64,000 nucleotides of DNA, from assembly GCA_003577275.1 (NCBI GenBank), contig QEVO01000009.1, forward strand, positions 1-64,000, written 5' to 3'. This DNA comes from Pseudomonadota bacterium. Its GTDB lineage: Bacteria; Pseudomonadota; Alphaproteobacteria; Sphingomonadales; Govanellaceae. Positions 1 to 64,000 of this stretch are shown here, in pieces; the stretch's first letter is position 1; every line of letters starts with the position of its first letter. The position numbers and the translations under genes were made by a program. Under the pieces are notes generated by a model that was not told the DNA's origin, made no database searches, and saw nothing but the letters and a program-made list of their open reading frames with translations.

Positions 1-98
1 CCGAACGAGGCCATGGCCAGCGGCATGGTGCCAAGCCCCAACCCCAGCACCGAGGCCAGCACGATCCACCAGCCATAAAATATTCGGCGCTGCGCCAT
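1..98 (-). CDS. MFS transporter, N-terminal fragment
   Basis: The first 32 codons of a minus-strand gene run off the left edge. The peptide starts MAQRRIFYGWWIVLASVLGL, a short basic stretch followed by a hydrophobic helix. The FYGWW-IV-A start is characteristic of helix 1 in major facilitator superfamily organic-acid transporters. A GGGAG ribosome site precedes the ATG, and the gene begins 17 nt after the stop of the acyl-CoA ligase, so it is probably the last visible member of the same operon. A role in importing the acid activated by the ligases is inference from position. The rest of the protein is outside the window. Confidence 0.7.
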   Translation of the reverse strand, partial: MAQRRIFYGWWIVLASVLGLGLGTMPLAMASF

Positions 99-115
99 GT
101 ACTTTTCTCCCGCGG

Positions 116-1702
116 TTATCGCGGGATCTCGATGCCGGCGGCCTCGCGATCCCAGGTGTTATCATTCAGCGGGTTGACCCGCAGCTCCACTTTGCGCACG
201 TGCTGCGTGGACGGCGTGCGCGGCAGGGTGTCGACAAATTCGATATAGCGGGGCACCATGAAACGGGGCATGCGCGGGATGAGAAAACGGATGAGCTCCT
301 CCGGCGTCAACGTCGAACCTGGCCGGCGGGTGGCGACGATCTTTACTTCATCCTCGCCATGCTCGGAGGGCACGCCGATGGCGGCAACGCCGGTCAAATC
401 GGGATGCTGGGAGACGATCGCCTCGACCTCGAACGAGGAAATATTTTCGCCCCGGCGGCGCATGTAATCACGCTTGCGGTCGACGAAATAATGATTGCCA
501 TCGGCATCGCGGCGCATGGCGTCGCCGGTGTGCAGCCAGCCGTTGCGCCAAGCCTCCCAGGTTTTTTCCGGTTTGCCGAAATAGCCTTGGCTTAGCGTCC
601 ACGGCTGGCTGGTGCGGACAATGAGCTCGCCCACCTCGCCCACCGGCACTTCATAATCCAGATCATCGACGATCCGCACCTCATAGCCCGGCTTGACCTT
701 GCCGCAACTGGTGAAATTATCTGTAACGTTGTTACGGCCCAAGGGAACGCCCGCCTCGGTCATGCCGAAATGGGTGTTGACGATGACGTTGAATCGCTTG
801 CGGAAGGCGTCGATGTCGCTGATCATGGTGACGTATTTCAGGCTGTGTTTTTTATCGTCGTCGGATGGCGGCAGCGCCAGCACCCATTTCGCCATCGCCG
901 GCAACAAAATACCGACCGTGCATTTATAGGTGTCGACATCGCGCCAGAAATCCTGGGTCTTGAACTGCTCGCGGATGATCACCCTGCCGCCGAATGCGCC
1001 CATCGCCAGGAACGGCACCTTGCCGGTGCCGTGAAACATGGGAAACGGCGCGTAAAACGCATCGTCCGGCGTGAGATAATTCAAGGTCTGGATGGAATTC
1101 ATGTAATAGCCCCAGGGAATCATCACGCCTTTTGATGGTCCGGTGGTGCCGCCGGTGTAGAGGATGCCGGCCAGATTCCAGGGCTTGGGCGCCTCCACCT
1201 CCTCCATGCCGGTCGTCGACGACAGCAAGTCATCGCCGTCAACGATATTTTTATTCAGCTTCGGCAGATCAGCCTTGGCCGACATGACGATCACGGATTC
1301 CAGATTAGGCAGACGATCCGCAATATCAATCAGACGGTCCAAATAGCGGTCATCGATCAGCAACACCTTGGCCCCGGAGTCCGCGATGATGTAGTGCAGC
1401 ATATCGCCAAGATAATTGGTGTTGATCGGCACCTCGATCGCTTTGAGCCAGGACAGGCCCAGCCAGGACGCCGCGGTGTTGATCGCCGGCGGCATGAAGA
1501 TGGCCACCCGATCGCCCTCCGCCACGCCCAAACTGCGGTAGACTTGCGCCCATTTCATTACCAGATGATGGAACCGCTGATAGCTGTATGACTCTCCATC
1601 GACTTCCTCGACAAAGCTGCGATCCGGCGTGGCCGCCGCCCGCCGGGCGAGAATGAGCGGCAACGTGTCCTTGGGGCCGATCTCTACCTGCAAGCTCGTC
1701 AT
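116..1702 (-). CDS. AMP-forming acyl-CoA ligase (CaiC-like)
   Basis: About 528 aa, ANL superfamily. The adenylation signatures are visible: phosphate loop YTGGTTGPSKG, HFGMTEAG, and the hinge region DRKRDYMRRRGENISSFEVE typical of crotonobetaine/carnitine-CoA ligase relatives. Family members activate a carboxylate as acyl-AMP and then acyl-CoA. The ATG at 1702 is chosen because AAGGAG lies 8 nt upstream; an upstream in-frame ATG has no such site. Oddity: the C-terminal A10 motif, normally PxTxxxK, reads LPRTPSTQHVRK, placing His (about residue 501) where the catalytic Lys is expected, so the adenylation half-reaction may be impaired or the substrate unusual. The other ligase in the operon keeps the Lys. 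Substrate unknown. Confidence 0.88.
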   Translation of the reverse strand: MTSLQVEIGPKDTLPLILARRAAATPDRSFVEEVDGESYSYQRFHHLVMKWAQVYRSLGVAEGDRVAIFMPPAINTAASWLGLSWLKAIEVPINTNYLGDMLHYIIADSGAKVLLIDDRYLDRLIDIADRLPNLESVIVMSAKADLPKLNKNIVDGDDLLSSTTGMEEVEAPKPWNLAGILYTGGTTGPSKGVMIPWGYYMNSIQTLNYLTPDDAFYAPFPMFHGTGKVPFLAMGAFGGRVIIREQFKTQDFWRDVDTYKCTVGILLPAMAKWVLALPPSDDDKKHSLKYVTMISDIDAFRKRFNVIVNTHFGMTEAGVPLGRNNVTDNFTSCGKVKPGYEVRIVDDLDYEVPVGEVGELIVRTSQPWTLSQGYFGKPEKTWEAWRNGWLHTGDAMRRDADGNHYFVDRKRDYMRRRGENISSFEVEAIVSQHPDLTGVAAIGVPSEHGEDEVKIVATRRPGSTLTPEELIRFLIPRMPRFMVPRYIEFVDTLPRTPSTQHVRKVELRVNPLNDNTWDREAAGIEIPR

Positions 1703-1728
1703 GATGAGTCTCCTTCGATAAAGCGTAC

Positions 1729-2421
1729 CTAACACCGAGCCTGATCATGGACGCGCGCCAGCGCGCCGCAAGAATAGGCCGGGCGAATGGTAAAGGCGGA
1801 TATTTTCGATGCTTCGTACTGTTTCTTTTCCTGCGCGAACGCCTTGGTATGCGCAAAATCCTGATGTCCCCAGAGCATTGCCTTGCTGGCGTAAACTTCC
1901 ACCATCAGGTAGCGCTGCGGCGTATCCGTCCGATACATGTCGGCATAGAGAAAACCGGGCTCCTTGGCTGACACCTTCTCGCCCACGCGGCCAATCGCTC
2001 TTAGAAATTGCTCCTCCTGGCCGGGCAATATATAGGCGGCGGCAAAAGCGCCGAAAGGCGCATCACTGATATACCGGCTGCCGCCAAACACGGCGGAATC
2101 GAACGGCTCCGTCAGCGGCCGGCGGCGCATCGGCGGGTCGGAATAGACGGGATAGATGAACTCCCGGCGGCTCTCGGGCATGAGCGCGCCGAATATGACG
2201 CTTAAAGACTCATTCTCTCGGGGCACCGCATCGCCCTTATACATTTCCACCAGCAGAAACTTGTTGGCGTGCTTGGTGAAATAAAGATCGACATAAAGGC
2301 AGATATCCGACGCCGCCGCGCCCTTGGCGTAAGCGCGAAGATTATCCGCGAAGGCGTCCGCCTCGCCCGCCGGCGCAAACAGCACCGATATCCGGCCCTT
2401 CATGTCATGCCCGCCCGTCAT
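1729..2421 (-). CDS. Tandem ABM-like (dimeric alpha/beta barrel) protein
   Basis: 230 aa with two repeats that each resemble an antibiotic-biosynthesis-monooxygenase (ABM) ferredoxin-like fold, roughly residues 8-100 and 115-215. The second repeat shows the typical pattern: LYADMYR, then YLMVEVYAS, then WGHQDFAHTKAF. ABM domains usually dimerise and act as cofactor-free oxygenases, isomerases or heme-handling proteins; a single-chain pair makes an internal pseudo-dimer. The start overlaps the DUF35 stop as ATGA, implying translational coupling; an in-frame ATG at 2403 is an alternative. It lies between the DUF35 gene and ligase 1 in the acyl-CoA operon. No specific function can be assigned. 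Confidence 0.6.
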   Translation of the reverse strand: MTGGHDMKGRISVLFAPAGEADAFADNLRAYAKGAAASDICLYVDLYFTKHANKFLLVEMYKGDAVPRENESLSVIFGALMPESRREFIYPVYSDPPMRRRPLTEPFDSAVFGGSRYISDAPFGAFAAAYILPGQEEQFLRAIGRVGEKVSAKEPGFLYADMYRTDTPQRYLMVEVYASKAMLWGHQDFAHTKAFAQEKKQYEASKISAFTIRPAYSCGALARVHDQARC

Positions 2422-2813
2422 GCCGGCGCCGGTTGGAAGCGCGGCAACGTGACGGTTGGCGTGACGCGATCAAAACTGACCGTCATGGCCATGCCGCAAC
2501 GCAGTGTTTTATGATCGCCGGGCATCGCGGTGAGAATCTGCGGGCCTTCATCGCACCGGGTCAAGGTGATGGTATAGGGCACCTGCTCGGCCAGTGCGGG
2601 ATTCAAGCCATAGTGCACCACGGTGAAGGACACCAGCGCGCCCTTCCCGCCCGATTGCCGCCAAGTCAAGGGAGCGCCGCAAATGCAATGGGCGTGCCGG
2701 GGATGATGCCATGTCGCGCAAGCCTCGCAAAAGCGCAGCATCAGCGCGCCCTGCGCGGCCGCCTGCCAGTAGGGCTTCGTGTCCGCCGAAGGAGAGGGAA
2801 TGATCATGAACAA
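2418..2813 (-). CDS. DUF35 Zn-ribbon/OB-fold acyl-CoA-binding protein
   Basis: 131 aa. The N-terminal rubredoxin-like zinc ribbon has CEAC near residue 29 and a second CIC pair about 14 residues later. The OB-fold follows (GALVSFTVVHYGLNP, VPYTITLTRCDEGPQILT), as in DUF35 proteins. Family members partner thiolase-like proteins: in the steroid side-chain pathway a DUF35 domain joins Ltp2 to form a retro-aldolase. Here the gene overlaps the stop of the thiolase-like gene by 10 nt and the start of the ABM gene by 4 nt, so the three are tightly coupled. The pairing supports a two-subunit acyl-CoA enzyme; the exact reaction is inferred. Confidence 0.85.
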   Translation of the reverse strand: MFMIIPSPSADTKPYWQAAAQGALMLRFCEACATWHHPRHAHCICGAPLTWRQSGGKGALVSFTVVHYGLNPALAEQVPYTITLTRCDEGPQILTAMPGDHKTLRCGMAMTVSFDRVTPTVTLPRFQPAPA

Positions 2814-3976
2814 ACCTCATGCGACAATAAGGCGACAGCCTGCGCGCCGCCGACGGAGAGCGCGCCAAACCGCGCGTTCTTGACTTGATTGAATGCCTGG
2901 CCCCGCAATTGCCGGACCAATTCGATAACCAGATTCATGCCTTGCAGATAAACCTCCGCCAGCAGACCGCCGCTGGTATTGATAGCGATACCCGGGTCCG
3001 CGATGCGTTCCACCGCTTCGCCAAACCCGCAGAATCCTAAGTTCTCCAGGTCATAAAGCACGGATGAGGACGAGGCGTCGTAAATGCCTAAGACATTGAT
3101 ATCATCATGGCGAATCTTATGGCGGCAGAGCAGGCGATCCATCATGCCGATGCCGATGCGCGGCGGCAATTCGGCGAAATCGAAAAAGAAGTTGCTGTAA
3201 TTGGGCGACAGGCACTGATCCGCGTCCCAAATGTAAACCGGCCGGGTTTTGGCGCGCTGCGCATATTTTTTGCCCACCACCACAAAAGCGCACGCGCCGT
3301 CGGATTCCAGACAAAGATCGGCCTTGCGCAACGGCGTCGCCAGCATGGGGCTTTTCAGATAGCCGTCAAGATCCATCGGCTTGTCGCGCATCAGGGCATT
3401 GGGGTTGCGTGTCGCATAGTCCCGCTGACGGGTGACAATGGTGCCCAGGGCGCGGATCATCTTATCTTCTGCAATGCCGTGACGCTGCATGTAGGCCTGC
3501 GCCCACAGACCGAAAGCGCAGGATGGCGCGGCCATGCCGTAAGGTCCGGTGAATTCGCCGCCAAAGGGGCTCGCCCCTTCGGCCAGCACATTGCCCTCCT
3601 CATTGCGCGGCGGTATGGGCATATGGCCCAAACGCAGCATCGAGCGGCCGTTGAACGAACGATAGCAGACAATGGCTTCCGCCTGTCCCAGCGCAATGGC
3701 CGAGGCGGCGGCCGCCAGCAAGGTGACCGCCGATGACGCGCCGCTGGCGCTATCCAAGGCGAGGCGCACCTCGGTGATGCCCAATGCTTCGGCGACGCTG
3801 CTTTGCGCCACGTTGTCGAACGAGAAGCGCATCAAGCCGTCAATATCAGACGCCGCCAGACCGGCGTCGGCGATGGCCAGGCGAATGGCGTTGAGCGCCA
3901 TGTCGATCTCGGTTTTCCCGGATGCCCAGGAATAGTCGCTTTCGCCCACGCCGATAATGGCTGCCGTTTGGCTCAT
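2804..3976 (-). CDS. Thiolase-like lipid-transfer protein (Ltp2-like)
   Basis: 390 aa with the thiolase fold (AAIIGVGESDYSWASGKTE start; NTSGG and SVGGAQ near the C-terminus). The nucleophile motif CaSG of true thiolases reads SASG (Ser76), and the C-terminal CxG is SVGG, so this is not a normal acetyl-CoA acyltransferase. Thiolase homologues without the Cys that are paired with a DUF35 protein include the Ltp2 retro-aldolases of steroid side-chain breakdown, and a DUF35 gene follows directly. A role cleaving a hydroxyacyl-CoA is therefore likely, though other non-thiolytic roles remain possible. The preceding acyl-CoA synthetase gene ends 19 nt upstream. Confidence 0.8.
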   Translation of the reverse strand: MSQTAAIIGVGESDYSWASGKTEIDMALNAIRLAIADAGLAASDIDGLMRFSFDNVAQSSVAEALGITEVRLALDSASGASSAVTLLAAAASAIALGQAEAIVCYRSFNGRSMLRLGHMPIPPRNEEGNVLAEGASPFGGEFTGPYGMAAPSCAFGLWAQAYMQRHGIAEDKMIRALGTIVTRQRDYATRNPNALMRDKPMDLDGYLKSPMLATPLRKADLCLESDGACAFVVVGKKYAQRAKTRPVYIWDADQCLSPNYSNFFFDFAELPPRIGIGMMDRLLCRHKIRHDDINVLGIYDASSSSVLYDLENLGFCGFGEAVERIADPGIAINTSGGLLAEVYLQGMNLVIELVRQLRGQAFNQVKNARFGALSVGGAQAVALLSHEVCS

Positions 3977-3995
3977 CTGCTCGTCCCTTTATATA

Positions 3996-5585
3996 TTATC
4001 GTTCAACGCGGATCCCCGCCGCCTTGACATCGAATGTCGAAGCCGAGAGGGGAAAATCCTTCAGTTTGTGTTTCTCGATCTTTCCCAACGCCGTGCGCGG
4101 CAACTGCACTCCGGTATCGAAATATCTTGGCACCATGAAGTAGGCCAGATGCCGGGCGCAATGGCTGACCAGCGCCGCATGATCAATGGGCGGCGCGCCG
4201 GGCGACAATTCGAGAAAGGCGCGGACTTCTTCCTCGCCGCCGGGCCCCTCGCGGTATCCCACCACGGCAGCGCCGCTAACCCCGGGATAGTTCTGGAGCA
4301 CGGTTTCCACCTCATAGGTGGATATGTTCTCGCCGCGTCTTTTTAAGGATTCTTTCACCCGGTCGGTGAAATGAAGATACCCTTGTTCGTCCCGCCATCC
4401 CAGATCGCCGGTCTTAAACCAGCCATCCTGGAACGCGCTAGCGGTCGCTTCCGGCATGTTGTAATAGCCCAGCATGCGGTCATAGACATGGTGAGTCTTG
4501 ATCCACCACTCGCCGACTTTCCCCGTCGGCGCGTCCCGCCCTTCCTCATCGACGACGCGCAGCTGATGCCGGGGATTTAGTCGGCCGGCGGTACAGAGCT
4601 TGGCGGGCGCCGGCAGCCCCACCATGGCTGATTCCGTCGCGCCATACCCGGCCACCAGCTTGCAGCCAAACCGCCGCTCAAAGGCGTCAATCATCTCGGT
4701 GGTCACGCCAATGCACATGACGATTTTCAAGGCAATGTCACGGTCGTCAGGCCGCGGCGGCAGCGCGAGCAGGCCGCGCAATAGAAACGGCAAGGCGCTC
4801 CAATGCGTAGCCTTATACTGGTGCAACTCGTTCAGCAAATTCTCGCGGGGGAACTCGCGGCGCACGACGGTCTTTCCGCCGCTGATCAGGCAGCCGAGCG
4901 GCCCGAAGATGATCGCGTTTAAATGAAACAGCGGGTAGAACGTATAAAATACCGAATCTTCATCCAGAAAGACGCTACGGGTGATGTCCCATGATGTCGA
5001 TGATAGCTGCTGATGCGGCAGCACGACGCCTTTAGATACGCCGGTGGTGCCGGAGGTGAACAACACCATCCAGGGGTCGGAGCGTTCCATGGCCAGCTTT
5101 GGCAAAGGGTTCTTTTCCGCCATCAAGTCGGCGTAGCGTTCCTCCTTCGGCTGCGAAGGGATATAATCGCGCCCGACCACGATGATGCGCTCCAATGCAT
5201 TGCCATCGCCCAGGGCTTCGTAAGTACGGCTTAAATACTGGCTCTCCGCGATCAGGTAGCGCGCCTTGGTGATGGCGAAAACATGCGCCAGGCTTTGCCC
5301 CTTGAGCGCCGGATTGGTGGGCACAGCCAGCGCGCCGATATAGGCCAGGGCAAACATGCTCACCAGTATTTCCGGCTCATTGCCCATCAGGATGACGATG
5401 GGATCTCCCTTGCCGACGCCGCGTTTGGCCAGCGCCGCGGCCAAAGCCATGGATTGATCGTAAAGGCTGGCGTAAGTTAGGGTGACGTCATCAAACACCG
5501 CCAATACCCGCTCGCCATCCCGGCGCGCCTTGTCGGCCAGCAGCAGGGGCATTGGCACGGGTCGCTCTAGTTCTGGTTCCATCAT
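3996..5585 (-). CDS. AMP-forming acyl-CoA synthetase
   Basis: 529 aa, ANL superfamily. Visible motifs are FTSGTTGVSKG (phosphate loop), GYGATES, the TGDLGWRDEQGYLHFTDR region, and LPRTALGKIEKHKL, which carries the catalytic Lys at about residue 502. It should convert a carboxylic acid to its CoA thioester. It is the first enzyme gene after the TetR-hotdog regulator, with a gap of 68 nt, and leads into the thiolase-like gene. Its hinge (RVKESLKRRGENISTYEVE) resembles that of ligase 1, so the two may be paralogues acting on related substrates or on successive intermediates. Substrate not determinable. Confidence 0.88.
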   Translation of the reverse strand: MMEPELERPVPMPLLLADKARRDGERVLAVFDDVTLTYASLYDQSMALAAALAKRGVGKGDPIVILMGNEPEILVSMFALAYIGALAVPTNPALKGQSLAHVFAITKARYLIAESQYLSRTYEALGDGNALERIIVVGRDYIPSQPKEERYADLMAEKNPLPKLAMERSDPWMVLFTSGTTGVSKGVVLPHQQLSSTSWDITRSVFLDEDSVFYTFYPLFHLNAIIFGPLGCLISGGKTVVRREFPRENLLNELHQYKATHWSALPFLLRGLLALPPRPDDRDIALKIVMCIGVTTEMIDAFERRFGCKLVAGYGATESAMVGLPAPAKLCTAGRLNPRHQLRVVDEEGRDAPTGKVGEWWIKTHHVYDRMLGYYNMPEATASAFQDGWFKTGDLGWRDEQGYLHFTDRVKESLKRRGENISTYEVETVLQNYPGVSGAAVVGYREGPGGEEEVRAFLELSPGAPPIDHAALVSHCARHLAYFMVPRYFDTGVQLPRTALGKIEKHKLKDFPLSASTFDVKAAGIRVER

Positions 5586-5653
5586 GTTTGCCTAACGTAA
5601 AATTGAGTTAAGCCGAAAAAATTCAGCGCCGCGCTTGACGGCGGAGCTCGCCA

Positions 5654-6646
5654 TTATTTGCCGTAGATGGCCCGCGTCAGGCACAGCGCTTCCTGGTGGT
5701 CTTCGTGCGTTACCTTGACGTCCCAAATCTCTATCTTGCGGGTAAACAGGCTGCGCTCTGCCTGGCACAAGATAACGCCGCCGACGATGGGAGGAAAAAA
5801 GCGCAGGGACAAATCCTGCAGCACCCATTCGCCCTTGCGCGGCTGCGGCACCTCGCGGAAAAAACTCTCGCAGGTCCAGATGACCAGGCCGGCAATGGCC
5901 GCCGTCATCTGGTGGGTGCCGTAAAGAATGGAATGTGTGGGCACATGGGCGCGGGTCATCACTTTGTGCTCACCCACCGAGCAGGTTTCAAAGCGCCATT
6001 CGCGGGCCACCTCCATGCTGTCGGCGCGCGAGACATAGTGTTTTACCACTTTATCCTTGCTGCCCCCCGGCGGCACGGCGCTGGTCAGAAAGTTCAAGAT
6101 ATGGCCCGTCAGCTCTTCCGCCGATAACGGACCAAAAGGGCGATACCAATAAGGAATCTCGTTAAGCGCGCCCCAGATCAGGTGCTTGAGAATCTTTGGC
6201 GGTATTTCCCGGGTGATCTGATTTTTTTGCTGCGCTTCCTCGATGGCCCGCGACATCACCTCGTCATGATGGTGCCACATTTCCTGCAGCGCCGGACTAT
6301 GGGGCAGGCTGGCGTCATGCGCGCTGCGCATCGCCAAGCGAAACGAGGACGGAAAATACCGCGTGGCGTCCAATTGCAGGCGAATGAAACCTTCGATTCG
6401 TTTCGTTGGCGGGTCTTGCGGCCGAACGAAGGCGGCAAAATTGCCCTTGAAGAAGTCCAGCAGACGCTGGTTGATGCCCTCCAACAGATCGGCCTTGCTT
6501 TTGGCGTGGGCGTAGAGCGTGGGGCGGGTGATTTTCAGCGCATCGGTGATGTCGGTGATGGAAGTGCCGTCATAGCCTTTTTCGGCAAATAGATCGGCGG
6601 CGACATCGAGTATCTTATCGCGTGATATGCGTCGCGGGGCGGCCAT
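5654..6646 (-). CDS. TetR-family regulator fused to a hotdog (PaaI-like) domain
   Basis: 330 aa. Residues 7-53 are a TetR helix-turn-helix (KILDVAADLFAEKGYDGTS then TRPTLYAHAKSK). Residues 60-190 are the usual helical ligand and dimerisation region. After a PPGG linker, residues 198-330 look like a hotdog thioesterase domain: THSILYGTHQMTAAIAGL, then LQDLSLRFFPPI and IWDVKVTHED. The His of the PaaI motif is present (H245), but the acidic residue expected about nine positions later is Leu, so the domain is probably a binder, not an enzyme. It is the first gene of the acyl-CoA operon and diverges from a TonB receptor. Inference: an acyl-CoA-sensing repressor. Confidence 0.78.
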   Translation of the reverse strand: MAAPRRISRDKILDVAADLFAEKGYDGTSITDITDALKITRPTLYAHAKSKADLLEGINQRLLDFFKGNFAAFVRPQDPPTKRIEGFIRLQLDATRYFPSSFRLAMRSAHDASLPHSPALQEMWHHHDEVMSRAIEEAQQKNQITREIPPKILKHLIWGALNEIPYWYRPFGPLSAEELTGHILNFLTSAVPPGGSKDKVVKHYVSRADSMEVAREWRFETCSVGEHKVMTRAHVPTHSILYGTHQMTAAIAGLVIWTCESFFREVPQPRKGEWVLQDLSLRFFPPIVGGVILCQAERSLFTRKIEIWDVKVTHEDHQEALCLTRAIYGK

Positions 6647-6768
6647 CCCTATCCAACCGTCATCTGAAAGAATTTGAAATAACCGTCCGGAATCGCCCGG
6701 CGTTTACCTAACATATTATTTTTTAATATTTTTTTCATCCGGGTCAAGATTCTCGGTTTGATAACCAT

Positions 6769-6813
6769 ACTGATCGGTTAGTTATTGACACATATTTAAC
6801 TAAACGGTAAGTT
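6769..6813. promoter_or_regulatory. Paired TetR-type operators over a promoter
   Basis: Two copies of a 14-bp near-palindrome lie at 6769-6782 (ACTGATCGGTTAGT) and 6799-6812 (ACTAAACGGTAAGT). Both fit ACTRAWCGGTWAGT, and their centres are exactly 30 bp apart. A TTGACA -35 box lies between them (6785-6790), with a weak -10 (TAAGTT) 17 bp downstream inside the second site, directed toward the TonB receptor. They sit in the divergent spacer between the TetR-hotdog gene and the receptor, which fits repression of one or both by the TetR protein. Binding is inferred. The rest of the 6647-6951 spacer shows nothing else I can name. Confidence 0.6.
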
Positions 6814-6951
6814 TTAGTCAATGGCCGCATGGCGCAAAATTCAAGGCCGCGGCAGCCCCGGTAGGTTCCATAGAGCAGACAACAGCTTCCCCGTTGATAT
6901 GCCGAGGAAGCGACAACAAAACGACCGACGACCAATTTAGGGAGACCATCT

Positions 6952-9195
6952 ATGTCCAACCATTCTCTTGCGATCGAAAACCGTGCAATAGCCGCTGTCG
7001 CCGGCGCTTCTTTGGCGTTGACCGCCAGCGTCGCCTTGTTTCACGCCTACCCCGCCGTGGCGGCCGAGGAAGCTCGGCTGGGGATCGAGGAAATCATCGT
7101 CACCGCGCGCAAACGGGAAGAAAGTCTGCAAACCGTTCCCCTGGCGGTGACCGCGATCAGAGCGGAAGATCTGGAAGTCAGATCCGCCCGCAACATCGCC
7201 GATGTGCTGCGCCTGGCGCCCAACGTCACTTTCGCGGCGGGCGGCGCCGCCGGCGGCTCAGCGGCGCAGGTTTATATTCGCGGCGTCGGTCAGGGCGATT
7301 TCGCCATCACCAGCGACCCCGGCGTCGGCATATACGTGGACGGCGTCTATCTCGGCCGCTCCACCGGCAGCCTCCTTGATGTGCTCGATCTGGAGCGGGT
7401 CGAAGTTTTGCGCGGTCCGCAGGGCACGCTCTTTGGCCGCAACACCGTGGGCGGCGCGGTAAGCTTCACCTCGCAAAAACCGACTGGCGAACTTGGCGGC
7501 TATGTGCAGGCGACCGTGGGGCGTTACAACCGCATCGATGGCCGCGCGTCCCTTGATTTTCCCATCGTCACCGACCGCCTGGCGGCGAAGGTCTCCGTGG
7601 CATCGCTCAATCGCGACGGTTATCAGCGCCGCTCCATCGACGACCTGGACCTGGGCGATCAGGACGCCCTGGTCGGGCGCGCGGTGTTCCTGCTGAACGC
7701 CTCGGAAAATATTGATTTTACCTTGACCGTGGACGGCACAAGACGGCGCGAGGAATCGGTGCCGCAAAGCCTGGTAGGCATCGCCAATACGGCCCTTCTC
7801 GGTCTATATAACGCCACCGTCGGCGCCTCTCTGGGCACGCCACTGACCGCCGCCTACATCACCAATGACCGTTATCTGACCCACGCCACCGGCCCCAGCG
7901 TCAGCAATGTGGACAATTGGGGCGTCTCCGGCGTCATCGACGTTGATCTCTCGCCGGTCAGAATTAAGTCGATCACCAGTTATCGCGATCTGGAGCTGCT
8001 GTTTGCCCGCGAAACCGATGGCTCGCCGCTGCCCTATCTGGAAGTCATCAATGATGACGAGCAGACGCAGTTCAGCCAGGAACTGCAACTGACCACGCCG
8101 CTCTTTAACGACCGCGCCGATCTGCTCGTGGGCCTCTATTACTTCCGCGAACGGGCATCCGATAACAGCATCGCCTGGATCGCCTCGGGCCTGTCCGACT
8201 TCATTCCCATGGACCTGTCCCGGCTTGACAGCAACAACGTCAAAACCAACAGTTACGCGGCCTTCAGCGAGCTGAACGTCAATGTCATCGACAAACTGCG
8301 CTTCACCATCGGCGCTCGCTACACGCACGAGAAAAAAAGCTATGACGTCGTCGCGGTACGGGCAAATTTGGGCACAACATTCGTCGGTCCGCTCAGTCTT
8401 TCTGATGACTGGTCATCCTTTACCCCCAAAGTCAGCCTGGATTTCCAGGCGACGGATTCGGTCATGCTGTACGCCTCCTTCTCCAAGGGCTTCCGCAGCG
8501 GCGGCTTTAACAGCCGCGCCAATTCCAATGTCGATGTCACCAGCTATGATCCGGAAAAGCTCGACAACTTCGAGGTCGGCTTGAAATCCGACCTCCTCGA
8601 CCGCCGCCTGCGTTTCAACGCCACCGCCTTTTACAGCAACTATAAGGATATGCAGGTCAACGTCATCCGTCCGGTGGGCCTCAGCTTCATCAATACCATC
8701 GATAACGCCGCCAAATCCCGCATCAAGGGCGTGGAGCTGGAAGTGGTGGCGGAACCGGCGGAAGGACTGGTGTTCAACGGCGCGGTGGGCTACGCCGATG
8801 CGGAATACCGCAAACTTGATCCGGGCGTGACCTTTACCATCGACAGTAAGTTGATCGAGACGCCGAAATGGACCGCCAACGTCGGCATGCAATATGGCTT
8901 TGCGGTGGGGAATCTTGGCCAGCTCACGTTGCGCGGCGACTACTTCTACCGCAGTCGGGTCTATCACGACGTGTTTAACTCGGAACTTATTGCGCAGCCG
9001 GGCTATAGCCTGGTCAATGCCCGCGCCACCTTGTTGACAGCCAATGACGCGGTGGAGATTGCGGTGTTTGGCACCAATCTGACCAACAAGACCTATAATC
9101 TCTTCGGCGTCAACGCGCTGACGAGCCTTGGCATCGCCTCGGTTCAATATGCCCGGCCACGGGAATGGGGGGTGGAGGCGAAATATCGCTTCTGA
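6952..9195 (+). CDS. TonB-dependent outer-membrane receptor
   Basis: 747 aa. The signal peptide ends near AVAAEE and is followed by a TonB box (EEIIVTARKREES). The plug domain includes ADVLRLAPNV, VYIRGVGQGD and VEVLRGPQGTLFGRN, and the barrel has a C-terminal aromatic end (EWGVEAKYRF). It has the size and layout of sphingomonad/caulobacter-type receptors for organic substrates rather than of siderophore receptors with a FecR partner. GGGAG lies 8 nt before the ATG. It is monocistronic, followed by a terminator. Its position opposite the TetR-hotdog operon suggests it imports the hydrophobic acid or ester degraded by that operon; the ligand is unknown. Confidence 0.93.
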   Translation: MSNHSLAIENRAIAAVAGASLALTASVALFHAYPAVAAEEARLGIEEIIVTARKREESLQTVPLAVTAIRAEDLEVRSARNIADVLRLAPNVTFAAGGAAGGSAAQVYIRGVGQGDFAITSDPGVGIYVDGVYLGRSTGSLLDVLDLERVEVLRGPQGTLFGRNTVGGAVSFTSQKPTGELGGYVQATVGRYNRIDGRASLDFPIVTDRLAAKVSVASLNRDGYQRRSIDDLDLGDQDALVGRAVFLLNASENIDFTLTVDGTRRREESVPQSLVGIANTALLGLYNATVGASLGTPLTAAYITNDRYLTHATGPSVSNVDNWGVSGVIDVDLSPVRIKSITSYRDLELLFARETDGSPLPYLEVINDDEQTQFSQELQLTTPLFNDRADLLVGLYYFRERASDNSIAWIASGLSDFIPMDLSRLDSNNVKTNSYAAFSELNVNVIDKLRFTIGARYTHEKKSYDVVAVRANLGTTFVGPLSLSDDWSSFTPKVSLDFQATDSVMLYASFSKGFRSGGFNSRANSNVDVTSYDPEKLDNFEVGLKSDLLDRRLRFNATAFYSNYKDMQVNVIRPVGLSFINTIDNAAKSRIKGVELEVVAEPAEGLVFNGAVGYADAEYRKLDPGVTFTIDSKLIETPKWTANVGMQYGFAVGNLGQLTLRGDYFYRSRVYHDVFNSELIAQPGYSLVNARATLLTANDAVEIAVFGTNLTNKTYNLFGVNALTSLGIASVQYARPREWGVEAKYRF

Positions 9196-9224
9196 TCATA
9201 AGCCAGAGTAGGAAAAGCCTACCA

Positions 9225-9254
9225 GGCGGCTGCTTTGTCAGCCGCCTTTTCTTT
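9225..9254 (+). terminator. Rho-independent terminator of the receptor gene
   Basis: A perfect 8-bp stem GGCGGCTG / CAGCCGCC with a 6-nt loop is followed by TTTTCTTT, 30 nt after the receptor stop codon. Confidence 0.9.
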
Positions 9255-9583
9255 CGACAGAATCAATGAGCATTCGCTTATGCCATGAATTCTATGCGAT
9301 TGGGTGAACAGAGAATAAGCGCCAGCCTTCCATCACGGCATGGCCCATCACGTCACCACATAGCGACGCCGTTGCCGCGTATCGAGAGCTGTTTGACGAC
9401 AGACAGGCTGCATGCTGCCCGCTGAAGCGACCCACATCCCAAAGCCACGCGACAGTTCGCGGCCTTGCGGCAGGTGCTGAAAACCACGTAACTCATTGAT
9501 AATTAAGGAAAAAATAGGTGGCGGCGCTGGCAGTCAGGCGCGAACTGGTCTCTGGTATGGTCAGGTGTACCCATTGCCTGTTA
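9255..9583. other. Gene-free stretch
   Basis: No supportable gene. A short frame near 9377-9440 (AYRELFDD...) faintly recalls the C-terminus of a REP-associated transposase but is broken and too weak to annotate. Confidence 0.4.
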
Positions 9584-9760
9584 TTCCCTGTTCTTGGCAA
9601 AGAACAGCGTATTTCTTAGTTTTAGGCGGTGCGAAGGCACAAATTTCACGGCTTTTCCTAAATAACGCCAGTAGCTTAAGGAGAAAATTCCCAATCCCCA
9701 GAATAGGGAATATTTTTCTCAGGAACAGGGTATTTATTCCTAAGTATCAGGGAAATGGGC
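9584..9760. repeat. Cluster of ACAGGGAAT-like motifs
   Basis: An 8-bp inverted repeat CTGTTCTT-GGCA-AAGAACAG lies at 9588-9607. Three AGGG-centred motifs follow at 9705, 9727 and 9749 (ATAGGGAATA, ACAGGGTAT, TCAGGGAAA), exactly 22 bp apart. I recognise this style of TTCCCTGTT/AACAGGGAA-rich spacer from alphaproteobacterial intergenic DNA. A nominal open frame runs through it but looks non-coding. Confidence 0.5.
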
Positions 9761-9887
9761 TTTGTGTAACAGATCGGGATCTTTCTCGACGATTTGGCTG
9801 GATTGAGGCAGCCTCACTTCATTCAATATCTTGTAATTTAAGCATATTTCCCTTTATCACTCAGCCTTGGCGCCTCAAATATCAAGT

Positions 9888-10050
9888 GGGATGGCGCCGC
9901 CTTTATTTGAGATGAAGGTGGGATATCGGTGCGGATAGCGGGATAAAACCATCTTATACTGGGATGAAACTGGGCTGATCCGGGATGAAATTGGGATAAT
10001 AACACCCGATAGTGGGATAACGGGGCTGCATTGTGGGACAAAGGTGGGAT
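9888..10050 (+). repeat. Helically phased GTGGGATAA repeat array
   Basis: Nine copies of GGGAT (one GGGAC), mostly in the context TGGGATAA or CGGGATGAA, start at 9888, 9920, 9940, 9961, 9982, 9993, 10013, 10034 and 10046. The spacings are 32, 20, 21, 21, 11, 20, 21 and 12 bp, close to multiples of one DNA helical turn. No gene covers the array convincingly. It lies about 85 bp beyond the terminator of the first small RNA gene. Confidence 0.6.
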
Positions 10051-10134
10051 AACCGCACGGGGTTCCGGAATAAGCTAAAGCCAGTCTGAGCGATCCAGCC
10101 CAGGAGCACCAAACTTGATTACTCGGCCCCGCAC

Positions 10135-10213
10135 AAAGAAAAAGCCCCGCGAGGGGGCTCCCTTGCCGGACCTTGGACCTCGCCATGCCGAGCTCAGTCC
10201 GGAAGTAGCATGG
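10135..10213 (-). ncRNA. Small RNA 1, pseudoknotted, own promoter and terminator
   Basis: Minus-strand transcript of about 79 nt. Starting near 10213 it can form stem 1 (CCATGC at 10213-10208 with GCATGG at 10188-10183). The loop sequence CCGGACT (10202-10196) pairs downstream with GGTCCGG (10172-10166), giving an H-type pseudoknot. An AGCCCC-gcgag-GGGGCT hairpin (10159-10143) and TTTTTCTTT then form a terminator. The paralogue at 13106-13195 keeps both helices with compensatory changes, and shares the loop words UACU and UCCAA. No ORF or downstream gene is attached, so it is a free-standing RNA rather than a leader. I do not recognise its family. Confidence 0.72.
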
Positions 10214-10220
10214 TGATGGG

Positions 10221-10248
10221 AAATTAGCTCTTATTGCGAGGAAGTCAA
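10221..10248 (-). promoter_or_regulatory. Promoter of small RNA 1
   Basis: TTGACT (-35, 10248-10243), 16-bp spacer, TAATTT (-10, 10226-10221). The spacer is 15/16 identical to that of the second small RNA promoter. Confidence 0.75.
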
Positions 10249-10274
10249 GTAAATTACCCTGGGATGGTTTCTGC

Positions 10275-10529
10275 ATGGTCAGCCTGCCGGAACGGTTTGA
10301 CCAATTCATGACGCTGGCTTTTTCCGCCCGGATTTTACCCTTTGATGAAAAAGCGGCCAAACTCTATGGCAAGATTATGAGCGAGAGGTGGAAAATGAGC
10401 CGTCCCATGAGCAGCCCTGACGGTCAGATCGCCGCCATTGCCAGGGCCCATGGATTTGCTGTCGCCACCCGCAACGTCAAAGACTTTGCCGACTGCCAGA
10501 TAGAGTTTATCAACCTATTCAAAAGATAA
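10275..10529 (+). pseudogene. PIN-domain (FitB/VapC-type) toxin, 5'-truncated
   Basis: 84 codons matching the C-terminal part of FitB-like VapC toxins: ARILPFDEKAAKLYGKI, then a conserved Asp in SSPDGQIAAIARAHG, then ATRNVKDF. Full-length members have about 140 residues and begin with a catalytic Asp in an MxxLDTN-type strand. That first half is missing, the homology begins abruptly at 10278, and no antitoxin gene precedes it. The deletion end point lies only 30 bp from the promoter of small RNA 1. Most likely an inactive remnant of a toxin-antitoxin locus. Confidence 0.75.
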
Positions 10530-10544
10530 TCGTCGACGTATTTA

Positions 10545-10685
10545 TACGCTGAATAGAGAGCGAGGGCCACGGCCAGGATTTGGCGCAATAAAAATTTCAG
10601 TCACTTGATGAGGATGCGAAAGTTGTAGCCGGGGCGATGAGGACGGGGTTGATGGCGTTATCGGCCCAGTGAGGTAGATTGCGAG
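10545..10685 (-). pseudogene. Remnant of a transposase C-terminus
   Basis: Read on the minus strand the segment encodes GYNFRILIK, a TGA in place of a Trp codon, then LKFLLRQILAV, the C-terminal pattern of IS5-like transposases. The preceding part (DNAINPVLIA) is in another frame, consistent with a one-base loss. No terminal repeats were found. It is a decayed insertion-sequence end beside the toxin remnant. Confidence 0.5.
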
Positions 10686-10878
10686 TGCGGAATAAACGGA
10701 TTTCATATCGGGATCTCTGCTCCCGATTGCCTACAGTTTGGCATGGCGCGTAATGTTAGTAACGACCACTTGACTTTCATTGGCCTAAAGTCAAATATCC
10801 GTTCCTAACGAAATCGAACAGGAACGTAGATGTGCCTTGGGCCGGAACGTTCCGCCGCCAGGACAGGACCACCAGACC

Positions 10879-12048
10879 ATGCAGCGCCAGACCGGTCGCT
10901 ATGAGCGCATTGCCGTCGGCGGCGAGGACGTCGCCGCCTTCGTACCCTTGCCCCTGCCGCCACGCGCGCCGGAGCTTTCGCTCGACGGCCGCCTTGCCGA
11001 GCGCCTGCATGCCGCCGAGGGAGCGCTCATGCGGCTCGATCTCGCCGGAGAGATGGTTCCCTCGTTTGACTGGTTTCTCTATGCCTTCGTCCGTAAGGAG
11101 GCGGTGATCTCGTCCCAGATCGAGGGCACGCAGGCGACGCTTGTCGATCTTCTCAATTTCGAGGCCGAGGAAGGCTCGGCCGCAAATGCTGATATCGAGG
11201 AAGTCTGCAACTATCTCAACGCCCTTGCCTATGCGCGGGAGGAGTTGACGCGCGCGAACGGTTTGCCGCTTTCCATGCGGCTCTTGAATGAGACGCATCG
11301 GCGGCTGATGACGGGCGCGCGCGGTGCGAACAAGCAGCCCGGCGAGATCCGCCGCAGCCAGAACTGGATCGGCGGCAGCCGGCCGGGCAACGCGATGCAT
11401 GTGCCGCCGCCCCATCCGTTGCTGCCGGAGCTTCTCGGCGACCTTGAGAGATATATGCATAAGGAAGACGGCTTGCCGCCGCTCGTTCGCGCCGGCCTCG
11501 TCCATGCCCAGTTCGAAACCATCCACCCCTATCTCGACGGCAATGGCCGCATCGGGCGGCTTCTGATCGCGCTCCTCCTGGAGCATTGGGGGCTCATGAA
11601 ATCGCCGCTGCTCTATCTCAGCCTCTTCTTCAAGCGCCACCGCGAGGAATACTACCGGCGCCTGAACGCCATCCGCCTCGATGGCGACTTCGAGGGCTGG
11701 ACGAACTTCTTTCTCGATGGCGTCGCCGCGATCGCCGACGAGGCGACGGCAACCGCGCGTGATCTCTTCTCCATTGTCGCCGCCGACCGGGCGAGGATCC
11801 TCGCCGACGACGCGGCATCCATCACCATATTGCGGCTGTTCGAAGAATTACCTCGCCACCCCGTCGTCACCATCGCTTCCGCCATGCGCCTCATTGGCGC
11901 CACCAAGCCAACGGCGATCCGCGCCGTCGCGGCGCTGGAAAGGGCCGGCGTTCTCAGGGAGACGACCGGCCGTAAACGCGACCGTCATTTCGCCTATCAG
12001 ACTTATGTCGACCGGCTGCGCATCGGCGCCGACCTGGTCAGGGAGTAA
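10879..12048 (+). CDS. Fic-family protein (class II) with C-terminal winged helix
   Basis: About 389 aa. The Fic active-site motif HPYLDGNGRIGR is at residues 216-227. The N-terminal inhibitory helix motif S-x-x-x-E-G (SSQIEG, 78-83) marks a class II, self-inhibited Fic enzyme. The C-terminal part (AMRLIGATKPTAIRAVAALERAGVL) is a winged helix-turn-helix. Fic proteins transfer AMP or related groups from nucleotides to protein hydroxyls. The ATG at 10879 is chosen because family members begin with a GRYERxxVGGE segment and AGGAC lies upstream. The pRiA4b-type gene follows after 3 nt, so the two are probably co-translated. Confidence 0.9.
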   Translation: MQRQTGRYERIAVGGEDVAAFVPLPLPPRAPELSLDGRLAERLHAAEGALMRLDLAGEMVPSFDWFLYAFVRKEAVISSQIEGTQATLVDLLNFEAEEGSAANADIEEVCNYLNALAYAREELTRANGLPLSMRLLNETHRRLMTGARGANKQPGEIRRSQNWIGGSRPGNAMHVPPPHPLLPELLGDLERYMHKEDGLPPLVRAGLVHAQFETIHPYLDGNGRIGRLLIALLLEHWGLMKSPLLYLSLFFKRHREEYYRRLNAIRLDGDFEGWTNFFLDGVAAIADEATATARDLFSIVAADRARILADDAASITILRLFEELPRHPVVTIASAMRLIGATKPTAIRAVAALERAGVLRETTGRKRDRHFAYQTYVDRLRIGADLVRE

Positions 12049-12051
12049 GCC

Positions 12052-12708
12052 ATGCTCCACAAACCCAAGCAAAAATCTGCCGAAGACTTCGAGAGTTTCA
12101 ACGAAATCGCGACCATCCGCGTCGAACTCGAAGACACCGATCCGCTGATCTGGCGTGAGATGGAAGCGCCGACCTCGATGACGCTGAAGGCGCTGCACGA
12201 GACCATTCAGCAGCTCATGGGCTGGTTCGACTACCATCTCTGGGAGTTTTCCGACAAGACCTACCGCTACATCCCGTCCATGGTGGAGGACTGGGGCGAC
12301 AAGCCCAGCCGCAACGCCGGTTCGGTGCGCCTGCGCGACATCTGCAAACCGAAAAGGACCATCCTCACCTATGTCTACGATTTCGGCGACGACTGGCGCA
12401 TGCGCGTTGTCATCTCCGATATCCGCCAGGGCGATCCGGGCATGGACTATCCACATTATTTGGGCGGCGAACGAGCGGCCCCGCCCGAGGATTGCGGCGG
12501 CATTCCCGGTTTTTATGACCTGCTCGACGCTTATGAAAACCCGGATCACCCGAACCATGCACAGGCCCGCGAGTATCTGGAAGACTACGACCCGCACACC
12601 ATTGACGAATTGCCGATCAGATATGCGCTCGGTCGCATCGCTAACCGCCGTAACGCCGCCCGCAAGCGGCACCCGCGCCCGCGACCTCGCTCTGCGCCAA
12701 GCGTATGA
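12052..12708 (+). CDS. Plasmid pRiA4b ORF-3-like protein
   Basis: 218 aa. It shows the family pattern: IRVELEDTDPLIWREMEAP, IQQLMGWFDYHLWEF, LTYVYDFGDDWRMRV and PPEDCGGIPGFYDLLD. The fold (IS1096 TnpR-like) has no established biochemical function but is common on plasmids, integrative elements and beside toxin-like genes. It begins 3 nt after the Fic stop codon. The last 25 residues are an Arg/Pro-rich tail that does not fit the family and may reflect a late frameshift. A function as Fic partner or target is possible but unproven. Confidence 0.88.
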   Translation: MLHKPKQKSAEDFESFNEIATIRVELEDTDPLIWREMEAPTSMTLKALHETIQQLMGWFDYHLWEFSDKTYRYIPSMVEDWGDKPSRNAGSVRLRDICKPKRTILTYVYDFGDDWRMRVVISDIRQGDPGMDYPHYLGGERAAPPEDCGGIPGFYDLLDAYENPDHPNHAQAREYLEDYDPHTIDELPIRYALGRIANRRNAARKRHPRPRPRSAPSV

Positions 12709-13105
12709 GGCCGGAACCGGCAGCAGCGTCACCAACCATCAGGTCAACGCCTTCCTGTTCGAGCCCGGAAGCGACCGCTATCTCGGCCGGCTGTGCAGCT
12801 TCAGCCAATGCCCCAAGCACAAACCCGAATGCCTCATGATCGCCCAACGAGACTGATGTATTCCTGGCCATGGGCGTCTCCAAACAGCTAGCGGATAATA
12901 TACCAAAAATTGGTACAGAGCGCCAGCGACTGTTTTGGCGCCTTTAGGATAAAGGGGGCTGCGTGGTGGGGACTCCCAGATCCCCCACATGGCGCTCCGC
13001 CGATCCGTCAAGAACCAGCGTGCTACGGCCGGGAGATTCACCGTGTCACACGCAGCCGCACGTAGCTATCCATAGTATGCCGCCATCATCAAGAATATTC
13101 GACCC
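12709..13105. other. Gene-free spacer
   Basis: No supportable gene between the pRiA4b-like gene and the second small RNA, apart from the inverted repeats listed separately. Confidence 0.5.
12901..12941 (+). terminator. Two inverted repeats downstream of the Fic/pRiA4b pair
   Basis: TACCAA-AAA-TTGGTA at 12901-12915, then GCGCCA-N9-TTGGCGC at 12920-12941 followed by CTTTA. The second could act as a weak terminator for the Fic/pRiA4b transcript; the T-run is poor. Confidence 0.35.
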
Positions 13106-13195
13106 AACAAAAAAGCCCTCTCGATCGAGAGGGCTTTTCCCCAACCGGGCTTTGGAGGGCGCCGTGCCGCCATATAGCCCGGCCAGTAGCACGGT
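13106..13195 (-). ncRNA. Small RNA 2, paralogue of small RNA 1
   Basis: Minus-strand transcript of about 90 nt. Stem 1 is CCGTGC (13194-13189) with GCACGG (13167-13162). Its loop sequence CCGGGCT (13182-13176) pairs with AGCCCGG (13151-13145), the same pseudoknot as small RNA 1. Compared with that copy, an A-U pair has become G-C in stem 1. In stem 2 an A-U pair has become G-C, and a U-G pair U-A. The terminator is a perfect 12-bp stem (13138-13127 with 13122-13111) followed by T6. The 5' end and promoter are the most conserved parts, while the terminator sequence has diverged completely. Confidence 0.72.
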
Positions 13196-13201
13196 GGCGG
13201 G

Positions 13202-13229
13202 ACATTAGCTCTCATTGCGAGGAAGTCAA
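13202..13229 (-). promoter_or_regulatory. Promoter of small RNA 2
   Basis: TTGACT (-35, 13229-13224), 16-bp spacer TCCTCGCAATGAGAGC, TAATGT (-10, 13207-13202). Same spacing and nearly the same spacer as the small RNA 1 promoter. Confidence 0.75.
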
Positions 13230-13349
13230 CTTAAATAGCGCCCTTTATATAAGAATTCTCCGCTTCTAATCCTGGGGGCTAAAACTACTCCCGCAAATCC
13301 ACCAGCCGACGGTCGGCAGAACCGGCCAACCCTACCCCCCCCGATCCGT

Positions 13350-13376
13350 TTGACCCGGACATCTGTCCGGATAGAT
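13350..13376 (+). promoter_or_regulatory. Promoter with embedded palindrome
   Basis: TTGACC (13350-13355), 16-bp spacer, TAGATG (13371-13376). The perfect inverted repeat CCGGACA-TC-TGTCCGG (13355-13370) fills the spacer, as a repressor site would. It lies about 65 bp before the ParB-methyltransferase start codon. Confidence 0.5.
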
Positions 13377-13441
13377 GTCATTGGCGATGTTCGGGAGAAT
13401 GCGAGGCATGAGCCTTTCTTCAGCGCCTAAGGAGCTTGCTC

Positions 13442-14167
13442 ATGTCCTCTACCCCTGTTATCGACCGCCCCATCTCGGACTTACGCCTCTATCCCGGCAA
13501 CGCCCGCACCCATTCCAAGAAACAGATCCGGCAGATCGCCGACAGCATCGAGCGGTTCGGGTTTACCAATCCAGTGCTGGTCAGTGACGCCGGCGAGATC
13601 ATCGCCGGCCATGGCCGGGTGGCCGCCGCCAAGTTGTTGGGCATGATATCTGTACCTACCTTGGCCTTATCCCATCTTTCAGAAGCCGAACGCCGGGCCT
13701 ATGTGCTGGCCGACAACAAGCTGGCGCTCAATGCCGGCTGGGATCAGGAGATGTTGGCCATCGAGCTGCAAGGGCTGATGGAGCTGGACTTTGATGTATC
13801 TGTCACTGGCTTCTCCCTGGCCGAGATCGACCTGGCGTTGGAAGGGGCTGCGGACAGCCGGGTGGACTGGTCTGAAGGCCCCGAAGATGTCATCCCAGCT
13901 CTGTCTGACGTACCTGTTACGCGGCGGGGCGACATTATCCTGGACGCCTTTGGCGGTTCCGGCGCCACGCTGATTGCCGCCCATAAGACCGGCCGCACCG
14001 CTCGACTGATGGAATACGATCCCCGCTACTGCGACACCATCATCCGTCGCTTTGAGGCTTACACCGGCAAGGCGGCCACCCTGGCGGCCACTGGCGAGGC
14101 GTTCGAGGATTTAGCGGAGGAGCGGCGCGCGATTCCTGAACCAGTCAACCAGGTGCGCGCAAAATAA
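13442..14167 (+). pseudogene. ParB-like nuclease / DNA methyltransferase with internal deletion
   Basis: About 241 aa, starting at the ATG at 13442 with AAGGAG 7 nt upstream. Residues 5-110 form a ParB/Spo0J-like domain (ISDLRLYPGNARTHSKKQI, IIAGHGRVAAAKLLG, RAYVLADNKLA). The chain reaches VPVTRRGD and continues at once as IILDAFGGSGATLIAAHKTG, the SAM-binding motif near the C-terminus of N4/N6-adenine methyltransferases. Full-length relatives have about 420 residues, with the DPPY catalytic motif between these points. The missing block is bounded by RRGD-type sequence on both sides, so a repeat-mediated in-frame deletion is likely. The product cannot methylate DNA; the ParB domain is intact. 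Confidence 0.82.
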
Positions 14168-14263
14168 GGAGGACATGGACCCTATCCGAGAACTTGGCTG
14201 CCTTGGCGCAAGCCATGGGCAATCCTCATTCCTATTTTCCGCTTCCCGTTTGGAAATCAACTG

Positions 14264-15181
14264 ATGACCACCTCATCCCGCAAAAAAGCAACGTCTGCCA
14301 CCGCTCACGAAACCGGCTACGGCAAGCCGCCAGCCAATCACCGCTTCCAGAAAGGGCGCTCCGGCAACCCCAAGGGGAGGCCCAAGAAACAGCGGTCTAC
14401 TCCAAAGCCCTTGAAGCTGGCGGATGGTCCTTCCAACAGCCAATTTGAGCAGGAGATTTATCGGCTCCTGCAGCTGCACGAAAACGGCAAACCCGTCGAA
14501 CTCCCTGCCTCGCAAGCCCTTTTGCGCAGCATGGTCGCCACGGCGCTGAAGGGCAATCGCTTGGCCCAGAAACAGCTTTATGAACTCCTTAAAGCAGAGG
14601 AGCAGAAAGCCTTTGAGCAAACCATTAAACAGTACTCCCATTATGCCGACCTCAAGGCAAAGCATGAGGCCATTATCGCTAAAGCCAGGGCCCAAGGCTT
14701 ACCGGAACCCGAGCTTTATCCTCATCCTGATGACATCCTCCTGGATCCCACCACGGCCAAGGTCAAGATCATCGGCCCACGAAACCCCGATCAAGTACCC
14801 ATCTTCAAGAACGGCCTTATCGTCTGGGAATACTTTCTCACGCTGTCGGCTTACTTGTTTGTCACCAACGACAAGCTAGAGATTGAGATCGGCGGCATAA
14901 AGGGCTGCGCCGCTTACGCCATGACAGTCCTTGTGCAACTATTCCTGCCGCCCCGAATGAGGGTAGACCAAAAAGCTGAGGAGGCGCTTCACTACGACCT
15001 CCTGCACATGACCAAGAAAGAACTCAGCGCCCGCATGCGCGCGCTCATCAATAAGCTGTCTCACGCTCCCACTATCAGTGCCCAAATGAATGCCCACGAC
15101 AATGCCGTTAGCCTCCTTGGGCAATTTGGCGATGGGATGATGGAGGCTGTCGAAATGTACGAAAAACAGAAAAAGAAGTGA
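14264..15181 (+). CDS. DUF5681 domain protein
   Basis: 305 aa. The N-terminal DUF5681 signature is clear (GYGKPPANHRFQKGRSGNPKGRPKK within residues 17-43). A Lys/Glu-rich helical middle and an alpha-helical C-terminal part follow, and I do not recognise either. DUF5681 proteins recur next to ParB-methyltransferase genes in alphaproteobacterial prophages and integrative islands, often upstream of terminase-like genes. Here the same neighbour is present but no phage packaging gene follows, so this appears to be an island remnant. The gene is free of stops and the frame is intact. Function unknown. Confidence 0.75.
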   Translation: MTTSSRKKATSATAHETGYGKPPANHRFQKGRSGNPKGRPKKQRSTPKPLKLADGPSNSQFEQEIYRLLQLHENGKPVELPASQALLRSMVATALKGNRLAQKQLYELLKAEEQKAFEQTIKQYSHYADLKAKHEAIIAKARAQGLPEPELYPHPDDILLDPTTAKVKIIGPRNPDQVPIFKNGLIVWEYFLTLSAYLFVTNDKLEIEIGGIKGCAAYAMTVLVQLFLPPRMRVDQKAEEALHYDLLHMTKKELSARMRALINKLSHAPTISAQMNAHDNAVSLLGQFGDGMMEAVEMYEKQKKK

Positions 15182-15479
15182 GCCTTCACGTTATAAGGCG
15201 GGATAAATATAACTTCAATCTTGACCGTTACATCATGATCAAGAATAAGCTGCTTCACTAGTTGGATAAAATCCCTGATGAATTTGACATGCTTCTTGCT
15301 GCTTATCTATCTCCCATCAAGACCTGCGAACAACAGAAAGATACCTCTCACCCCTCTTTAACGTCATGGACGAGACAGCGGATAAGGCGATAAAAATAAA
15401 AAAGAAAGCTCATAGGAAATACGCGGAGCCGTGATAGATCTGCTAACAGTGAAGAAAAGCTGCTTTGTTGTACCTCTGA
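15182..15479. other. Gene-free junction
   Basis: A lower-GC spacer between the DUF5681 gene and the convergent end of the peptide locus. I see no gene, RNA or clear terminator. Confidence 0.5.
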
Positions 15480-16127
15480 CTATGTCAGCATCCATTGAGC
15501 AACAGAACTTAAGGACAGCGGGTCTATTTGATATAATTTGTTTTTGTGCGATATCTCCAAGCCGAACCAATGATCAAGAGGCGACCGGTAACCGGCCTCG
15601 ATTGCAATATAATTGATGTCTGTTTCTTGAAGGTAAGGCGGCAGCCACGCCAAAGCATCCAGCGGCCAATCCTTGCCATGGCTTGGCTGCCAAATTACAT
15701 GTGATGGGGGATCTCGCCAGGAATCGACGATGCCTATTTCCAGAAATTCTGGACATCGTGAAAACGGCTGATGATCGGACCGGGATATCACTTTAATCCA
15801 CGACCGCACACTCTCAAAGGTAACTGCGGCGCCCTCGCCACAAAGCTCCAGGGCGCTGAGCACAAAATCAGCTGGCGCGTCGAGAGAACACGCAGGCGAC
15901 CACCGCACCCCAAAGAAACACCTGCGCTTGTCGGCCAGGCGGAAGAAAAACTCAACCGCGGGCTCAGTCATATCCATTATTGCCGGCATGAACTCGATCG
16001 GGAAATTCGCGCCTATAGGAAAATCCATACGGATCGCCCGCTCCCATGCCTTCTTTTGCGCAAACTGAAGGCGAAAGAGAAGCGGGGCATTATTACCCTG
16101 GCCAATGCCAATCTCATCGAAATTCAT
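15480..16127 (-). CDS. Unknown protein coupled to an S12 hydrolase gene
   Basis: 215 aa, not recognised. Its start codon overlaps the stop of the upstream serine hydrolase gene as ATGA, which strongly supports a real, co-translated gene. No signal peptide or transmembrane segment is evident. The sequence is rich in Trp, Phe and Pro (FFFRLADKRRCFFGVRWSP; SRDPPSHVIWQPS-like stretches), and several Cys are scattered. It is the last gene of the second AraC-motif transcription unit (small secreted protein, S12 hydrolase, this gene). A role in handling the hydrolase product is possible from position only. Confidence 0.6.
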   Translation of the reverse strand: MNFDEIGIGQGNNAPLLFRLQFAQKKAWERAIRMDFPIGANFPIEFMPAIMDMTEPAVEFFFRLADKRRCFFGVRWSPACSLDAPADFVLSALELCGEGAAVTFESVRSWIKVISRSDHQPFSRCPEFLEIGIVDSWRDPPSHVIWQPSHGKDWPLDALAWLPPYLQETDINYIAIEAGYRSPLDHWFGLEISHKNKLYQIDPLSLSSVAQWMLT

Positions 16128-17293
16128 CGCCCGGTTTCCGCCACCCCCCAGGTCAGTGCAACAGTCATGATGTCCAGCATGGCGCGGACGGTCCCGCTAT
16201 AGACTTCAGATGACATCTTATCCCCGACAAGATTTAAAAGGATCGTCGCCCGAATGCCTGATTGAGGCTCTATAAGAGAAACGCTGAAATATCCATTGAT
16301 ACTGCCGCCATGCCCCCAAACCTGTAATCCACCGGCAACCTGACCCGCCAGGCCAAGGCCATAGCGGTTCATGGCGCCTGGCTCATTGATGGCCAACGTT
16401 TCTGTCATCAGATCGGCAAGCGTCAGGCCGGTTGGATTTGTTGGGTCGCCTAGCGCCCGCAGCCATATCATCAGATCTTCCGCATTGGAAATCATATCCC
16501 CGGCCGCAGAAGCCCAGGAAAGATCCGGGGGATTATGGGTTGCTTGCGCGCATTCGCACAACTTATTCCATTCGTATCCTCTAGCCATTTGATCATGAGG
16601 CCATTTTTCCTGACCGCCAATATAAGTCGCCGTCATGCCGAGCGGCGCGAGAATGTGTTGCCGGATAAAACTGGCGCGCGATATGCCGCTGGCGCGCTCG
16701 ATCACCTGCCCTAGAATCGAGTATCCTGAATTATTGTAGGAATAGCGCTCCCCTGGCTTGAATTCCTGCCCAACGATGCGGGAGATCATCAATAGATTGG
16801 CAAAATCCATCGTAATGCGCGGCATTAGATGCGGTGGCGCTAACAGGCTGGAGCCGTCGCCAATGCCACTTTGGTGAAGCAAAAGATGGCGTATGGTGAT
16901 ATGCGCGCCCTCTCTAAACTCGGGTATGTAAGTGGAAACCGACTGATCAAGGTCCAATTTTCCCGCCTGAGCGAGCTTTATTATAGCTGCCGCAGTAAAC
17001 ATCTTGGTCTGGCTGCCGACCAGAAATGTCCGCTCCGCGTCCATAGGAATTTTCCGCTCAAGGTCCGCATGCCCATAGGCAATAGTTGTAGGCTTCAGGG
17101 CATCGCCTTCCAGCTTGAGGACAGCCCCCAACACCCCAAAACGGTCAAGATCAGCAACGGCGGTTTCAAGCTGCGATACCGCACGTGACGGCAGCTCTGT
17201 TAAATTTTTGACTCCAGCGTCAGCGCTCTTTGCAAAAATCAGCAATCCAACCGCGATAAAAACAAATCGAATAGAGCCCCATTTATGCATCAT
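16124..17293 (-). CDS. Secreted serine hydrolase, beta-lactamase/S12 family
   Basis: 389 aa with a signal peptide ending near AKSADA. The penicillin-recognising active-site motifs are SQTK (Ser94-x-x-Lys97), YNN in the YSYNNSGYSILG segment, and HGG in WGHGGSINGY. S12 proteins include D-Ala-D-Ala carboxypeptidases, D-aminopeptidases and esterases, so a periplasmic peptidase or amidase acting on D-residues is plausible; antibiotic resistance is not implied. The gene lies 26 nt after the small secreted-protein gene and overlaps the following unknown gene by 4 nt. The 24-residue hydrophobic leader indicates export without a C-terminal membrane tail, unlike two of its relatives in the locus. Confidence 0.88.
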   Translation of the reverse strand: MMHKWGSIRFVFIAVGLLIFAKSADAGVKNLTELPSRAVSQLETAVADLDRFGVLGAVLKLEGDALKPTTIAYGHADLERKIPMDAERTFLVGSQTKMFTAAAIIKLAQAGKLDLDQSVSTYIPEFREGAHITIRHLLLHQSGIGDGSSLLAPPHLMPRITMDFANLLMISRIVGQEFKPGERYSYNNSGYSILGQVIERASGISRASFIRQHILAPLGMTATYIGGQEKWPHDQMARGYEWNKLCECAQATHNPPDLSWASAAGDMISNAEDLMIWLRALGDPTNPTGLTLADLMTETLAINEPGAMNRYGLGLAGQVAGGLQVWGHGGSINGYFSVSLIEPQSGIRATILLNLVGDKMSSEVYSGTVRAMLDIMTVALTWGVAETGR

Positions 17294-17319
17294 TACCCAT
17301 GTCTCCCGGTAGTCGTCCC

Positions 17320-17709
17320 CTATTGATCTTCCTTTTTTATCCCGTGCTGTCTGGAACAGACCAGATACATCTGGGTGATATCATCCAGCACCTCGCGGGA
17401 GAGACCTGAATTGACGTAAACGGCGTCAAAATCAGCCACAGTCGCTTCGGCGGAAAGGGATAAAATATTCTTTTTCACAGCTTCAGGAGTCTTATCAACA
17501 GAATAATCATAAAGGCACGCACAGGCTTTACCGGCGCTTTCCGGCGTGATTTTCATCTCCTGTTCGGCGCCACTGGTGCAAAATCCCATGAATCTATCGT
17601 AAAACCCGTCAACGCTGCCTGAAAGGGCCGCAGAAATAGCCGTGAAATTAAAGAGCGCCGCGCTGAGCCCAATAGGAACCCACCTTCGTGATAATCCAGA
17701 AAGTATCAT
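17320..17709 (-). CDS. Small secreted Cys-containing protein
   Basis: 129 aa with a hydrophobic N-terminal leader (WVPIGLSAALFNFTAISAALS), so probably exported. The mature part has four Cys (FCTSG, ACACLYDY, YLVCSRQ) that could form two disulfides, and is otherwise acidic and helical. I do not recognise a family. It is the first gene of a transcription unit whose upstream region repeats the AraC-type element of the main receptor operon. It may be a periplasmic partner of the S12 hydrolase encoded 26 nt downstream. Confidence 0.65.
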   Translation of the reverse strand: MILSGLSRRWVPIGLSAALFNFTAISAALSGSVDGFYDRFMGFCTSGAEQEMKITPESAGKACACLYDYSVDKTPEAVKKNILSLSAEATVADFDAVYVNSGLSREVLDDITQMYLVCSRQHGIKKEDQ

Positions 17710-17751
17710 TATTTCTCACCCCATGTTATGAAATATATTTTCTCAAGCTCG

Positions 17752-17817
17752 ATACTAGCGCAAAAATTTGCCTTGGCGCTTTGAGGGTTGGTAAAACAAT
17801 TTTGAGAAAACGACTTT
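17752..17817 (-). promoter_or_regulatory. AraC-type operator and promoter, copy 2
   Basis: On the minus strand AAAGTCGTTTTCTCAAAA (17817-17800) is followed after 9 bp by CAACCCTCAAA. The -10-like TAGTAT (17757-17752) begins 42 bp after the 18-mer. The CTCAAA half-sites recur at 21 bp. The same layout precedes the receptor operon at 36543-36608, with 17/18 identity in the core. No good -35 box is present, as expected for an activator-dependent promoter. It serves the small secreted protein gene. Confidence 0.7.
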
Positions 17818-17818
17818 T

Positions 17819-19489
17819 TTATGAGGCCTGTCGCACCTTGGGAACCGCCATGATCAACTGCCGGGTATAAGGATGCCGCGGAGACCCCAAAACCTGGCCG
17901 GCCCTGCCTGCCTCCACAACCTCGCCCGACCGCATGACAATCACTTCGTCCGCCATATGCCGAATAACAGAAACGTCGTGACTGATAAAAAGATAGGACA
18001 GGCCTAATTCATCTTGCAATCGCAGCAATAGGTTCAAGATTTGCGCCTGGATGGAAACATCAAGGGCGGAGGTGGGTTCATCAAGAATGAGAAGTCTTGG
18101 TTCCGTGGACAGGGCGCGACCCAGGGAAATGCGCTGGCGCTGGCCGCCCGAGAATGCATGGGGGTAGCGGTCAAGCCCATATTTCGACAAACCCACCTGA
18201 TCAGCCAAGACAGCCGCACGCTGGCGGCGTTCCAACTCGGAAATCCTGCCCAAAGCCAATAAAGGTTCCGTCAGTATCTCCCACACTCGCATTCTGGGGT
18301 TAAGCGACGATCGTGGATCCTGAAACACCATTTGCAATCCCTGGCGCAATTGCTTGGATAGCGTTGGACCCGGCCCGCTGATTTGATGACCGCAAAACTT
18401 AACCGCTCCGCTGGTCGGCCGGATAAGTCCGACGATGGTGCGGGCAAGCGTGGATTTACCACAGCCGCTTTCTCCGATCACCCCCAAGGTTGTTCCTGGG
18501 CGCAGGGAAAGGCTTACCCCTTTCAAGATGGGAATCGTATCTGATGTCCGCGTACTAAACATGCTCTTACGCTTGGCTTCGACATGCAGGTCGCTGACCT
18601 CGAGAAGAGAAGATGCGCCGCTTCTTGATTCTTCTCGCTGGTGATAGATCGGCGATATTTGACTGATGCCATTAATGGGCAATGGTTGCCGTGGCGGTGA
18701 AAATTCCGGCAAAGCGGCCAGAAGCGCCTTGGTATAGCTGGATTGAGGCCTTAAAAGCACGGATTCTGTAGATCCTGCCTCCATTATTTTGCCGTCTTTT
18801 ATGACATAAAGGCGGGCGCACAGCTCCGATACCACGCCAAGATCATGGGAAATGAACAATACCGCGGTATTATGACGCCGGGCCATTTCCTTCAATAAGC
18901 TCAAAATCTGCGCCTGCACCGTTACGTCCAAGGCGGTGGTTGGTTCATCCGCAATCAGCAGCTTTGGATGGCACGCAAAAGCAAGAGCAATGAGCACACG
19001 CTGCCGCATGCCGCCGCTAAGTTCGAAAGGATAAGCCTGCAATACCCGCTCAACATCGCGGATATGCATATCGGCAAGCAAACTTGCAGCAAGGGAGTGG
19101 GCTTCATTCCGCCGTATCTTCCGGTGGTGCGTGCGGATCACATCAATCATCAACTCGCCCACGCGCCAGATGGGATTGAGTGCGGTCATCGGCTCTTGAA
19201 AAACCATCGCCATATCGGCGCCTCTCATGCGCCGAAAATCTTCTTCCGCCATCGAAATAACATCTTGACCAAGAACAGCAATGCGACCGGATATTCTCGC
19301 CTCACCATCAACATCCAGCAGACCCATGACGGCAAGAGATGTTATGGACTTGCCGCTGCCGGATTCGCCAACCAAGCCTACAATCTCGCCGGGCATAACC
19401 TCAAGCGTAATGCCTGAAAGAACCGGGGTGCATTTACCGCTATGTTGCAAGTGCAGCGTTAGATCCTTGATCGAAAGAACTGGCCGCAT
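17819..19489 (-). CDS. Oligopeptide ABC transporter, fused ATPase (DppD-DppF type)
   Basis: About 556 aa containing two complete ATPase domains in one chain. The first has Walker A GESGSGKS, signature LSGGMRQR and Walker [13 protein letters not shown]. The second has [16 protein letters not shown] and [12 protein letters not shown]. Separate DppD and DppF subunits are the common arrangement; the fused form occurs in many proteobacteria. It would energise the permease pair encoded just upstream for import of di- or oligopeptides. The ATG at 19489 is chosen because it lies 6 nt after the DppC stop codon and starts the standard [12 protein letters not shown]; longer upstream frames run into dppC. 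Confidence 0.92.
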
Positions 19490-19494
19490 GGTTA

Positions 19495-20373
19495 TTACCG
19501 CCCTTCTGAATGGCGGGGGTCTAGAAAGTCCCGCAGCCCATCTCCCAGAAGATTGAACCCAATGGCGGTCAACACAATCGCGCCGCCGGCAAAGACGACG
19601 CACCACCAATGATCAAGAAAATAGTTTCTTCCCGTTCCTACCAGCGCGCCCCACTCCGGCTCAGGCGGCTGAGCGCCAAGGCCGAGAAAGCTCAAGGCGG
19701 CAGCCACCAGAATAACATTGCCAAGATCCACTGATGACTGAATGATGACCGGCTGCACGCTATTCGGCGCCACGTGCTTGCGCAGTATATGCCAACGGGA
19801 TAAGCCAGACAGCCGCGCCGCATCAACATAGGCGTTGCCTTTGACCGATCGCGCCTGGCCGCGCGCCAGTCTGATGTAGGATGGCACCAGAACCACGACC
19901 AGGGCGATAAGAGCGTTCTCCAGACTAGGCCCCAGGGCGGCGCTCAATGCCATTGCCATTACAAGGCCAGGAATGGACAGCATAATATCGACAATCCTCA
20001 TAATGACACTCTCGATGAGCCCGCCTTCAAACCCGGCAAAGCAACCAATCATGGCGCCAATCACCCCGGCGATGAGCACAACCGTGAACGAGACTCCAAG
20101 GGACAGTCGACTGCCGTAGATCACCCGTGAAAATACGTCACGCCCGACTTCATCTGTGCCAAACCAGTGCGCCGCGCTTGGCGGCAGCAGCCGACCTCGA
20201 ATATCGATGACCAAAGGATCGTACGGCGCGATAACGGGGGCAAAAATTGCCACGATCGCCATTATCAGAACGATAGCGACGCCCGCCGCGGTCAGCGGAT
20301 TTGACATCAGCGGCCCTATCCGCGAAACAAGACCCCGACCATGGGAAATGGCGCTGTTGGCAGAATTTGTCAT
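19495..20373 (-). CDS. Oligopeptide ABC transporter permease (DppC type)
   Basis: 292 aa. The cytoplasmic N-terminus is followed by a first helix ([19 protein letters not shown]) and the typical DppC segment [34 protein letters not shown]. The inner-membrane permease loop ([19 protein letters not shown]) contacts the ATPase. The C-terminus ([13 protein letters not shown]) is the classic ending of the family. The start overlaps the stop of the DppB gene as ATGA. It forms the inner-membrane channel with DppB. Confidence 0.93.
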   Translation of the reverse strand: [292 protein letters not shown]

Positions 20374-21389
20374 GACAATCGCCTCTCCTGTGCCGGATCG
20401 AGACGTAGATAGACCAAATCAACGGCAAAATTGGCCAACACATAAATTACCGCCGCTATGACCGTAAATCCCATGATGGCGGGGAAATCGAGCGCCGCGG
20501 CTGCGTCCAGAATGTAACTGCCCATGCCGGGCCACATAAAAATGGCCTCTATCACCACAGCGCCTGTCAGGAGATTGGCCAACGACAGTCCAAGAGCGGT
20601 CACGAAGGGAACAAGGGCATTCGGCAGCGCGTGCTTTACGATAATCCGCCAATGTCCGACACCGGCGGCGCGCACCGTGCGTATGTAGTCCTCGCGCAGC
20701 GTTTCCAGCATGGAGGCGCGGATAAGGCGGACAAACCCTCCCATCAGAAGAAACGCCAGAGATAAAGACGGCAATGCCAAATGCAGTGAAACGTCAAGAA
20801 AGAGCGAAAAATTTCCGACAATAATCGAATCGATAAGATAAAATCCAGTTACCGGAGGAAATCCAAAATGCTCCACCGCCATCCGGCCTCCGGCCGGCAG
20901 CCAGCCAAGCACGCCATAGAAAAAAAACACCAACATCAGTCCAAGCCAGAATGAAGGCGTGGAAATGCCGATCAAGGAAAATATCCGCGCCACATGATCG
21001 GGCCAGCGGCCATTATAGACGGCCGCGATAACGCCAAGCGGCACGCCAATGATCACCGCCAGCAGCAGCGCCATTATTGCCAGTTCAACTGTCGCGGGAA
21101 GATGACGTAATAAGTCGCCAAGAACCGGCTGACCAGTTTGAATAGAAACGCCGAGGTCGCCTGAAAGCAGACCCCTTAAATAAATCAAATATTGGCTCCA
21201 AATTGGCCGGTTGAGGCCGAGTTCTTCACGTATGGCGGCAACTGCCTCCTCCGAGGCGAAGTCCCCGGCAATCATTCGCGCAACATCGGTGGGAATGAGA
21301 TGCGAGATCGCAAAAGTAATTGCGCTTACGCCAAGAAGAACCAGGCACAGCCCAATTATTCGCTCCGCAACCAATCTGACGTGCCGCAA
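20370..21389 (-). CDS. Oligopeptide ABC transporter permease (DppB type), TTG start
   Basis: About 339 aa with six transmembrane segments and DppB hallmarks: the start region RHVRLVAERIIGLCLVLLGV, ISHLIPTDVARMIAGD, and GLNRPIWSQYLIYLRGLLSGDLG. Its permease loop includes AAGVGHWRIIVKHALPNAL. The best start is the TTG at 21389, because GGAGGG sits 5 nt upstream and the resulting length equals the family norm. Starts further upstream would overlap the DUF819 gene by more than 100 nt. It pairs with the DppC gene that overlaps its stop. Confidence 0.9.
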   Translation of the reverse strand: MRHVRLVAERIIGLCLVLLGVSAITFAISHLIPTDVARMIAGDFASEEAVAAIREELGLNRPIWSQYLIYLRGLLSGDLGVSIQTGQPVLGDLLRHLPATVELAIMALLLAVIIGVPLGVIAAVYNGRWPDHVARIFSLIGISTPSFWLGLMLVFFFYGVLGWLPAGGRMAVEHFGFPPVTGFYLIDSIIVGNFSLFLDVSLHLALPSLSLAFLLMGGFVRLIRASMLETLREDYIRTVRAAGVGHWRIIVKHALPNALVPFVTALGLSLANLLTGAVVIEAIFMWPGMGSYILDAAAALDFPAIMGFTVIAAVIYVLANFAVDLVYLRLDPAQERRLS

Positions 21390-21409
21390 TGCTGCCCTCC
21401 GTGTATCAA

Positions 21410-22540
21410 TTATAGCAGCCGAGCCAGGCCCAGGCCTATGAAATTCGCAATGGCATAGCCCAACGTACCACATAAAACGCCCGGCGTTATCAGCGTGCGC
21501 CAGCCCTGAGCGCCCGCCAACGCCGCCGCCGTGGCCGGTCCCAGCGCGCAAGCGTTGGAGGCGATGATCGTCTCCGCCAATGGCACTTTAAGCAGGCGAC
21601 CAAAAGAAATCATAATTACGAAGTGGACCAATAACAGGATCAATAAAAACATCAGCAACACCGGCGCAAGCTCCAGAAGCAGCATAAGATTGCCCTGGGC
21701 ACCGGTTGCCGCGAAAAAGAAATACATCAATATCATGCCGAACTCCAAGCCCCCGGACAGACTACCGACGTGACGCGGCACTATGGTTGCAGCCAACACC
21801 GAAAAGGCGGTAATGGCAACAATGGTAAAATCGGGTTCCCCCAAAACCCCCATTATGCCTTCCGATAGCGCAAAAATACAAAGACTTAAGGCAATCGCCA
21901 TGGTCAGGTGAACCACGTCAAATTTTACAGGGCCTTTATGCGCCTCTCCCGCACCATCACCGTTATACTTCGTGCTCGACCCGAATGCGTTCTTAAGAAA
22001 CGGAAGGCCCGGAAGCACTGCTAAAAATAACAGATACAAGGTTCCCGCCACGCTATCCGCCGCTACCGCCGCCGCCAGGACATCCTCAGCATCAAAATGG
22101 AGGGCGGAGGCTACAGCGGCAAAATTCATTGAACCGCCAATATAGGATGCAGCAAACATACCGGCCAGCGTCGAGCCGGCGTCTCCCATGGGCAGCAGCT
22201 TAAAGCCAATAATGGCGCCTAATACCGTACCAACAGCCCCAGCAAAGAAAACCATCAGCATAGGGCCAGACTCACGCAGGATCCGTCGTAAATCCGCTTG
22301 CAACAAGAGTAGAGGAACTGCGAATGGAATAAAATAGGACCAGGTTATATCGTAAACTGAAGATTCCTGCGGAATAATATTCAGGTTCGAGAGTACAAAT
22401 GATATTGCCACCACCAGCGCCACGCCAGATACACGCTGTCCCCACCAGCGCGTTTCCGCCCAGAAGCCAAAAACCGTCAGGACGGCAAGGATCGCCCATA
22501 GAACCATAGTGCTGTCGGGGCTAACAAGCGTGGGCGTCAT
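21410..22540 (-). CDS. DUF819 family membrane protein
   Basis: About 376 aa and strongly hydrophobic, with roughly ten transmembrane segments (for example LWAILAVLTVFGFWAETRWWG, FAGAVGTVLGAIIGFKLLPMG, AASYIGGSMNFAAVASAL). It matches the DUF819 (YjcL-type) family, whose transport function is unproven. The ATG at 22540 comes 4 nt after the epimerase stop codon. DUF819 genes are often found beside dipeptide epimerases, which suggests transport of an amino acid or peptide released in the pathway. The C-terminus lies 20 nt before the DppB start. Confidence 0.82.
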   Translation of the reverse strand: MTPTLVSPDSTMVLWAILAVLTVFGFWAETRWWGQRVSGVALVVAISFVLSNLNIIPQESSVYDITWSYFIPFAVPLLLLQADLRRILRESGPMLMVFFAGAVGTVLGAIIGFKLLPMGDAGSTLAGMFAASYIGGSMNFAAVASALHFDAEDVLAAAVAADSVAGTLYLLFLAVLPGLPFLKNAFGSSTKYNGDGAGEAHKGPVKFDVVHLTMAIALSLCIFALSEGIMGVLGEPDFTIVAITAFSVLAATIVPRHVGSLSGGLEFGMILMYFFFAATGAQGNLMLLLELAPVLLMFLLILLLVHFVIMISFGRLLKVPLAETIIASNACALGPATAAALAGAQGWRTLITPGVLCGTLGYAIANFIGLGLARLL

Positions 22541-22544
22541 ACCG

Positions 22545-23525
22545 TTAACCCCACAATTCGCCACTGGCCGGATGGATGATGCCGCCGTCGTAACGCAAAG
22601 CGTGTTCACGATCTTCCGATTGCAATAGCGGCGCGTCGAGATCCACGACCTCGCAATAGCTTGCCACGATCAGTCCCGGCGCCATGGCAAGCGAGGTTCC
22701 ACCCATGCATCCGACCATCAAACGCAATCCTGCCGCCTGCGCGCGCCAAACCAGCTCTAAGGCCTCGGTAAGGCCGCCCGTCTTATCAAGCTTGATATTG
22801 GCGAATTGATATCGTTTGGAAACTTGCTCCACATCAGCCGCCACATGGCAGGACTCATCCGCGCAAAGGGGAACGGGGGACTCATAGCCTTCCAGCTCTT
22901 CATCATGCTCGGCGGGCAGCGGTTGCTCGATCAGTGTGACGCCAAGACGCATCAATTCCGGCGCGTATGTTCGCAACTTTCCCATGGTCCAGGCTTCATT
23001 GGCGTCCACGATAACACGGACGTCAGGCGCGGCGGCCCGCACCGCTTCCACGCGCGCAATATCATCATCATCCCCGAGCTTCAGCTTAAGCAGTCCACGG
23101 CACGCCTCCTGCCGCGCAATTTCGGCCATTTCTTCTGGACTTTCTAGACTGAGCGTATAGGCGGTTTGAATGGGGCGCGGTTCGGAAATTCCAGCGGTTT
23201 TCCAAGCAGGCACGCCGCTTTTCTTAGCCTCGAAATCCCAATATGCGCAATCAAGCGCATTCCGCGCCGCCCCTGCGGGCAATAATTCCTGTATTTCCTT
23301 GCGGCTGACGCCGCCGGCAACGGCATAGCAGATGGATTTCAATTGCGCAAGAACCGAGGCCATTGACTCGCCATAATGGTCAGTTGGGCTGCATTCGCCA
23401 AAGCCTCGATATACGCCATCACTGAGTTCAACTACGATTACCTCGGATACATCCATTATTCCACGCGAGATGCGGAAGGCTTTTTTCTTTTTCCAGCTCT
23501 CTTCTGTAATCTTCATGCTCAACAT
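22545..23525 (-). CDS. Dipeptide epimerase, enolase superfamily
   Basis: About 326 aa, MR/MLE-type enolase superfamily. Catalytic features are the KxK motif (LLKLKLGDDD), metal ligands in VIVDANEAW, EQPLP and CADESC, and the opposite-face Lys in NIKLDKTGG. It resembles L-Ala-D/L-Glu-type and other dipeptide epimerases, which invert one residue of a dipeptide. The ATG at 23525 is preceded by AGGAG at 8 nt. It lies 13 nt after the S12 hydrolase gene, within a peptide-transport operon. It could convert imported D-residue dipeptides to L-forms, or murein-derived dipeptides specifically; the exact specificity cannot be read from sequence. Confidence 0.87.
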   Translation of the reverse strand: MLSMKITEESWKKKKAFRISRGIMDVSEVIVVELSDGVYRGFGECSPTDHYGESMASVLAQLKSICYAVAGGVSRKEIQELLPAGAARNALDCAYWDFEAKKSGVPAWKTAGISEPRPIQTAYTLSLESPEEMAEIARQEACRGLLKLKLGDDDDIARVEAVRAAAPDVRVIVDANEAWTMGKLRTYAPELMRLGVTLIEQPLPAEHDEELEGYESPVPLCADESCHVAADVEQVSKRYQFANIKLDKTGGLTEALELVWRAQAAGLRLMVGCMGGTSLAMAPGLIVASYCEVVDLDAPLLQSEDREHALRYDGGIIHPASGELWG

Positions 23526-23538
23526 TGCATCGGCTCCT

Positions 23539-24924
23539 TTATAAACCATCTCGTCCGTAGGCCCGCAAATGCATGTGAACTCGCTGCGGGCGCTTGTCGG
23601 GATCAAAAGAAGAGAAATTAAGAACTACGGGCGTCGATACGTCGGTAATGTGTCCAACGAATACGGTTTGTGATATGGCTTGCAACATAACCGATATCGG
23701 CTTGACAATGCCAGCCGGATCATTACGAGGCTCAACTTGCAAGTGAAGACCTTCTGATCTTAATGCTAGCCTCAAAGCGTCACTGAACTTGCTGTAGACG
23801 CCGACGTATTTTTCTAGTGATCCATCAAATGATGGCGGCGGGAATTTGTGACAAGGCGCAAAAACTGAGCCTTTGCCAAGCGCCCTGCCCGCCATTTCCA
23901 TGAACAAGCCCCGCATGTCGCCGCCATTGGCAAACATCGCCAGGATCAGCCCGGTATCGGGCTCAATACGTAAAAACGCCGCTTGTCCGCGCGTCAATCC
24001 ATCGTGACCAAAAAATCGCCGATCCTCCCAGTCAAATAGCGCCCATCCCGGTCCCCATGCCGAAAATGGCTCATGGGATGGGCAATCGATGTCCCAACGG
24101 CGCATCAGCCGCGCCGCTTCTTTGGAAATCAGGCGGTTGCCATGAGCGCAGAGCCCTTCCGCCCAGTGGCAGCGGGCGAAGGCAAGAAGTCCAGCCATAT
24201 CCGACCAAGGCGTGGAGCCTGCGGGCTCATTGGAGCGGGGCAGCAGCAATGGGTCTATGACTTGCATACCCGCGCCGTTTGCGCCTCCTTGATGGCCAAC
24301 GGCGAATGAATGCCGCATGACCGCCTCTGGCAGAACCAAGGTCCTACTTGCGTCAAGAGGCTGAAGAATTCGCATCCGCAATGCATCGCGCCAGTATTGA
24401 CCGGTTATTTTTTCGACGATGCGGCCCGCCAAAACATATCCGGTATTACAATAGGAAAACATCTCTGCCGGTTGATGAAGCGGGAAAAGTTTGGCTGCCA
24501 CATTTTCAAAATTCCCAACGCATTCATCGCCCCGGCCGGTATCGACGAAACAGTCACCATCGATGCCGCTGGTGTGGTTTAATAGTTGCCTTATCGTTAC
24601 TTCGGCATAACGCTCTCCGGCAACAGCCGCGAATCTGGGCAGGTGGATATAAAGCTTATCCGAGATATCCAGTTTTCCCTCGTCCGCAAGCTGATGCACG
24701 AGTGTCGCCGTATAGGCTTTGGTAATGGAGCCGATCTGGAATAAACTATCGTAACTTACTGGCACGCCTGTTCTCAAATTCAGCACGCCCGCCGTGATGA
24801 TATCTTGCCTTTTGCCCTCAACGCGTGCGAATACGGCGCCGGGGACATTGAAGCGCTCCAGCGCCTCGGCAAAGTCATTGCCGGCATCGATTGACCCCAC
24901 GGCCGCGATCCCGCTCATCCTCAT
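23539..24924 (-). CDS. Cytoplasmic S12-type serine hydrolase
   Basis: 461 aa. Its S12 motifs are SITK (Ser66-x-x-Lys69), YCN in FSYCNTGYV, and HDG in FFGHDGLTRGQ. There is no signal peptide (it starts MRMSGIAAVGSIDAGND), so it probably acts in the cytoplasm, unlike the other three hydrolases of the locus. A C-terminal extension follows the catalytic domain, as in D-aminopeptidase (DAP) relatives. The start overlaps the aldehyde dehydrogenase stop as ATGA, and the epimerase gene follows after 13 nt. A cytoplasmic D-aminopeptidase acting on imported peptides would fit this context; esterase activity is the alternative. Confidence 0.82.
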   Translation of the reverse strand: MRMSGIAAVGSIDAGNDFAEALERFNVPGAVFARVEGKRQDIITAGVLNLRTGVPVSYDSLFQIGSITKAYTATLVHQLADEGKLDISDKLYIHLPRFAAVAGERYAEVTIRQLLNHTSGIDGDCFVDTGRGDECVGNFENVAAKLFPLHQPAEMFSYCNTGYVLAGRIVEKITGQYWRDALRMRILQPLDASRTLVLPEAVMRHSFAVGHQGGANGAGMQVIDPLLLPRSNEPAGSTPWSDMAGLLAFARCHWAEGLCAHGNRLISKEAARLMRRWDIDCPSHEPFSAWGPGWALFDWEDRRFFGHDGLTRGQAAFLRIEPDTGLILAMFANGGDMRGLFMEMAGRALGKGSVFAPCHKFPPPSFDGSLEKYVGVYSKFSDALRLALRSEGLHLQVEPRNDPAGIVKPISVMLQAISQTVFVGHITDVSTPVVLNFSSFDPDKRPQRVHMHLRAYGRDGL

Positions 24925-26465
24925 GCCTCGCCCAGATACGGCGCTGCCAGAAGATGCTGAACTGCTTTCAACCTGGTATAGGGATGAAGACCGTAAATAC
25001 CGCCTTGCGCGCCAAAACCTGACAGCCTTGATGGTTCTGAAGCAAGCGCCATGCCGCCACCGGCACCGGAGGAGCGATCATCTCGCACCGTCACCATCCC
25101 CGCGGTTATTTTTTGCGCCATCGCTTCTCCTAAACTGGTATCTCTGGTCCACACCGTTGCAGCAAGGCCATAGGGCGTAGCGTTGGCAAGACGCACGGCC
25201 TCGCCAGCACTGCTGAATGTTAATACCGACAGTACGGGGCCGAAAATCTCCTCGGTGGCAAGGCATGATTTCTCTCCCACCTTAGAAAAAACAGTAGGCT
25301 CAAGAAAAAAGCCGCCACTTTCCTCCTGGAGCCGGTTTCCCCCACAAATTAACTGCGCGCCTTCCATGCGGCCTTGATCGATATAGGACATTACACGCTG
25401 AAGCTGCGCATGACTGGCCAATGGCCCGAACACACAGTCGGGATCCAGCGGATCACCCGGCGCAATCGATTGCGCCTGTCGCCTGACCTTCGCTAATAAC
25501 TCAGGGGCGATTTTCTCATGGACAAGCAGACGCGATCCGGCGCTGCACACTTGCCCTTGATTGCGAAATATGTCAGCCGCGACAATATCCGCGATACGAT
25601 CCAGATCCTGTACGTCCGGCAGAACCACATGCGGGGACTTACCACCGCATTCAAGCATTATTGGCTTTAGATTAGACGCGCCCGCAAGTTGTGTAATGCG
25701 CCGACCCGTCGCCGTTGATCCTGTAAAGGTTAACATATCCACATCCTGATGGGACGCCAGGGCGGCGCCGACGGTTTCGCCAAATCCTGGCGTTACATTC
25801 AATACGCCGTCGGGAAGTCCCACTTCTTGGGCAAGACTGGCAAGATATAGGGCTGAGGCAGGCGATAACTCAGATGGCTTTAGAACCACGGAGTTTCCCG
25901 CCATAAGAGCAGGTCCGAGCTTGATCGCCGCATTCACGATGGGAAAATTCCATGGCACGATGGCGCCGACTACGCCATGGGGAGCGCGGCGAATAGTCGC
26001 GAATGTTCGGTTATCAGAGGGAACGGCGCTATCGTATATTTTGTCTGCCGCTTCAGCGTAGTATTGAAAGAACTGACTGGCCCAATGAACATCGGCAAGA
26101 GACTGCCTGACAGGCTTTCCAATTTGCAATGTATCAAGCAGCGCAAGAGTGGGCGCATGTCTTCTAATAAGATCCGCGAGTCGAAGAATAACGGTCTGTC
26201 TTGCGCGCGGCGTTATGCCACACCAATCGCCCCGTTGGAACGAGCGACGCGAGGCTGCAACGGTGCGATCGATATCCTCCGGCGCGCCTGCCAGGAATTT
26301 CCCAAGAGATTGACCCGTGGCTGGGTTAATGCACTCATAAGTCTGTTCGCTGGCGCTTTCAACATAACGCCCGTCAATAAAGGGCGTTTTACAGATTGTG
26401 ATCTCGGCGGCCATTTTCCGCCAGTCCACGACGCCTGCATCTGTTATGTATGTCGTATCCGTCAT
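24921..26465 (-). CDS. Aldehyde dehydrogenase (PuuC-like)
   Basis: 514 aa NAD(P)-dependent aldehyde dehydrogenase. VPWNFP and the FTGST nucleotide-binding motif are present. The catalytic Glu is in LECGGKSP and the catalytic Cys in QGQVCSAGSRL. EEIFGPV and a family C-terminus follow. The closest style is that of gamma-glutamyl-aminobutyraldehyde or betaine-aldehyde dehydrogenases. It sits between the peptide-binding protein and a D-aminopeptidase-like gene, overlapping the latter by 4 nt. This suggests that an amino- or peptidyl-aldehyde is part of the imported substrate or arises from it. Confidence 0.9.
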   Translation of the reverse strand: MTDTTYITDAGVVDWRKMAAEITICKTPFIDGRYVESASEQTYECINPATGQSLGKFLAGAPEDIDRTVAASRRSFQRGDWCGITPRARQTVILRLADLIRRHAPTLALLDTLQIGKPVRQSLADVHWASQFFQYYAEAADKIYDSAVPSDNRTFATIRRAPHGVVGAIVPWNFPIVNAAIKLGPALMAGNSVVLKPSELSPASALYLASLAQEVGLPDGVLNVTPGFGETVGAALASHQDVDMLTFTGSTATGRRITQLAGASNLKPIMLECGGKSPHVVLPDVQDLDRIADIVAADIFRNQGQVCSAGSRLLVHEKIAPELLAKVRRQAQSIAPGDPLDPDCVFGPLASHAQLQRVMSYIDQGRMEGAQLICGGNRLQEESGGFFLEPTVFSKVGEKSCLATEEIFGPVLSVLTFSSAGEAVRLANATPYGLAATVWTRDTSLGEAMAQKITAGMVTVRDDRSSGAGGGMALASEPSRLSGFGAQGGIYGLHPYTRLKAVQHLLAAPYLGEA

Positions 26466-26512
26466 ATTCTCTCAAAATTCTTGTCTGAGGATGGGACAAT
26501 AAAGCCCCTTCC

Positions 26513-26528
26513 GGCGCCACATGGCGCC
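26513..26528 (-). other. Intercistronic hairpin
   Basis: A perfect GGCGCC-ACAT-GGCGCC hairpin lies in the 101-nt gap between the binding-protein and aldehyde dehydrogenase genes. There is no T-run, so it may protect the upstream mRNA rather than terminate transcription; binding-protein genes often have such a stabilising stem. Confidence 0.4.
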
Positions 26529-26566
26529 CGCTATTTCCTGTCAGTCTGCCTGAGGTTAAGTAAATT

Positions 26567-28126
26567 CTATCGCGTCTTCATGATCCGCTCGAATTTAAAG
26601 TCATGAGAGTTGTTGGGGTTGAAGGCGTAACCTTTCAAGCTGTCTTTATAGGCGATCCACTGATGACGCTGAATAAGGTAAATATAGGGCCAATCTCGAT
26701 TGGCGATGCTGATTGCCTCATGCAGAAGCTTCGCCCTCTTTTCTCGATCGGTTTCGTGGATCGACGCACGCAACAGCTTATCGACTTTCTCGTTCTTATA
26801 ACGAGCAAAGTTGCCAGCCGCGCCAATGCGTGATGAATCAAGCCAATAATTGACAAGTATGGCTGGATCATTGGACTCTCCAACCCAACCCAGCAATACG
26901 GCATCGTACGTACCTCTGCCAAGGGAGTCGACCAATGACGATAACGTCATCTGATACAATCGGGCATTCAGTCCGATCTGCTGCATGCTGGCCTGGATGA
27001 CAAGCGCGACCGGCTCGAATTGCGGATCGCCGGCAGGGTATAGAATGCGCACCAGACGTTCTTTGGGGATGCCTGCCTCCTTGATCATTCGCCGGGCACT
27101 CGTAAGATCATAGCTCACAGGGTAAAGCGAAGGATCCGCACCTGGATGACCGATGGGGAGCGGACCTCTGAAGACTTCGGCGCGGCCCAAAAAAATACCT
27201 TCGATCAACGCCTCATAATCGATTACTTGAGAAATCGCCTGCCGCACGCGGCGATCCGCCATGATGCCGCGTTCGGTATTAAGACCAAGAAGCGTGAACG
27301 CATTGGACGGGCCTGATTCCACCTTGATGCCGTCAGCGTGCTTCAACGCCTCAATGGCGTTGATGCCAAGCCCGAAGGCCATATCAATATCCCCGCCCTG
27401 AAGTTGTATCCGACGAATGCTTTCATCCTTGATGACCTTGATAAGCACACGTTGGATGCTGACGATTTTGGTATGATAGTGCGGATTTTTCTCAAGAATA
27501 TAATGATTCCCTGGTTCATAATACCCGAGCCGATAAGGCCCGCTGCCCGCCGTATTGCGGCTCAGCCACTGACTGCCGTAATCATCATTGACGGAATACT
27601 TTTGCACCTTCGGATTGATGATCGCCGCCGCGGCATCCGCCAACAGCGGCAGAAACAGCGGGTGAGGACCATCAAGATGAAACTTGACGTGCGTTTTATC
27701 GATTACTTCCACCCGCTTGATAAATGAGTAGGAGGAGCTTGTGCCGCGATTGATGCCAAAAATCCGATCAAAGGTGTACTTGACCGCATCGGCGGTAACC
27801 TCGCTGCCATCGTCAAACTTGTGTCCATCCTCCAGCTCGAACAGCCATACCTTGCCATCGTCCATGGCGACCCACGAGCGCGCCAGCTCGGGTTCAAAAA
27901 CGTTGGCGCGCGTTGCGGGATCCGTGGTGCGGCTTATCAACGTCTCGCTGGTGGCGAAAATGATGATAGCGGGCGGCATTCGCATGGATCGCGCCAAGTC
28001 CAGTGGACCGACATCCTGACCGATGCCAATAGTCAAGATGTCGACATCAGACTTCGCAAACGCCGCCATGCCGCCAAAGATCGGCAGCATGGATAGGCAC
28101 AGGATAGCGAGAATATTGAATCTCAT
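26567..28126 (-). CDS. Peptide-binding protein, ABC transporter family 5
   Basis: About 519 aa. The signal peptide (MRFNILAILCLSMLPIFGGM, then AAFA) is followed by the family 5 solute-binding pattern: FEPELARSWVAMDDGKVWLFELEDG, VKYTFDRIFG, and GSGPYRLGYYEPGNHYILEKN. It binds oligopeptides in the periplasm for the Dpp-type permease encoded about 5 kb downstream in the same operon. The ATG at 28126 comes just after the stop of the membrane-anchored hydrolase gene; an in-frame ATG at 28135 overlapping that stop is also possible. There is no lipobox, so it should be a soluble periplasmic protein. Confidence 0.91.
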   Translation of the reverse strand: MRFNILAILCLSMLPIFGGMAAFAKSDVDILTIGIGQDVGPLDLARSMRMPPAIIIFATSETLISRTTDPATRANVFEPELARSWVAMDDGKVWLFELEDGHKFDDGSEVTADAVKYTFDRIFGINRGTSSSYSFIKRVEVIDKTHVKFHLDGPHPLFLPLLADAAAAIINPKVQKYSVNDDYGSQWLSRNTAGSGPYRLGYYEPGNHYILEKNPHYHTKIVSIQRVLIKVIKDESIRRIQLQGGDIDMAFGLGINAIEALKHADGIKVESGPSNAFTLLGLNTERGIMADRRVRQAISQVIDYEALIEGIFLGRAEVFRGPLPIGHPGADPSLYPVSYDLTSARRMIKEAGIPKERLVRILYPAGDPQFEPVALVIQASMQQIGLNARLYQMTLSSLVDSLGRGTYDAVLLGWVGESNDPAILVNYWLDSSRIGAAGNFARYKNEKVDKLLRASIHETDREKRAKLLHEAISIANRDWPYIYLIQRHQWIAYKDSLKGYAFNPNNSHDFKFERIMKTR

Positions 28127-28128
28127 AC

Positions 28129-30141
28129 CTACCATTGAACCATCAGAAGGTTGCCGTACCAAAAAGGTGGGATCAACGAAACAGCCGCAACGGCAAGAGC
28201 CGTGTAGTGGACACGTCTCATTGATCCCCAGGCACCACATCCCCAGTACCCTGAGCGCCAAGACTTGACGGCTAGGTACAGAGCCAGAATACCGATGAGC
28301 GAAACGATATTGGCAATTGCCATGATGCCATAGAACCGCCAGACGCGCCCCAGAAGAAGCTGGAATTCCAGCGGATCATAGGGACCAAATCCCAATGTTA
28401 AAAGGCCCGCCGCGACGAGAAGAAGTCCTGCGACGGCAGCCGCCGTTATCTGCCCTGCTCGCTCGCCTCGCGACTTGACCGGCCATAAAAGCGCGGCAAA
28501 TCCGGTCAAGGATATCCAAAACGCGCCATGCAGTAGGGAACTAAAAAAACCGGCGGATAGCCCTGTCATTCGTTCCGAAGCGGCCGCGCTGTGCAGACTA
28601 TGCACATGAGTGATCCGCCCTGCCCCATCTCGCAAGAATACATAGATAGGCGACTCAAAAACCGACTGAACAGGACGGCGGATGTTGGGTCCAGCATCTT
28701 TTTTCCAGAAGACGTCCCGGTTTATCTGCTCATAAGGCCCAGCGCCGTTCACCGTTAAACCACCTTGTTCATGAATATCCACCACGGTAATACCCGCATG
28801 CGGAGAAAGAAGGCTGAACGCTTTTTCAATGCTGGTTCTTGGCCGGAGCTCTGTTAAATAGCAGCCCACATACTGCTCAAGCGCGCCATTCGATGGCTCT
28901 GCCTCGGGCGTAAAGACGCCAAGATATCTGGTTTGGAACATATGCGCCACGTCAAGCTGGGTCAGTGGACGCTCTATGGTAAGACCAGATATGGGCGTCA
29001 GTTTATTGTCGCCAAACCATCCCTTGATCTTTTCTATCAGCGTAATAGTGGCGTCACCGATCATCACCACGGTGAAAACTCCAATATTGCTGTCAGGCAG
29101 CAGCAACATTTCCGACATGAACCCAGGAAGATGGCCGCCATGGCTGATGGTGCGCTCTCCATTCCACGTCCCGACCGTGAACGCCATGCCATGCCCTTTC
29201 ACTGCCGGGTGGTTTCCGGCATGACGGGCGTGCATCATCTCATACATACCCGGCGACATCAGATGGGGACCGTCACCACGGCCGCGCGCCAGATGCGCCA
29301 TCATATATCTCGCCATATCATGCATGGATGACTGTATATCGCCTGCGCCGGCATACATGGGGTGTCCGCCTACGGGCTGTCCTGGTTTCAGTTCGCCATT
29401 CGGATAATACCCATAGGGACGGGCTAATTCAGGGTCGTTATGGTTGCGAAGATCAAGGAGTGAATGCGTCATGCTCAAGGGGCTAAAAATATGACGCTTG
29501 AAGTATTCATCCAGGGAAAGTCCAGAAACATCCTCCACAACCCAGCCGATGACGGATAAGCCAAAATTCGAATAGACCGATAATGTTCCCGGTTCACGAA
29601 TGATCGGTGGCATGTGGCGAGCGATCTCATCGCCGCTGACGGGCACCGGCACCTTTCGGTCAGTCAAAAACATCTCAAAGCTGGTTTCATCAAACCCGGA
29701 CTGATGCGTCAGCAGATGACGCAAAGTTACATCTTTACCAAATCCTTGGGGGAGATGAACTCGCTTTAAGTATTTATTGGCGGGATTGTCTAAAGACTCG
29801 ATCAAGCCTCGATCCATCAGTTGCGCCAGCGCCGTACCGGTAAAGGTCTTGGTTACCGACGCGATCTGAAACCGGGTCTTGTCCGGATCGATGGGTTTTT
29901 TCGCTGCAAGGTCGGCGTAGCCATAGGATCGAGACAAAATGATCTTGCCATCCTGAACGATCACAATGGCCGCGCCTGAAAACCTGTGTTCCTGGAAGGA
30001 CGGTTCGAATATGCTGTCCGCCCATTGCCGGATTTCTTTCGGATCAAGCGCTACCCTCGCGCTGGCAACAGCCGTGCCAGCAACAGCCCATACGGCGGCA
30101 GCCAGAAGAGCCAACAGCCTGATCGAAGAAAACCGCCACAT
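28129..30141 (-). CDS. Membrane-tailed S12 serine hydrolase A
   Basis: 670 aa in two parts. The exported catalytic domain follows a signal sequence (RLLALLAAAVWAVAGTAVAS). It has SVTK (Ser95-x-x-Lys98), YSN in SVYSNFGLSVIG, and HGG in SHGGHLPGF. From about residue 540 there are four hydrophobic helices (LLHGAFWISLTGFAALLW, ITAAAVAGLLLVAAGLL, and two more) that would anchor the C-terminus in the inner membrane with the hydrolase in the periplasm. The gene follows a TonB receptor gene by 11 nt and precedes the peptide-binding protein gene. It likely trims peptides after outer-membrane import. Confidence 0.87.
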   Translation of the reverse strand: MWRFSSIRLLALLAAAVWAVAGTAVASARVALDPKEIRQWADSIFEPSFQEHRFSGAAIVIVQDGKIILSRSYGYADLAAKKPIDPDKTRFQIASVTKTFTGTALAQLMDRGLIESLDNPANKYLKRVHLPQGFGKDVTLRHLLTHQSGFDETSFEMFLTDRKVPVPVSGDEIARHMPPIIREPGTLSVYSNFGLSVIGWVVEDVSGLSLDEYFKRHIFSPLSMTHSLLDLRNHNDPELARPYGYYPNGELKPGQPVGGHPMYAGAGDIQSSMHDMARYMMAHLARGRGDGPHLMSPGMYEMMHARHAGNHPAVKGHGMAFTVGTWNGERTISHGGHLPGFMSEMLLLPDSNIGVFTVVMIGDATITLIEKIKGWFGDNKLTPISGLTIERPLTQLDVAHMFQTRYLGVFTPEAEPSNGALEQYVGCYLTELRPRTSIEKAFSLLSPHAGITVVDIHEQGGLTVNGAGPYEQINRDVFWKKDAGPNIRRPVQSVFESPIYVFLRDGAGRITHVHSLHSAAASERMTGLSAGFFSSLLHGAFWISLTGFAALLWPVKSRGERAGQITAAAVAGLLLVAAGLLTLGFGPYDPLEFQLLLGRVWRFYGIMAIANIVSLIGILALYLAVKSWRSGYWGCGAWGSMRRVHYTALAVAAVSLIPPFWYGNLLMVQW

Positions 30142-30152
30142 AGTTACATACC

Positions 30153-32330
30153 TTAAAAGCGGGTCTGCAGGGAAAGCCCGACTGTTCTCGGCCGCAGGGT
30201 GTTCTTCTGAATAACGCCCGGTAGAAGGGTCTCAACATATAAAGCCGGATCCGTATCAAAGAGATTGTTTACAAACACGGCTGCCGACCAATCATCAATG
30301 TTAATACCGCCACGCAGGTTGACCAGTATATACGAATCCTGTTCAAAGGAAGGCCGTGAAGCGCTTAATTCAAACGCATTCACCGTCGAGCCGATATAGC
30401 TCATGTCTGCCCTTGCAAAGCCGTCCATACCATCAGACAAGGGGTGGGCATATTCAGCGCCAACGTTCATGCTGAATTTAGGCACGCCAGGCACCTGGTC
30501 TCCCTTGCGACCGCCGATCAGCGGCGCATCCTCGGCAAGTTCTGACCGAGTATAAGTGGCGGAGAAATTGACATTGAAGTCCGGTGTCAGCCTAGTCATG
30601 GCTTCAATTTCAATTCCCTTACTGGTGGCCTTGCCGCCATTTCCGGTGAAGCTGAGGCCATCCTGGCGTCGCACCAATGTCTGAATGTTGCTCCAATCAA
30701 TATAAAAAATGGAGGCATTGAGAACCAAACGCTTTTCGAGCCAAGCGGATTTTACGCCGATTTCATAATTCCAGAGCGAGTCGGAACTAAATTGCGTCGG
30801 CGCCGGCTCCCCGGTCACAGAGTCGTCGGGCAGCGCCGCCAGCGGTCCTCCTTGACGGAAGCCTTCCGCCGCCTGGGCGAATACTAAAAGATCATCGGAT
30901 AAATCATAAGACAACAGAAACTTCAGATTTACCACCTCTTCCGAGGCCCTCCCGGAACGTATGCCGGGATTAGCGGTGTCAATGGGCGTGCCAAACAGCA
31001 ACCCCCGATTTTCGCCGTAAAAACTCTGCTTGGCGTCAAACCATCTGACGCCGGCCGTCGCCTGGAAGGCGTCCGTTATGCTGTAGGTCACTTCGCCGAA
31101 CAGCGCCTTTTGCGTCTCGTCCTTGTCGGTTGACGCAATTCCCAAATTCTCCAGGCCGGAATTGGGCGGCGCGCCTTCTGATGGGAAGCTCTGGCCAGAA
31201 TTGCCATTCTCATCATAATAAAACCCGCCGACAAGCCATTGCAGGCGCACATCATCTTTTGACGACAGGCGCATCTCCTCCACCCAGACCTTGGCTTGAG
31301 AAAAATCATTCTGCACCACGGGCAGACCCAGAAACCCCGCAAAGAAGCTGGAGACATCCGTGAAAGCTTCACGATCGCGGTCAAAATAGCTGGTTGAGGA
31401 TAAAAAGTCCGCCCAGCCAAGATCGTAATTGACCGTAAGGTTGGCAACCGTGAAATCATCATTGAGCGTCTCCGCCATCAGGCGAGATTGCTCAAGATCG
31501 TCATACTGCGGCGAACCATCGGACAGAATATCTTCACTCGGACGCCCGCCAGAATCCGTATTCTGGACGAGAACGGTTCCTGTTACAGTTAGAGCTTCAG
31601 TGACATTCACCTGCGTCACTAAGCGGCCGCCATAAGATTCTTCGTCATTCACGTCCCTTAATCCAAGGGAGATATTATCAATAAACCCTGATTGCTCGCG
31701 ATAATACCCCACCGCCCTGACCGCCAGTTTATCCTTCACGACAGGCATATTCAGCATCGTACTCAGAGCAATATTTTCGCCGCCCTTGCGGGTGCTGCCG
31801 ATCTCAGCAGCCACCTTCGCCTCGAACAGATCGGCGCGGGGTTTATTCGTGACCACCTTCAAAGTGCCGCCCATGGAACCCACGCCATAAAGCGTGCCTT
31901 GAGGGCCGCGTAAAATCTCAACCCGCTCGACGTCAAATAGTTTCAGGTCTGGGAACGGACCACCTGCCGTAACCGGAAGTTCATCGATATAGACGCCAAC
32001 GGTTGGATTGCGTTCGCCATCAGTGCCGGTGGAAATGCCACGCAGCACGACTTTCTTGGCGCCGACCCCTTTATCCACGAAAGACAGGCCGGGTACGGCC
32101 ATGGCATACCCCAAAAAATCGTCCGCGCCCAATTTTTCAAGATGCTGCTCACTAATGGCCGTCACCGCCAATGGCACATCCTGCAGCGCCTGGGTCCGTT
32201 TACGGGCGGTTACAACGAGCTCTTCAATGGCGAAGGCGGGCGTCTCGTCCACCGCCCACGCCGGCGATCCGCCGGCGGCAAAAGTACCGCCAAAAATAAG
32301 GGGAAGCACGCGTACTACAGCTTTTTTCAT
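30153..32330 (-). CDS. TonB-dependent receptor A
   Basis: 725 aa. A signal peptide and TonB box (IEELVVTARKRTQ) lead into the plug with VVLRGISTGTDGERNPTVGVYIDELPV and VERVEILRGPQGTLYGVGSMGG. The 22-strand barrel ends RTVGLSLQTRF. It closely resembles receptor B at 34376-36490 (the same FDVERVEILRGPQGTLYG and GSMGG/GAMGG segments), indicating paralogues. Its gene is followed after 11 nt by a membrane-tailed S12 hydrolase gene, repeating the receptor-hydrolase order seen upstream. The likely cargo is a peptide; the ligand is unknown. Confidence 0.92.
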   Translation of the reverse strand: MKKAVVRVLPLIFGGTFAAGGSPAWAVDETPAFAIEELVVTARKRTQALQDVPLAVTAISEQHLEKLGADDFLGYAMAVPGLSFVDKGVGAKKVVLRGISTGTDGERNPTVGVYIDELPVTAGGPFPDLKLFDVERVEILRGPQGTLYGVGSMGGTLKVVTNKPRADLFEAKVAAEIGSTRKGGENIALSTMLNMPVVKDKLAVRAVGYYREQSGFIDNISLGLRDVNDEESYGGRLVTQVNVTEALTVTGTVLVQNTDSGGRPSEDILSDGSPQYDDLEQSRLMAETLNDDFTVANLTVNYDLGWADFLSSTSYFDRDREAFTDVSSFFAGFLGLPVVQNDFSQAKVWVEEMRLSSKDDVRLQWLVGGFYYDENGNSGQSFPSEGAPPNSGLENLGIASTDKDETQKALFGEVTYSITDAFQATAGVRWFDAKQSFYGENRGLLFGTPIDTANPGIRSGRASEEVVNLKFLLSYDLSDDLLVFAQAAEGFRQGGPLAALPDDSVTGEPAPTQFSSDSLWNYEIGVKSAWLEKRLVLNASIFYIDWSNIQTLVRRQDGLSFTGNGGKATSKGIEIEAMTRLTPDFNVNFSATYTRSELAEDAPLIGGRKGDQVPGVPKFSMNVGAEYAHPLSDGMDGFARADMSYIGSTVNAFELSASRPSFEQDSYILVNLRGGINIDDWSAAVFVNNLFDTDPALYVETLLPGVIQKNTLRPRTVGLSLQTRF

Positions 32331-32366
32331 CTTATTTTCCTCAGCCCTTTAAGTTATTCGCGAGTA

Positions 32367-34349
32367 TCAAGCGGTTATGGCCCCAACGATACCCCAGTAA
32401 GCGCTAGCGGCAAAAACCGCCAAACACGCAAGAACAAGCAAGGCCATGTGAATGGAACGAGCCCAGGCACCGACAGATGCCGGTTTTCCGCTTGATATGA
32501 ACAGCCTGACGGCAAACGCCGGCATGATCAGCATGGCGAGAAGAGCAAGGTTGATCGCCAAGCGCCACAATACCAGCCAAATGGTTGAATGGCTGACATA
32601 AAGAACATACTCAGCAAACTGAAGTTCAATCAGAAACGCGGCGATAAAAACCACCGTCGCCAGCGACGCCATGCGGCCAAGCCGTCGCCACGGCCCCACT
32701 GCGATTGGAAACCAGTAGATAAGGGCGCTCAACAAGACGGCAAGCCCACCAATCAAAGGCAGGATCGTGTAAAGCGGGCCGGTGAATACCGATACTTTTT
32801 TTGACCATCCTATGGGAATACCAACTTGATAAATATGGCCCTGGAAATTCTGGAATGCGTAGGACCGGCTGCCATCCTCGGTGCTGTAAAAGCCGGGAGC
32901 AACCTGGTTCAAGGGCTGTCCTCTCAGTGTCAGCACGCCATCAACGGCCTTGAATTCCTGCCCGCCAAGACCGCCGAGAAACAGGCGGGTCGCCAGCGTC
33001 ACGCCGGATTCTACCCCGCCCGTGACGTAGCGACCTTGCACCACATCCGGCGACAAATTCGCGCCTTCCTGCAATGCCGCGCCACTCGTGGCATGCCTAC
33101 CCCAACTGCGCGTTGGCGCGACGTAAGCCTTCGCCAACTCCATGACAACGCCACGGCTGACCGCCATGGCATTGCCGGCGCCTTCCATGACCGCGGACGT
33201 TACTTGCAGTTCTTCCAGAATGAGAGCCAAGGTCAAGGGCGGCGCTTGCGGCCCGACATTGGAGCTGATGAACACGCCAAGATTTGCCTCCGGGAAAATA
33301 GCCAGCTCCGTGGCGAATCCATCAATCAGTCCGCCATGACCAATGGCGCGGCGGCCTTCATAATCACTTTCATAGATGGTATAGCCAAGGCTTGGCGTCA
33401 TCGGGTGGGCGCGATTGGCGTCAAAGTCCATCATGGCCTGGACGGTGTCCGCCCGCAGCAAACGGCCGCCCTCATAAACCCCGTCATTCATCAGCGCCTT
33501 CATGAACTTTGCCATGTCCGCCGCTGTCGAACTGCCCGCGCCGGCCGCCTCGACCAGACGGGCTAAGTGCGCCTGTTTCACCACCGGGCGATCGTGCGGA
33601 TCGGTAAGGCTAATGCCGTGTCCCTGTGAAGCCCGACTTTGCCACGCCTTCGGCAGACCGATCACGCTATTTTCCATGCCCAGCGGTATGAAAATGCGCT
33701 CGCGAACGACGTCGCGGTATGTCTTGCCGGTCACGTCGGCGATGAGAACGCCCAAAAGCCCGAAGGCGGTGTTGTCATAAGCCCGCAATTGTCCCGGCGC
33801 CCTCGCTCGGCCAAGCATCCGCTGCATGTCCTGAGGGGACATGGCGGTACCCTCATCGCTGTCCCGGTGCAGGTAGCTGGACGTATCCTTAAAGCCGCCC
33901 ATATGGGTCAGAATATGCCTTAGCGTCACTGGGTCTGCGAACGTATCCGGCACCTTCACGGTTTTAAGATAGGTATTGATGTCGACATCAAGGTCAAGGA
34001 TGCCATCGTCAACCAAACCCAGGATCACGATGGTGGTCATGAGTTTGGTGACAGAGCCGATCCGAAACAATGTCTTTTCGGGATCTACCGGAGCCTTGGT
34101 TTGGCGATTACGGACGCCATACGATTTAACAAGAACAGTCTCGTTGCCGCGCACCACAGATACGGTAACGCCGGGCACATGACCCTTGGCCATCAATCTG
34201 GCCACATGCCTGTCAATAAACGATTCCAATGCCGCCGGTTCCGAAATCTTATCGGCGGTGGGCGTCTCCTGGGCTGCCACCACGGTAACGGAGAGCAGCA
34301 GAAGGCAGGCAACGCTTTGCCCAAATACCAGGAGACGCCGCACCATCAT
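32367..34349 (-). CDS. Membrane-tailed S12 serine hydrolase B
   Basis: About 660 aa, paralogous in layout to hydrolase A. The signal sequence (LLVFGQSVACLLLLSVTVVA) precedes the S12 motifs SVTK, YDN in RAYDNTAFGLLG and HGG in GHGGLIDGF. Several C-terminal transmembrane helices follow (LYTILPLIGGLAVLLSALIYW, ASLATVVFIAAFLIEL, and others). The ATG at 34349 is favoured by an AAAGGGA ribosome site; an in-frame ATG 21 nt upstream has none. The receptor B gene ends 26 nt upstream. A and B differ enough in sequence that they may cut different peptides. Confidence 0.86.
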   Translation of the reverse strand: MMVRRLLVFGQSVACLLLLSVTVVAAQETPTADKISEPAALESFIDRHVARLMAKGHVPGVTVSVVRGNETVLVKSYGVRNRQTKAPVDPEKTLFRIGSVTKLMTTIVILGLVDDGILDLDVDINTYLKTVKVPDTFADPVTLRHILTHMGGFKDTSSYLHRDSDEGTAMSPQDMQRMLGRARAPGQLRAYDNTAFGLLGVLIADVTGKTYRDVVRERIFIPLGMENSVIGLPKAWQSRASQGHGISLTDPHDRPVVKQAHLARLVEAAGAGSSTAADMAKFMKALMNDGVYEGGRLLRADTVQAMMDFDANRAHPMTPSLGYTIYESDYEGRRAIGHGGLIDGFATELAIFPEANLGVFISSNVGPQAPPLTLALILEELQVTSAVMEGAGNAMAVSRGVVMELAKAYVAPTRSWGRHATSGAALQEGANLSPDVVQGRYVTGGVESGVTLATRLFLGGLGGQEFKAVDGVLTLRGQPLNQVAPGFYSTEDGSRSYAFQNFQGHIYQVGIPIGWSKKVSVFTGPLYTILPLIGGLAVLLSALIYWFPIAVGPWRRLGRMASLATVVFIAAFLIELQFAEYVLYVSHSTIWLVLWRLAINLALLAMLIMPAFAVRLFISSGKPASVGAWARSIHMALLVLACLAVFAASAYWGIVGAITA

Positions 34350-34375
34350 ATTTTCCCTTTTGTTAACCAAGTGGC

Positions 34376-36490
34376 TTACATGCGCGCGCGTAGATTAAGA
34401 CCGATTACCCGCGGCTGAATGATCGTATAAAGACCGGACGCCAACAGATCGGCCTCGGTAATCCCGCGCTCATCCCAGATATTCTTGACATAGAGATGGG
34501 CCGACCAATTATCCGCTTCAACGCCCATGCGCAAATCACCTGTCTGATAAGATGGCGCCAGCGAGACTGGATCATTATCAAGCTGACTGTAGGATTTGCC
34601 AACTTCCTGAATGCTGCCGCGAATCGTGCCATTCAAGTTATCGGTCAAGGGCCATTCATAACTTGCAGAGACGGCGAAAGTGTGCCGCGGCACGCGCGGC
34701 AGGCGCGACCCTTCCGGCCCCAGCTCGGTATCGACATCGATTTCCGCATAGGTCAGATTGCCGCTGGCGCTGATCTCAAACCCTTGGAACGGCCGGGCGA
34801 TAATTTCCAACTCGCCGCCCGTGCTGTGGGCGGCGCCCACATTATCTACATAGCGTAGCTGAAAGGGATTGAAGGCGGGAATAACCTGCAGGTTTTTCCA
34901 ATCGATATAATAGATCGCGGCATTGATCACCAACCGATTATCCAGCCAAGATGTTTTAGCGCCCAATTCATAGTTCCAGGTATAGTCCGGCTCGAAAGTT
35001 TCTGGCGCGCCCCCCGTGAGCTCCGCCGGCGGGTTAAAGCCGCCTTGGCGATAGCCTTTGGAGATGATCGCATACGCCAGCACATCCTTCGATATGTCGT
35101 AGGAAAGGGCAAATTTCGGCGTTACAACGTCATTATCGCCTTTATTGGAAATGTCTTCGGGGCCATTAGGGAAAATCAGAGGAATGCCGGAAGTGATGGT
35201 GCGGCCCGACAACTTTTCACGGAACAGGCGCAAGCCAGCGGTCGCCTCCAATTTATCCGTTAAGCGGTAGGAAACTTCACCGAAGACGGCCATCTGTTCC
35301 GTCTTACTTGAACTTTCGTCTTCCACCAGCACCGGGCCGCCAAGAAATTCCGGGAAGGTAGGATCAATGAAGAATGCCGTCTGCTTATATCTTGACTCCT
35401 TATAAAAAAGCCCTGCAATCCACTGAAACCGGCTTTCAGTGGAGGAAACCAGACGCACTTCCTGAGCGAAGATTTCATCATCGGCCGCAACATCCACGTA
35501 GGCGAATCCGCCAGCGTTGCGAACGAAGGCGACATCCCTGGTGAAGTAGGACGTGGCCGATGTCAAGTCCGCCCATGGAAAGGCATATTCAATGGTGAGG
35601 CCGTATTGATTGTAAGAATCATCCAGCGGCTCTTCCAGAACTCTCGCCTGCTGTAAATCATCCAATTCAGGATCGATGCCGAAAAGACCGCCGGTCTCAA
35701 CCTTATTATAATTGAAAAGCGCAGTGACCGTCAGATCTTCGGTTGCCAGGAGCCGCGCCGTAACGCGGGCGCCGGTGGTTTCATTGGTATTGACGTCCTC
35801 CTGATCAAGCATCACGTTATCGACATAGCCAGCTTCATCTCGGTATAGGCCAACGACACGAACCGCTAGCTTATTTTCCACCAAGGGTATGTTGACCATG
35901 CCGTTCAAGGCGTAACTGGCGCCGCCCCCTTTCACGCCGTATAAGGACACATCGGCAGCCGCGTCAAAGCCAGAAGGATCCGCCTTGTTGGTGATGATGC
36001 GAATGGCGCCGCCCATGGCGCCCTCGCCATAAAGCGTGCCTTGCGGACCACGCAGCACTTCAATCCGCTCCACATCAAAGAGCTTGCTATCGGGGTTGCG
36101 TCCCTGATCTTGAACCGGCAGTTCGTCAAGATAAAGCCCGACGGTGGAAACCCCAGTGTTGCTGGCGACGCCGCGTATGATGATGCGGCTTTCCCCCGGC
36201 CCACGCTCGCTGTAATTCAACCCCGGAACTAGATTGACGTAATCGGCAAAATCATCGGCGCCGATTTCCTGCAATTGCCGGTAACTTAGCGCCCGCACGC
36301 TCATTGCAAGGTCTTGCACATTTACTGAGCGGCGGGTCGCCGTGACCACAATTTCTTCCAAAGAAAGCCGGCCGGGATCCCGACCCGTCGCGCCGGTGGC
36401 CACTTTTTCCTGAGCCACTGCGCTAACAGCCATCGCATTCAGCAGAACCAATGCGCTGACGCCGCCTAAAAAGAAGTGCCTGTTTGCCAT
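34376..36490 (-). CDS. TonB-dependent receptor B
   Basis: About 704 aa. The signal peptide (VSALVLLNAMAVSAVAQ) is followed by a TonB box (LEEIVVTATRRS), a plug with RIIIRGVASNTGVSTVGLYL and VERIEVLRGPQGTLYGEGAMGG, and a barrel ending RVIGLNLRARM. The ATG at 36490 is preceded by GGGAGG at 6 nt. It is the first gene of the main operon, about 50 bp downstream of the AraC-type promoter at 36543-36608, and its own AraC-family regulator is encoded next to it. No FecR/sigma-factor pair is present, so the AraC protein is the probable control. Confidence 0.92.
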   Translation of the reverse strand: MANRHFFLGGVSALVLLNAMAVSAVAQEKVATGATGRDPGRLSLEEIVVTATRRSVNVQDLAMSVRALSYRQLQEIGADDFADYVNLVPGLNYSERGPGESRIIIRGVASNTGVSTVGLYLDELPVQDQGRNPDSKLFDVERIEVLRGPQGTLYGEGAMGGAIRIITNKADPSGFDAAADVSLYGVKGGGASYALNGMVNIPLVENKLAVRVVGLYRDEAGYVDNVMLDQEDVNTNETTGARVTARLLATEDLTVTALFNYNKVETGGLFGIDPELDDLQQARVLEEPLDDSYNQYGLTIEYAFPWADLTSATSYFTRDVAFVRNAGGFAYVDVAADDEIFAQEVRLVSSTESRFQWIAGLFYKESRYKQTAFFIDPTFPEFLGGPVLVEDESSSKTEQMAVFGEVSYRLTDKLEATAGLRLFREKLSGRTITSGIPLIFPNGPEDISNKGDNDVVTPKFALSYDISKDVLAYAIISKGYRQGGFNPPAELTGGAPETFEPDYTWNYELGAKTSWLDNRLVINAAIYYIDWKNLQVIPAFNPFQLRYVDNVGAAHSTGGELEIIARPFQGFEISASGNLTYAEIDVDTELGPEGSRLPRVPRHTFAVSASYEWPLTDNLNGTIRGSIQEVGKSYSQLDNDPVSLAPSYQTGDLRMGVEADNWSAHLYVKNIWDERGITEADLLASGLYTIIQPRVIGLNLRARM

Positions 36491-36542
36491 ATTCGTCCTC
36501 CCTGAATTGAGAAAATGCAACGCGCTCTTCTCAAGAGGAGGG

Positions 36543-36608
36543 ACTATACCAAGGGGGGACAACGAAGAATTTTGCGGGATGTTCTTATATTTTTGAGAAA
36601 AAGACTTT
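36543..36608 (-). promoter_or_regulatory. AraC-type operator and promoter, copy 1
   Basis: On the minus strand AAAGTCTTTTTCTCAAAA (36608-36591) is followed after 9 bp by CATCCCGCAAA. The -10-like TATAGT (36548-36543) begins 42 bp after the 18-mer. The CTCAAAA and CGCAAAA half-sites are 21 bp apart, two helical turns, the classic direct-repeat geometry of AraC-family sites. The identical layout occurs at 17752-17817. It lies between the AraC regulator gene and the first gene of the receptor operon. Confidence 0.75.
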
Positions 36609-36639
36609 GATTGGACCCTAGGGCCTGTTGCAGATCGAT

Positions 36640-37680
36640 CTATTGCGGCCGCCAGCGTTTCGGCGAAATGCCAAAGTGGCGCTTGAACGCCACCGAGAAG
36701 CTGGAGGGATAAGTATACCCCACTTTATAGGATATGCGGCTCAAAGACGTCTCCCCCTGGGCCATCAGATGGGCGGCATGCTCCATCCGCAACCGCTGAC
36801 AAAAGTCGAACATGCTCTCGCCAAATAGCTGGATGAATCCGAGGCGCAGTTTCTTTTGGTTCAGTCCCACCCTGCGCGCCAGCTCCTTGATGGTCAAGGG
36901 GTCGGTATAGGTTTCCGCCAGTAAGTCATGCGCTTCCTTGAGGCGGTGGATATCGCGCGAGCTTAAGACAAGATCATGCTGCTTGTCGTCTCCTTCTTCC
37001 TTTAACTGATGCAGCATCATGCACATCAGTTCGCGCGCCTTGGCTTCCGCGTAGACCGCCCGCAGCTTGCCCGCATAGGGGATATCGATCAGACCCTTGA
37101 CGATTGCCGCCATCGCCGGACTAAGCGGCCCCTGGTGGTACCCGAGGTCGCCTTGATCCAGACCCGACATGAGCGCATTGAGGCGATCAGGGTAAGTCTC
37201 CTCCGCCTCGTCGTAGTACTCTCTCAGGGCCTCCTGACGACACAGAACGGTGACCGCGGCTTGCGGTTCGCCCGGTCCAATGGCTTCATGCTTTTCCACC
37301 CCTTCGGGATGGGCCATCAGGAAGCACGCCGGGCCGGTGAGAGAGACATCAAAGCGCTGTGGAACCCTGATCAGGGTAGAGCCGGATAGCTTGAAATGGA
37401 ATATGCTCAATCCCTCGCCGATCATCCGAACGGCTTGTTGCCGGGCTACCGGGAAGTGAGACGCCACAAGCCAGCAATTATCTGAAATTTCTATATAATC
37501 CTGGAATCCGACGACGCCATCCTCGGCGCCTGCAGCCTTGATGGCATTGCGGACGCCAATGCCCTTTGGAAAAAAACGCGGAACATCCCCACCCGCGGCA
37601 ATGCGGGAACGTATGCGCGGCAACAGCGCATGCGGCTGAAGGCCACTAAGATCCGGAAAACTATAGCTCGCATGTTCCAT
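36640..37680 (-). CDS. AraC-family transcriptional regulator
   Basis: 346 aa. The C-terminal 100 residues hold the two helix-turn-helix units of the AraC family (LTIKELARRVGLNQKKLRLGF, then SLSRISYKVGYTYPSSFSVAFKRHFGISPKRWR). The N-terminal 240 residues form a ligand or dimerisation domain resembling those of PqrA/PchR-like regulators. It is transcribed in the same direction as the receptor operon, with about 150 bp between its stop and the receptor B start, and operator copy 1 lies in that gap. It is the obvious candidate activator of both motif-bearing promoters; its own promoter region shows no copy of the motif. Confidence 0.9.
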   Translation of the reverse strand: MEHASYSFPDLSGLQPHALLPRIRSRIAAGGDVPRFFPKGIGVRNAIKAAGAEDGVVGFQDYIEISDNCWLVASHFPVARQQAVRMIGEGLSIFHFKLSGSTLIRVPQRFDVSLTGPACFLMAHPEGVEKHEAIGPGEPQAAVTVLCRQEALREYYDEAEETYPDRLNALMSGLDQGDLGYHQGPLSPAMAAIVKGLIDIPYAGKLRAVYAEAKARELMCMMLHQLKEEGDDKQHDLVLSSRDIHRLKEAHDLLAETYTDPLTIKELARRVGLNQKKLRLGFIQLFGESMFDFCQRLRMEHAAHLMAQGETSLSRISYKVGYTYPSSFSVAFKRHFGISPKRWRPQ

Positions 37681-38097
37681 GGAGCGAACCTACCAAATCG
37701 CACAATATCAAGAAATCCTTTTATTACTACTATATTGCAAGAGGCGGACAAAGCCAGCAAACATTGACCGTGAAAGCCATTTATAAGTAAATATAAATCG
37801 GTTTATATATATACTTTATCCTGGCTCAGAACTTATTGATTGATCCAGAAAAGGATGATTGCCGCGATGTCGCTGGCAGTGAAGTAGATATGTACGCAAC
37901 AGTCCCAATATTTGGCTTCGCTTACCGCACATCTCTGCTCGACTTCCCCCTTGGAAAGAGCGTTGCTGTGGGTGTGAGTCGGGCCTGGGTGTGAAGGGGT
38001 CCGGCGCTGCCCTGACCAGTCGCGTGTAACTGGCAGGGCTTTGGGTGGTGGGAGCGCCGGCGATAGTCGCGGGCGCCATGGTGAAAGGAGCCCACCC
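37681..38097. other. Divergent spacer with AT palindrome
   Basis: No gene. The inverted repeat TATAAA-TCGG-TTTATA at 37792-37807 lies 112 bp upstream of the AraC gene and could be a site for its control. From about 37850 the DNA becomes GC-rich and leads into the DUF3489 gene. Confidence 0.35.
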
Positions 38098-38652
38098 ATG
38101 CCCAACGCGCCTAAAAAGCCCAAACTCACCGATACTCAGTTAGTATTATTGTCCGCCGCAGCGCAGCGGCCGGATGGCGCTGTACTGCCCCCGCCGCCAT
38201 CCTTGACCCTTAATAAGCGTGCCTTGTGGAAGGTATTAAACAGCCTGTTAAAGACTGACTTTATTGCTGAGCGCCCAGCAAAGTTGGAGGGAGAGGTTTG
38301 GCGGACGGAGGATGAGCAACGCTTTACGCTGGTGATTACGGAAACTGGGCTGCAGGCCATCGGCATCGAGGCGGATGTTGATGTTATAAATACCTCATCA
38401 CGACATCATTTTAATACGTCACTGCCTTCGCCCAAGCCCACGCCAAAACATTCTACCCTGATCGATCTGATGAAACGGCCAGATGGCGCCACGGTGAGTG
38501 AGCTGATGGCTGTCACCGGCTGGCAGGCTCATTCGGTGCGCGGCGCCATCAGCGGCACCTTGAAGAAAAAGCTCGGTCTTCGGGTGACCAGTGAGTCCGT
38601 TGCCGACCACGGCCGGGTCTACCACATTGTAGATGCTGAGGCCGCACAATGA
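38098..38652 (+). CDS. DUF3489 domain protein
   Basis: About 184 aa. The C-terminal half has the DUF3489 pattern STLIDLMKRPDGATVSELM, TGWQAHSVRGAISGTLKKKLG and VADHGRVYHI, a winged-helix-like unit. The N-terminal half resembles a second helix-turn-helix (LTDTQLVLLSAAAQRPDGA). The ATG at 38098 follows AAAGGAG. In alphaproteobacterial islands this gene is normally followed by a DUF2924 gene and a serine recombinase gene. The first of these follows here with a 4-nt ATGA overlap; the recombinase is absent. Probably a DNA-binding accessory of that recombination module. Confidence 0.82.
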   Translation: MPNAPKKPKLTDTQLVLLSAAAQRPDGAVLPPPPSLTLNKRALWKVLNSLLKTDFIAERPAKLEGEVWRTEDEQRFTLVITETGLQAIGIEADVDVINTSSRHHFNTSLPSPKPTPKHSTLIDLMKRPDGATVSELMAVTGWQAHSVRGAISGTLKKKLGLRVTSESVADHGRVYHIVDAEAAQ

Positions 38653-39035
38653 GGCGGAAATCTGATGTCGACATAGATGCTGAACTCGCGGCCCTGGGAA
38701 GTCTGGACTACGCCGCCCTGAAGGAGAAGTGGCAGACCCTCTTCGGCGTCCCTGCGCCAAAGAAGATCGGCGCCGATTTCTTGCTGCTGGCCATCGGATA
38801 TGGGATTCAAGAAAAAGCTTCTGGCGGTTTGAAGCTCCATATACGCCGGCAGTTGATGTGGCTGGCAGGGGCCAATCCTGCAACCACCTCGACAGCGGAA
38901 GGTCGAACAAAACTCCTTACGCCGCCCGTCTCCCTCCGCCCTGGCGTCCGGCTGATCCGGGAATGGAACGGCGAGACCCATCAGGTGAACGTGTTGGACG
39001 GTGGGTTTGTGTGGCGGGGAAAGACATACCCATAA
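38649..39035 (+). CDS. DUF2924 protein, C-terminally truncated
   Basis: 128 aa. The DUF2924 signature is clear: AALGSLDYAALKEKWQTLFG, FLLLAIGYGIQEKASGGL, TPPVSLRPGVRLIREWNGETH and VLDGGFVWRGKTY. Family members continue from WRGKTY with about 25 more residues (xSLSxIAxxITGxxWSGPxFFGL) before a serine recombinase gene. Here the frame stops right after KTYP, where unrelated sequence joins. The usual recombinase is missing, so the module lost its 3' part by deletion or replacement. It is translationally coupled to the DUF3489 gene. Confidence 0.8.
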   Translation: MRRKSDVDIDAELAALGSLDYAALKEKWQTLFGVPAPKKIGADFLLLAIGYGIQEKASGGLKLHIRRQLMWLAGANPATTSTAEGRTKLLTPPVSLRPGVRLIREWNGETHQVNVLDGGFVWRGKTYP

Positions 39036-39409
39036 GCATCATTGACGCATTTCTGAAGTGCTTTGATGAAAATGGTACACAGGTATTCCAAGTGCCTGGC
39101 CATGTCATGACAGCATTATCTAAGAGTTTCCAAGACTTTATGGATGGTAACGTCGCAACACTAGACGAGGCATTCGGCAACAAGACCAGACAACAGCGCA
39201 ATAAACTGAAAACGACATCAAGAAATGAAGAGATACTTTTTCATTTTATTGATGAACTTGAGCGCGCCAAACAACTACCCCCTAAAAACCGCCACGGCAC
39301 GCCGTTTGAAATAGCCGCAGAATATACTGCCGAAGCTTTTAATACATCGGCTGACAATGTGAAGAAAATATACAAAGCTTCTGGGCCTAAATCGCATCAA
39401 CGCACATAG
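39029..39409 (+). pseudogene. Unknown gene fragment joined to the truncated DUF2924 gene
   Basis: About 127 codons in a frame different from DUF2924, opening at the break point. The sequence is lower in GC and protein-like (HVMTALSKSFQDFMDGNVATLDEAFG; EEILFHFIDELERAKQLPP; FNTSADNVKKIYKAS), with a plausible helical C-terminus. The first in-frame ATG is at 39107, well inside, and no ribosome site precedes it, so the 5' end is probably missing. Family not recognised. It seems to be the 3' part of an island gene fused at a deletion junction. Confidence 0.45.
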
Positions 39410-39523
39410 GGTACCAGATTCAGAAATCCAGTGCCCTGACCTCACCCTCCATGCGTCTTATACCGGCCATGGGCGACATGAATCGCCCAGTTAGCACTTC
39501 ACTTTTTCTGATGAGAACTGACT

Positions 39524-39730
39524 ATGGCTGTCGATAAGAGTTTGTTGCCCGAGATCGGATTCGTCCGCCTCCCCACTATCCTTGCTCATGTCCCTGTCAG
39601 CCGCAGCCTTTGGTGGGAGGGAGTCCGAACCGGACGTTTCCCCAAGCCCGTCAAGCTGGCGCCCCGCGTAACGGCATGGAGAGTTGAAGATGTTCGATCT
39701 GTCATCCTTACCCTTGGGCGTAAAACCTAG
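39524..39730 (+). CDS. AlpA-family regulator / excisionase-like protein
   Basis: 68 aa. The AlpA helix-turn-helix pattern is present: IGFVRLPTILAHVPVSRSLWWEGVRTGRFPKPVKLAPRVTAWRVEDV (within residues 10-57). AlpA proteins control the integrase of phage-like islands or act as excisionases. No integrase gene lies in the window, but the protein marks this region as part of an integrated element. It is isolated: 114 nt after the preceding fragment and before a long gene-free stretch. Confidence 0.83.
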   Translation: MAVDKSLLPEIGFVRLPTILAHVPVSRSLWWEGVRTGRFPKPVKLAPRVTAWRVEDVRSVILTLGRKT

Positions 39731-39779
39731 TGATGACAGCTTTCAACCTGGGCGGTTATATGACGCTGGCGGATTGAAG

Positions 39780-40035
39780 GGTAATGGCTACCAGGGGGCT
39801 AGCAGCAGAAGCCAAACGCAGTCCGAAAGGTGAAAGCGTGCTGCCGGTGGGTCGCCTCCCATCGCAAGTAATCACCAACCTTGTCGCGAGGCGCATGATG
39901 CGACGACAGGGGCCTGAAGCGACGGGCCGGCTCCGGCAAGCACGCTTATGGCTAGGACCAACCTCACCTTATGGTAGGGCTGGTAGTCCTATGCCATCAC
40001 TCAGGGTCTCACCAGCAAGCACGGGTGAAGAGTAA
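39780..40035 (+). other. Gene-free segment with several possible RNA hairpins
   Basis: Possible stems include GCAGCA...TGCTGC enclosing ACGC...GCGT and CCGAAAGG (about 39799-39843), and AGGAC...GTCCT enclosing ACC...GGT (39955-39991). CAAGCACG occurs twice. It looks like structured or mobile-element DNA rather than coding sequence. No reverse transcriptase or recognisable intron domain V was found, so it cannot be identified. Confidence 0.25.
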
Positions 40036-40478
40036 GAGTTAGTGAGGTAATCGCAGATGGTTGATAGGAAAAAAAGAACTCCTCACTCTCAGATAGAGAC
40101 TCTGAGTGAACGAGATGCGATATCTGAACACAGAAATATCTTCCGTTAACAGAGAACTGATACCTGCATCCAGTCTAATATACACATCACTCCGAGTAAA
40201 AACGGCGGCGCGTAATAAAAAATAACGACGACGCAATTCTGAAAAATATCACCAAGATTCTGCTATCAAAACCCGGACCAGCCGCAGGCCATTCTTTCTT
40301 CGCAATTATATGCCATTGCCGCTGCCCCAGGGTACGCCCTGAAGGGGTGCCTCAAATAAAGAGCTCTCCTTTTCTCCCCAAGAAAGAAATGACCGTTGAT
40401 TGCGGCTCTAATGGCTTTTGACTTTGTTGCTTGCGAATTTCCCTATAGGTACGCGCATGTGCGCACGACGGGAGCTCT
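40036..40478. other. Gene-free AT-rich stretch
   Basis: No gene seen. There is a hairpin of TCACTCTCAGA with TCTGAGTGA at 40082-40108, and a GCGCA-TG-TGCGC palindrome near 40453-40464. Confidence 0.4.
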
Positions 40479-40528
40479 TGCGTTTATGTGCGTTCCAACG
40501 CGTTCTATTGCGTTTACATGCGTTCTAT
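40479..40528 (+). repeat. Five 10-bp tandem repeats
   Basis: Five consecutive 10-bp units (TGCGTTTATG, TGCGTTCCAA, CGCGTTCTAT, TGCGTTTACA, TGCGTTCTAT) share the consensus TGCGTTYNAN. One unit equals one helical turn, so all copies face the same side of the DNA. The array ends 87 bp before the start codon of a 58-aa ORF. It resembles an operator array or iterons. Confidence 0.7.
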
Positions 40529-40615
40529 TTCCTTTACTATTACATCCAAGGAGACCTAACGATAAAGTATTCAGCTCTACTACTCTGCTGAAACTGCTTA
40601 TCTAGAGGCCAATGG

Positions 40616-40792
40616 ATGGCGAAATCCCGTTCAACGAACCCCTCGCGCCCAGGAGTTCTTGACAAGTTGAAGATGGCGGATTGGCTGGAGAAGAACAGCC
40701 AGAAGGAGGGTGTTTCGCCAAAGACCAGGGCCAAGGCCCTGCGGGTGGCGAGCAACCTTCGCAAGATACACGCCTACCGGAACCAGGATTAA
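40616..40792 (+). CDS. Small basic protein, 58 aa
   Basis: 58 aa, from the ATG at 40616 to the TAA at 40792, with AGAGG upstream. The chain is rich in Lys and Arg (predicted positive at neutral pH) and likely mostly helical (VLDKLKMADWLEKNS, then RAKALRVASNLRKIHAYRN). No family recognised. GC content and codon use resemble genes rather than the flanking AT-rich spacer. The upstream 10-bp repeat array suggests it may be regulated, or may itself be a small DNA-binding protein that acts on the repeats. Confidence 0.5.
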   Translation: MAKSRSTNPSRPGVLDKLKMADWLEKNSQKEGVSPKTRAKALRVASNLRKIHAYRNQD

Positions 40793-40965
40793 CCATCGAA
40801 ACCGCTGAGGCCAGCATTACTAATTGTTACATACCGACTCGCCATTTTTTGTGGTCATGTTACAAATAATAACGCCTGATATGCGGGAATATCTTAGAAA
40901 GCTTCGCGCAGGCGCGCGAAAGTATTTACTCTCATTGAAGGCGAGAATTATAGAACATTGAATAG

Positions 40966-41343
40966 TCACTGCGGGACAATCAAGCGCTCCGCGAAAGTAC
41001 CATCGGAAAGAGCTTCCAGCCTTTCCTGGTAGATTCTGCCCGGATCCTCAGTCGGCTTTTCATAAAAAACCTTCACCGTCTGGCCAACCTCGGCTTTCAG
41101 CTGCCGAGCAAGTTCGAGCCCCTGCCGGTGGAACGCTGCCCAATCAAACACAAGGCTAACATCTCCATCAACTGGAGTTTGTCGTTCAAATAGCTGCTGC
41201 CACTCGACAAAGGCCCGGTGCAAGCCCTCAGAAATTGTATGATTGCCGTACCAGCCGCTGCTGTCGGCTACATTCGAACCCACACCTGGGCCGTCACCAT
41301 CGCCATATTTAACCCAGGCATAGGCATCACCATAATCTGGCAT
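40966..41343 (-). CDS. Hypothetical acidic protein
   Basis: About 125 aa from the ATG at 41343 (MPDYGDAYAWVKYGDGDGPG); an upstream frame extension is AT-rich and does not look coding. The middle contains SLVFDWAAFHRQGLELARQLKAEVG and the end EDPGRIYQERLEAL. Not recognised; there are no membrane segments. It stands alone between the small-ORF region and the helicase gene, on the same strand as the defence genes. It may be a small island gene of unknown role. Confidence 0.5.
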   Translation of the reverse strand: MPDYGDAYAWVKYGDGDGPGVGSNVADSSGWYGNHTISEGLHRAFVEWQQLFERQTPVDGDVSLVFDWAAFHRQGLELARQLKAEVGQTVKVFYEKPTEDPGRIYQERLEALSDGTFAERLIVPQ

Positions 41344-41730
41344 AATGGTGTAAATAATTTTTTCCTCACAGGGCAACGTTTTATTACCTGAAGATCCTGA
41401 TACTTCTGCAAATAGAAAATAATACCTCACCCGTAACAAAAAATCACTAATACAACAATGCTGCATTACCGATAATAGAGATGAACCTCTTGCGGTGTAG
41501 CCCCCATAAGCCGCGAATTATTACATAGGTACGCGCGCGCACGCGAGTAAGAGACGAGGAAGGACTATAATAGACGCCCTCGCATGCAGTTAATGGGCCG
41601 CCTCGTGTGGCAAATCAAATTAAAACCATCCAAGTAATTGGTGTCAGAAAGTTACCGGGACACCGGAATTTGTGTAATGAATTGTTACCCCCACCCTTCC
41701 GTAACCAAATGTAACATCCGGGCTTAGTTT
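41344..41730. other. Gene-free spacer
   Basis: AT-rich upstream region of the small hypothetical gene and 3' flank of the helicase gene. The word TAGGTACGCGC near 41525 also occurs near 40446. Nothing else recognised. Confidence 0.4.
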
Positions 41731-43821
41731 TTATGTCCCTTGGAAGAGGTCAGTTAAAAACTCCGAGCCGGGTTTGGCGCCGGTAACCAATAAGAACTCT
41801 CTCGCCCTGGTGCAGGCCACATACAGAAGGTGGCGTTCGGTGTTATAAACCTCCTCCAAATCGGCGGCGTCGCTAATAGTCTCGATACGGTTCTGAAGAG
41901 GCAGCACCTCATCATCACAGGCCATGACGGCAACGGCGCGGAATTCCATCCCCTTGGCCTGATGCATCAAGCCCACCACAACGGCGTCATCCTTTGCCAT
42001 GTCTTGAGTGATTAACGAGACGGCGAGCATATCGGCCAGATCCACCGCCGCCAGCGCCCGGGCAATTTCTTGGTCGCTGCGGACGAACACGCCAATCTCT
42101 TGCGGCTCCACGCCCCCATTGATCCGGTCACTGATAAAAGCCGCCACGGCCGCAACCTCGTCATCCTCAGTATCGAGCAACTTGATCACGGGCTGCGGTC
42201 CATCAAACACAGATACGGTGCCCCTACGGCTATCCGCATTTCCATCCACATCGCTAAGGGCGTCGGGCAACAGACGGTCCGCCTGGGTGCGTATCTGGTG
42301 CGAGGTGCGATAATTGATGCGAAGAGTGTGGGAGCGGCCGCGAATATCCACGCCACACGATTTCCAGGAAAACGGCTGCTGAAATATCCGTTGCCCCAGA
42401 TCCCCGGCCAAAAACAATCCATCCGGGCGATCGCCGGCCAGGGCCGAAAGAAAGCGCAATTCGGCAACGCTTATATCCTGGGCCTCATCCACAACGGCAA
42501 AATCAAACGGACGAGCGGCATGGCCAGGGTAATGCGCCGAAAGCTTTGCCAATATTTCCGCTTGGGTGACCTCCCCACGGGTCCTAAGCTCGCCCCGTAC
42601 CCGGCTGAAGACAGACCACAGCTCTTCCCGCTGCCGGCCGCCGATGCGGGTTTTGCGGCCCAGCCGGGCGACATCGCGGTACGCTTCCCAGCTATCGATT
42701 TGCCAGGCATCCACCACGTCAATCCATTCGCCGTACAGAAAGCCTGGGCTGAAGGAACTTTTGGCCGCCTGGGCGGCGGTTTGAAGCGCCGCACGGACGC
42801 TGTGCTCCGTCGCCAAGACGGCGGCGCCGAAATGGTCCGCGTAAAGCTCCTGGCCCAGCTCCGCCAAAGTTTTCACCGCGATGCGATCGGAAACAGCCGG
42901 TTCGTTGCCCGCCAGCACCCGCAGCTTGCGGCGCAAGGCCTGAACCAAGGCGGGGGAGAAGGTCGCCAACACCACCTTGGCCCCCGGGTGCTGCCGCGCC
43001 AGATGGACGGCGCGGTGCAACGCCACCACGGTTTTGCCGGTCCCGGCGGAGCCCGAGACCCGGGCCGGGCCCACATAGCGGCGCGCCACCAGCGCGGCTT
43101 GCGCCGGGTGCAGGAACACCGCCCACTTCTCCCACGGGTAATCCAGCGCCCGCGACAGCTCTTCCACATTGTCCAGGGTGCGGAAGCGCCGCGCCGCATC
43201 GGGGTGGGCAAAGGGATCTTCAGAGGCGGCCGCAACCACCGGCGGCGTCAGCTCCCCCGTGGCGACATAGTTCAACAGCGCTTCCACCGCCTCTTCCGGC
43301 AAATGGTCCGCAAGGTCGAAGAAGCTGTCTTCCGAAGCGTCGTGAACATCGCCGATCCAGTCCGCCGGCACGCCAACGGCCATCAAGTCATCATGACTGA
43401 GGTTGCGGAATAAGGGCGGCAGAAAGCGTTCCTGCCGCACATCCGCAGCGGCGGCAGAGGCCAACGGCGCAGGCGTGACGATCTCCGCCACCCGCTCGCG
43501 GATTTCCACCATTTGCATGGCGCCGGTGGTGGGGTGGCGTTCCAACTTACGGCGCTCCGCCCAGCGGTACGCATCATCATGATGACCCACATAGGCAAGC
43601 AGTAGGCTGTCATTGGTTTTATGAAGGATGATGCGGATATCCGCATTCACCCGGGCCGACCAGAAGTTCTTGTCCCTGGCGCCATCCAATTTGTGAAGCG
43701 ACAAGCCCGGCGCGGCGGGGTTCATTTGCAAGTCAAAGGCCGTGGTCTTCACCGCCTTCTGCTCCTGCGCGGTTAGTTTGCCCAGGCTATCCGTGAAGGT
43801 GTTGGCGATGAGGAAGTTCAT
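41731..43821 (-). CDS. UvrD/Rep-type helicase with N-terminal RelE-like domain
   Basis: 696 aa. Residues 1-95 resemble a RelE/ParE toxin fold (LGKLTAQEQKAVKTTAFDL, NADIRIILHKTNDSLLLAYVGHHDDAYRWAERR). After a linker the superfamily 1 helicase begins: Walker A GSAGTGKT (257-264), VDEAQDIS, the RINYRTSHQIR region, and the late motifs VVVGLMHQAKGMEF and YVACTRAREFL. Helicases with this RelE-like front occur in bacterial defence regions. The start overlaps the DUF559 stop codon by 4 nt (ATGA), so the nuclease and helicase are translationally coupled, suggesting a two-component DNA-processing unit. Confidence 0.85.
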   Translation of the reverse strand: MNFLIANTFTDSLGKLTAQEQKAVKTTAFDLQMNPAAPGLSLHKLDGARDKNFWSARVNADIRIILHKTNDSLLLAYVGHHDDAYRWAERRKLERHPTTGAMQMVEIRERVAEIVTPAPLASAAAADVRQERFLPPLFRNLSHDDLMAVGVPADWIGDVHDASEDSFFDLADHLPEEAVEALLNYVATGELTPPVVAAASEDPFAHPDAARRFRTLDNVEELSRALDYPWEKWAVFLHPAQAALVARRYVGPARVSGSAGTGKTVVALHRAVHLARQHPGAKVVLATFSPALVQALRRKLRVLAGNEPAVSDRIAVKTLAELGQELYADHFGAAVLATEHSVRAALQTAAQAAKSSFSPGFLYGEWIDVVDAWQIDSWEAYRDVARLGRKTRIGGRQREELWSVFSRVRGELRTRGEVTQAEILAKLSAHYPGHAARPFDFAVVDEAQDISVAELRFLSALAGDRPDGLFLAGDLGQRIFQQPFSWKSCGVDIRGRSHTLRINYRTSHQIRTQADRLLPDALSDVDGNADSRRGTVSVFDGPQPVIKLLDTEDDEVAAVAAFISDRINGGVEPQEIGVFVRSDQEIARALAAVDLADMLAVSLITQDMAKDDAVVVGLMHQAKGMEFRAVAVMACDDEVLPLQNRIETISDAADLEEVYNTERHLLYVACTRAREFLLVTGAKPGSEFLTDLFQGT

Positions 43822-44255
43822 TTTCGATCACTCGCTCCGCGTTGTCCTCCTCCGCAAAGCGGGGGAGGGGAACCGCCGAAGGCGGTGGAGGGGGCGGTTC
43901 CGCGCACAGCTACCGCTGCGATCATGGCGAAAACATTGCCGAGCCCGCGCTCGTTTAGAATGTCCGCTGCCTTGAACCGCAACACTTCGATCCCGCGCTG
44001 CGCCAGCCATGCCGCTCGTCGTTCGTCATGTGCGGCCTGCGCGGCGCCGTCATGGACTGCTCCGTCGACTTCGACAGCGAGCTGGTGAGAGGCGCAGTAG
44101 AAATCAAGAATGTACGGTCCGATCGGATACTGTCGCCGAAAGCGCAATCCGCCGCAGCGTGTGCCGCGCAGCTGCTGCCACAGCAGAACTTCCGGCAGCG
44201 TCATCTTACGCCGCAAGGCACGGGCGCGCTTGAATGTCAGGGCCGGCGCACGCAT
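43818..44255 (-). CDS. DUF559 nuclease-like protein
   Basis: 145 aa. The DUF559 (Vsr/PD-(D/E)XK-type) pattern runs from residue 1 to 115: KMTLPEVLLWQQLRG, GLRFRRQYPIGPYILDFYC, LAVEVDGAVHD and GIEVLRFKAADIL. The last 30 residues (TAPSTAFGGSPPPLCGGG) are encoded by a palindromic intergenic repeat and lie outside the family fold. The start codon lies inside the 91-bp direct repeat, whose GGAGGGGGCGG supplies the ribosome site. The stop overlaps the helicase start codon. Members are predicted endonucleases; no function is established. Confidence 0.85.
   Translation of the reverse strand: MRAPALTFKRARALRRKMTLPEVLLWQQLRGTRCGGLRFRRQYPIGPYILDFYCASHQLAVEVDGAVHDGAAQAAHDERRAAWLAQRGIEVLRFKAADILNERGLGNVFAMIAAVAVRGTAPSTAFGGSPPPLCGGGQRGASDRK
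43838..43900. repeat. GC-rich palindromic repeat inside the DUF559 3' end
   Basis: Two adjacent palindromes, one built on CCTCCTCCGC-AAA-GCGGGGGAGG and one on ACCGCC-GAA-GGCGGT, of the kind scattered through alphaproteobacterial spacers. It is read through by the DUF559 gene, giving a Pro/Gly-rich tail. Confidence 0.6.
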
Positions 44256-44341
44256 CCGCCCCCTCCACCATGCTGCGCATGGTCCCCCTCCCCCGCTTTG
44301 CGGGTGAGGATCATGCCGAAAGTACCTTCATCATCTCGTCG
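44251..44341 (-). repeat. 91-bp direct repeat, copy A
   Basis: Matches copy B (45097-45187) at 87 of 91 positions, with the first 68 bp identical. On the minus strand it consists of the last codons of a mod-like gene, a stop codon, a hairpin element containing ACCATG-CTGCG-CATGGT, the ribosome site GGAGGGGGCGG, and an ATG that starts the DUF559 gene. All four differences are transitions located in the mod-end part. Confidence 0.9.
44311..44341 (-). pseudogene. Orphan 3' end of a mod gene
   Basis: Read on the minus strand it encodes DEMMKVLSA and a stop, against DEVMKVFSA and a stop at the end of the intact mod gene. Nothing mod-like precedes it; the TIR gene ends 35 nt upstream. It is the relic of an earlier mod gene or of a duplication. 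Confidence 0.75.
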
Positions 44342-44375
44342 TCCGCAAAAGATCGGCCTCTTTCAACATATTGCT

Positions 44376-45101
44376 CTAAAACGGTATTTCCTCATCCTCA
44401 ATCTGCTGGTGCATAGCCTTAATCTCGGCCATCCGAGCCTTCGTCGCGGAATCACTTGTGAGAATGGACGCGATTTCTTCGGCGACACCGGCGGCATCCC
44501 GCCCCCGTCGCAGAATTGCTTGGTCCTTCGATATGAAGCCTTTTGGGTCTTCATCCATTCTCAAGGAAATAATTTTCATCCCTCGGCCTAACGCGAAGCC
44601 AATCTCCTGCTGTGTCCAAACGCTTTCCGAGAACCCGCGCGTATGGATAGTCAGCATGGCGTCCATTGTAAATAATGCCCGCTCAATTTCCTTCTGCCAT
44701 TCCTTTGTCGGTGTTATGTCTTCGTGTGCAACGAACCCCGCAATGTGATGGGATGCGAGCGTTTCCTTCAAACGCTTCGCTTTATCCTTGTGAATCGCAA
44801 TATGACTTACGAAGAGGCGGAAAACGTCATTCTGCTGCCAAACCTGAGGTGGGGAGACCGCGAAGGAAGCTATTGACGGTATGTTGACTTCCAGCTCCTC
44901 AGCTATGGCTGTTAAAACCTTGTCATCTGCGTTCTTCAATGCTTCCTTCGAATACACCCATTTGCTGTTGTAACTGATCGGACCGGACGGAGGAGAAATG
45001 CCAAAAGCATTTAGAAAGACGTCAATGTCGGAATAGCCATACTTGGCTTGCAATTCCCTACCAAGCTTGTCGATCAGTTCCAGTCGCTGTTTGACTCGCA
45101 T
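44376..45101 (-). CDS. TIR-domain defence protein
   Basis: 241 aa. Residues 92-200 form a TIR domain: FRLFVSHIAIHKDKAKRLKE, VAHEDITPTKEWQKEIERAL, and ESVWTQQEIGFALGRG with the conserved catalytic Glu166 of NAD-cleaving TIRs. The N-terminal 80 residues (ISYNSKWVYSKEALKNADD) look like a helical sensor domain of the type seen in AbiJ-like proteins (inference). TIR effectors kill or arrest phage-infected cells by depleting NAD. The start codon and ribosome site are inside repeat copy B, right after the mod gene, so TIR is a cargo of the restriction locus. Its GC content is lower than that of its neighbours. Confidence 0.85.
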   Translation of the reverse strand: MRVKQRLELIDKLGRELQAKYGYSDIDVFLNAFGISPPSGPISYNSKWVYSKEALKNADDKVLTAIAEELEVNIPSIASFAVSPPQVWQQNDVFRLFVSHIAIHKDKAKRLKETLASHHIAGFVAHEDITPTKEWQKEIERALFTMDAMLTIHTRGFSESVWTQQEIGFALGRGMKIISLRMDEDPKGFISKDQAILRRGRDAAGVAEEIASILTSDSATKARMAEIKAMHQQIEDEEIPF

Positions 45102-45187
45102 CCGCCCCCTCCACCATGCTGCGCATGGTCCCCCTCCCCCGCTTTGCGGGTGAGGATCATGCCGAGAACACCTTCATCACCTCGTCG
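45097..45187 (-). repeat. 91-bp direct repeat, copy B
   Basis: Contains the true end of the mod gene (45157-45187), the hairpin element and the ribosome site with ATG that start the TIR gene. Same layout as copy A at 44251-44341, 846 bp away and in the same orientation. Confidence 0.9.
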
Positions 45188-48078
45188 CCCAGGTGGTTGA
45201 TGACTTTCACCGCGATGCGGCCGGATTTGGGTTTGGGGAAGGGGCGTGACGTATCGCTATGCAGGCTTTCCCAGGCTTCTTCGTCGATGTCGGCTTTGAG
45301 CGTGGTTTTCAGCGCCTTATAGGGATCATTGGCGCCCAGGAAGTAGGCGTGGCGGACGAAGAAACTTTCTTCGTTATAGTCGGTATCCAGCATCCACAGG
45401 GCGATGCCGTCGGTGCCCTCGCTCACCACCTCGCCGGTTTGCGGCTTGAACACATCGACGCCATAGACCCGCACCCGGATCATGCCATCGCCTGCGTCCT
45501 CAATCTTGATATCGGGTTCGCCGAAGATCACAAACAGGTTACCGCTGGCGGTGGATTTCAAATCGCCGCCCATGTGCAGATCGGGGTTCATGCGCGCCTT
45601 CAAGACGGGTACGCGGCCGAGCTTGTCAAACTCCGCCGAGTGGGCGTCATAGTTGAAGGCGCAGGCGATGAGCACGTCAAACCCGGCGTCGCCCGCTTCG
45701 CGTGCAGCGGCCACCAGGTCGGGGCGGCTGACGGTGCCAAATTCCGGGCCGATGAACACCCCGGCGCGCTTTTGTTTGTCGCCTTCCATAAACACGCCTT
45801 CGGCGCAGATGAAGTTGCCGGGCCAGCCCGTAAGGCTCGTGAACGTGATGCGGTCTTCCTTGTGGGCCTGCTGCACCCCGGCGGTTTTCAGGTTTTCCAG
45901 GATCATGTGGGCAAAATCGGTGACGATGTCGTCCTTACCCGGCGCGCCATAACGGCCTTCGGCGGCGGCCAGGGTATCGATCAGTTCATCATCCCAATCC
46001 ACCGCCAGGGTGCGGTGGGGCGACAGGCTTTCCACGGTGAACGGCCCGGCCACCCGCACCCGGGAATTATCCACGTAAGGCTTGTCGTAGAGATATTCAA
46101 ACTCGGCGTGTGATGCGATGGAGGCATCGATTTCCCGCTGCCGGGCGATGCGGGCGTCCCAGAATTGCGCCAGCGCTTTTTTGGCCGGCGCGGGCCACTG
46201 GTCCGGCGCGTCGCGGGGGATTTCCCACTCCATGAAGCCGGCGGCGGGCGCGGCCTCGCCGGAGGGTAACGTGACCTCCCCCGTTTGCCGGAAGTCGATG
46301 GTCTTGCCGGCGCGGCCGCCGGTTTCCACCTTGAACGGTGTCGCATGGCCCTTGAGCGCGGCATTCAGCGCGGCGATGGCGGCGTCCACCGCGGGCTGTT
46401 TTTGCTCCCAGATCACGTCGATTTCAGCGTTGTTGGCGATGGATTTCAGGGTGATGTGCGGCACCCGGTCATAAACAAAACCATGGCGGATGTCGCCCCG
46501 GGTGGGGGTGGTTTTGGGCACTTGCCTTGTCACCTCCCCTTCCTTGTGCTGGCCTTCCGGGCTGTCGGCCAGCAGGTAATAGGGATAGCGCGCACCCATC
46601 AGGCGGGAGCGGGCCAGCGCCACGGCGACGCGGGAGGTATCGATGGTGATCCAGCGCCGCCCCCACTGTTCCGCCACATACGCCGTGGTGCCGGAACCGC
46701 AGGTGGGATCGAGCACCAGATCACCGGGATCGGTGGTCATCAGGATGCAGCGTTCGATGACAGCAAGTGCAGTCTGAACTACATAGGTCTTTGAGCCGCC
46801 AAACTGATTTTGGCCAACCGTGTCCGTCCAGACATTTACCATTGGAACTGCCGGCCAGTCCCGAAAGAAGCGGCGATATGAGGGACGTCCTGTTGAGGTC
46901 ACGACAACACGGTCGGCCCGGCTAGCTCGTGTTAAGCCAGTGAGTGTGGTGCCAAATGTTCTATTCCCGGGTGAAAGGATAAGGCCATACGCGGGGAATG
47001 CTGTAAGATCACCCGCACCCGGAGGCCGGTTGCTAGTAATGTCGCCCGTCGCAAAGATACGGCCTTCTCCCTTGATGGGTTCTTCACCAGAAAGTTCTGC
47101 CTCCGTCGCGACACGAGTAGATCCATCCGGAAAGTATATCCGGGTGTAGGCGCTTGCTCCCTCCCCACCCGCATTTTTCAATTCCAGCAACGAGCGCGTC
47201 TTAACTACACCCTTCTCACGGCAATACCAAAGGACGTAGTCGCTTACGGACGAGAGAGTTTCGCCCGACATACCTGTCGTCTTTGCGACAGTGATCTGAG
47301 AGAAGAAATTCTCCTCCCCAAACACCTCATCCATCAGCGCCCGCACGCGGTGGACGTTTTCGTCGCCGATCTGCACGAAAATGGAGCCCGACTCATGCAG
47401 CAAGTCCCGCGCCACGGTCAGCCGGTCGCGCAGATAGGTGAGGTACGAATGAATGCCGTCGCGCCAGGTGTCACGGAAGGCGCGCACCTGTTCCGGCTCC
47501 CGGGTGATGTGATCCTTGGCGCCGTCCTTCACGTCGCGGCTGGTGGTGGACCATTGGAAATTGCTGTTGAACTTGATGCCATAGGGCGGATCGAAATAGA
47601 TGCATTGCACCTGGCCGCGAAGCCCTTCCCGCTCCGCCAGGCTGGCCATCACGGATAGGCTGTCGCCGGATATCATGCGGTTGGACCAGTGCTGGTCGTG
47701 GGCGTAAAATTCCGTCTTGGCTTCCAGATCCAGGCCGTTGAAATCGGCAAACAGATCAGGCATGGCGGGCGTGGCTTCGGCGGCGCGCGCCTTTGACACC
47801 CGCTTTAAGTCATCGATGATGACCTTGGGGTGGACTTTTTCCTGAATATAGAGCGGCGGCGCGTGGACGATGAGGTCGGACCAATCCACCACATCCTTGC
47901 CGCGCCACACCAGTTGCGGGTCCAGGTCCGGGTTGCGCCGTTCGTAGGCCAACTGAATGGGGGTTTTATCTTCCGCCCGCATGACGCTTTCAAATTCCGC
48001 CGTGGGGATGTTCTTGCGCGTCGCCGCATCATGCTTCAGCGCTTCCACTTCCAGGGGCTTTTTCGGTTTCTTGGCCAT
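45157..48078 (-). CDS. Type III-like restriction system methyltransferase (Mod)
   Basis: 973 aa. The catalytic motif DPPY is at 163-166 (IYFDPPYGIKFNSNF), and the SAM motif LDPTCGSGTTAYVAEQWGRRW lies about 300 residues later, the order of beta-class N6-adenine methyltransferases. At 973 aa it is longer than classical Mod proteins (about 650); the long C-terminal part is typical of Mod partners of large Res helicases. It would methylate host DNA and provide specificity to Res. The gene follows dinD by 4 nt. Copies of its 5' end (48922-49053) and 3' end (44311-44341) flank the dinD-mod-TIR block. Confidence 0.92.
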   Translation of the reverse strand: MAKKPKKPLEVEALKHDAATRKNIPTAEFESVMRAEDKTPIQLAYERRNPDLDPQLVWRGKDVVDWSDLIVHAPPLYIQEKVHPKVIIDDLKRVSKARAAEATPAMPDLFADFNGLDLEAKTEFYAHDQHWSNRMISGDSLSVMASLAEREGLRGQVQCIYFDPPYGIKFNSNFQWSTTSRDVKDGAKDHITREPEQVRAFRDTWRDGIHSYLTYLRDRLTVARDLLHESGSIFVQIGDENVHRVRALMDEVFGEENFFSQITVAKTTGMSGETLSSVSDYVLWYCREKGVVKTRSLLELKNAGGEGASAYTRIYFPDGSTRVATEAELSGEEPIKGEGRIFATGDITSNRPPGAGDLTAFPAYGLILSPGNRTFGTTLTGLTRASRADRVVVTSTGRPSYRRFFRDWPAVPMVNVWTDTVGQNQFGGSKTYVVQTALAVIERCILMTTDPGDLVLDPTCGSGTTAYVAEQWGRRWITIDTSRVAVALARSRLMGARYPYYLLADSPEGQHKEGEVTRQVPKTTPTRGDIRHGFVYDRVPHITLKSIANNAEIDVIWEQKQPAVDAAIAALNAALKGHATPFKVETGGRAGKTIDFRQTGEVTLPSGEAAPAAGFMEWEIPRDAPDQWPAPAKKALAQFWDARIARQREIDASIASHAEFEYLYDKPYVDNSRVRVAGPFTVESLSPHRTLAVDWDDELIDTLAAAEGRYGAPGKDDIVTDFAHMILENLKTAGVQQAHKEDRITFTSLTGWPGNFICAEGVFMEGDKQKRAGVFIGPEFGTVSRPDLVAAAREAGDAGFDVLIACAFNYDAHSAEFDKLGRVPVLKARMNPDLHMGGDLKSTASGNLFVIFGEPDIKIEDAGDGMIRVRVYGVDVFKPQTGEVVSEGTDGIALWMLDTDYNEESFFVRHAYFLGANDPYKALKTTLKADIDEEAWESLHSDTSRPFPKPKSGRIAVKVINHLGDEVMKVFSA

Positions 48079-48082
48079 TCTA

Positions 48083-48925
48083 TTAATCTTCCAGGCGGTC
48101 GGTTTTTTGTAATGATTTGCGGGTGTCAGACATCAAACGGCGTTCAACCTTTTTGATGTCTTCGTCCGGCGGCAGGTTTTCCGGACGAATGCCGCGATTA
48201 AGCAAGGTCTTTCGCACCGCCCGATTGTTGGTGACGTGTTCGGCTGAAATGGATTGCTCCGATTTCATGTTATGGGCGCGGGCGTTGAAGATGGTGATTT
48301 CCGCCGCGAAATCCTTTGCCTTTAAAATGATGGTGGGCGCAAAATCGGCCAGCGGGCGGGTTTCCGGCACCTTCCATTGCGATTTCATGGATTGGGTGGA
48401 ACGGCCAAACAGCGCATTGTCCCCCTTGCTGCGGATCAAGGCAAAGTTCTGATTGCCGCCGGTTTGTTCATAGATGACGCTGGACAGCTCTTTTTCCGTT
48501 TCCGTCAGTTTTTTGCGCGCCGTTAAGCGCTCCGCCTCCAGCATCCGTTGTTCAATCAGTTCAGCCCGGCGCGTTTGAACGGCAAAATAGGTCTGGGCAA
48601 AGGCAATTTCCGGCTTTGCCGGATCGCCGTTCTGGGCGACGAGATAACAGGCGAAGCGCGTCAGCATCACGTCGTCGATTTCCCGGCGGCTGCCGGAGCC
48701 AAGGTCGACCATTTTCCCGACGTCGGCAAAATGGTCCCTGACGTCATGCCCGGCAACCTCGCAGGCGGTCTTTGCCTTGCTTAAGACATTGATAAAGTTA
48801 TCCCATTTGGCATACCCGAGCAGATGCTGGACATCCCGGGCCAACCAATATTCAACCCCCGATTCGGTTTGCTGGGCATGGCCTTCAAACGTCTCGGTCA
48901 ATTGGTAGACCAGCTCGGATTTCAT
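48083..48925 (-). CDS. dinD: DNA-damage-inducible protein D
   Basis: 280 aa, matching DinD throughout: [59 protein letters not shown], and [13 protein letters not shown]. The N-terminal half is a BRO-N-like domain. DinD is LexA-controlled in enterics and interferes with RecA filaments. Here a GTTC-N7-GTTC box sits in the promoter that reads into this gene. The start codon overlaps the stop of the 43-aa mod-derived ORF (ATGA), and mod follows after 4 nt. Its insertion between Res and Mod suggests SOS-linked control of restriction. Confidence 0.9.
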
Positions 48926-49053
48926 GCCCTGTCTCCATCGCTGATAATTTTATCCATCAACTTCCCAAAACCCGCCGTGGGGATATTCTTGTGCATCACC
49001 GCATCATGTTTCAGCGTTTCGACTTCCAGGGGCTTTTTCGGTTTCTTGGCCAT
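48922..49053 (-). CDS. 43-aa ORF from a duplicated mod 5' end
   Basis: The frame begins [18 protein letters not shown] and continues to KNIPTAGF, matching the first 30 residues of Mod ([29 protein letters not shown]), then diverges to a short tail and stops. The DNA is about 90 percent identical to the mod start for some 85 bp. The stop overlaps the dinD ATG by 4 nt, so translating this peptide probably feeds ribosomes to dinD. It is either a relic of a replaced mod gene now serving as a leader, or a true short gene. A TTGTCA/TATTAA promoter with a LexA box precedes it. Confidence 0.7.
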
Positions 49054-49066
49054 ATTATTCCGTCAC

Positions 49067-49096
49067 TTAATAAGAACAAATAAAGAACATTGACAA
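49067..49096 (-). promoter_or_regulatory. Promoter with alphaproteobacterial LexA (SOS) box
   Basis: TTGTCA (49096-49091), 18-bp spacer, TATTAA (49072-49067). GTTCTTTATTTGTTC (49088-49074), a perfect GTTC-N7-GTTC, fills the spacer, so LexA would block RNA polymerase. The ORF-dinD-mod-TIR block lies directly downstream. Confidence 0.75.
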
Positions 49097-49188
49097 ATCA
49101 CAAGGCTGTAACTATATTTGTTACAAATGGATTGGGACTACCCGGTCGGCGCTGGGGGAGTGGGACTACCCGCTTCCCCTTCGGCTTT

Positions 49189-49926
49189 TTAGGGGAAAAT
49201 TTTAAGTCCAAAGCCATTTTTGTTCCCCCATTCATTCACATAAAATTTCTTTTCCAGCACTTCCATGGCACGATTCGATTGGTTTGGTCTTAGCACAGAC
49301 ATACCGATTGGGCGTGCCATAAGATCGGCAATTTGTAGCCCTTCACAATTTGCTTTCTTGTCCGTAATGATAATTTCAAACGGCAGTTTGCTATTAAAGT
49401 AATTCACGCCACCGCAGACCCGCCGAAATTCCAACTCCAGTTGCTTGTCTTCGTTTTTACCTCTTGATTCACAAAGGACATGCGTCACTTGGCCTTCTTG
49501 GTTTTTAGTTCGCATAAACTTGTAAAGGCGCTCAAGGCCGAAATTCATAGCTAAGTGATAGGGATGTTCAGGAGTAACATAGCGCCTTTTATGTTTTTCT
49601 TTATCGATGACAACGGCAATCAGAGCAAATTCCACTTCGTCAATAATCGATGTCAGTGCGCCCAAGAATTTCTCCCGTACTTCTTTGCCAAACTTGCTGA
49701 ACGCCCCATATTTGTTACGAATATCCCTTTCATGCAAAACGACAGAGTCATGGCCGAACGTTGCGAGTTTTAGTGCTTTTATTTTCGGAACAAGCTCATT
49801 TGTGTAAATAAGCTTTCTTATGATGCAAAATGTCAGAACAAATATCGGGTAGCCTTGGTCAATTGACTCCAGGCTGTGGTCACCGCTCTCGTCTACAAAG
49901 ACGATATAATCACTGAAGTCGCTCAT
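49189..49926 (-). CDS. DUF3800 protein
   Basis: 245 aa. The DUF3800 (RNase H-like) signature is present: YIVFVDESGDHSLES near residue 8, LHERDIRN, and GLQIADLMARPIG near residue 205. The acidic residues of DESGD and ADLMA would form the metal site. Family members are predicted nucleases and are common in defence loci. The start codon overlaps the Res stop by 4 nt, so this is part of the restriction transcript. The gene is clearly lower in GC than Res, a sign of separate acquisition. Activity unproven. Confidence 0.85.
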   Translation of the reverse strand: MSDFSDYIVFVDESGDHSLESIDQGYPIFVLTFCIIRKLIYTNELVPKIKALKLATFGHDSVVLHERDIRNKYGAFSKFGKEVREKFLGALTSIIDEVEFALIAVVIDKEKHKRRYVTPEHPYHLAMNFGLERLYKFMRTKNQEGQVTHVLCESRGKNEDKQLELEFRRVCGGVNYFNSKLPFEIIITDKKANCEGLQIADLMARPIGMSVLRPNQSNRAMEVLEKKFYVNEWGNKNGFGLKIFP

Positions 49927-52900
49927 GCCGCATCAGCCCCGCACAAGCCAAGGATCAGTTTATTAAACGCCGCTTCGATCTCGAACACCTCGGTAAACTC
50001 GGCGAAGGCCCAGCGGCCGTATTTGCCCAGGTTATTCACCCCCGGCACCCAATAGGCGCGCATGGTGTTGGCCTTTTCCTTGGCGTCCTCCCCCCGGTAG
50101 CCTTTGATTTCCACAATCAGGTTCAACGGCTCCGCTTGGCCGTCGTCCACCTGGACAATGAAGTCCGGAATGTATTTGCGCGGGGTGGAGCCCATCAGGT
50201 AGGGCACTTCCAGGCCCAGGTTCTGGTTTTTGACATAGGCGCGCACCTTCGGGTGCGCTTCGGCGACGCGGCAGAACTCCGCCTCCCAATCGCTGTCGCA
50301 CACTACCCAGTTGACATGGCATTTGCGGGGATCGGTTTGCCAACGCAACTCCTTTGACGTGGTGAAATTGACAAAGGTGGAGGAGCCCGTGGGGTTATAG
50401 GCATCCAGAATGGCCTTCACCGGATTATCGCCCACCAAAGTTTCGGTGATGGCGGCCTTGATGCGCTCCGCCGCCATATCGGCGATTTCCTGATACAGCA
50501 ATTGCGCCGGATAAGTGCCGCCGGAACATTTCAGATAGCCGCCGTCCAGCCAGGCCTTGGCGATGCGCTTTAATTGGCCGAACAGATGCAGCTTCGGTTC
50601 CGCCCCCGGATCGCGGTACTTGTTGTAAAGCAAATGGCGAGCCAAGTGGAACAGGATGGTGGAGGGCCGCATGTCTTGCAGATGCTCCACCGTCAGATCA
50701 ACGCCTTCGCCGATGATGCCCTGGTTCTTGGTCACCGACGGGCCCACCAAGTCAGGCGTCATGTGCAGCACATGGTCGGGGCCGAAGTTGGCGGACAAGC
50801 GTTCTTCCGGCAGTTCCACCCGGTAGCCTTCCACCCGGGGGAAGGTCATTTCCAGGGCGTCGCGATCCGGTTTGACGGCATGGACCCGCACCGTTTCCCG
50901 CGCCTTGGCCGGCGGCGCCACAACCGGTTTGGCGGCGAAATCAAAGGGGATGCCCAGCACATCGGCGTATTCAACGTTGAACAAGCCGTCTTCGTTCAGG
51001 TCATAGGATTGGCGGCGCAAACCCCGGCCCACCACCTGTTCACACAGCAACTGGGTGCCGAAGGCGCGCACGCCCAGGATGTGGGTGACGGTGTTGGCGT
51101 CCCACCCTTCCGTCAGCATGGAAACGGAGACGACGCATCTGATCTGTTCGCCCAGTTTGCCTTCCTTGCCGACGGTATTCATCACCTCCCGCAGCAGGGT
51201 GGCGTCGTCAATATTATCCCCGGCGCGGCTATCGCCGGTGCGCTCGATCATCTCGCGGCGGAAGCGCTCAATTTCATCCGCCGCCATGTCGCGAAAATCT
51301 TTATCGAGCGCTTCGCCCGATTCCAGTTGGGCGGAATCGATCAGAATGGTATTGGGCTGCGGCAAGCGATTGCCATAGTCGTCGTAATTGCGGAACAGCG
51401 CCAGGCGGCCGTTTTCCAAGGTGCTGGTACCGTCGTCGTTCTGGCGCTGAAAGCCGGAGATGTATTTGTAGATCAGCTCAGACGTGGAGGTGTTGTTGCA
51501 CACCACAATGAACACCGGCGGGATGCCGATGCCCGCCTGCCGCCACAGGTCAAAGGTTTTCTGATAGTGGCCGTAGAGCGCTTCCAACGCCGTGATGAGA
51601 TCGGCGGGCAAACTTAAAGGATCCAGCGTTTTACCGGACCCGCCCCGCCCTTTCTTCGGCAGCTTCTTGCCGATATGCTCCCACAGATTGCGGAACTTCG
51701 GCGTATCGCCGCCGGGGACATTATCCGCCACCGGCACCCGCGGCAGCTTGACGATGCCGCATTCGATGGCGTCCATCAGCGAAAAGTCGCTCATGGTCCA
51801 GGGGAACAAGGTGCCTTCGGCATAGCCCGAGCCGCGCAGGAAAAAGGGCGTGGCCGACAGGTCATAAACCAGCGAAATGCCCAGCTTGCGCTTCACCGCC
51901 TCCAGCCCTAAAATCCATAGCCGCGCGGCTTCGTTGTTGGCCTTGGCCTCGTCCTTGTCTTCGCCCTTCAGATCGTCTGCCGTCTCATCGGCGGCATCCT
52001 GCACCTTTTCCCGATAGCAGTGGTGGGCCTCGTCATTGAGCACCACAATGTGCTTCATGCCCATCAGCTCCGGCATGACGCGTTGGAGCATCTGACCTTC
52101 GGTCTCCAGCGTTTGGAGTTTTTCGCCTCGCCAGCCCTCCAAGGCGTCCCGGGTGCCTTTGGCGACCGAAATCCGCTCCCGCAACTTGAAGGCGTGATAG
52201 TTGGTGATGACGATCTTGGCCCGATCGATGTCACCCAGCATGTCCGGGGGGACGATCTCCCGATTGCGGTAATAGTTGTCCAGATCATTGGGCAACAGCA
52301 CCCGCAGCCGGTCCTTGATGGTGATGCCGGGGGCCACCACCAGGAAGCCGCGGGAGAATGTTTTACTATTTGAGTGCCGCACCGCGTTCACGGTCTGCCA
52401 GGCAATGAGCATGGCCATGACCGTGGTTTTGCCGGCGCCCGTGGCCAGCTTTAATGCCAGCCGCATCAGCTCCGGGTTGGCCTGGGCATTGCCGCCTTTT
52501 ATGTGGGCCCAGAACTTGGCCACCCGGGGGCCCATTTTGGGCGCCACCTCGGTCAGCCAGATGGCGGTCTCCACCGCTTCGACCTGACAGAAAAACGGGC
52601 GGACGCCCTCGAATTTATGGTGCCGCCAGTGCTGCAACAGGCGGGCGGTTTCCGGCGTCACCAACCATTGTTCGGGGTTGGGCAGGTTGCGCCACGCCTC
52701 CACATAGGTGCGAAGCTCATTGATGATGGGGGTGGGGTTATATTCCTGGCCGTCGGTGGAGAGCCTGGCGTCACGCTCCAGGCCCAGATCGCCCTGATCC
52801 TTGCCCTGCCGCCTTTTCTTCGGCTGCGGCACGGGCGTGATTAAATCGGAACGCCGGCGGCTTTCAATTATGCGATTTGTGGGCTGGCCATCCTTATCCA

Positions 52901-52970
52901 ATTCCCAATGCCGATTTGGGTAGTCATAAGGAGAGTTAAGGATTGGCTTTTCAAAGAAACTCTCTGGCAC
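49923..52970 (-). CDS. Type III-like restriction enzyme, helicase-nuclease subunit (Res)
   Basis: 1015 aa. Walker A ATGAGKTT is at 176-183, the DEAH-type motif NDEAHHCY near 312, the LSATPFFLRGSG segment near 365, and helicase domain 2 with EGWDANTVTHILGVRAFGTQLLCEQVVGRGLRR. The C-terminal nuclease motif is YIPDFIV...LIVEIKGYRG. It should translocate and cleave unmodified DNA together with Mod. The frame starts with GTG at 52970, directly behind a GGGGGGG-rich ribosome site. It is the first gene of the defence transcript and ends in a 4-nt overlap with DUF3800. Confidence 0.92.
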   Translation of the reverse strand: MPESFFEKPILNSPYDYPNRHWELDKDGQPTNRIIESRRRSDLITPVPQPKKRRQGKDQGDLGLERDARLSTDGQEYNPTPIINELRTYVEAWRNLPNPEQWLVTPETARLLQHWRHHKFEGVRPFFCQVEAVETAIWLTEVAPKMGPRVAKFWAHIKGGNAQANPELMRLALKLATGAGKTTVMAMLIAWQTVNAVRHSNSKTFSRGFLVVAPGITIKDRLRVLLPNDLDNYYRNREIVPPDMLGDIDRAKIVITNYHAFKLRERISVAKGTRDALEGWRGEKLQTLETEGQMLQRVMPELMGMKHIVVLNDEAHHCYREKVQDAADETADDLKGEDKDEAKANNEAARLWILGLEAVKRKLGISLVYDLSATPFFLRGSGYAEGTLFPWTMSDFSLMDAIECGIVKLPRVPVADNVPGGDTPKFRNLWEHIGKKLPKKGRGGSGKTLDPLSLPADLITALEALYGHYQKTFDLWRQAGIGIPPVFIVVCNNTSTSELIYKYISGFQRQNDDGTSTLENGRLALFRNYDDYGNRLPQPNTILIDSAQLESGEALDKDFRDMAADEIERFRREMIERTGDSRAGDNIDDATLLREVMNTVGKEGKLGEQIRCVVSVSMLTEGWDANTVTHILGVRAFGTQLLCEQVVGRGLRRQSYDLNEDGLFNVEYADVLGIPFDFAAKPVVAPPAKARETVRVHAVKPDRDALEMTFPRVEGYRVELPEERLSANFGPDHVLHMTPDLVGPSVTKNQGIIGEGVDLTVEHLQDMRPSTILFHLARHLLYNKYRDPGAEPKLHLFGQLKRIAKAWLDGGYLKCSGGTYPAQLLYQEIADMAAERIKAAITETLVGDNPVKAILDAYNPTGSSTFVNFTTSKELRWQTDPRKCHVNWVVCDSDWEAEFCRVAEAHPKVRAYVKNQNLGLEVPYLMGSTPRKYIPDFIVQVDDGQAEPLNLIVEIKGYRGEDAKEKANTMRAYWVPGVNNLGKYGRWAFAEFTEVFEIEAAFNKLILGLCGADAA

Positions 52971-53273
52971 ATCCCCCCCATATAACTAGATTTATAGACC
53001 CTAGCAGACGATACATTCTGCCTCTTTAGTTCTCAATCTTTTAATGTTCTATTCCACCGGCAGTAGTCACATGGATATGGCTCTGTATTTGAGTAATATT
53101 AGGCTGGTAAGGCCATGCAATATCTGCTCTTGGTGCCTGACAATCAGTCTAGGCACATGAATGCCGGGGACATCGATACCTTTTTAAGGGCGTGAGGTTT
53201 TGTAGGTTAAAATGTAGGTTAGATTGATGGTTTTTTATAAAAACATTGTATTTCAATGAGATGGAAATAAAAA
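52971..53273. other. Spacer between Res and tRNA-Ser
   Basis: AT-rich, no gene seen. TGTAGGTTA occurs twice close together near 53200-53220. This is where an island attachment site would be expected, but no copy of the tRNA 3' end was found elsewhere in the window. Confidence 0.4.
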
Positions 53274-53367
53274 TGGCGGAGAGGAAGGGATTCGAACCCT
53301 CGGTAGGGCTTTAGGGCCCTACAACGGTTTAGCAAACCGCCGCCTTCGACCACTCGGCCACCTCTCC
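53274..53367 (-). tRNA. tRNA-Ser (GCU)
   Basis: Cloverleaf with a 7-bp acceptor stem (GGAGAGG / CCTCTCC), D-arm GCCGAGTGGTCGAAGGC, anticodon loop TTGCTAA (anticodon GCT), a long variable arm (GTAGGGC..GCCCTAC) typical of serine tRNAs, T-arm GAGGGTTCGAATCCCTT, and an encoded CCA. Its 3' end faces the defence island. Confidence 0.96.
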
Positions 53368-53462
53368 GCCGCCTGGGATACTTGGCTTTCCGGGCCTTGT
53401 CAACGACAGGTGGCGCGCACGGGCCGCGGGCCAACGGAGGTAGGCGATTACAGATGAAGGGG

Positions 53463-53732
53463 TTAGTGGCAGGACAGCCATTCCCGCGCCTGGCGCTGGG
53501 CTTCGGCGACTTCCGCCGGGCTCATGTCGCGGGCCAGTTCCGCGCGGTCGATAAGCGCCCGCCGGATGCCGCGAACGCTGGCCAGATTGAACCACTTGTG
53601 GGCTTCCACCAGGTCAATGTCGACCCCTTGCCCAGTGGCGTATAACAGGCCCAGATCATAAAGCGCATCGGCCTTGCCTGCTTCGGCGGCCGCCATGCGT
53701 TCTGATATATACTTGTGGTCTAACTGTCCCAT
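53463..53732 (-). CDS. Small Sel1-repeat protein
   Basis: 89 aa with one full Sel1-like repeat (ADALYDLGLLYATGQGVDIDLVEAHKWFNLAS, within residues 22-53) and a helical C-terminal tail ending REWLSCH. There is no signal peptide. Sel1 units mediate protein-protein contacts; such short single-repeat proteins are common in alphaproteobacterial chromosomes without assigned function. It stands alone, with a 217-nt gap to the glutathione transferase gene. Confidence 0.8.
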   Translation of the reverse strand: MGQLDHKYISERMAAAEAGKADALYDLGLLYATGQGVDIDLVEAHKWFNLASVRGIRRALIDRAELARDMSPAEVAEAQRQAREWLSCH

Positions 53733-53949
53733 CGCTCCTCTCCGTTATTTTACGGCTCAAGCAGGCGATTTTTTCGCCCCCGATACGGAGATCGTCAGCC
53801 CAGGCGGCTAAAAAATGGTTAACGCACTCCCGCGGGCCTACTATTTAAGCCGCCACCCGCGATCTGCTCTGCCCGATGAGATTTTATTGAGACTTTACTG
53901 AAGGCCCGCCTTACCGCGGGAATTGCCGATGAAGCGCTACGTCGCCGCG

Positions 53950-54645
53950 TTACGGCGTTTTACGAATACTGTCGGCGGTCTGGCCGAACAATACCTTCCG
54001 CGCTTCCTCGGTCATGGTATCTTGACGCAATTCCCGGCCGATTTCCACTCCTTTGCGGGCCGCGGGGCGCGCCGCAATCGCCGCGTGCCAGCGCGCGACG
54101 TGGGGAAAGTGATCCAGGGTTTCGCCCAGCCGTTCATAAATCCGCACCCATGGCCAAGCCGCCATATCGGCGATGGAATAGTCGCCGGCAAGATAGGACC
54201 GGTCGGTAAGCCGCCGATCAAGCACGCCCAGTAGCCGGTTGTATTCGTTTTGATAGCGCGTAATGGCGTACGGGATCTTCTCCACGGCGTAATTACGGAA
54301 GTGGCCGAGCTGGCCGGCCATCGGCCCCAGGCCGGCGACCTGCCAGAACAGCCATTGCATCACCTCGAAACGGCCATGGAGGTCGGCGGGCAGGAACCGC
54401 CCGGTTTTTTCGGCCAGATAGATCAGGATGGCGCCGGATTCGAAAATCGATAACGGACCTCCCGCCGCCTCATGATCGACGATCGCCGGCATGCGGTTGT
54501 TGGGGCTGATTTTTAAGAAATCCGGCTTGAACTGGTCGCCGGCGCCGATGTTGACAGGAATCGGGGTATAAGGCAGCCCGCACTCCTCCAGCATGATGGT
54601 GATCTTCCAGCCATTGGGCGTCGGCCAATAGTAAAGGTCAATCAT
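53950..54645 (-). CDS. Glutathione S-transferase (YfcG/YghU-like)
   Basis: About 231 aa. The thioredoxin-like N-terminal domain contains YYWPTPNGWKITIMLEECG, SPNNRMPAIVDH and FESGAILIYLAEKTG (glutathione site). The helical C-terminal domain contains YSIADMAAWPWVR. The pattern, including the TPNG near the start, fits the Nu-class (YfcG/YghU) disulfide-bond reductases that bind glutathione disulfide. The ATG at 54645 has AAGGAT 8 nt upstream; a longer frame lacks a site. A cytoplasmic thiol-redox role is likely. Confidence 0.9.
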   Translation of the reverse strand: MIDLYYWPTPNGWKITIMLEECGLPYTPIPVNIGAGDQFKPDFLKISPNNRMPAIVDHEAAGGPLSIFESGAILIYLAEKTGRFLPADLHGRFEVMQWLFWQVAGLGPMAGQLGHFRNYAVEKIPYAITRYQNEYNRLLGVLDRRLTDRSYLAGDYSIADMAAWPWVRIYERLGETLDHFPHVARWHAAIAARPAARKGVEIGRELRQDTMTEEARKVLFGQTADSIRKTP

Positions 54646-54694
54646 CGGAACGAATCCTTGATGTCGGGGTTGGTGGGCCGCCATCCATCATAAA

Positions 54695-54730
54695 AGAAGA
54701 GCGGCCCCCCGCAAGGGGAGCCGCTCCAAA
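54695..54730 (-). terminator. Terminator of the repeat lipoprotein gene
   Basis: On the minus strand a GAGCGGCTCCCC / GGGGGGCCGCTC stem with a TTGC loop is followed by TTCTTTTAT, 23 nt after the lipoprotein stop codon. Confidence 0.8.
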
Positions 54731-54752
54731 AACCTGATGCGTCAGGCGTCTA

Positions 54753-55025
54753 TTACTGAGGGGCCGCCTCAGCCGGAGCCGCCTCAGCCGGAGCCGCTTC
54801 TTCAGCCGCCGGGGCAGCTTCTTCAGCCGCCGGAGCCATTTCTTCAGCCGCCGGAGCCATTTCTTCAGCCGCCGGAGCCGCTTCTTCAGCGGCCGGAGCC
54901 GCCTCTTCAGCGGCCGGAGCCGGAGCTTCTTCTTTCTTCTGGCCGCAAGCCGACAGGCCGAAGCCCGCCGCCGCCAACACAGCCGCAAGAACCGTAGTAC
55001 GCATCAACTCTTTGCCGATTAACAT
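54753..55025 (-). CDS. Small lipoprotein with EEAAPAA repeats
   Basis: About 90 aa. The signal peptide ends with a lipobox (LSAC), so Cys becomes the lipidated N-terminus. The mature part after QKKEEAP is almost entirely a 7-residue repeat of the type APAAEEA or APAAEEM, seven to eight copies, encoded by tandem 21-bp DNA repeats. The ATG at 55025 has AGGAG 8 nt upstream. It is very acidic and proline/alanine-rich, probably an extended periplasmic spacer or surface polymer. Repeat number may vary between strains by slippage. A terminator follows. Confidence 0.8.
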   Translation of the reverse strand: MLIGKELMRTTVLAAVLAAAGFGLSACGQKKEEAPAPAAEEAAPAAEEAAPAAEEMAPAAEEMAPAAEEAAPAAEEAAPAEAAPAEAAPQ

Positions 55026-55238
55026 TCCGTCTCTCCTGTCTTGTCGTAAAGTCAGATTGTGAGGTTCGCAGCTTCCCGGATAGGATCGGCCACTGACGTC
55101 CCCCGATGAAAAAATTGGTAATTTCCGCTCTCGCGTCCTATCCAAACCTTGATCTTGTAAACTCTATGACGCGCGCATTCTAGCACCAAACTCCCCCTCT
55201 TCGAAAAGAGTTTTATTTCACAATTTGTTACGACAAGG

Positions 55239-55934
55239 CTAGCGCCCGGCCGCCAACTCGGCGATACAATCCGGGGCGTCATGTGTCGGGTCGTTAACCT
55301 GCCGGCCGACCCGCGCCGCCTGGAAGGGCGATACCGCCGGCGGCGTCACGAGGCGCGTCAACTCCGCCGGGGCGGCGGGCGACAGCCATAGGTTGCCCCC
55401 GACGCCATCCAGCGCCGCCGGCATGCGGTCATGAATGGGGCGCAAATCGGCGCTGGCGTCAACCGTCACAATGGCCACGGATAGCACCTCCTTGCCGGCG
55501 GAATTCCGCCATTTTTCCCATACCGCGGCGAAGAAAAACAGCGACCGATCGGGCAACGAGATCAGCCAGGGATCCTTGGCCTTCGAGTCCGGCCGGCTCT
55601 GCCATTCATAATAGCCGGTGGCGGGCACCAGGGCGCGGCGTTGGCGATAGGCTTGACGGTAGGCGGGCCGCTCTTGCAGCGATTCCGCCCGGGCGTTGAT
55701 CATGGAGTAGCGGGCATCCGGCCCCCTCGACCAGGAAGGGATCAGACCCCAGCGCATCAGGACGATCTCCACTTGATCCACGCCCTGCGCCGCGCCAGAA
55801 GGCCGCCGCAGCACCGGAATCGGCTGCGAGGGGGCAATATTGTAGCGGGGCGGAAAATTGGGAATCGGCCCGGCGACCGCAAAATGCCGCTCGACGGCGC
55901 TGAGCGGCGCGGTCAGGATAAAGCGCCCGCACAT
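55239..55934 (-). CDS. SRAP-family abasic-site protein (YedK/HMCES)
   Basis: About 231 aa starting MCGRFIL, so Cys2 becomes the N-terminal residue that traps abasic sites. Further family features are YNIAPSQPIPVL (Asn), MRWGLIPSW, INARAES (Glu), ATGYYEWQ and IHDRMP (His). The protein forms a thiazolidine crosslink with abasic sites in single-stranded DNA, protecting it during replication. The start at 55934 is fixed by the obligatory Met-Cys. It diverges from the Lrp/AsnC gene, with 39 nt between start codons. Confidence 0.93.
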   Translation of the reverse strand: MCGRFILTAPLSAVERHFAVAGPIPNFPPRYNIAPSQPIPVLRRPSGAAQGVDQVEIVLMRWGLIPSWSRGPDARYSMINARAESLQERPAYRQAYRQRRALVPATGYYEWQSRPDSKAKDPWLISLPDRSLFFFAAVWEKWRNSAGKEVLSVAIVTVDASADLRPIHDRMPAALDGVGGNLWLSPAAPAELTRLVTPPAVSPFQAARVGRQVNDPTHDAPDCIAELAAGR

Positions 55935-55973
55935 GATCCGACGGGCCCTTGGACAGTAACAGGTGTAGGCGTC

Positions 55974-56468
55974 ATGAAGCTTGACCGTATCGACATCGCC
56001 ATTCTCGCCATCTTGCAGGAAGACGGGCGAATCACCAACAAAGCGCTGGCCGATCGCGTCGGCCTGTCGGCGCGGCCGTGCCTGGAGCGGGTGCGGAAGT
56101 TGCGCGCCGCCGGTTATATCCGCCGCTTCGCCGCCGTCCTGGAGCCGGCGAAGTTCGGCAGTCCCTTGACCGTCTTCGCCCAAATCTCGCTTATAAGCCA
56201 GGAGCGCCGATCCCATGAACGCCTGGAACAGCATATCAAGCGAATCGATGAAGCCGTGGAGTGCTTCGAAGTCAGCGGCGACATCGATTTTCTGGTACGC
56301 TTCATCTGCCCGACGCTGGAAGCCTACTATCGCCTGACCGAGGACCTGTTGGCCAACGAACGCCTCGGCATTCGCCGCATCGACAGCATCATCGTGCTGC
56401 GCACCGTGACGGCTTACCGCGGCTTGCCCGCCTCGCTGCTGTCCGGGTTCGGCTTATCCAACGCATAG
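55974..56468 (+). CDS. Lrp/AsnC-family regulator
   Basis: About 164 aa. It has an N-terminal winged helix (LDRIDIAILAILQEDGRITNKALADRVGLS) and a C-terminal RAM domain (VFAQISLISQERR; VECFEVSGDIDFLVRFIC). These regulators sense amino acids. Its relatives often sit next to ornithine or arginine catabolism genes; here the ornithine aminotransferase gene lies about 6 kb away, beyond a metal-efflux operon. Its last 55 nt overlap the end of the convergent RND gene. The promoter is shared with the divergent SRAP gene within 39 nt. Confidence 0.9.
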   Translation: MKLDRIDIAILAILQEDGRITNKALADRVGLSARPCLERVRKLRAAGYIRRFAAVLEPAKFGSPLTVFAQISLISQERRSHERLEQHIKRIDEAVECFEVSGDIDFLVRFICPTLEAYYRLTEDLLANERLGIRRIDSIIVLRTVTAYRGLPASLLSGFGLSNA

Positions 56469-59400
56469 CGGCCTTGCCATAACAGAAAGATCGCCGGGAT
56501 CACCAAAAGGGTCAGCGCCGTAGCGCTGACCATACCGCCAATCATCGGCGCGGCGATGCGCCGCATTACCTCCGAGCCGGCCCCCGACCCCACCATGATC
56601 GGCAACAGACCGGCAATGATGACGGCGACCGTCATCAATTTGGGGCGTAGGCGCTGCACCGCCCCCTCCATGGTCGCCGCGACGACATCCGCCAGGATCA
56701 GCGCCCGGCCTTCCTCGGCGGCGCGTTCTTTGCGGGCCGTCAACGCCAGGTTCAGATAGAGGAGCATCACCACGCCGGTTTCCGCCGCAACGCCGGCAAG
56801 CGCGATCAACCCCACGGCGGTCGCCACCGACAGGTTGTAGCCAAGAAGGTCCAGAAACCAGAAGCCGCCGACCAGCGATAGCGGCAGCGACGCCAAAATG
56901 ATCAGCACCGGCGCCGCTTGGCGAAAACTTAAATAAAGCAGAAAACCGATCACCATGATCGTCGCCGGGATGACCAGCGCGAACTTGGCCTTGGCGCGTT
57001 CCATGAACTCGTACTGACCGGACCAGACAATGTCATAACCGGGGGGCAGAACCACCGCACGGCTGACCGCCTGTTGCGCTTGCCTGACGTAAGAACCGAT
57101 ATCGCGGCCGGCAACATCCACATAGATCCAGCCGTTGCGGCGGGCGTTCTCGCTGCGGATGACGCCGGGGCCATCGCTGATGCGAATGGCCGCCACGCGG
57201 CCCAGCGGCACTTGGCTGCCCGCCGCGGTGACGATCGGCAGAGCGCGTAGCCGCTCCAGGCTGTCGCGCGCCTCTTGCGGGTACCTGACGTTGATGGGAT
57301 AGCGTTCCACGCCCTCGACGCTTTCGCCGACCTCCATGCCGCCGATCGCCATCTTCACCACGTCCTGCACGTCGGCGATGGCCAGGCCGAAGCGCGCCGC
57401 TTCCGCGCGATTGATATCGATATCGATGAAGCGGCCGCCGGTTATGCGCTCGGCATAGGCCGAGGCGGTGCCGGGAACGGTCTTGACCGCCGCCTCGATC
57501 TCCGCCGCCAGCCGGTTCAGCGTCGCCAGATCCGGCCCGGCGACCTTGATCCCCACCGGCGTCTTGATGCCAGTGGCCAGCATATCAATGCGGTTCTTGA
57601 TCGGCATGGTCCACACGTTGGTCAGGCTCGGCACTTGCGCCTGCCGCTCCAGTTCAGCCTTTATCTTGTCCATGGTCATGCCGGGCCGCCATTCTTCCTC
57701 CGGCTTTAGCTGAATGGTGGTCTCCACCATCATCATCGGCGCCGGATCGGTGGCGGATTCGGCGCGACCCGCCTTGCCGTAGACGGATTTCACCTCCGGC
57801 ACGGCCTTGATGAGTTTATCGGTCTGTTGCAGGAGCTGCGCCATCTTTCCGCCGGAAATCGCCGGATCGGCGCTGGGCATGTAGAGCAGATCGCCCTCAT
57901 TCAAATCAGGCATGAATTCCGAGCCTAATCGATTGAGCGGAATGATCATGCTGGCCATGGCGACGGCCGCCACGGCGACGGTCGGCCAGGGATGGCGCAA
58001 AACAAAAGCGACGCAGGGCCGATAAGCGGCCATCAACGCGCGGTTTAACGGATTCTCCCCTTCCGGCCGGATGTGGCCGCGAATGAAATAGCCCATCAGC
58101 ACCGGCACCAGCGTCACCGATAGTCCCGCCGCCGCCGCCATGGCGTAGGTTTTGGTGAAGGCGAGCGGATGAAACAGCCGTCCCTCCTGCGCCTCCAAGG
58201 CGAAGATCGGCAGAAAGCTCAAGGTAATGATGAGGAGGCAGAAGAACAGCGCCGGGCCGACTTCGACGGCGGCCTCGGTCACCAGTCGCCAGCGGTTTTC
58301 CGACGTCAGGCCATCGCGCTCGATATGCTTGTGCAGATTTTCAATCATGACGATGGCGGCGTCCACCATGGCGCCGATGGCGATGGCGATGCCGCCCAAG
58401 GACATGATATTGGCGTTGATGCCCTGCGCCGACATGACGAGAAAAGCCGCGAGAATGCCCAACGGCAGCGACAGCACCACCACCAGCGCGGAACGCACAT
58501 GCATCAGAAAGACGGCGCAGACCAGAACGACAATCACGAATTCTTCGATCAATCTTTCCTGCAAGGTGGCGACGGCGCGCTTGATCAGCGACGAACGGTC
58601 GTAGGTTTCGACGATCTCCACGCCTTCGGGCAGGCTGTCTTTCAAGGTTGCTATTTTCGCCTTGACGCGGTCGATGGTCGCCAGCGCATTTTCGCCAAAG
58701 CGCATGATGATGACGCCGCCCACCGCCTCGCCTTCGCCATTCAAGTCGCCGATACCGCGGCGCATGGACGGTCCGAAGCGAATATCCGCCACGTCTTTAA
58801 GAAAAATCGGCGTGCCATTGGCGGCGACGCTAAGCGGCAGGGTCTTTAAATCCTCCAGATCATTGATGTAGCCCGAGGCGCGGATCATGTATTCGGCTTC
58901 CGCCATTTCGATCACCCGCCCGCCGGTTTCCTGGTTGCCGCGCTCGATGGCCTCGCGCAGTTGACTGAGCGGAATGCCATAGGCGCGCAGGGCATCGGGA
59001 TTGGCGACCACCTGATATTCCTTGACCATGCCGCCGATGGTGGCTACTTCGCTCACCCCCTCCACCGCCTGCAACTCGAATTTCAAGAACCAGTCCTGAA
59101 GGCTGCGCAATTGCGCCAGATCATGCCGACCGCCGCGGTCGATGAGCGCGTATTGATAAACCCAGCCGACCCCGGTGGCGTCGGGGCCAAGGGATGGCTG
59201 CGCGCCGGCCGGCAATCGCGGCGCGACCTGGGCCAGATACTCCAGCACCCGCGAGCGCGCCCAGTAAAGATCGGTGCCGTCCTTGAAGATGACGTAGACG
59301 AACGAATCATTGAAAAACGAGTAGCCGCGCACCGTTACCGCGCCGGGCACCGCCAGCATGGCGGTGGTCAAGGGATAGGTGACCTGATCCTCCACCACCT

Positions 59401-59575
59401 GCGGCGCCTGGCCGGGATAGCTTGTCTTGACGATGACCTGCACGTCGGAGAGATCGGGAATGGCGTCGATGGGCAGACGGCTGAGCGCCACGACGCCGGC
59501 GACGGCCAGCGCAAAACTGACGGCGAGGACCAGGAAGCGGTTGGCCACCGACCAGCGAATGAGTTTAGCGATCAT
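56414..59575 (-). CDS. cusA: Heavy-metal efflux RND pump (CusA/CzcA family)
   Basis: 1053 aa, an inner-membrane proton antiporter of the HME-RND family. The start MIAKLIRWSVANRFLVLAVS, the porter segments PGQAPQVVEDQVTYPLTTAML and SVYGKAGRAESATDPAPM, and twelve predicted helices match CusA-type pumps. The methionine-containing segment IDMLATGIKTPVGIKV fits the monovalent-metal (Cu/Ag) branch. It is the third gene of a C-B-A operon, 20 nt after the adaptor gene, and its last 55 nt overlap the convergent Lrp gene. Metal identity is inferred. Confidence 0.92.
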   Translation of the reverse strand: MIAKLIRWSVANRFLVLAVSFALAVAGVVALSRLPIDAIPDLSDVQVIVKTSYPGQAPQVVEDQVTYPLTTAMLAVPGAVTVRGYSFFNDSFVYVIFKDGTDLYWARSRVLEYLAQVAPRLPAGAQPSLGPDATGVGWVYQYALIDRGGRHDLAQLRSLQDWFLKFELQAVEGVSEVATIGGMVKEYQVVANPDALRAYGIPLSQLREAIERGNQETGGRVIEMAEAEYMIRASGYINDLEDLKTLPLSVAANGTPIFLKDVADIRFGPSMRRGIGDLNGEGEAVGGVIIMRFGENALATIDRVKAKIATLKDSLPEGVEIVETYDRSSLIKRAVATLQERLIEEFVIVVLVCAVFLMHVRSALVVVLSLPLGILAAFLVMSAQGINANIMSLGGIAIAIGAMVDAAIVMIENLHKHIERDGLTSENRWRLVTEAAVEVGPALFFCLLIITLSFLPIFALEAQEGRLFHPLAFTKTYAMAAAAGLSVTLVPVLMGYFIRGHIRPEGENPLNRALMAAYRPCVAFVLRHPWPTVAVAAVAMASMIIPLNRLGSEFMPDLNEGDLLYMPSADPAISGGKMAQLLQQTDKLIKAVPEVKSVYGKAGRAESATDPAPMMMVETTIQLKPEEEWRPGMTMDKIKAELERQAQVPSLTNVWTMPIKNRIDMLATGIKTPVGIKVAGPDLATLNRLAAEIEAAVKTVPGTASAYAERITGGRFIDIDINRAEAARFGLAIADVQDVVKMAIGGMEVGESVEGVERYPINVRYPQEARDSLERLRALPIVTAAGSQVPLGRVAAIRISDGPGVIRSENARRNGWIYVDVAGRDIGSYVRQAQQAVSRAVVLPPGYDIVWSGQYEFMERAKAKFALVIPATIMVIGFLLYLSFRQAAPVLIILASLPLSLVGGFWFLDLLGYNLSVATAVGLIALAGVAAETGVVMLLYLNLALTARKERAAEEGRALILADVVAATMEGAVQRLRPKLMTVAVIIAGLLPIMVGSGAGSEVMRRIAAPMIGGMVSATALTLLVIPAIFLLWQGRYALDKPNPDSSEAGKPR

Positions 59576-59595
59576 GATGCGGCGTCCTTACCTGG

Positions 59596-60843
59596 TCAGT
59601 GGTGATGATGATGCTCGTCGGACATGTCGGACGAGCCCTCTGTCGCCAGGCGCAACAGGCTCGCGTCCACGCCGGCTTCCGAATCAAGGAGGAACTGCGC
59701 CGAGGTGACGACGGTTTCGCCTTCGGCAAGGCCTTTCAGAATTTCCACCTTGGCCCCCGCTTCCCTGCCGGCGACGACCTCGGCGGGTCGAAACCGGCCG
59801 TTGCCCAGCGCCAGCACCACCCGATCCATGGCGGCGGTGCGAATCAACGCCTCCCGTGGGATGACAAGAGAGTCGGCTCCAGGCTTACCGGCAACCGTCA
59901 CCGTGGCGTACATGTTGGGCTTCAAAAGACCGTTGGTATTGGCGACCTTCAGGCGCAGCCGCACCGTGCGCGTGGCCGCCGTGACGGTCGGATACACATA
60001 GTCGATGCGGCCCTTGAACTGGCGACCGGGCAAGGACGCCACCTGCATAACGGCCTCGTCGCCGGCCATCACGCCGCTTGCCTGATCTTCATAGACCTCC
60101 ACCATCACCCACACCATGGAGAGATCAGCCAAGCTCATCACCGGCATTCCCGGTTGGACGAATTGTCCCTCGCCGGCGTTCAACCGGCTGACGACGCCAT
60201 CCTGCGGCGCGTAGACATCCACCAATCGTTCGGCAACACCGGTTTTGGTGATGCGCTCGATCTGACGCCCGCTGACGCCCAAAACTTCCAACCGGCGGCG
60301 CGCGGCATCCGCCAACGCCTCCTGGCCGATGCGGCGCGCCTGCAGATATTCCGCCTGAGCATTGACCACCGGCGGCGAATAAAGGCGGAACAGGAGTTCG
60401 CCGCGCTTGACCGCGCCGCCTTCGGTCTTGAAGCGCAGCGCTTCGACCCAGCCCTCGCTCCTGACGTCGATCTGACGCACCCGATCATCATCCGGCGCGA
60501 CGACGCCGATGGCGTCAACTGCGTGCGGCAGGTTTTGGCGCACCACCTTGGCCGTTCGCAGCCCAAGATTTTGCTCCACCGCCGGGCTGATGGTCAGCGC
60601 CGGCTCCGTTGCAGGCGATGTCTCCCCTTCATAGACCGGCACCATCTCCATCCCCATGGGCGACTTGCCGGGCTTATCGGATTTGAAGCCCGGCAGCATG
60701 GGATCGGTCCAGTAGAGGATTTTCTTTTCCGCTTGCTGATGATTGTCGTGCTGCTCGACGTCAGCGAAACGCGCCAGCGTATAGCCAAGAACGCCGCCGG
60801 CGATGACGCCAACGGCAGCGATAATGACGACAGGCTTAGTCAT
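59596..60843 (-). CDS. cusB: RND efflux periplasmic adaptor (CusB type)
   Basis: 415 aa. An N-terminal membrane anchor precedes a heavy-metal-binding motif region (YWTDPMLPGFKSDKPGKSPMGMEMVPVYEG), in which Met residues replace the Cys of related domains. The lipoyl-like and barrel adaptor domains follow (SEGWVEALRFKTEGG; VYAPQDGVVSRLNAGEGQFV). The protein ends DEHHHHH, a natural five-His tail that could bind metal. It links the inner-membrane pump to the TolC-like channel. The start overlaps the stop of the outer-membrane gene by 8 nt. Confidence 0.92.
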   Translation of the reverse strand: MTKPVVIIAAVGVIAGGVLGYTLARFADVEQHDNHQQAEKKILYWTDPMLPGFKSDKPGKSPMGMEMVPVYEGETSPATEPALTISPAVEQNLGLRTAKVVRQNLPHAVDAIGVVAPDDDRVRQIDVRSEGWVEALRFKTEGGAVKRGELLFRLYSPPVVNAQAEYLQARRIGQEALADAARRRLEVLGVSGRQIERITKTGVAERLVDVYAPQDGVVSRLNAGEGQFVQPGMPVMSLADLSMVWVMVEVYEDQASGVMAGDEAVMQVASLPGRQFKGRIDYVYPTVTAATRTVRLRLKVANTNGLLKPNMYATVTVAGKPGADSLVIPREALIRTAAMDRVVLALGNGRFRPAEVVAGREAGAKVEILKGLAEGETVVTSAQFLLDSEAGVDASLLRLATEGSSDMSDEHHHHH

Positions 60844-62071
60844 GGGACTCTCCTTGCAAGAATAGCAGCATGGCCTGCGCCTGGGCGCGATCGGCGCGCA
60901 GACGCTCCAGGCTCAGCGAGGATTCAAGATCGGCAAGCCGGGCGCGGATGAGATCGGCAAAATCGCTGACCCCGGATTGATAGGCGGTCAGCGCCGCCTC
61001 GGCTGTCCAGCGGGCGCGGGCGGTGACCGCCTTTTCATAAAGGGCGACGCGATCTTTGCCGCGCCGCCAATCGGCGTATGTCGTCTCCAAGAGCTGGCGC
61101 AGATCAAGGAGCCTGGCGTCGCGGTCGAGCGTGGCCGCCTGACGTTCATGCCGGGCGGCGGCGACGTTGCGGTCCTGGCGCTTGGCGACGAACAGCGGCA
61201 GATCGAAGCTTACGCCGATGGTGGCGAAGTCCGTGCGGCCGCCGCCGCGCAGGCCATAGCCCGCCTCCAATTCGAAGCCGGGCTTGTATTGCTCCTCGGC
61301 CAGCGCTACCTCGCGATCCATGGCGGTAATGCGCGCGCCATCGCTGATCACCGCCGGGTGGTGCGCCAACGATTCCAAAATGATCTCCGGCGCCGCCGGC
61401 GGCGGCAGCATCGCCTGCTCGCCCAGCGAACGGGAAGCGGCCGCGCCGATAAAGCGCGCCAGCCGCGCGCGGGCGCGCTCCGTTTGCCGCTCGATATCCA
61501 ATAGCCGATCGTCCAGGAGGCTCAGCTCCAGCTCGGCGCGCAACACGTCCTGGGCGGTCCCCCTGCCGCTGGCGAAAATGGATTTTGCCGCTTCCATCAT
61601 TTCGGCCACTGCCTGCCGGCTCTTTCCCACCTTGTCCTTGGCGGTCAACCAATAGCGCAGCTCGATCCAGGCATCGCGGGTTTCGCGCACGATCTCGGCT
61701 TCGCGCAAGGCTCGCGCGGCGCGCTCCGCGTCGGCTTCCGCCTGCCGCTTGGCGCGCCTCAGCGCGCGGCTGTTGCCGCGGGAGAATTCCTGGCTGATCA
61801 TGATTTCCCCCATGGTCATGTCCTCCTGATCGAAGCGAAAATTGTCGACGGGCAGGTTGGACAGTCCGAGCCGCAATTTCGGATCGGGCAGTTGCGAGTC
61901 GGCGACGGCGCGCGCCTCGAACGCCGCCGCCTGCTCCTCGTAGCGGACAAGCGACGGGTCGGCGGCGGCCAGTGCGAGGCTGACCGCTTCGGCTATATCC
62001 AGCGGCGCAGCGGCGCGGGCCGGGAACGTGGCGGCAAGGATCGTCGCCACGACGAACAATGTGATGCGCAT
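60836..62071 (-). CDS. cusC: TolC-family outer-membrane efflux protein (CusC type)
   Basis: 411 aa. A signal peptide (LFVVATILAATFPARA) precedes the paired TolC repeats (long helical hairpins such as RRAKRQAEADAERAARALREAEIVRETRDAW and ARHERQAATLDRD). The conserved start of family proteins, LPDPKLRLGLSNLP, is present. It forms the outer-membrane duct of the metal-efflux complex. No lipobox Cys is seen, unlike E. coli CusC. First structural gene of the efflux transcript after the His/Cys-rich small protein. Confidence 0.9.
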   Translation of the reverse strand: MRITLFVVATILAATFPARAAAPLDIAEAVSLALAAADPSLVRYEEQAAAFEARAVADSQLPDPKLRLGLSNLPVDNFRFDQEDMTMGEIMISQEFSRGNSRALRRAKRQAEADAERAARALREAEIVRETRDAWIELRYWLTAKDKVGKSRQAVAEMMEAAKSIFASGRGTAQDVLRAELELSLLDDRLLDIERQTERARARLARFIGAAASRSLGEQAMLPPPAAPEIILESLAHHPAVISDGARITAMDREVALAEEQYKPGFELEAGYGLRGGGRTDFATIGVSFDLPLFVAKRQDRNVAAARHERQAATLDRDARLLDLRQLLETTYADWRRGKDRVALYEKAVTARARWTAEAALTAYQSGVSDFADLIRARLADLESSLSLERLRADRAQAQAMLLFLQGESHD

Positions 62072-62156
62072 GATGTAATGACTCCTCCGGGCGCTAACCG
62101 AGCATGACGAACGTCGCCCGCCTTTTAGAAAAAGGCGGGATGCGCTGCGTTATGGA

Positions 62157-62534
62157 TCAAGCGCGGGGAGGAGGGGTGGCGAATTCCGGCTGTCGGGCAT
62201 GGAGGTGTGATGCGACAGCCCCGAAGTAGGCATCAAGGAGGTAAAGGTCGATGTGCGTCAATGCCAGATGGTCAACCATGGCGACGGAGACCATCGCCAG
62301 GCAGGCGCTCAAGCAATCGCCCAGGCAATTATCCGCCGGCTGCGGCTGATGATCTTGATGACAATCATCCGCCGCGGACGTCATTTGCTCGGCGTGATGG
62401 CGACAGCCGTCGGCCATGGCGTCCGCCGCTGCCTGACTGGACGCGGCCATGACGAAGGCAACGGCATAGGCGATGATCGCCATGACGGCAATCATGCGTG
62501 ATAGGCGGCTGCACCTGTTGGTCAAGGCAAACAT
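62157..62534 (-). CDS. His/Cys-rich small exported protein of the metal-efflux operon
   Basis: About 125 aa. A hydrophobic leader (MIAVMAIIAYAVAFVMAASS) is followed by a His/Cys-rich segment (CRHHAEQ, DDCHQDHQ, NCLGDCLSAC), a second hydrophobic segment and a His-containing tail. It resembles DUF2946-like small periplasmic or membrane proteins found with copper genes. The ATG at 62534 is preferred over an upstream TTG. It lies 85 nt before the TolC-like gene on the same strand. It may scavenge or deliver Cu or Ag to the efflux system; the metal-binding residues support this, the role is inferred. Confidence 0.65.
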   Translation of the reverse strand: MFALTNRCSRLSRMIAVMAIIAYAVAFVMAASSQAAADAMADGCRHHAEQMTSAADDCHQDHQPQPADNCLGDCLSACLAMVSVAMVDHLALTHIDLYLLDAYFGAVASHLHARQPEFATPPPRA

Positions 62535-62749
62535 CGCTTTAACTATCGTCCTCGATCTGGACCGCGTCAAGGCTCGACCGCTTGGCCGACATGATAGCCA
62601 CGCCGGCTTAAGAAACCCTTAGGGTCACGACATTTTCTGTCGTTTTGCAGAATGCTACCAGCCATACCGGCTGTGGCCGCCGCCGATTACGGCCGCCATG
62701 GTCCGCCCGCCTCGCTAGACTGAACAAAGCTCGGCGTTGGAGGCATAAG

Positions 62750-63958
62750 ATGCGGGACATCGACCTGGAAAAGCGCTACTGCGCTCCTAATTACGCGCCC
62801 CTGGACGTGGTGTTAAGTCGTGGCGCCGGAGTCTGGCTGTGGGATAGCGAGGGACGCAAATACCTTGACGGCATGAGCGCCTATTCGGCGGTCAGCCTGG
62901 GCCATGGCCACCCCCGTATTCTGCAAGCCCTGTGCGAACAGGCGGAACGCCTGGCGGTGGTGTCCCGCGCCTTCTATTCCGATGTCTTAGGCGCCTTCCT
63001 CGCCGATCTTTGCCGCCTTGCCGGCATGGATATGGCGCTGCCTATGAACACCGGCGCGGAGGCGGTGGAGACCGCCATCAAGGCGGCCCGCCGCTGGGGC
63101 CATGAGGTCAAGGGCATTCCCGCCGACACGGCGGAGATCATCGTCGCCGCCGGCAATTTCCACGGCCGCACCACCACCATCATCAGTTTTTCCTCCGACG
63201 CCGAGTATCGCCGCGGCTTCGGGCCGCTAACGCCGGGATTTCGCCTCGTTCCCTTCGGCGACGCCGACGCGCTGGCCGCCGCCATCACGCCCCGCACTGC
63301 GGCGGTGCTCTTAGAGCCGATCCAAGGCGAGAACGGCATCATCATTCCGCCCGCCGGCTATCTGCAGAAAGTGCGGCAGATATGCGATTGGGCCAATGTG
63401 CTGCTGCTCCTCGATGAAATTCAAAGCGGGCTGTGCCGCACCGGCAAATGGTTCGCTTTCGAGCATGAGGGCATCCGCCCCGATGGCATGATGGTGGGCA
63501 AGGCGTTGGGCGGCGGCGTGCTGCCGGTATCCGCTTTCCTCGGCAAGCGCGAGGTGATGGCGGTGTTCACTCCCGGCAGCCACGGCTCGACCTTCGGCGG
63601 CAACTGTCTGGCCGCCGCGGTGGGACGGGAAACCTTGAAGGTCATGGCGGAAGAAGAATTGGCGTCGCGCAGCGCCGCGTTGGGGCAATACGCGCTCGAT
63701 CGCCTGGCCGCCATGCGCTCGCCCACCTTGCGCGCGGTGCGCGGGCGGGGACTTTGGATCGGCATTGACGTCAATCCCGCCGTCATCGGCGGCAAGGCGT
63801 TGTGCCGCGCGCTGATGCAGCGCGGTCTCTTGACCAAGGAAACCCACGAGCACACCATCCGCTTCGCGCCGCCTTTAATCATCAGCCGCCAAGACCTCGA
63901 CTGGGCATTGGACCGGATCGAGGACGCTTTGCGCTGGGCCGAGAAACAAGCCGCCTAA
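62750..63958 (+). CDS. rocD: Ornithine aminotransferase
   Basis: About 402 aa, class III PLP-dependent aminotransferase. The start RDIDLEKRYCAPNYAPLDVVLSRGAGVWLWDSEG and the MSAYSAVSLGHGHPRI segment are typical of ornithine-oxoacid transaminases. The PLP lysine is in MMVGKALGGGVLP. LLDEIQSGLCRTGK and GSHGSTFGGNCLAA complete the active site. It converts ornithine and 2-oxoglutarate to glutamate semialdehyde and glutamate. The ATG at 62750 has GGAGG 7 nt upstream. The next gene starts 11 nt after its stop codon, so an amino-acid catabolic operon continues beyond the window. Confidence 0.93.
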   Translation: MRDIDLEKRYCAPNYAPLDVVLSRGAGVWLWDSEGRKYLDGMSAYSAVSLGHGHPRILQALCEQAERLAVVSRAFYSDVLGAFLADLCRLAGMDMALPMNTGAEAVETAIKAARRWGHEVKGIPADTAEIIVAAGNFHGRTTTIISFSSDAEYRRGFGPLTPGFRLVPFGDADALAAAITPRTAAVLLEPIQGENGIIIPPAGYLQKVRQICDWANVLLLLDEIQSGLCRTGKWFAFEHEGIRPDGMMVGKALGGGVLPVSAFLGKREVMAVFTPGSHGSTFGGNCLAAAVGRETLKVMAEEELASRSAALGQYALDRLAAMRSPTLRAVRGRGLWIGIDVNPAVIGGKALCRALMQRGLLTKETHEHTIRFAPPLIISRQDLDWALDRIEDALRWAEKQAA

Positions 63959-63969
63959 AGGAGCGACCG

Positions 63970-64000
63970 ATGACGACCCTGACCCGCCCGACCTTCGTGC
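63970..64000 (+). CDS. Start of a gene downstream of rocD
   Basis: Ten codons, MTTLTRPTFV, with AAAGGAG upstream. Genes in this position are often dimethylargininase/amidinotransferase relatives, but too little is visible to call it. Confidence 0.5.
   Translation, partial: MTTLTRPTFV

Follow-up and report, generated by a model that had tools for sequence, protein, structure and literature searches.

FapR, the malonyl-CoA repressor of Bacillus and Staphylococcus, is the precedent for a hotdog domain converted into the acyl-CoA sensor of a regulator (PMC516016, PMC3536700). It joins a DeoR-like N-terminal HTH to a C-terminal non-catalytic hotdog, carries no TetR ligand domain, and controls genes of CoA-thioester metabolism, its regulon being that of lipid synthesis. 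CoA thioesters are also given as ligands of FadR and KstR2 (PMC13176608), which belong with AibR and PfmR to the TetR repressors of TetR_C_24 type. These regulators respond to CoA thioesters, adjoin CoA catabolic operons, and stop after the TetR ligand domain, without a hotdog. Mce3R, a TetR repressor tied to steroid metabolism, has a second large C-terminal unit (PMC11667970), which is another TetR; a deltaproteobacterial protein of 396 aa with two TetR units (L063:894-2081) is Mce3R-like. Herein, we describe a gene in which the large C-terminal unit following the TetR repressor is instead a hotdog by homology. No TetR-hotdog regulator was described in the openly accessible literature searched. 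This agrees with the original prediction, which knew of no such sensor but did not mention that the hotdog-sensor principle is known from FapR. The pairing of TetR and hotdog appears to be new, while the principle had already been set by FapR.

ORF analysis of the window (the whole stretch of 64,000 nucleotides that was analysed) placed the fusion gene (P0001) at 5654..6646 on the minus strand, with its ATG at 6646 and its stop at 5654, as a single uninterrupted frame of 330 codons (330 aa). The original prediction had given this span without the strand, and its complete TetR protein at residues 1-190 (6077..6646, minus strand) was borne out. In Pfam, both TetR_N (PF00440, residues 12-56, E 1e-14) and TetR_C_24 (PF17932, residues 78-190, E 2e-14) are complete and above cut-off. 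This half gave a full-length alignment with the solved regulators PfmR, KstR2 and AibR, and the homology with the TetR_C_24 regulators covers residues 8-188, including the WYRP-G-L motif. AlphaFold modelled it with a pLDDT of mostly 75-97; the nearest structures in Foldseek were 3DCF, AibR-isovaleryl-CoA and KstR2 (E about 1e-8), with PfmR similar and FadR-type regulators lower down the list. Because the domains are complete and the alignment and model lie near AibR, KstR2 and FadR, residues 1-190 are, as judged from sequence and model, a complete repressor of the KstR2/AibR/PfmR/FadR type, the kind that senses acyl-CoAs unaided. By analogy with these relatives, the TetR half would itself be expected to respond to acyl-CoA.

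The fusion gene heads a same-strand operon whose genes overlap or are separated by short gaps. It is followed by acyl-CoA ligase A (AMP-binding, 3996..5585, Pfam and NCBIfam), a thiolase-like or lipid-transfer (Ltp2-like) protein (2804..3976, Thiolase_C_1), a DUF35 or ChsH2-type protein with an OB-fold and zinc ribbon (2418..2813, Pfam), a protein with two ABM (antibiotic biosynthesis monooxygenase) domains (1729..2421, two Pfam stretches) and acyl-CoA ligase B (AMP-binding, 116..1735, Pfam and NCBIfam), all on the minus strand. The two acyl-CoA ligase genes predicted downstream are thus both present. For the Ltp2-like protein, the NCBIfam lipid-transfer protein subfamily gave the top score, though under its cut-off. 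The two ABM domains stand in tandem within one protein of 230 aa, inside the DUF35/Ltp2-like operon. The CoA operon is kept in the sister genome, where ligase B is followed by an MFS transporter and a dihydroxy-acid dehydratase (IlvD; both at G010:C50, L131:13040-16250); these two are missing from the window because it starts at the contig start. The Ltp2/DUF35 pair is reminiscent of steroid side-chain aldolases.

A divergent gene for a TonB-dependent receptor (6952..9195, plus strand, Pfam) lies on the other side of the fusion gene. Between the two genes stand two operator-like near-palindromes, ACTAACCGATCAGT (6769..6782) and ACTTACCGTTTAGT (6799..6812), both listed on the minus strand and 30 bp apart, centre to centre. 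They were the sole exact matches to the pattern in the 3.25 Mb genome, the reversed control gave 0, and both are identical in the sister genome. As pattern matches, they are candidate TetR operators.

The C-terminal half was assigned from profiles and, at low confidence, from the order of secondary-structure elements, as a degenerate PaaI/4HBT-type hotdog domain at residues 197-330 (5657..6058, minus strand). With the limit relaxed to E<=10, Pfam still gave no match for residues ~196-330, and the domain had no significant match in NCBIfam or PDB sequence searches; the best PDB match was a hotdog thioesterase, but at E 0.13. Single-sequence searches covered 398 phylum genomes (E<=0.01), 337 genomes of the class (loose E) and plasmids; outside its own genome they gave only weak matches, most of them chance. 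Those in the class genomes included the PaaI-type hotdogs L144 and L149, both of which seeded profiles; the collected relatives of L149 are clear 4HBT/TIGR00369 proteins. A profile of 51 PaaI-type hotdog sequences scored the domain at 17.1 bits (p=2.1e-7), a score reached by 0/5000 shuffles; as a yardstick, the solved hotdog of FapR scores 14.4 bits on the same profile. Because L149 itself had been picked for likeness, the profile was rebuilt with L149 and L144 left out, using seven members that come from loci of L149 relatives and were not selected for likeness to the fusion protein, and the domain matched it at p=1.4e-7. With all L149-like sequences removed, the match still reached p 4.8e-5, in a collinear profile alignment of 104 columns. 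When a pool of 4789 ORFs was searched with the hotdog profile, the sole match was the orthologue of the fusion protein (E 0.003). Profile-profile comparison (hhalign) returned a probability of 74-93%. The own-family PF03061 hotdog profile alone was set aside as too diverse to decide (p 0.007, with 42/5000 shuffles equally high).

Structure prediction, as proposed with the original prediction, was mostly confident for the TetR half and not confident for the hotdog half. Both the full-length protein and the C-terminal half were modelled with AlphaFold, and the pLDDT of the hotdog half was about 35-40, below 50. The alignment of the C-terminal half comprised just two near-identical sequences and no hotdog sequences, and its model had a pLDDT of 39; viral contigs were scanned for hotdog sequences to deepen it, and none were found. 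The predicted order of elements, E-E-H-E-E-E-E (strand/helix), is that of a hotdog, at low confidence, and Foldseek matches to this low-confidence model were not significant. The hotdog originally placed at residues 198-330 has profile homology in its favour (p in the 1e-7 range), and neither a Pfam match nor a confident fold. We consider it well supported by homology that residues ~197-330 are a PaaI/4HBT-type hotdog, with a fold that is predicted only.

Residues ~244-330 align with the PaaI/YdiI/EntH-type hotdog thioesterases (TIGR00369, PF03061). Unlike these enzymes, the fusion hotdog sits behind a TetR, is missed by Pfam and NCBIfam models, and lacks the catalytic acid, the HGG/HAG His and the FTT motif; the alignment shows other residues at the LADT acid, at this His and at the signature positions FTT and N. 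In the best profile register, I256 takes the place of the LADT Asp and M247 that of the motif His. Before residue 249 or so the alignment is weak, which leaves the position of the His uncertain. No Asp or Glu occurs at 241-259 in any register, and the nearest acid, E260, lies one helical turn further along. PaaI/4HBT enzymes have an Asp or Glu in the helix after HGG/HAG; here the position is Ile256 in the best register and Leu254 in the original one. The proposal that Leu replaces the acid was right about the loss, which is seen in every plausible register, and probably not about the residue. The PaaI His said to be kept as H245 is doubtful, and both assignments are probably two residues off. 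Since Asp and Glu are absent from 241-259 while structural positions, among others P267, L279, G290, A296, R303, W308 and D309, are retained, the domain fits a non-catalytic, degenerate hotdog.

By sequence, the fusion protein is not a FapR. Its HTH is TetR_N rather than DeoR-like, it has the additional TetR ligand domain, and a direct comparison of the two hotdogs showed no sequence similarity (p 0.11), although they score similarly on the PaaI profile; no FapR model was among its NCBIfam matches.

An orthologue 98% identical to the fusion protein occurs in the Sphingomonadales MAG L008 (JACFMS010000003.1), which was counted with G010:C50 as one genome. At the locus, the DNA of the two genomes is about 93% identical, the frame is the same in both, and the changes are mostly synonymous; for this reason a sequencing or assembly artefact was ruled out. 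Between them, dN/dS was 0.009/0.236 for the TetR half and 0.019/0.398 for the hotdog half. These ratios, about 0.04, indicate strong purifying selection on both halves, and selection on the hotdog half suggests that this domain does something.

A search for the same architecture found the fusion in the sister genome only. Searches of 399 genomes of the order and 172 of the class gave no further case, and neither did a pattern scan across 84,980 species, which detects close relatives only. Therefore, the fusion is narrow, confined to one genus as far as sampled, and seen in two genomes. No TetR-hotdog fusion was present at the loci of four Ltp2-like homologues or at nine PaaI hotdog loci (eight L149-like and that of L144), and no TetR directly adjoined any L149-like gene at the eight L149-like loci. 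Long TetR ORFs (L206, L207, L208, L031, L040, L041, L043, L059, L065, L073 and L088) were rejected as further cases; none has a hotdog, and most of their extra length comes from read-through upstream or from low-complexity tails. At L170 (about 1500-2870, G913:C20), three PaaI-type hotdog domains appear near one another in two frames that overlap, and probably make up a tandem cluster of hotdog genes.

With moderate confidence, we favour a local acyl-CoA-responsive TetR repressor that acquired a C-terminal non-catalytic PaaI-type hotdog as an accessory module for ligand binding or dimerisation. For repression, ligand and hotdog role, we infer the following course. A repressor dimer would occupy the pair of operator-like sites that lie between the regulator gene and the divergent gene of the TonB receptor, and would keep expression low for the receptor, for the regulator itself and for the ligase/thiolase/DUF35 operon. 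Upon substrate entry, the ligases of the operon would convert the substrate to a CoA thioester, which would bind the regulator and release it from DNA. The hotdog would serve CoA-thioester binding, stronger dimerisation, or both, beside the intact TetR pocket. Against this account stand the lack of a Pfam match, the unconfident hotdog model, the occurrence in two genomes only, and operator sites that are pattern matches. A bolder form of it, possible but less likely than not, is that the degenerate hotdog is the acyl-CoA sensor or a second one, an effector domain recruited independently of FapR in a protein with two CoA-thioester pockets. The original prediction had taken this course, with a regulator that senses acyl-CoA through a recycled enzyme domain. 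The degenerate hotdog, the CoA operon and the selection agree with it, but the hotdog is no more than a candidate sensor, and the prediction had not weighed the complete ligand domain of the TetR half, of a family (KstR2, AibR, FadR) that binds acyl-CoAs unaided. A full ligand domain of acyl-CoA type is already present in the TetR half, so a sensing role for the hotdog is not required.

The chief rival, possible if somewhat doubtful, takes this further: the TetR pocket alone would sense acyl-CoA, as in KstR2, AibR and FadR, and the hotdog would be a passenger for dimerisation or stability only. TetR_C_24 is complete, its confident model is close to AibR and KstR2, and these relatives respond to CoA thioesters without a hotdog. 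However, the hotdog half is selected as strongly as the TetR half, with the frame kept in both genomes, whereas drift would be expected of a pure passenger; a role in dimerisation is still compatible with selection. That the C-terminal 135 residues have another or a novel fold is unlikely. The absence of a Pfam match at E<=10 and AlphaFold models with pLDDT <50 would fit such a fold, but the profile matches in the expected register with p-values of 1e-7, the 0/5000 shuffles, the hhalign probability of up to 93% and the E-E-H-E-E-E-E order, predicted from an alignment without hotdog sequences, argue for a hotdog. Less probable still is a hotdog that remains a thioesterase through other residues (e.g. 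E260 or H245), making the protein both a regulator and an enzyme, one that would clear its own inducer. The acid position does vary among hotdog thioesterases, as between Asp17 in Pseudomonas and Glu73 in Arthrobacter (PMC516016), and E260 lies on the same predicted helix; yet none of the signature positions (LADT acid, HGG/HAG His, FTT, N) is retained in the alignment.

The fusion gene draws attention to an unassigned catabolic operon with two ligases, an Ltp2-like thiolase, DUF35, a double-ABM protein and a TonB receptor. If the repressor does carry a CoA-thioester-binding hotdog beside its TetR pocket, it would give biosensor design a natural switch with two CoA-thioester inputs, and its two pockets could integrate two intermediates of one pathway. 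It would also represent a second, independent recruitment of a hotdog, onto a repressor that already owned an acyl-CoA pocket, and would thus bear on how enzyme domains become sensors.
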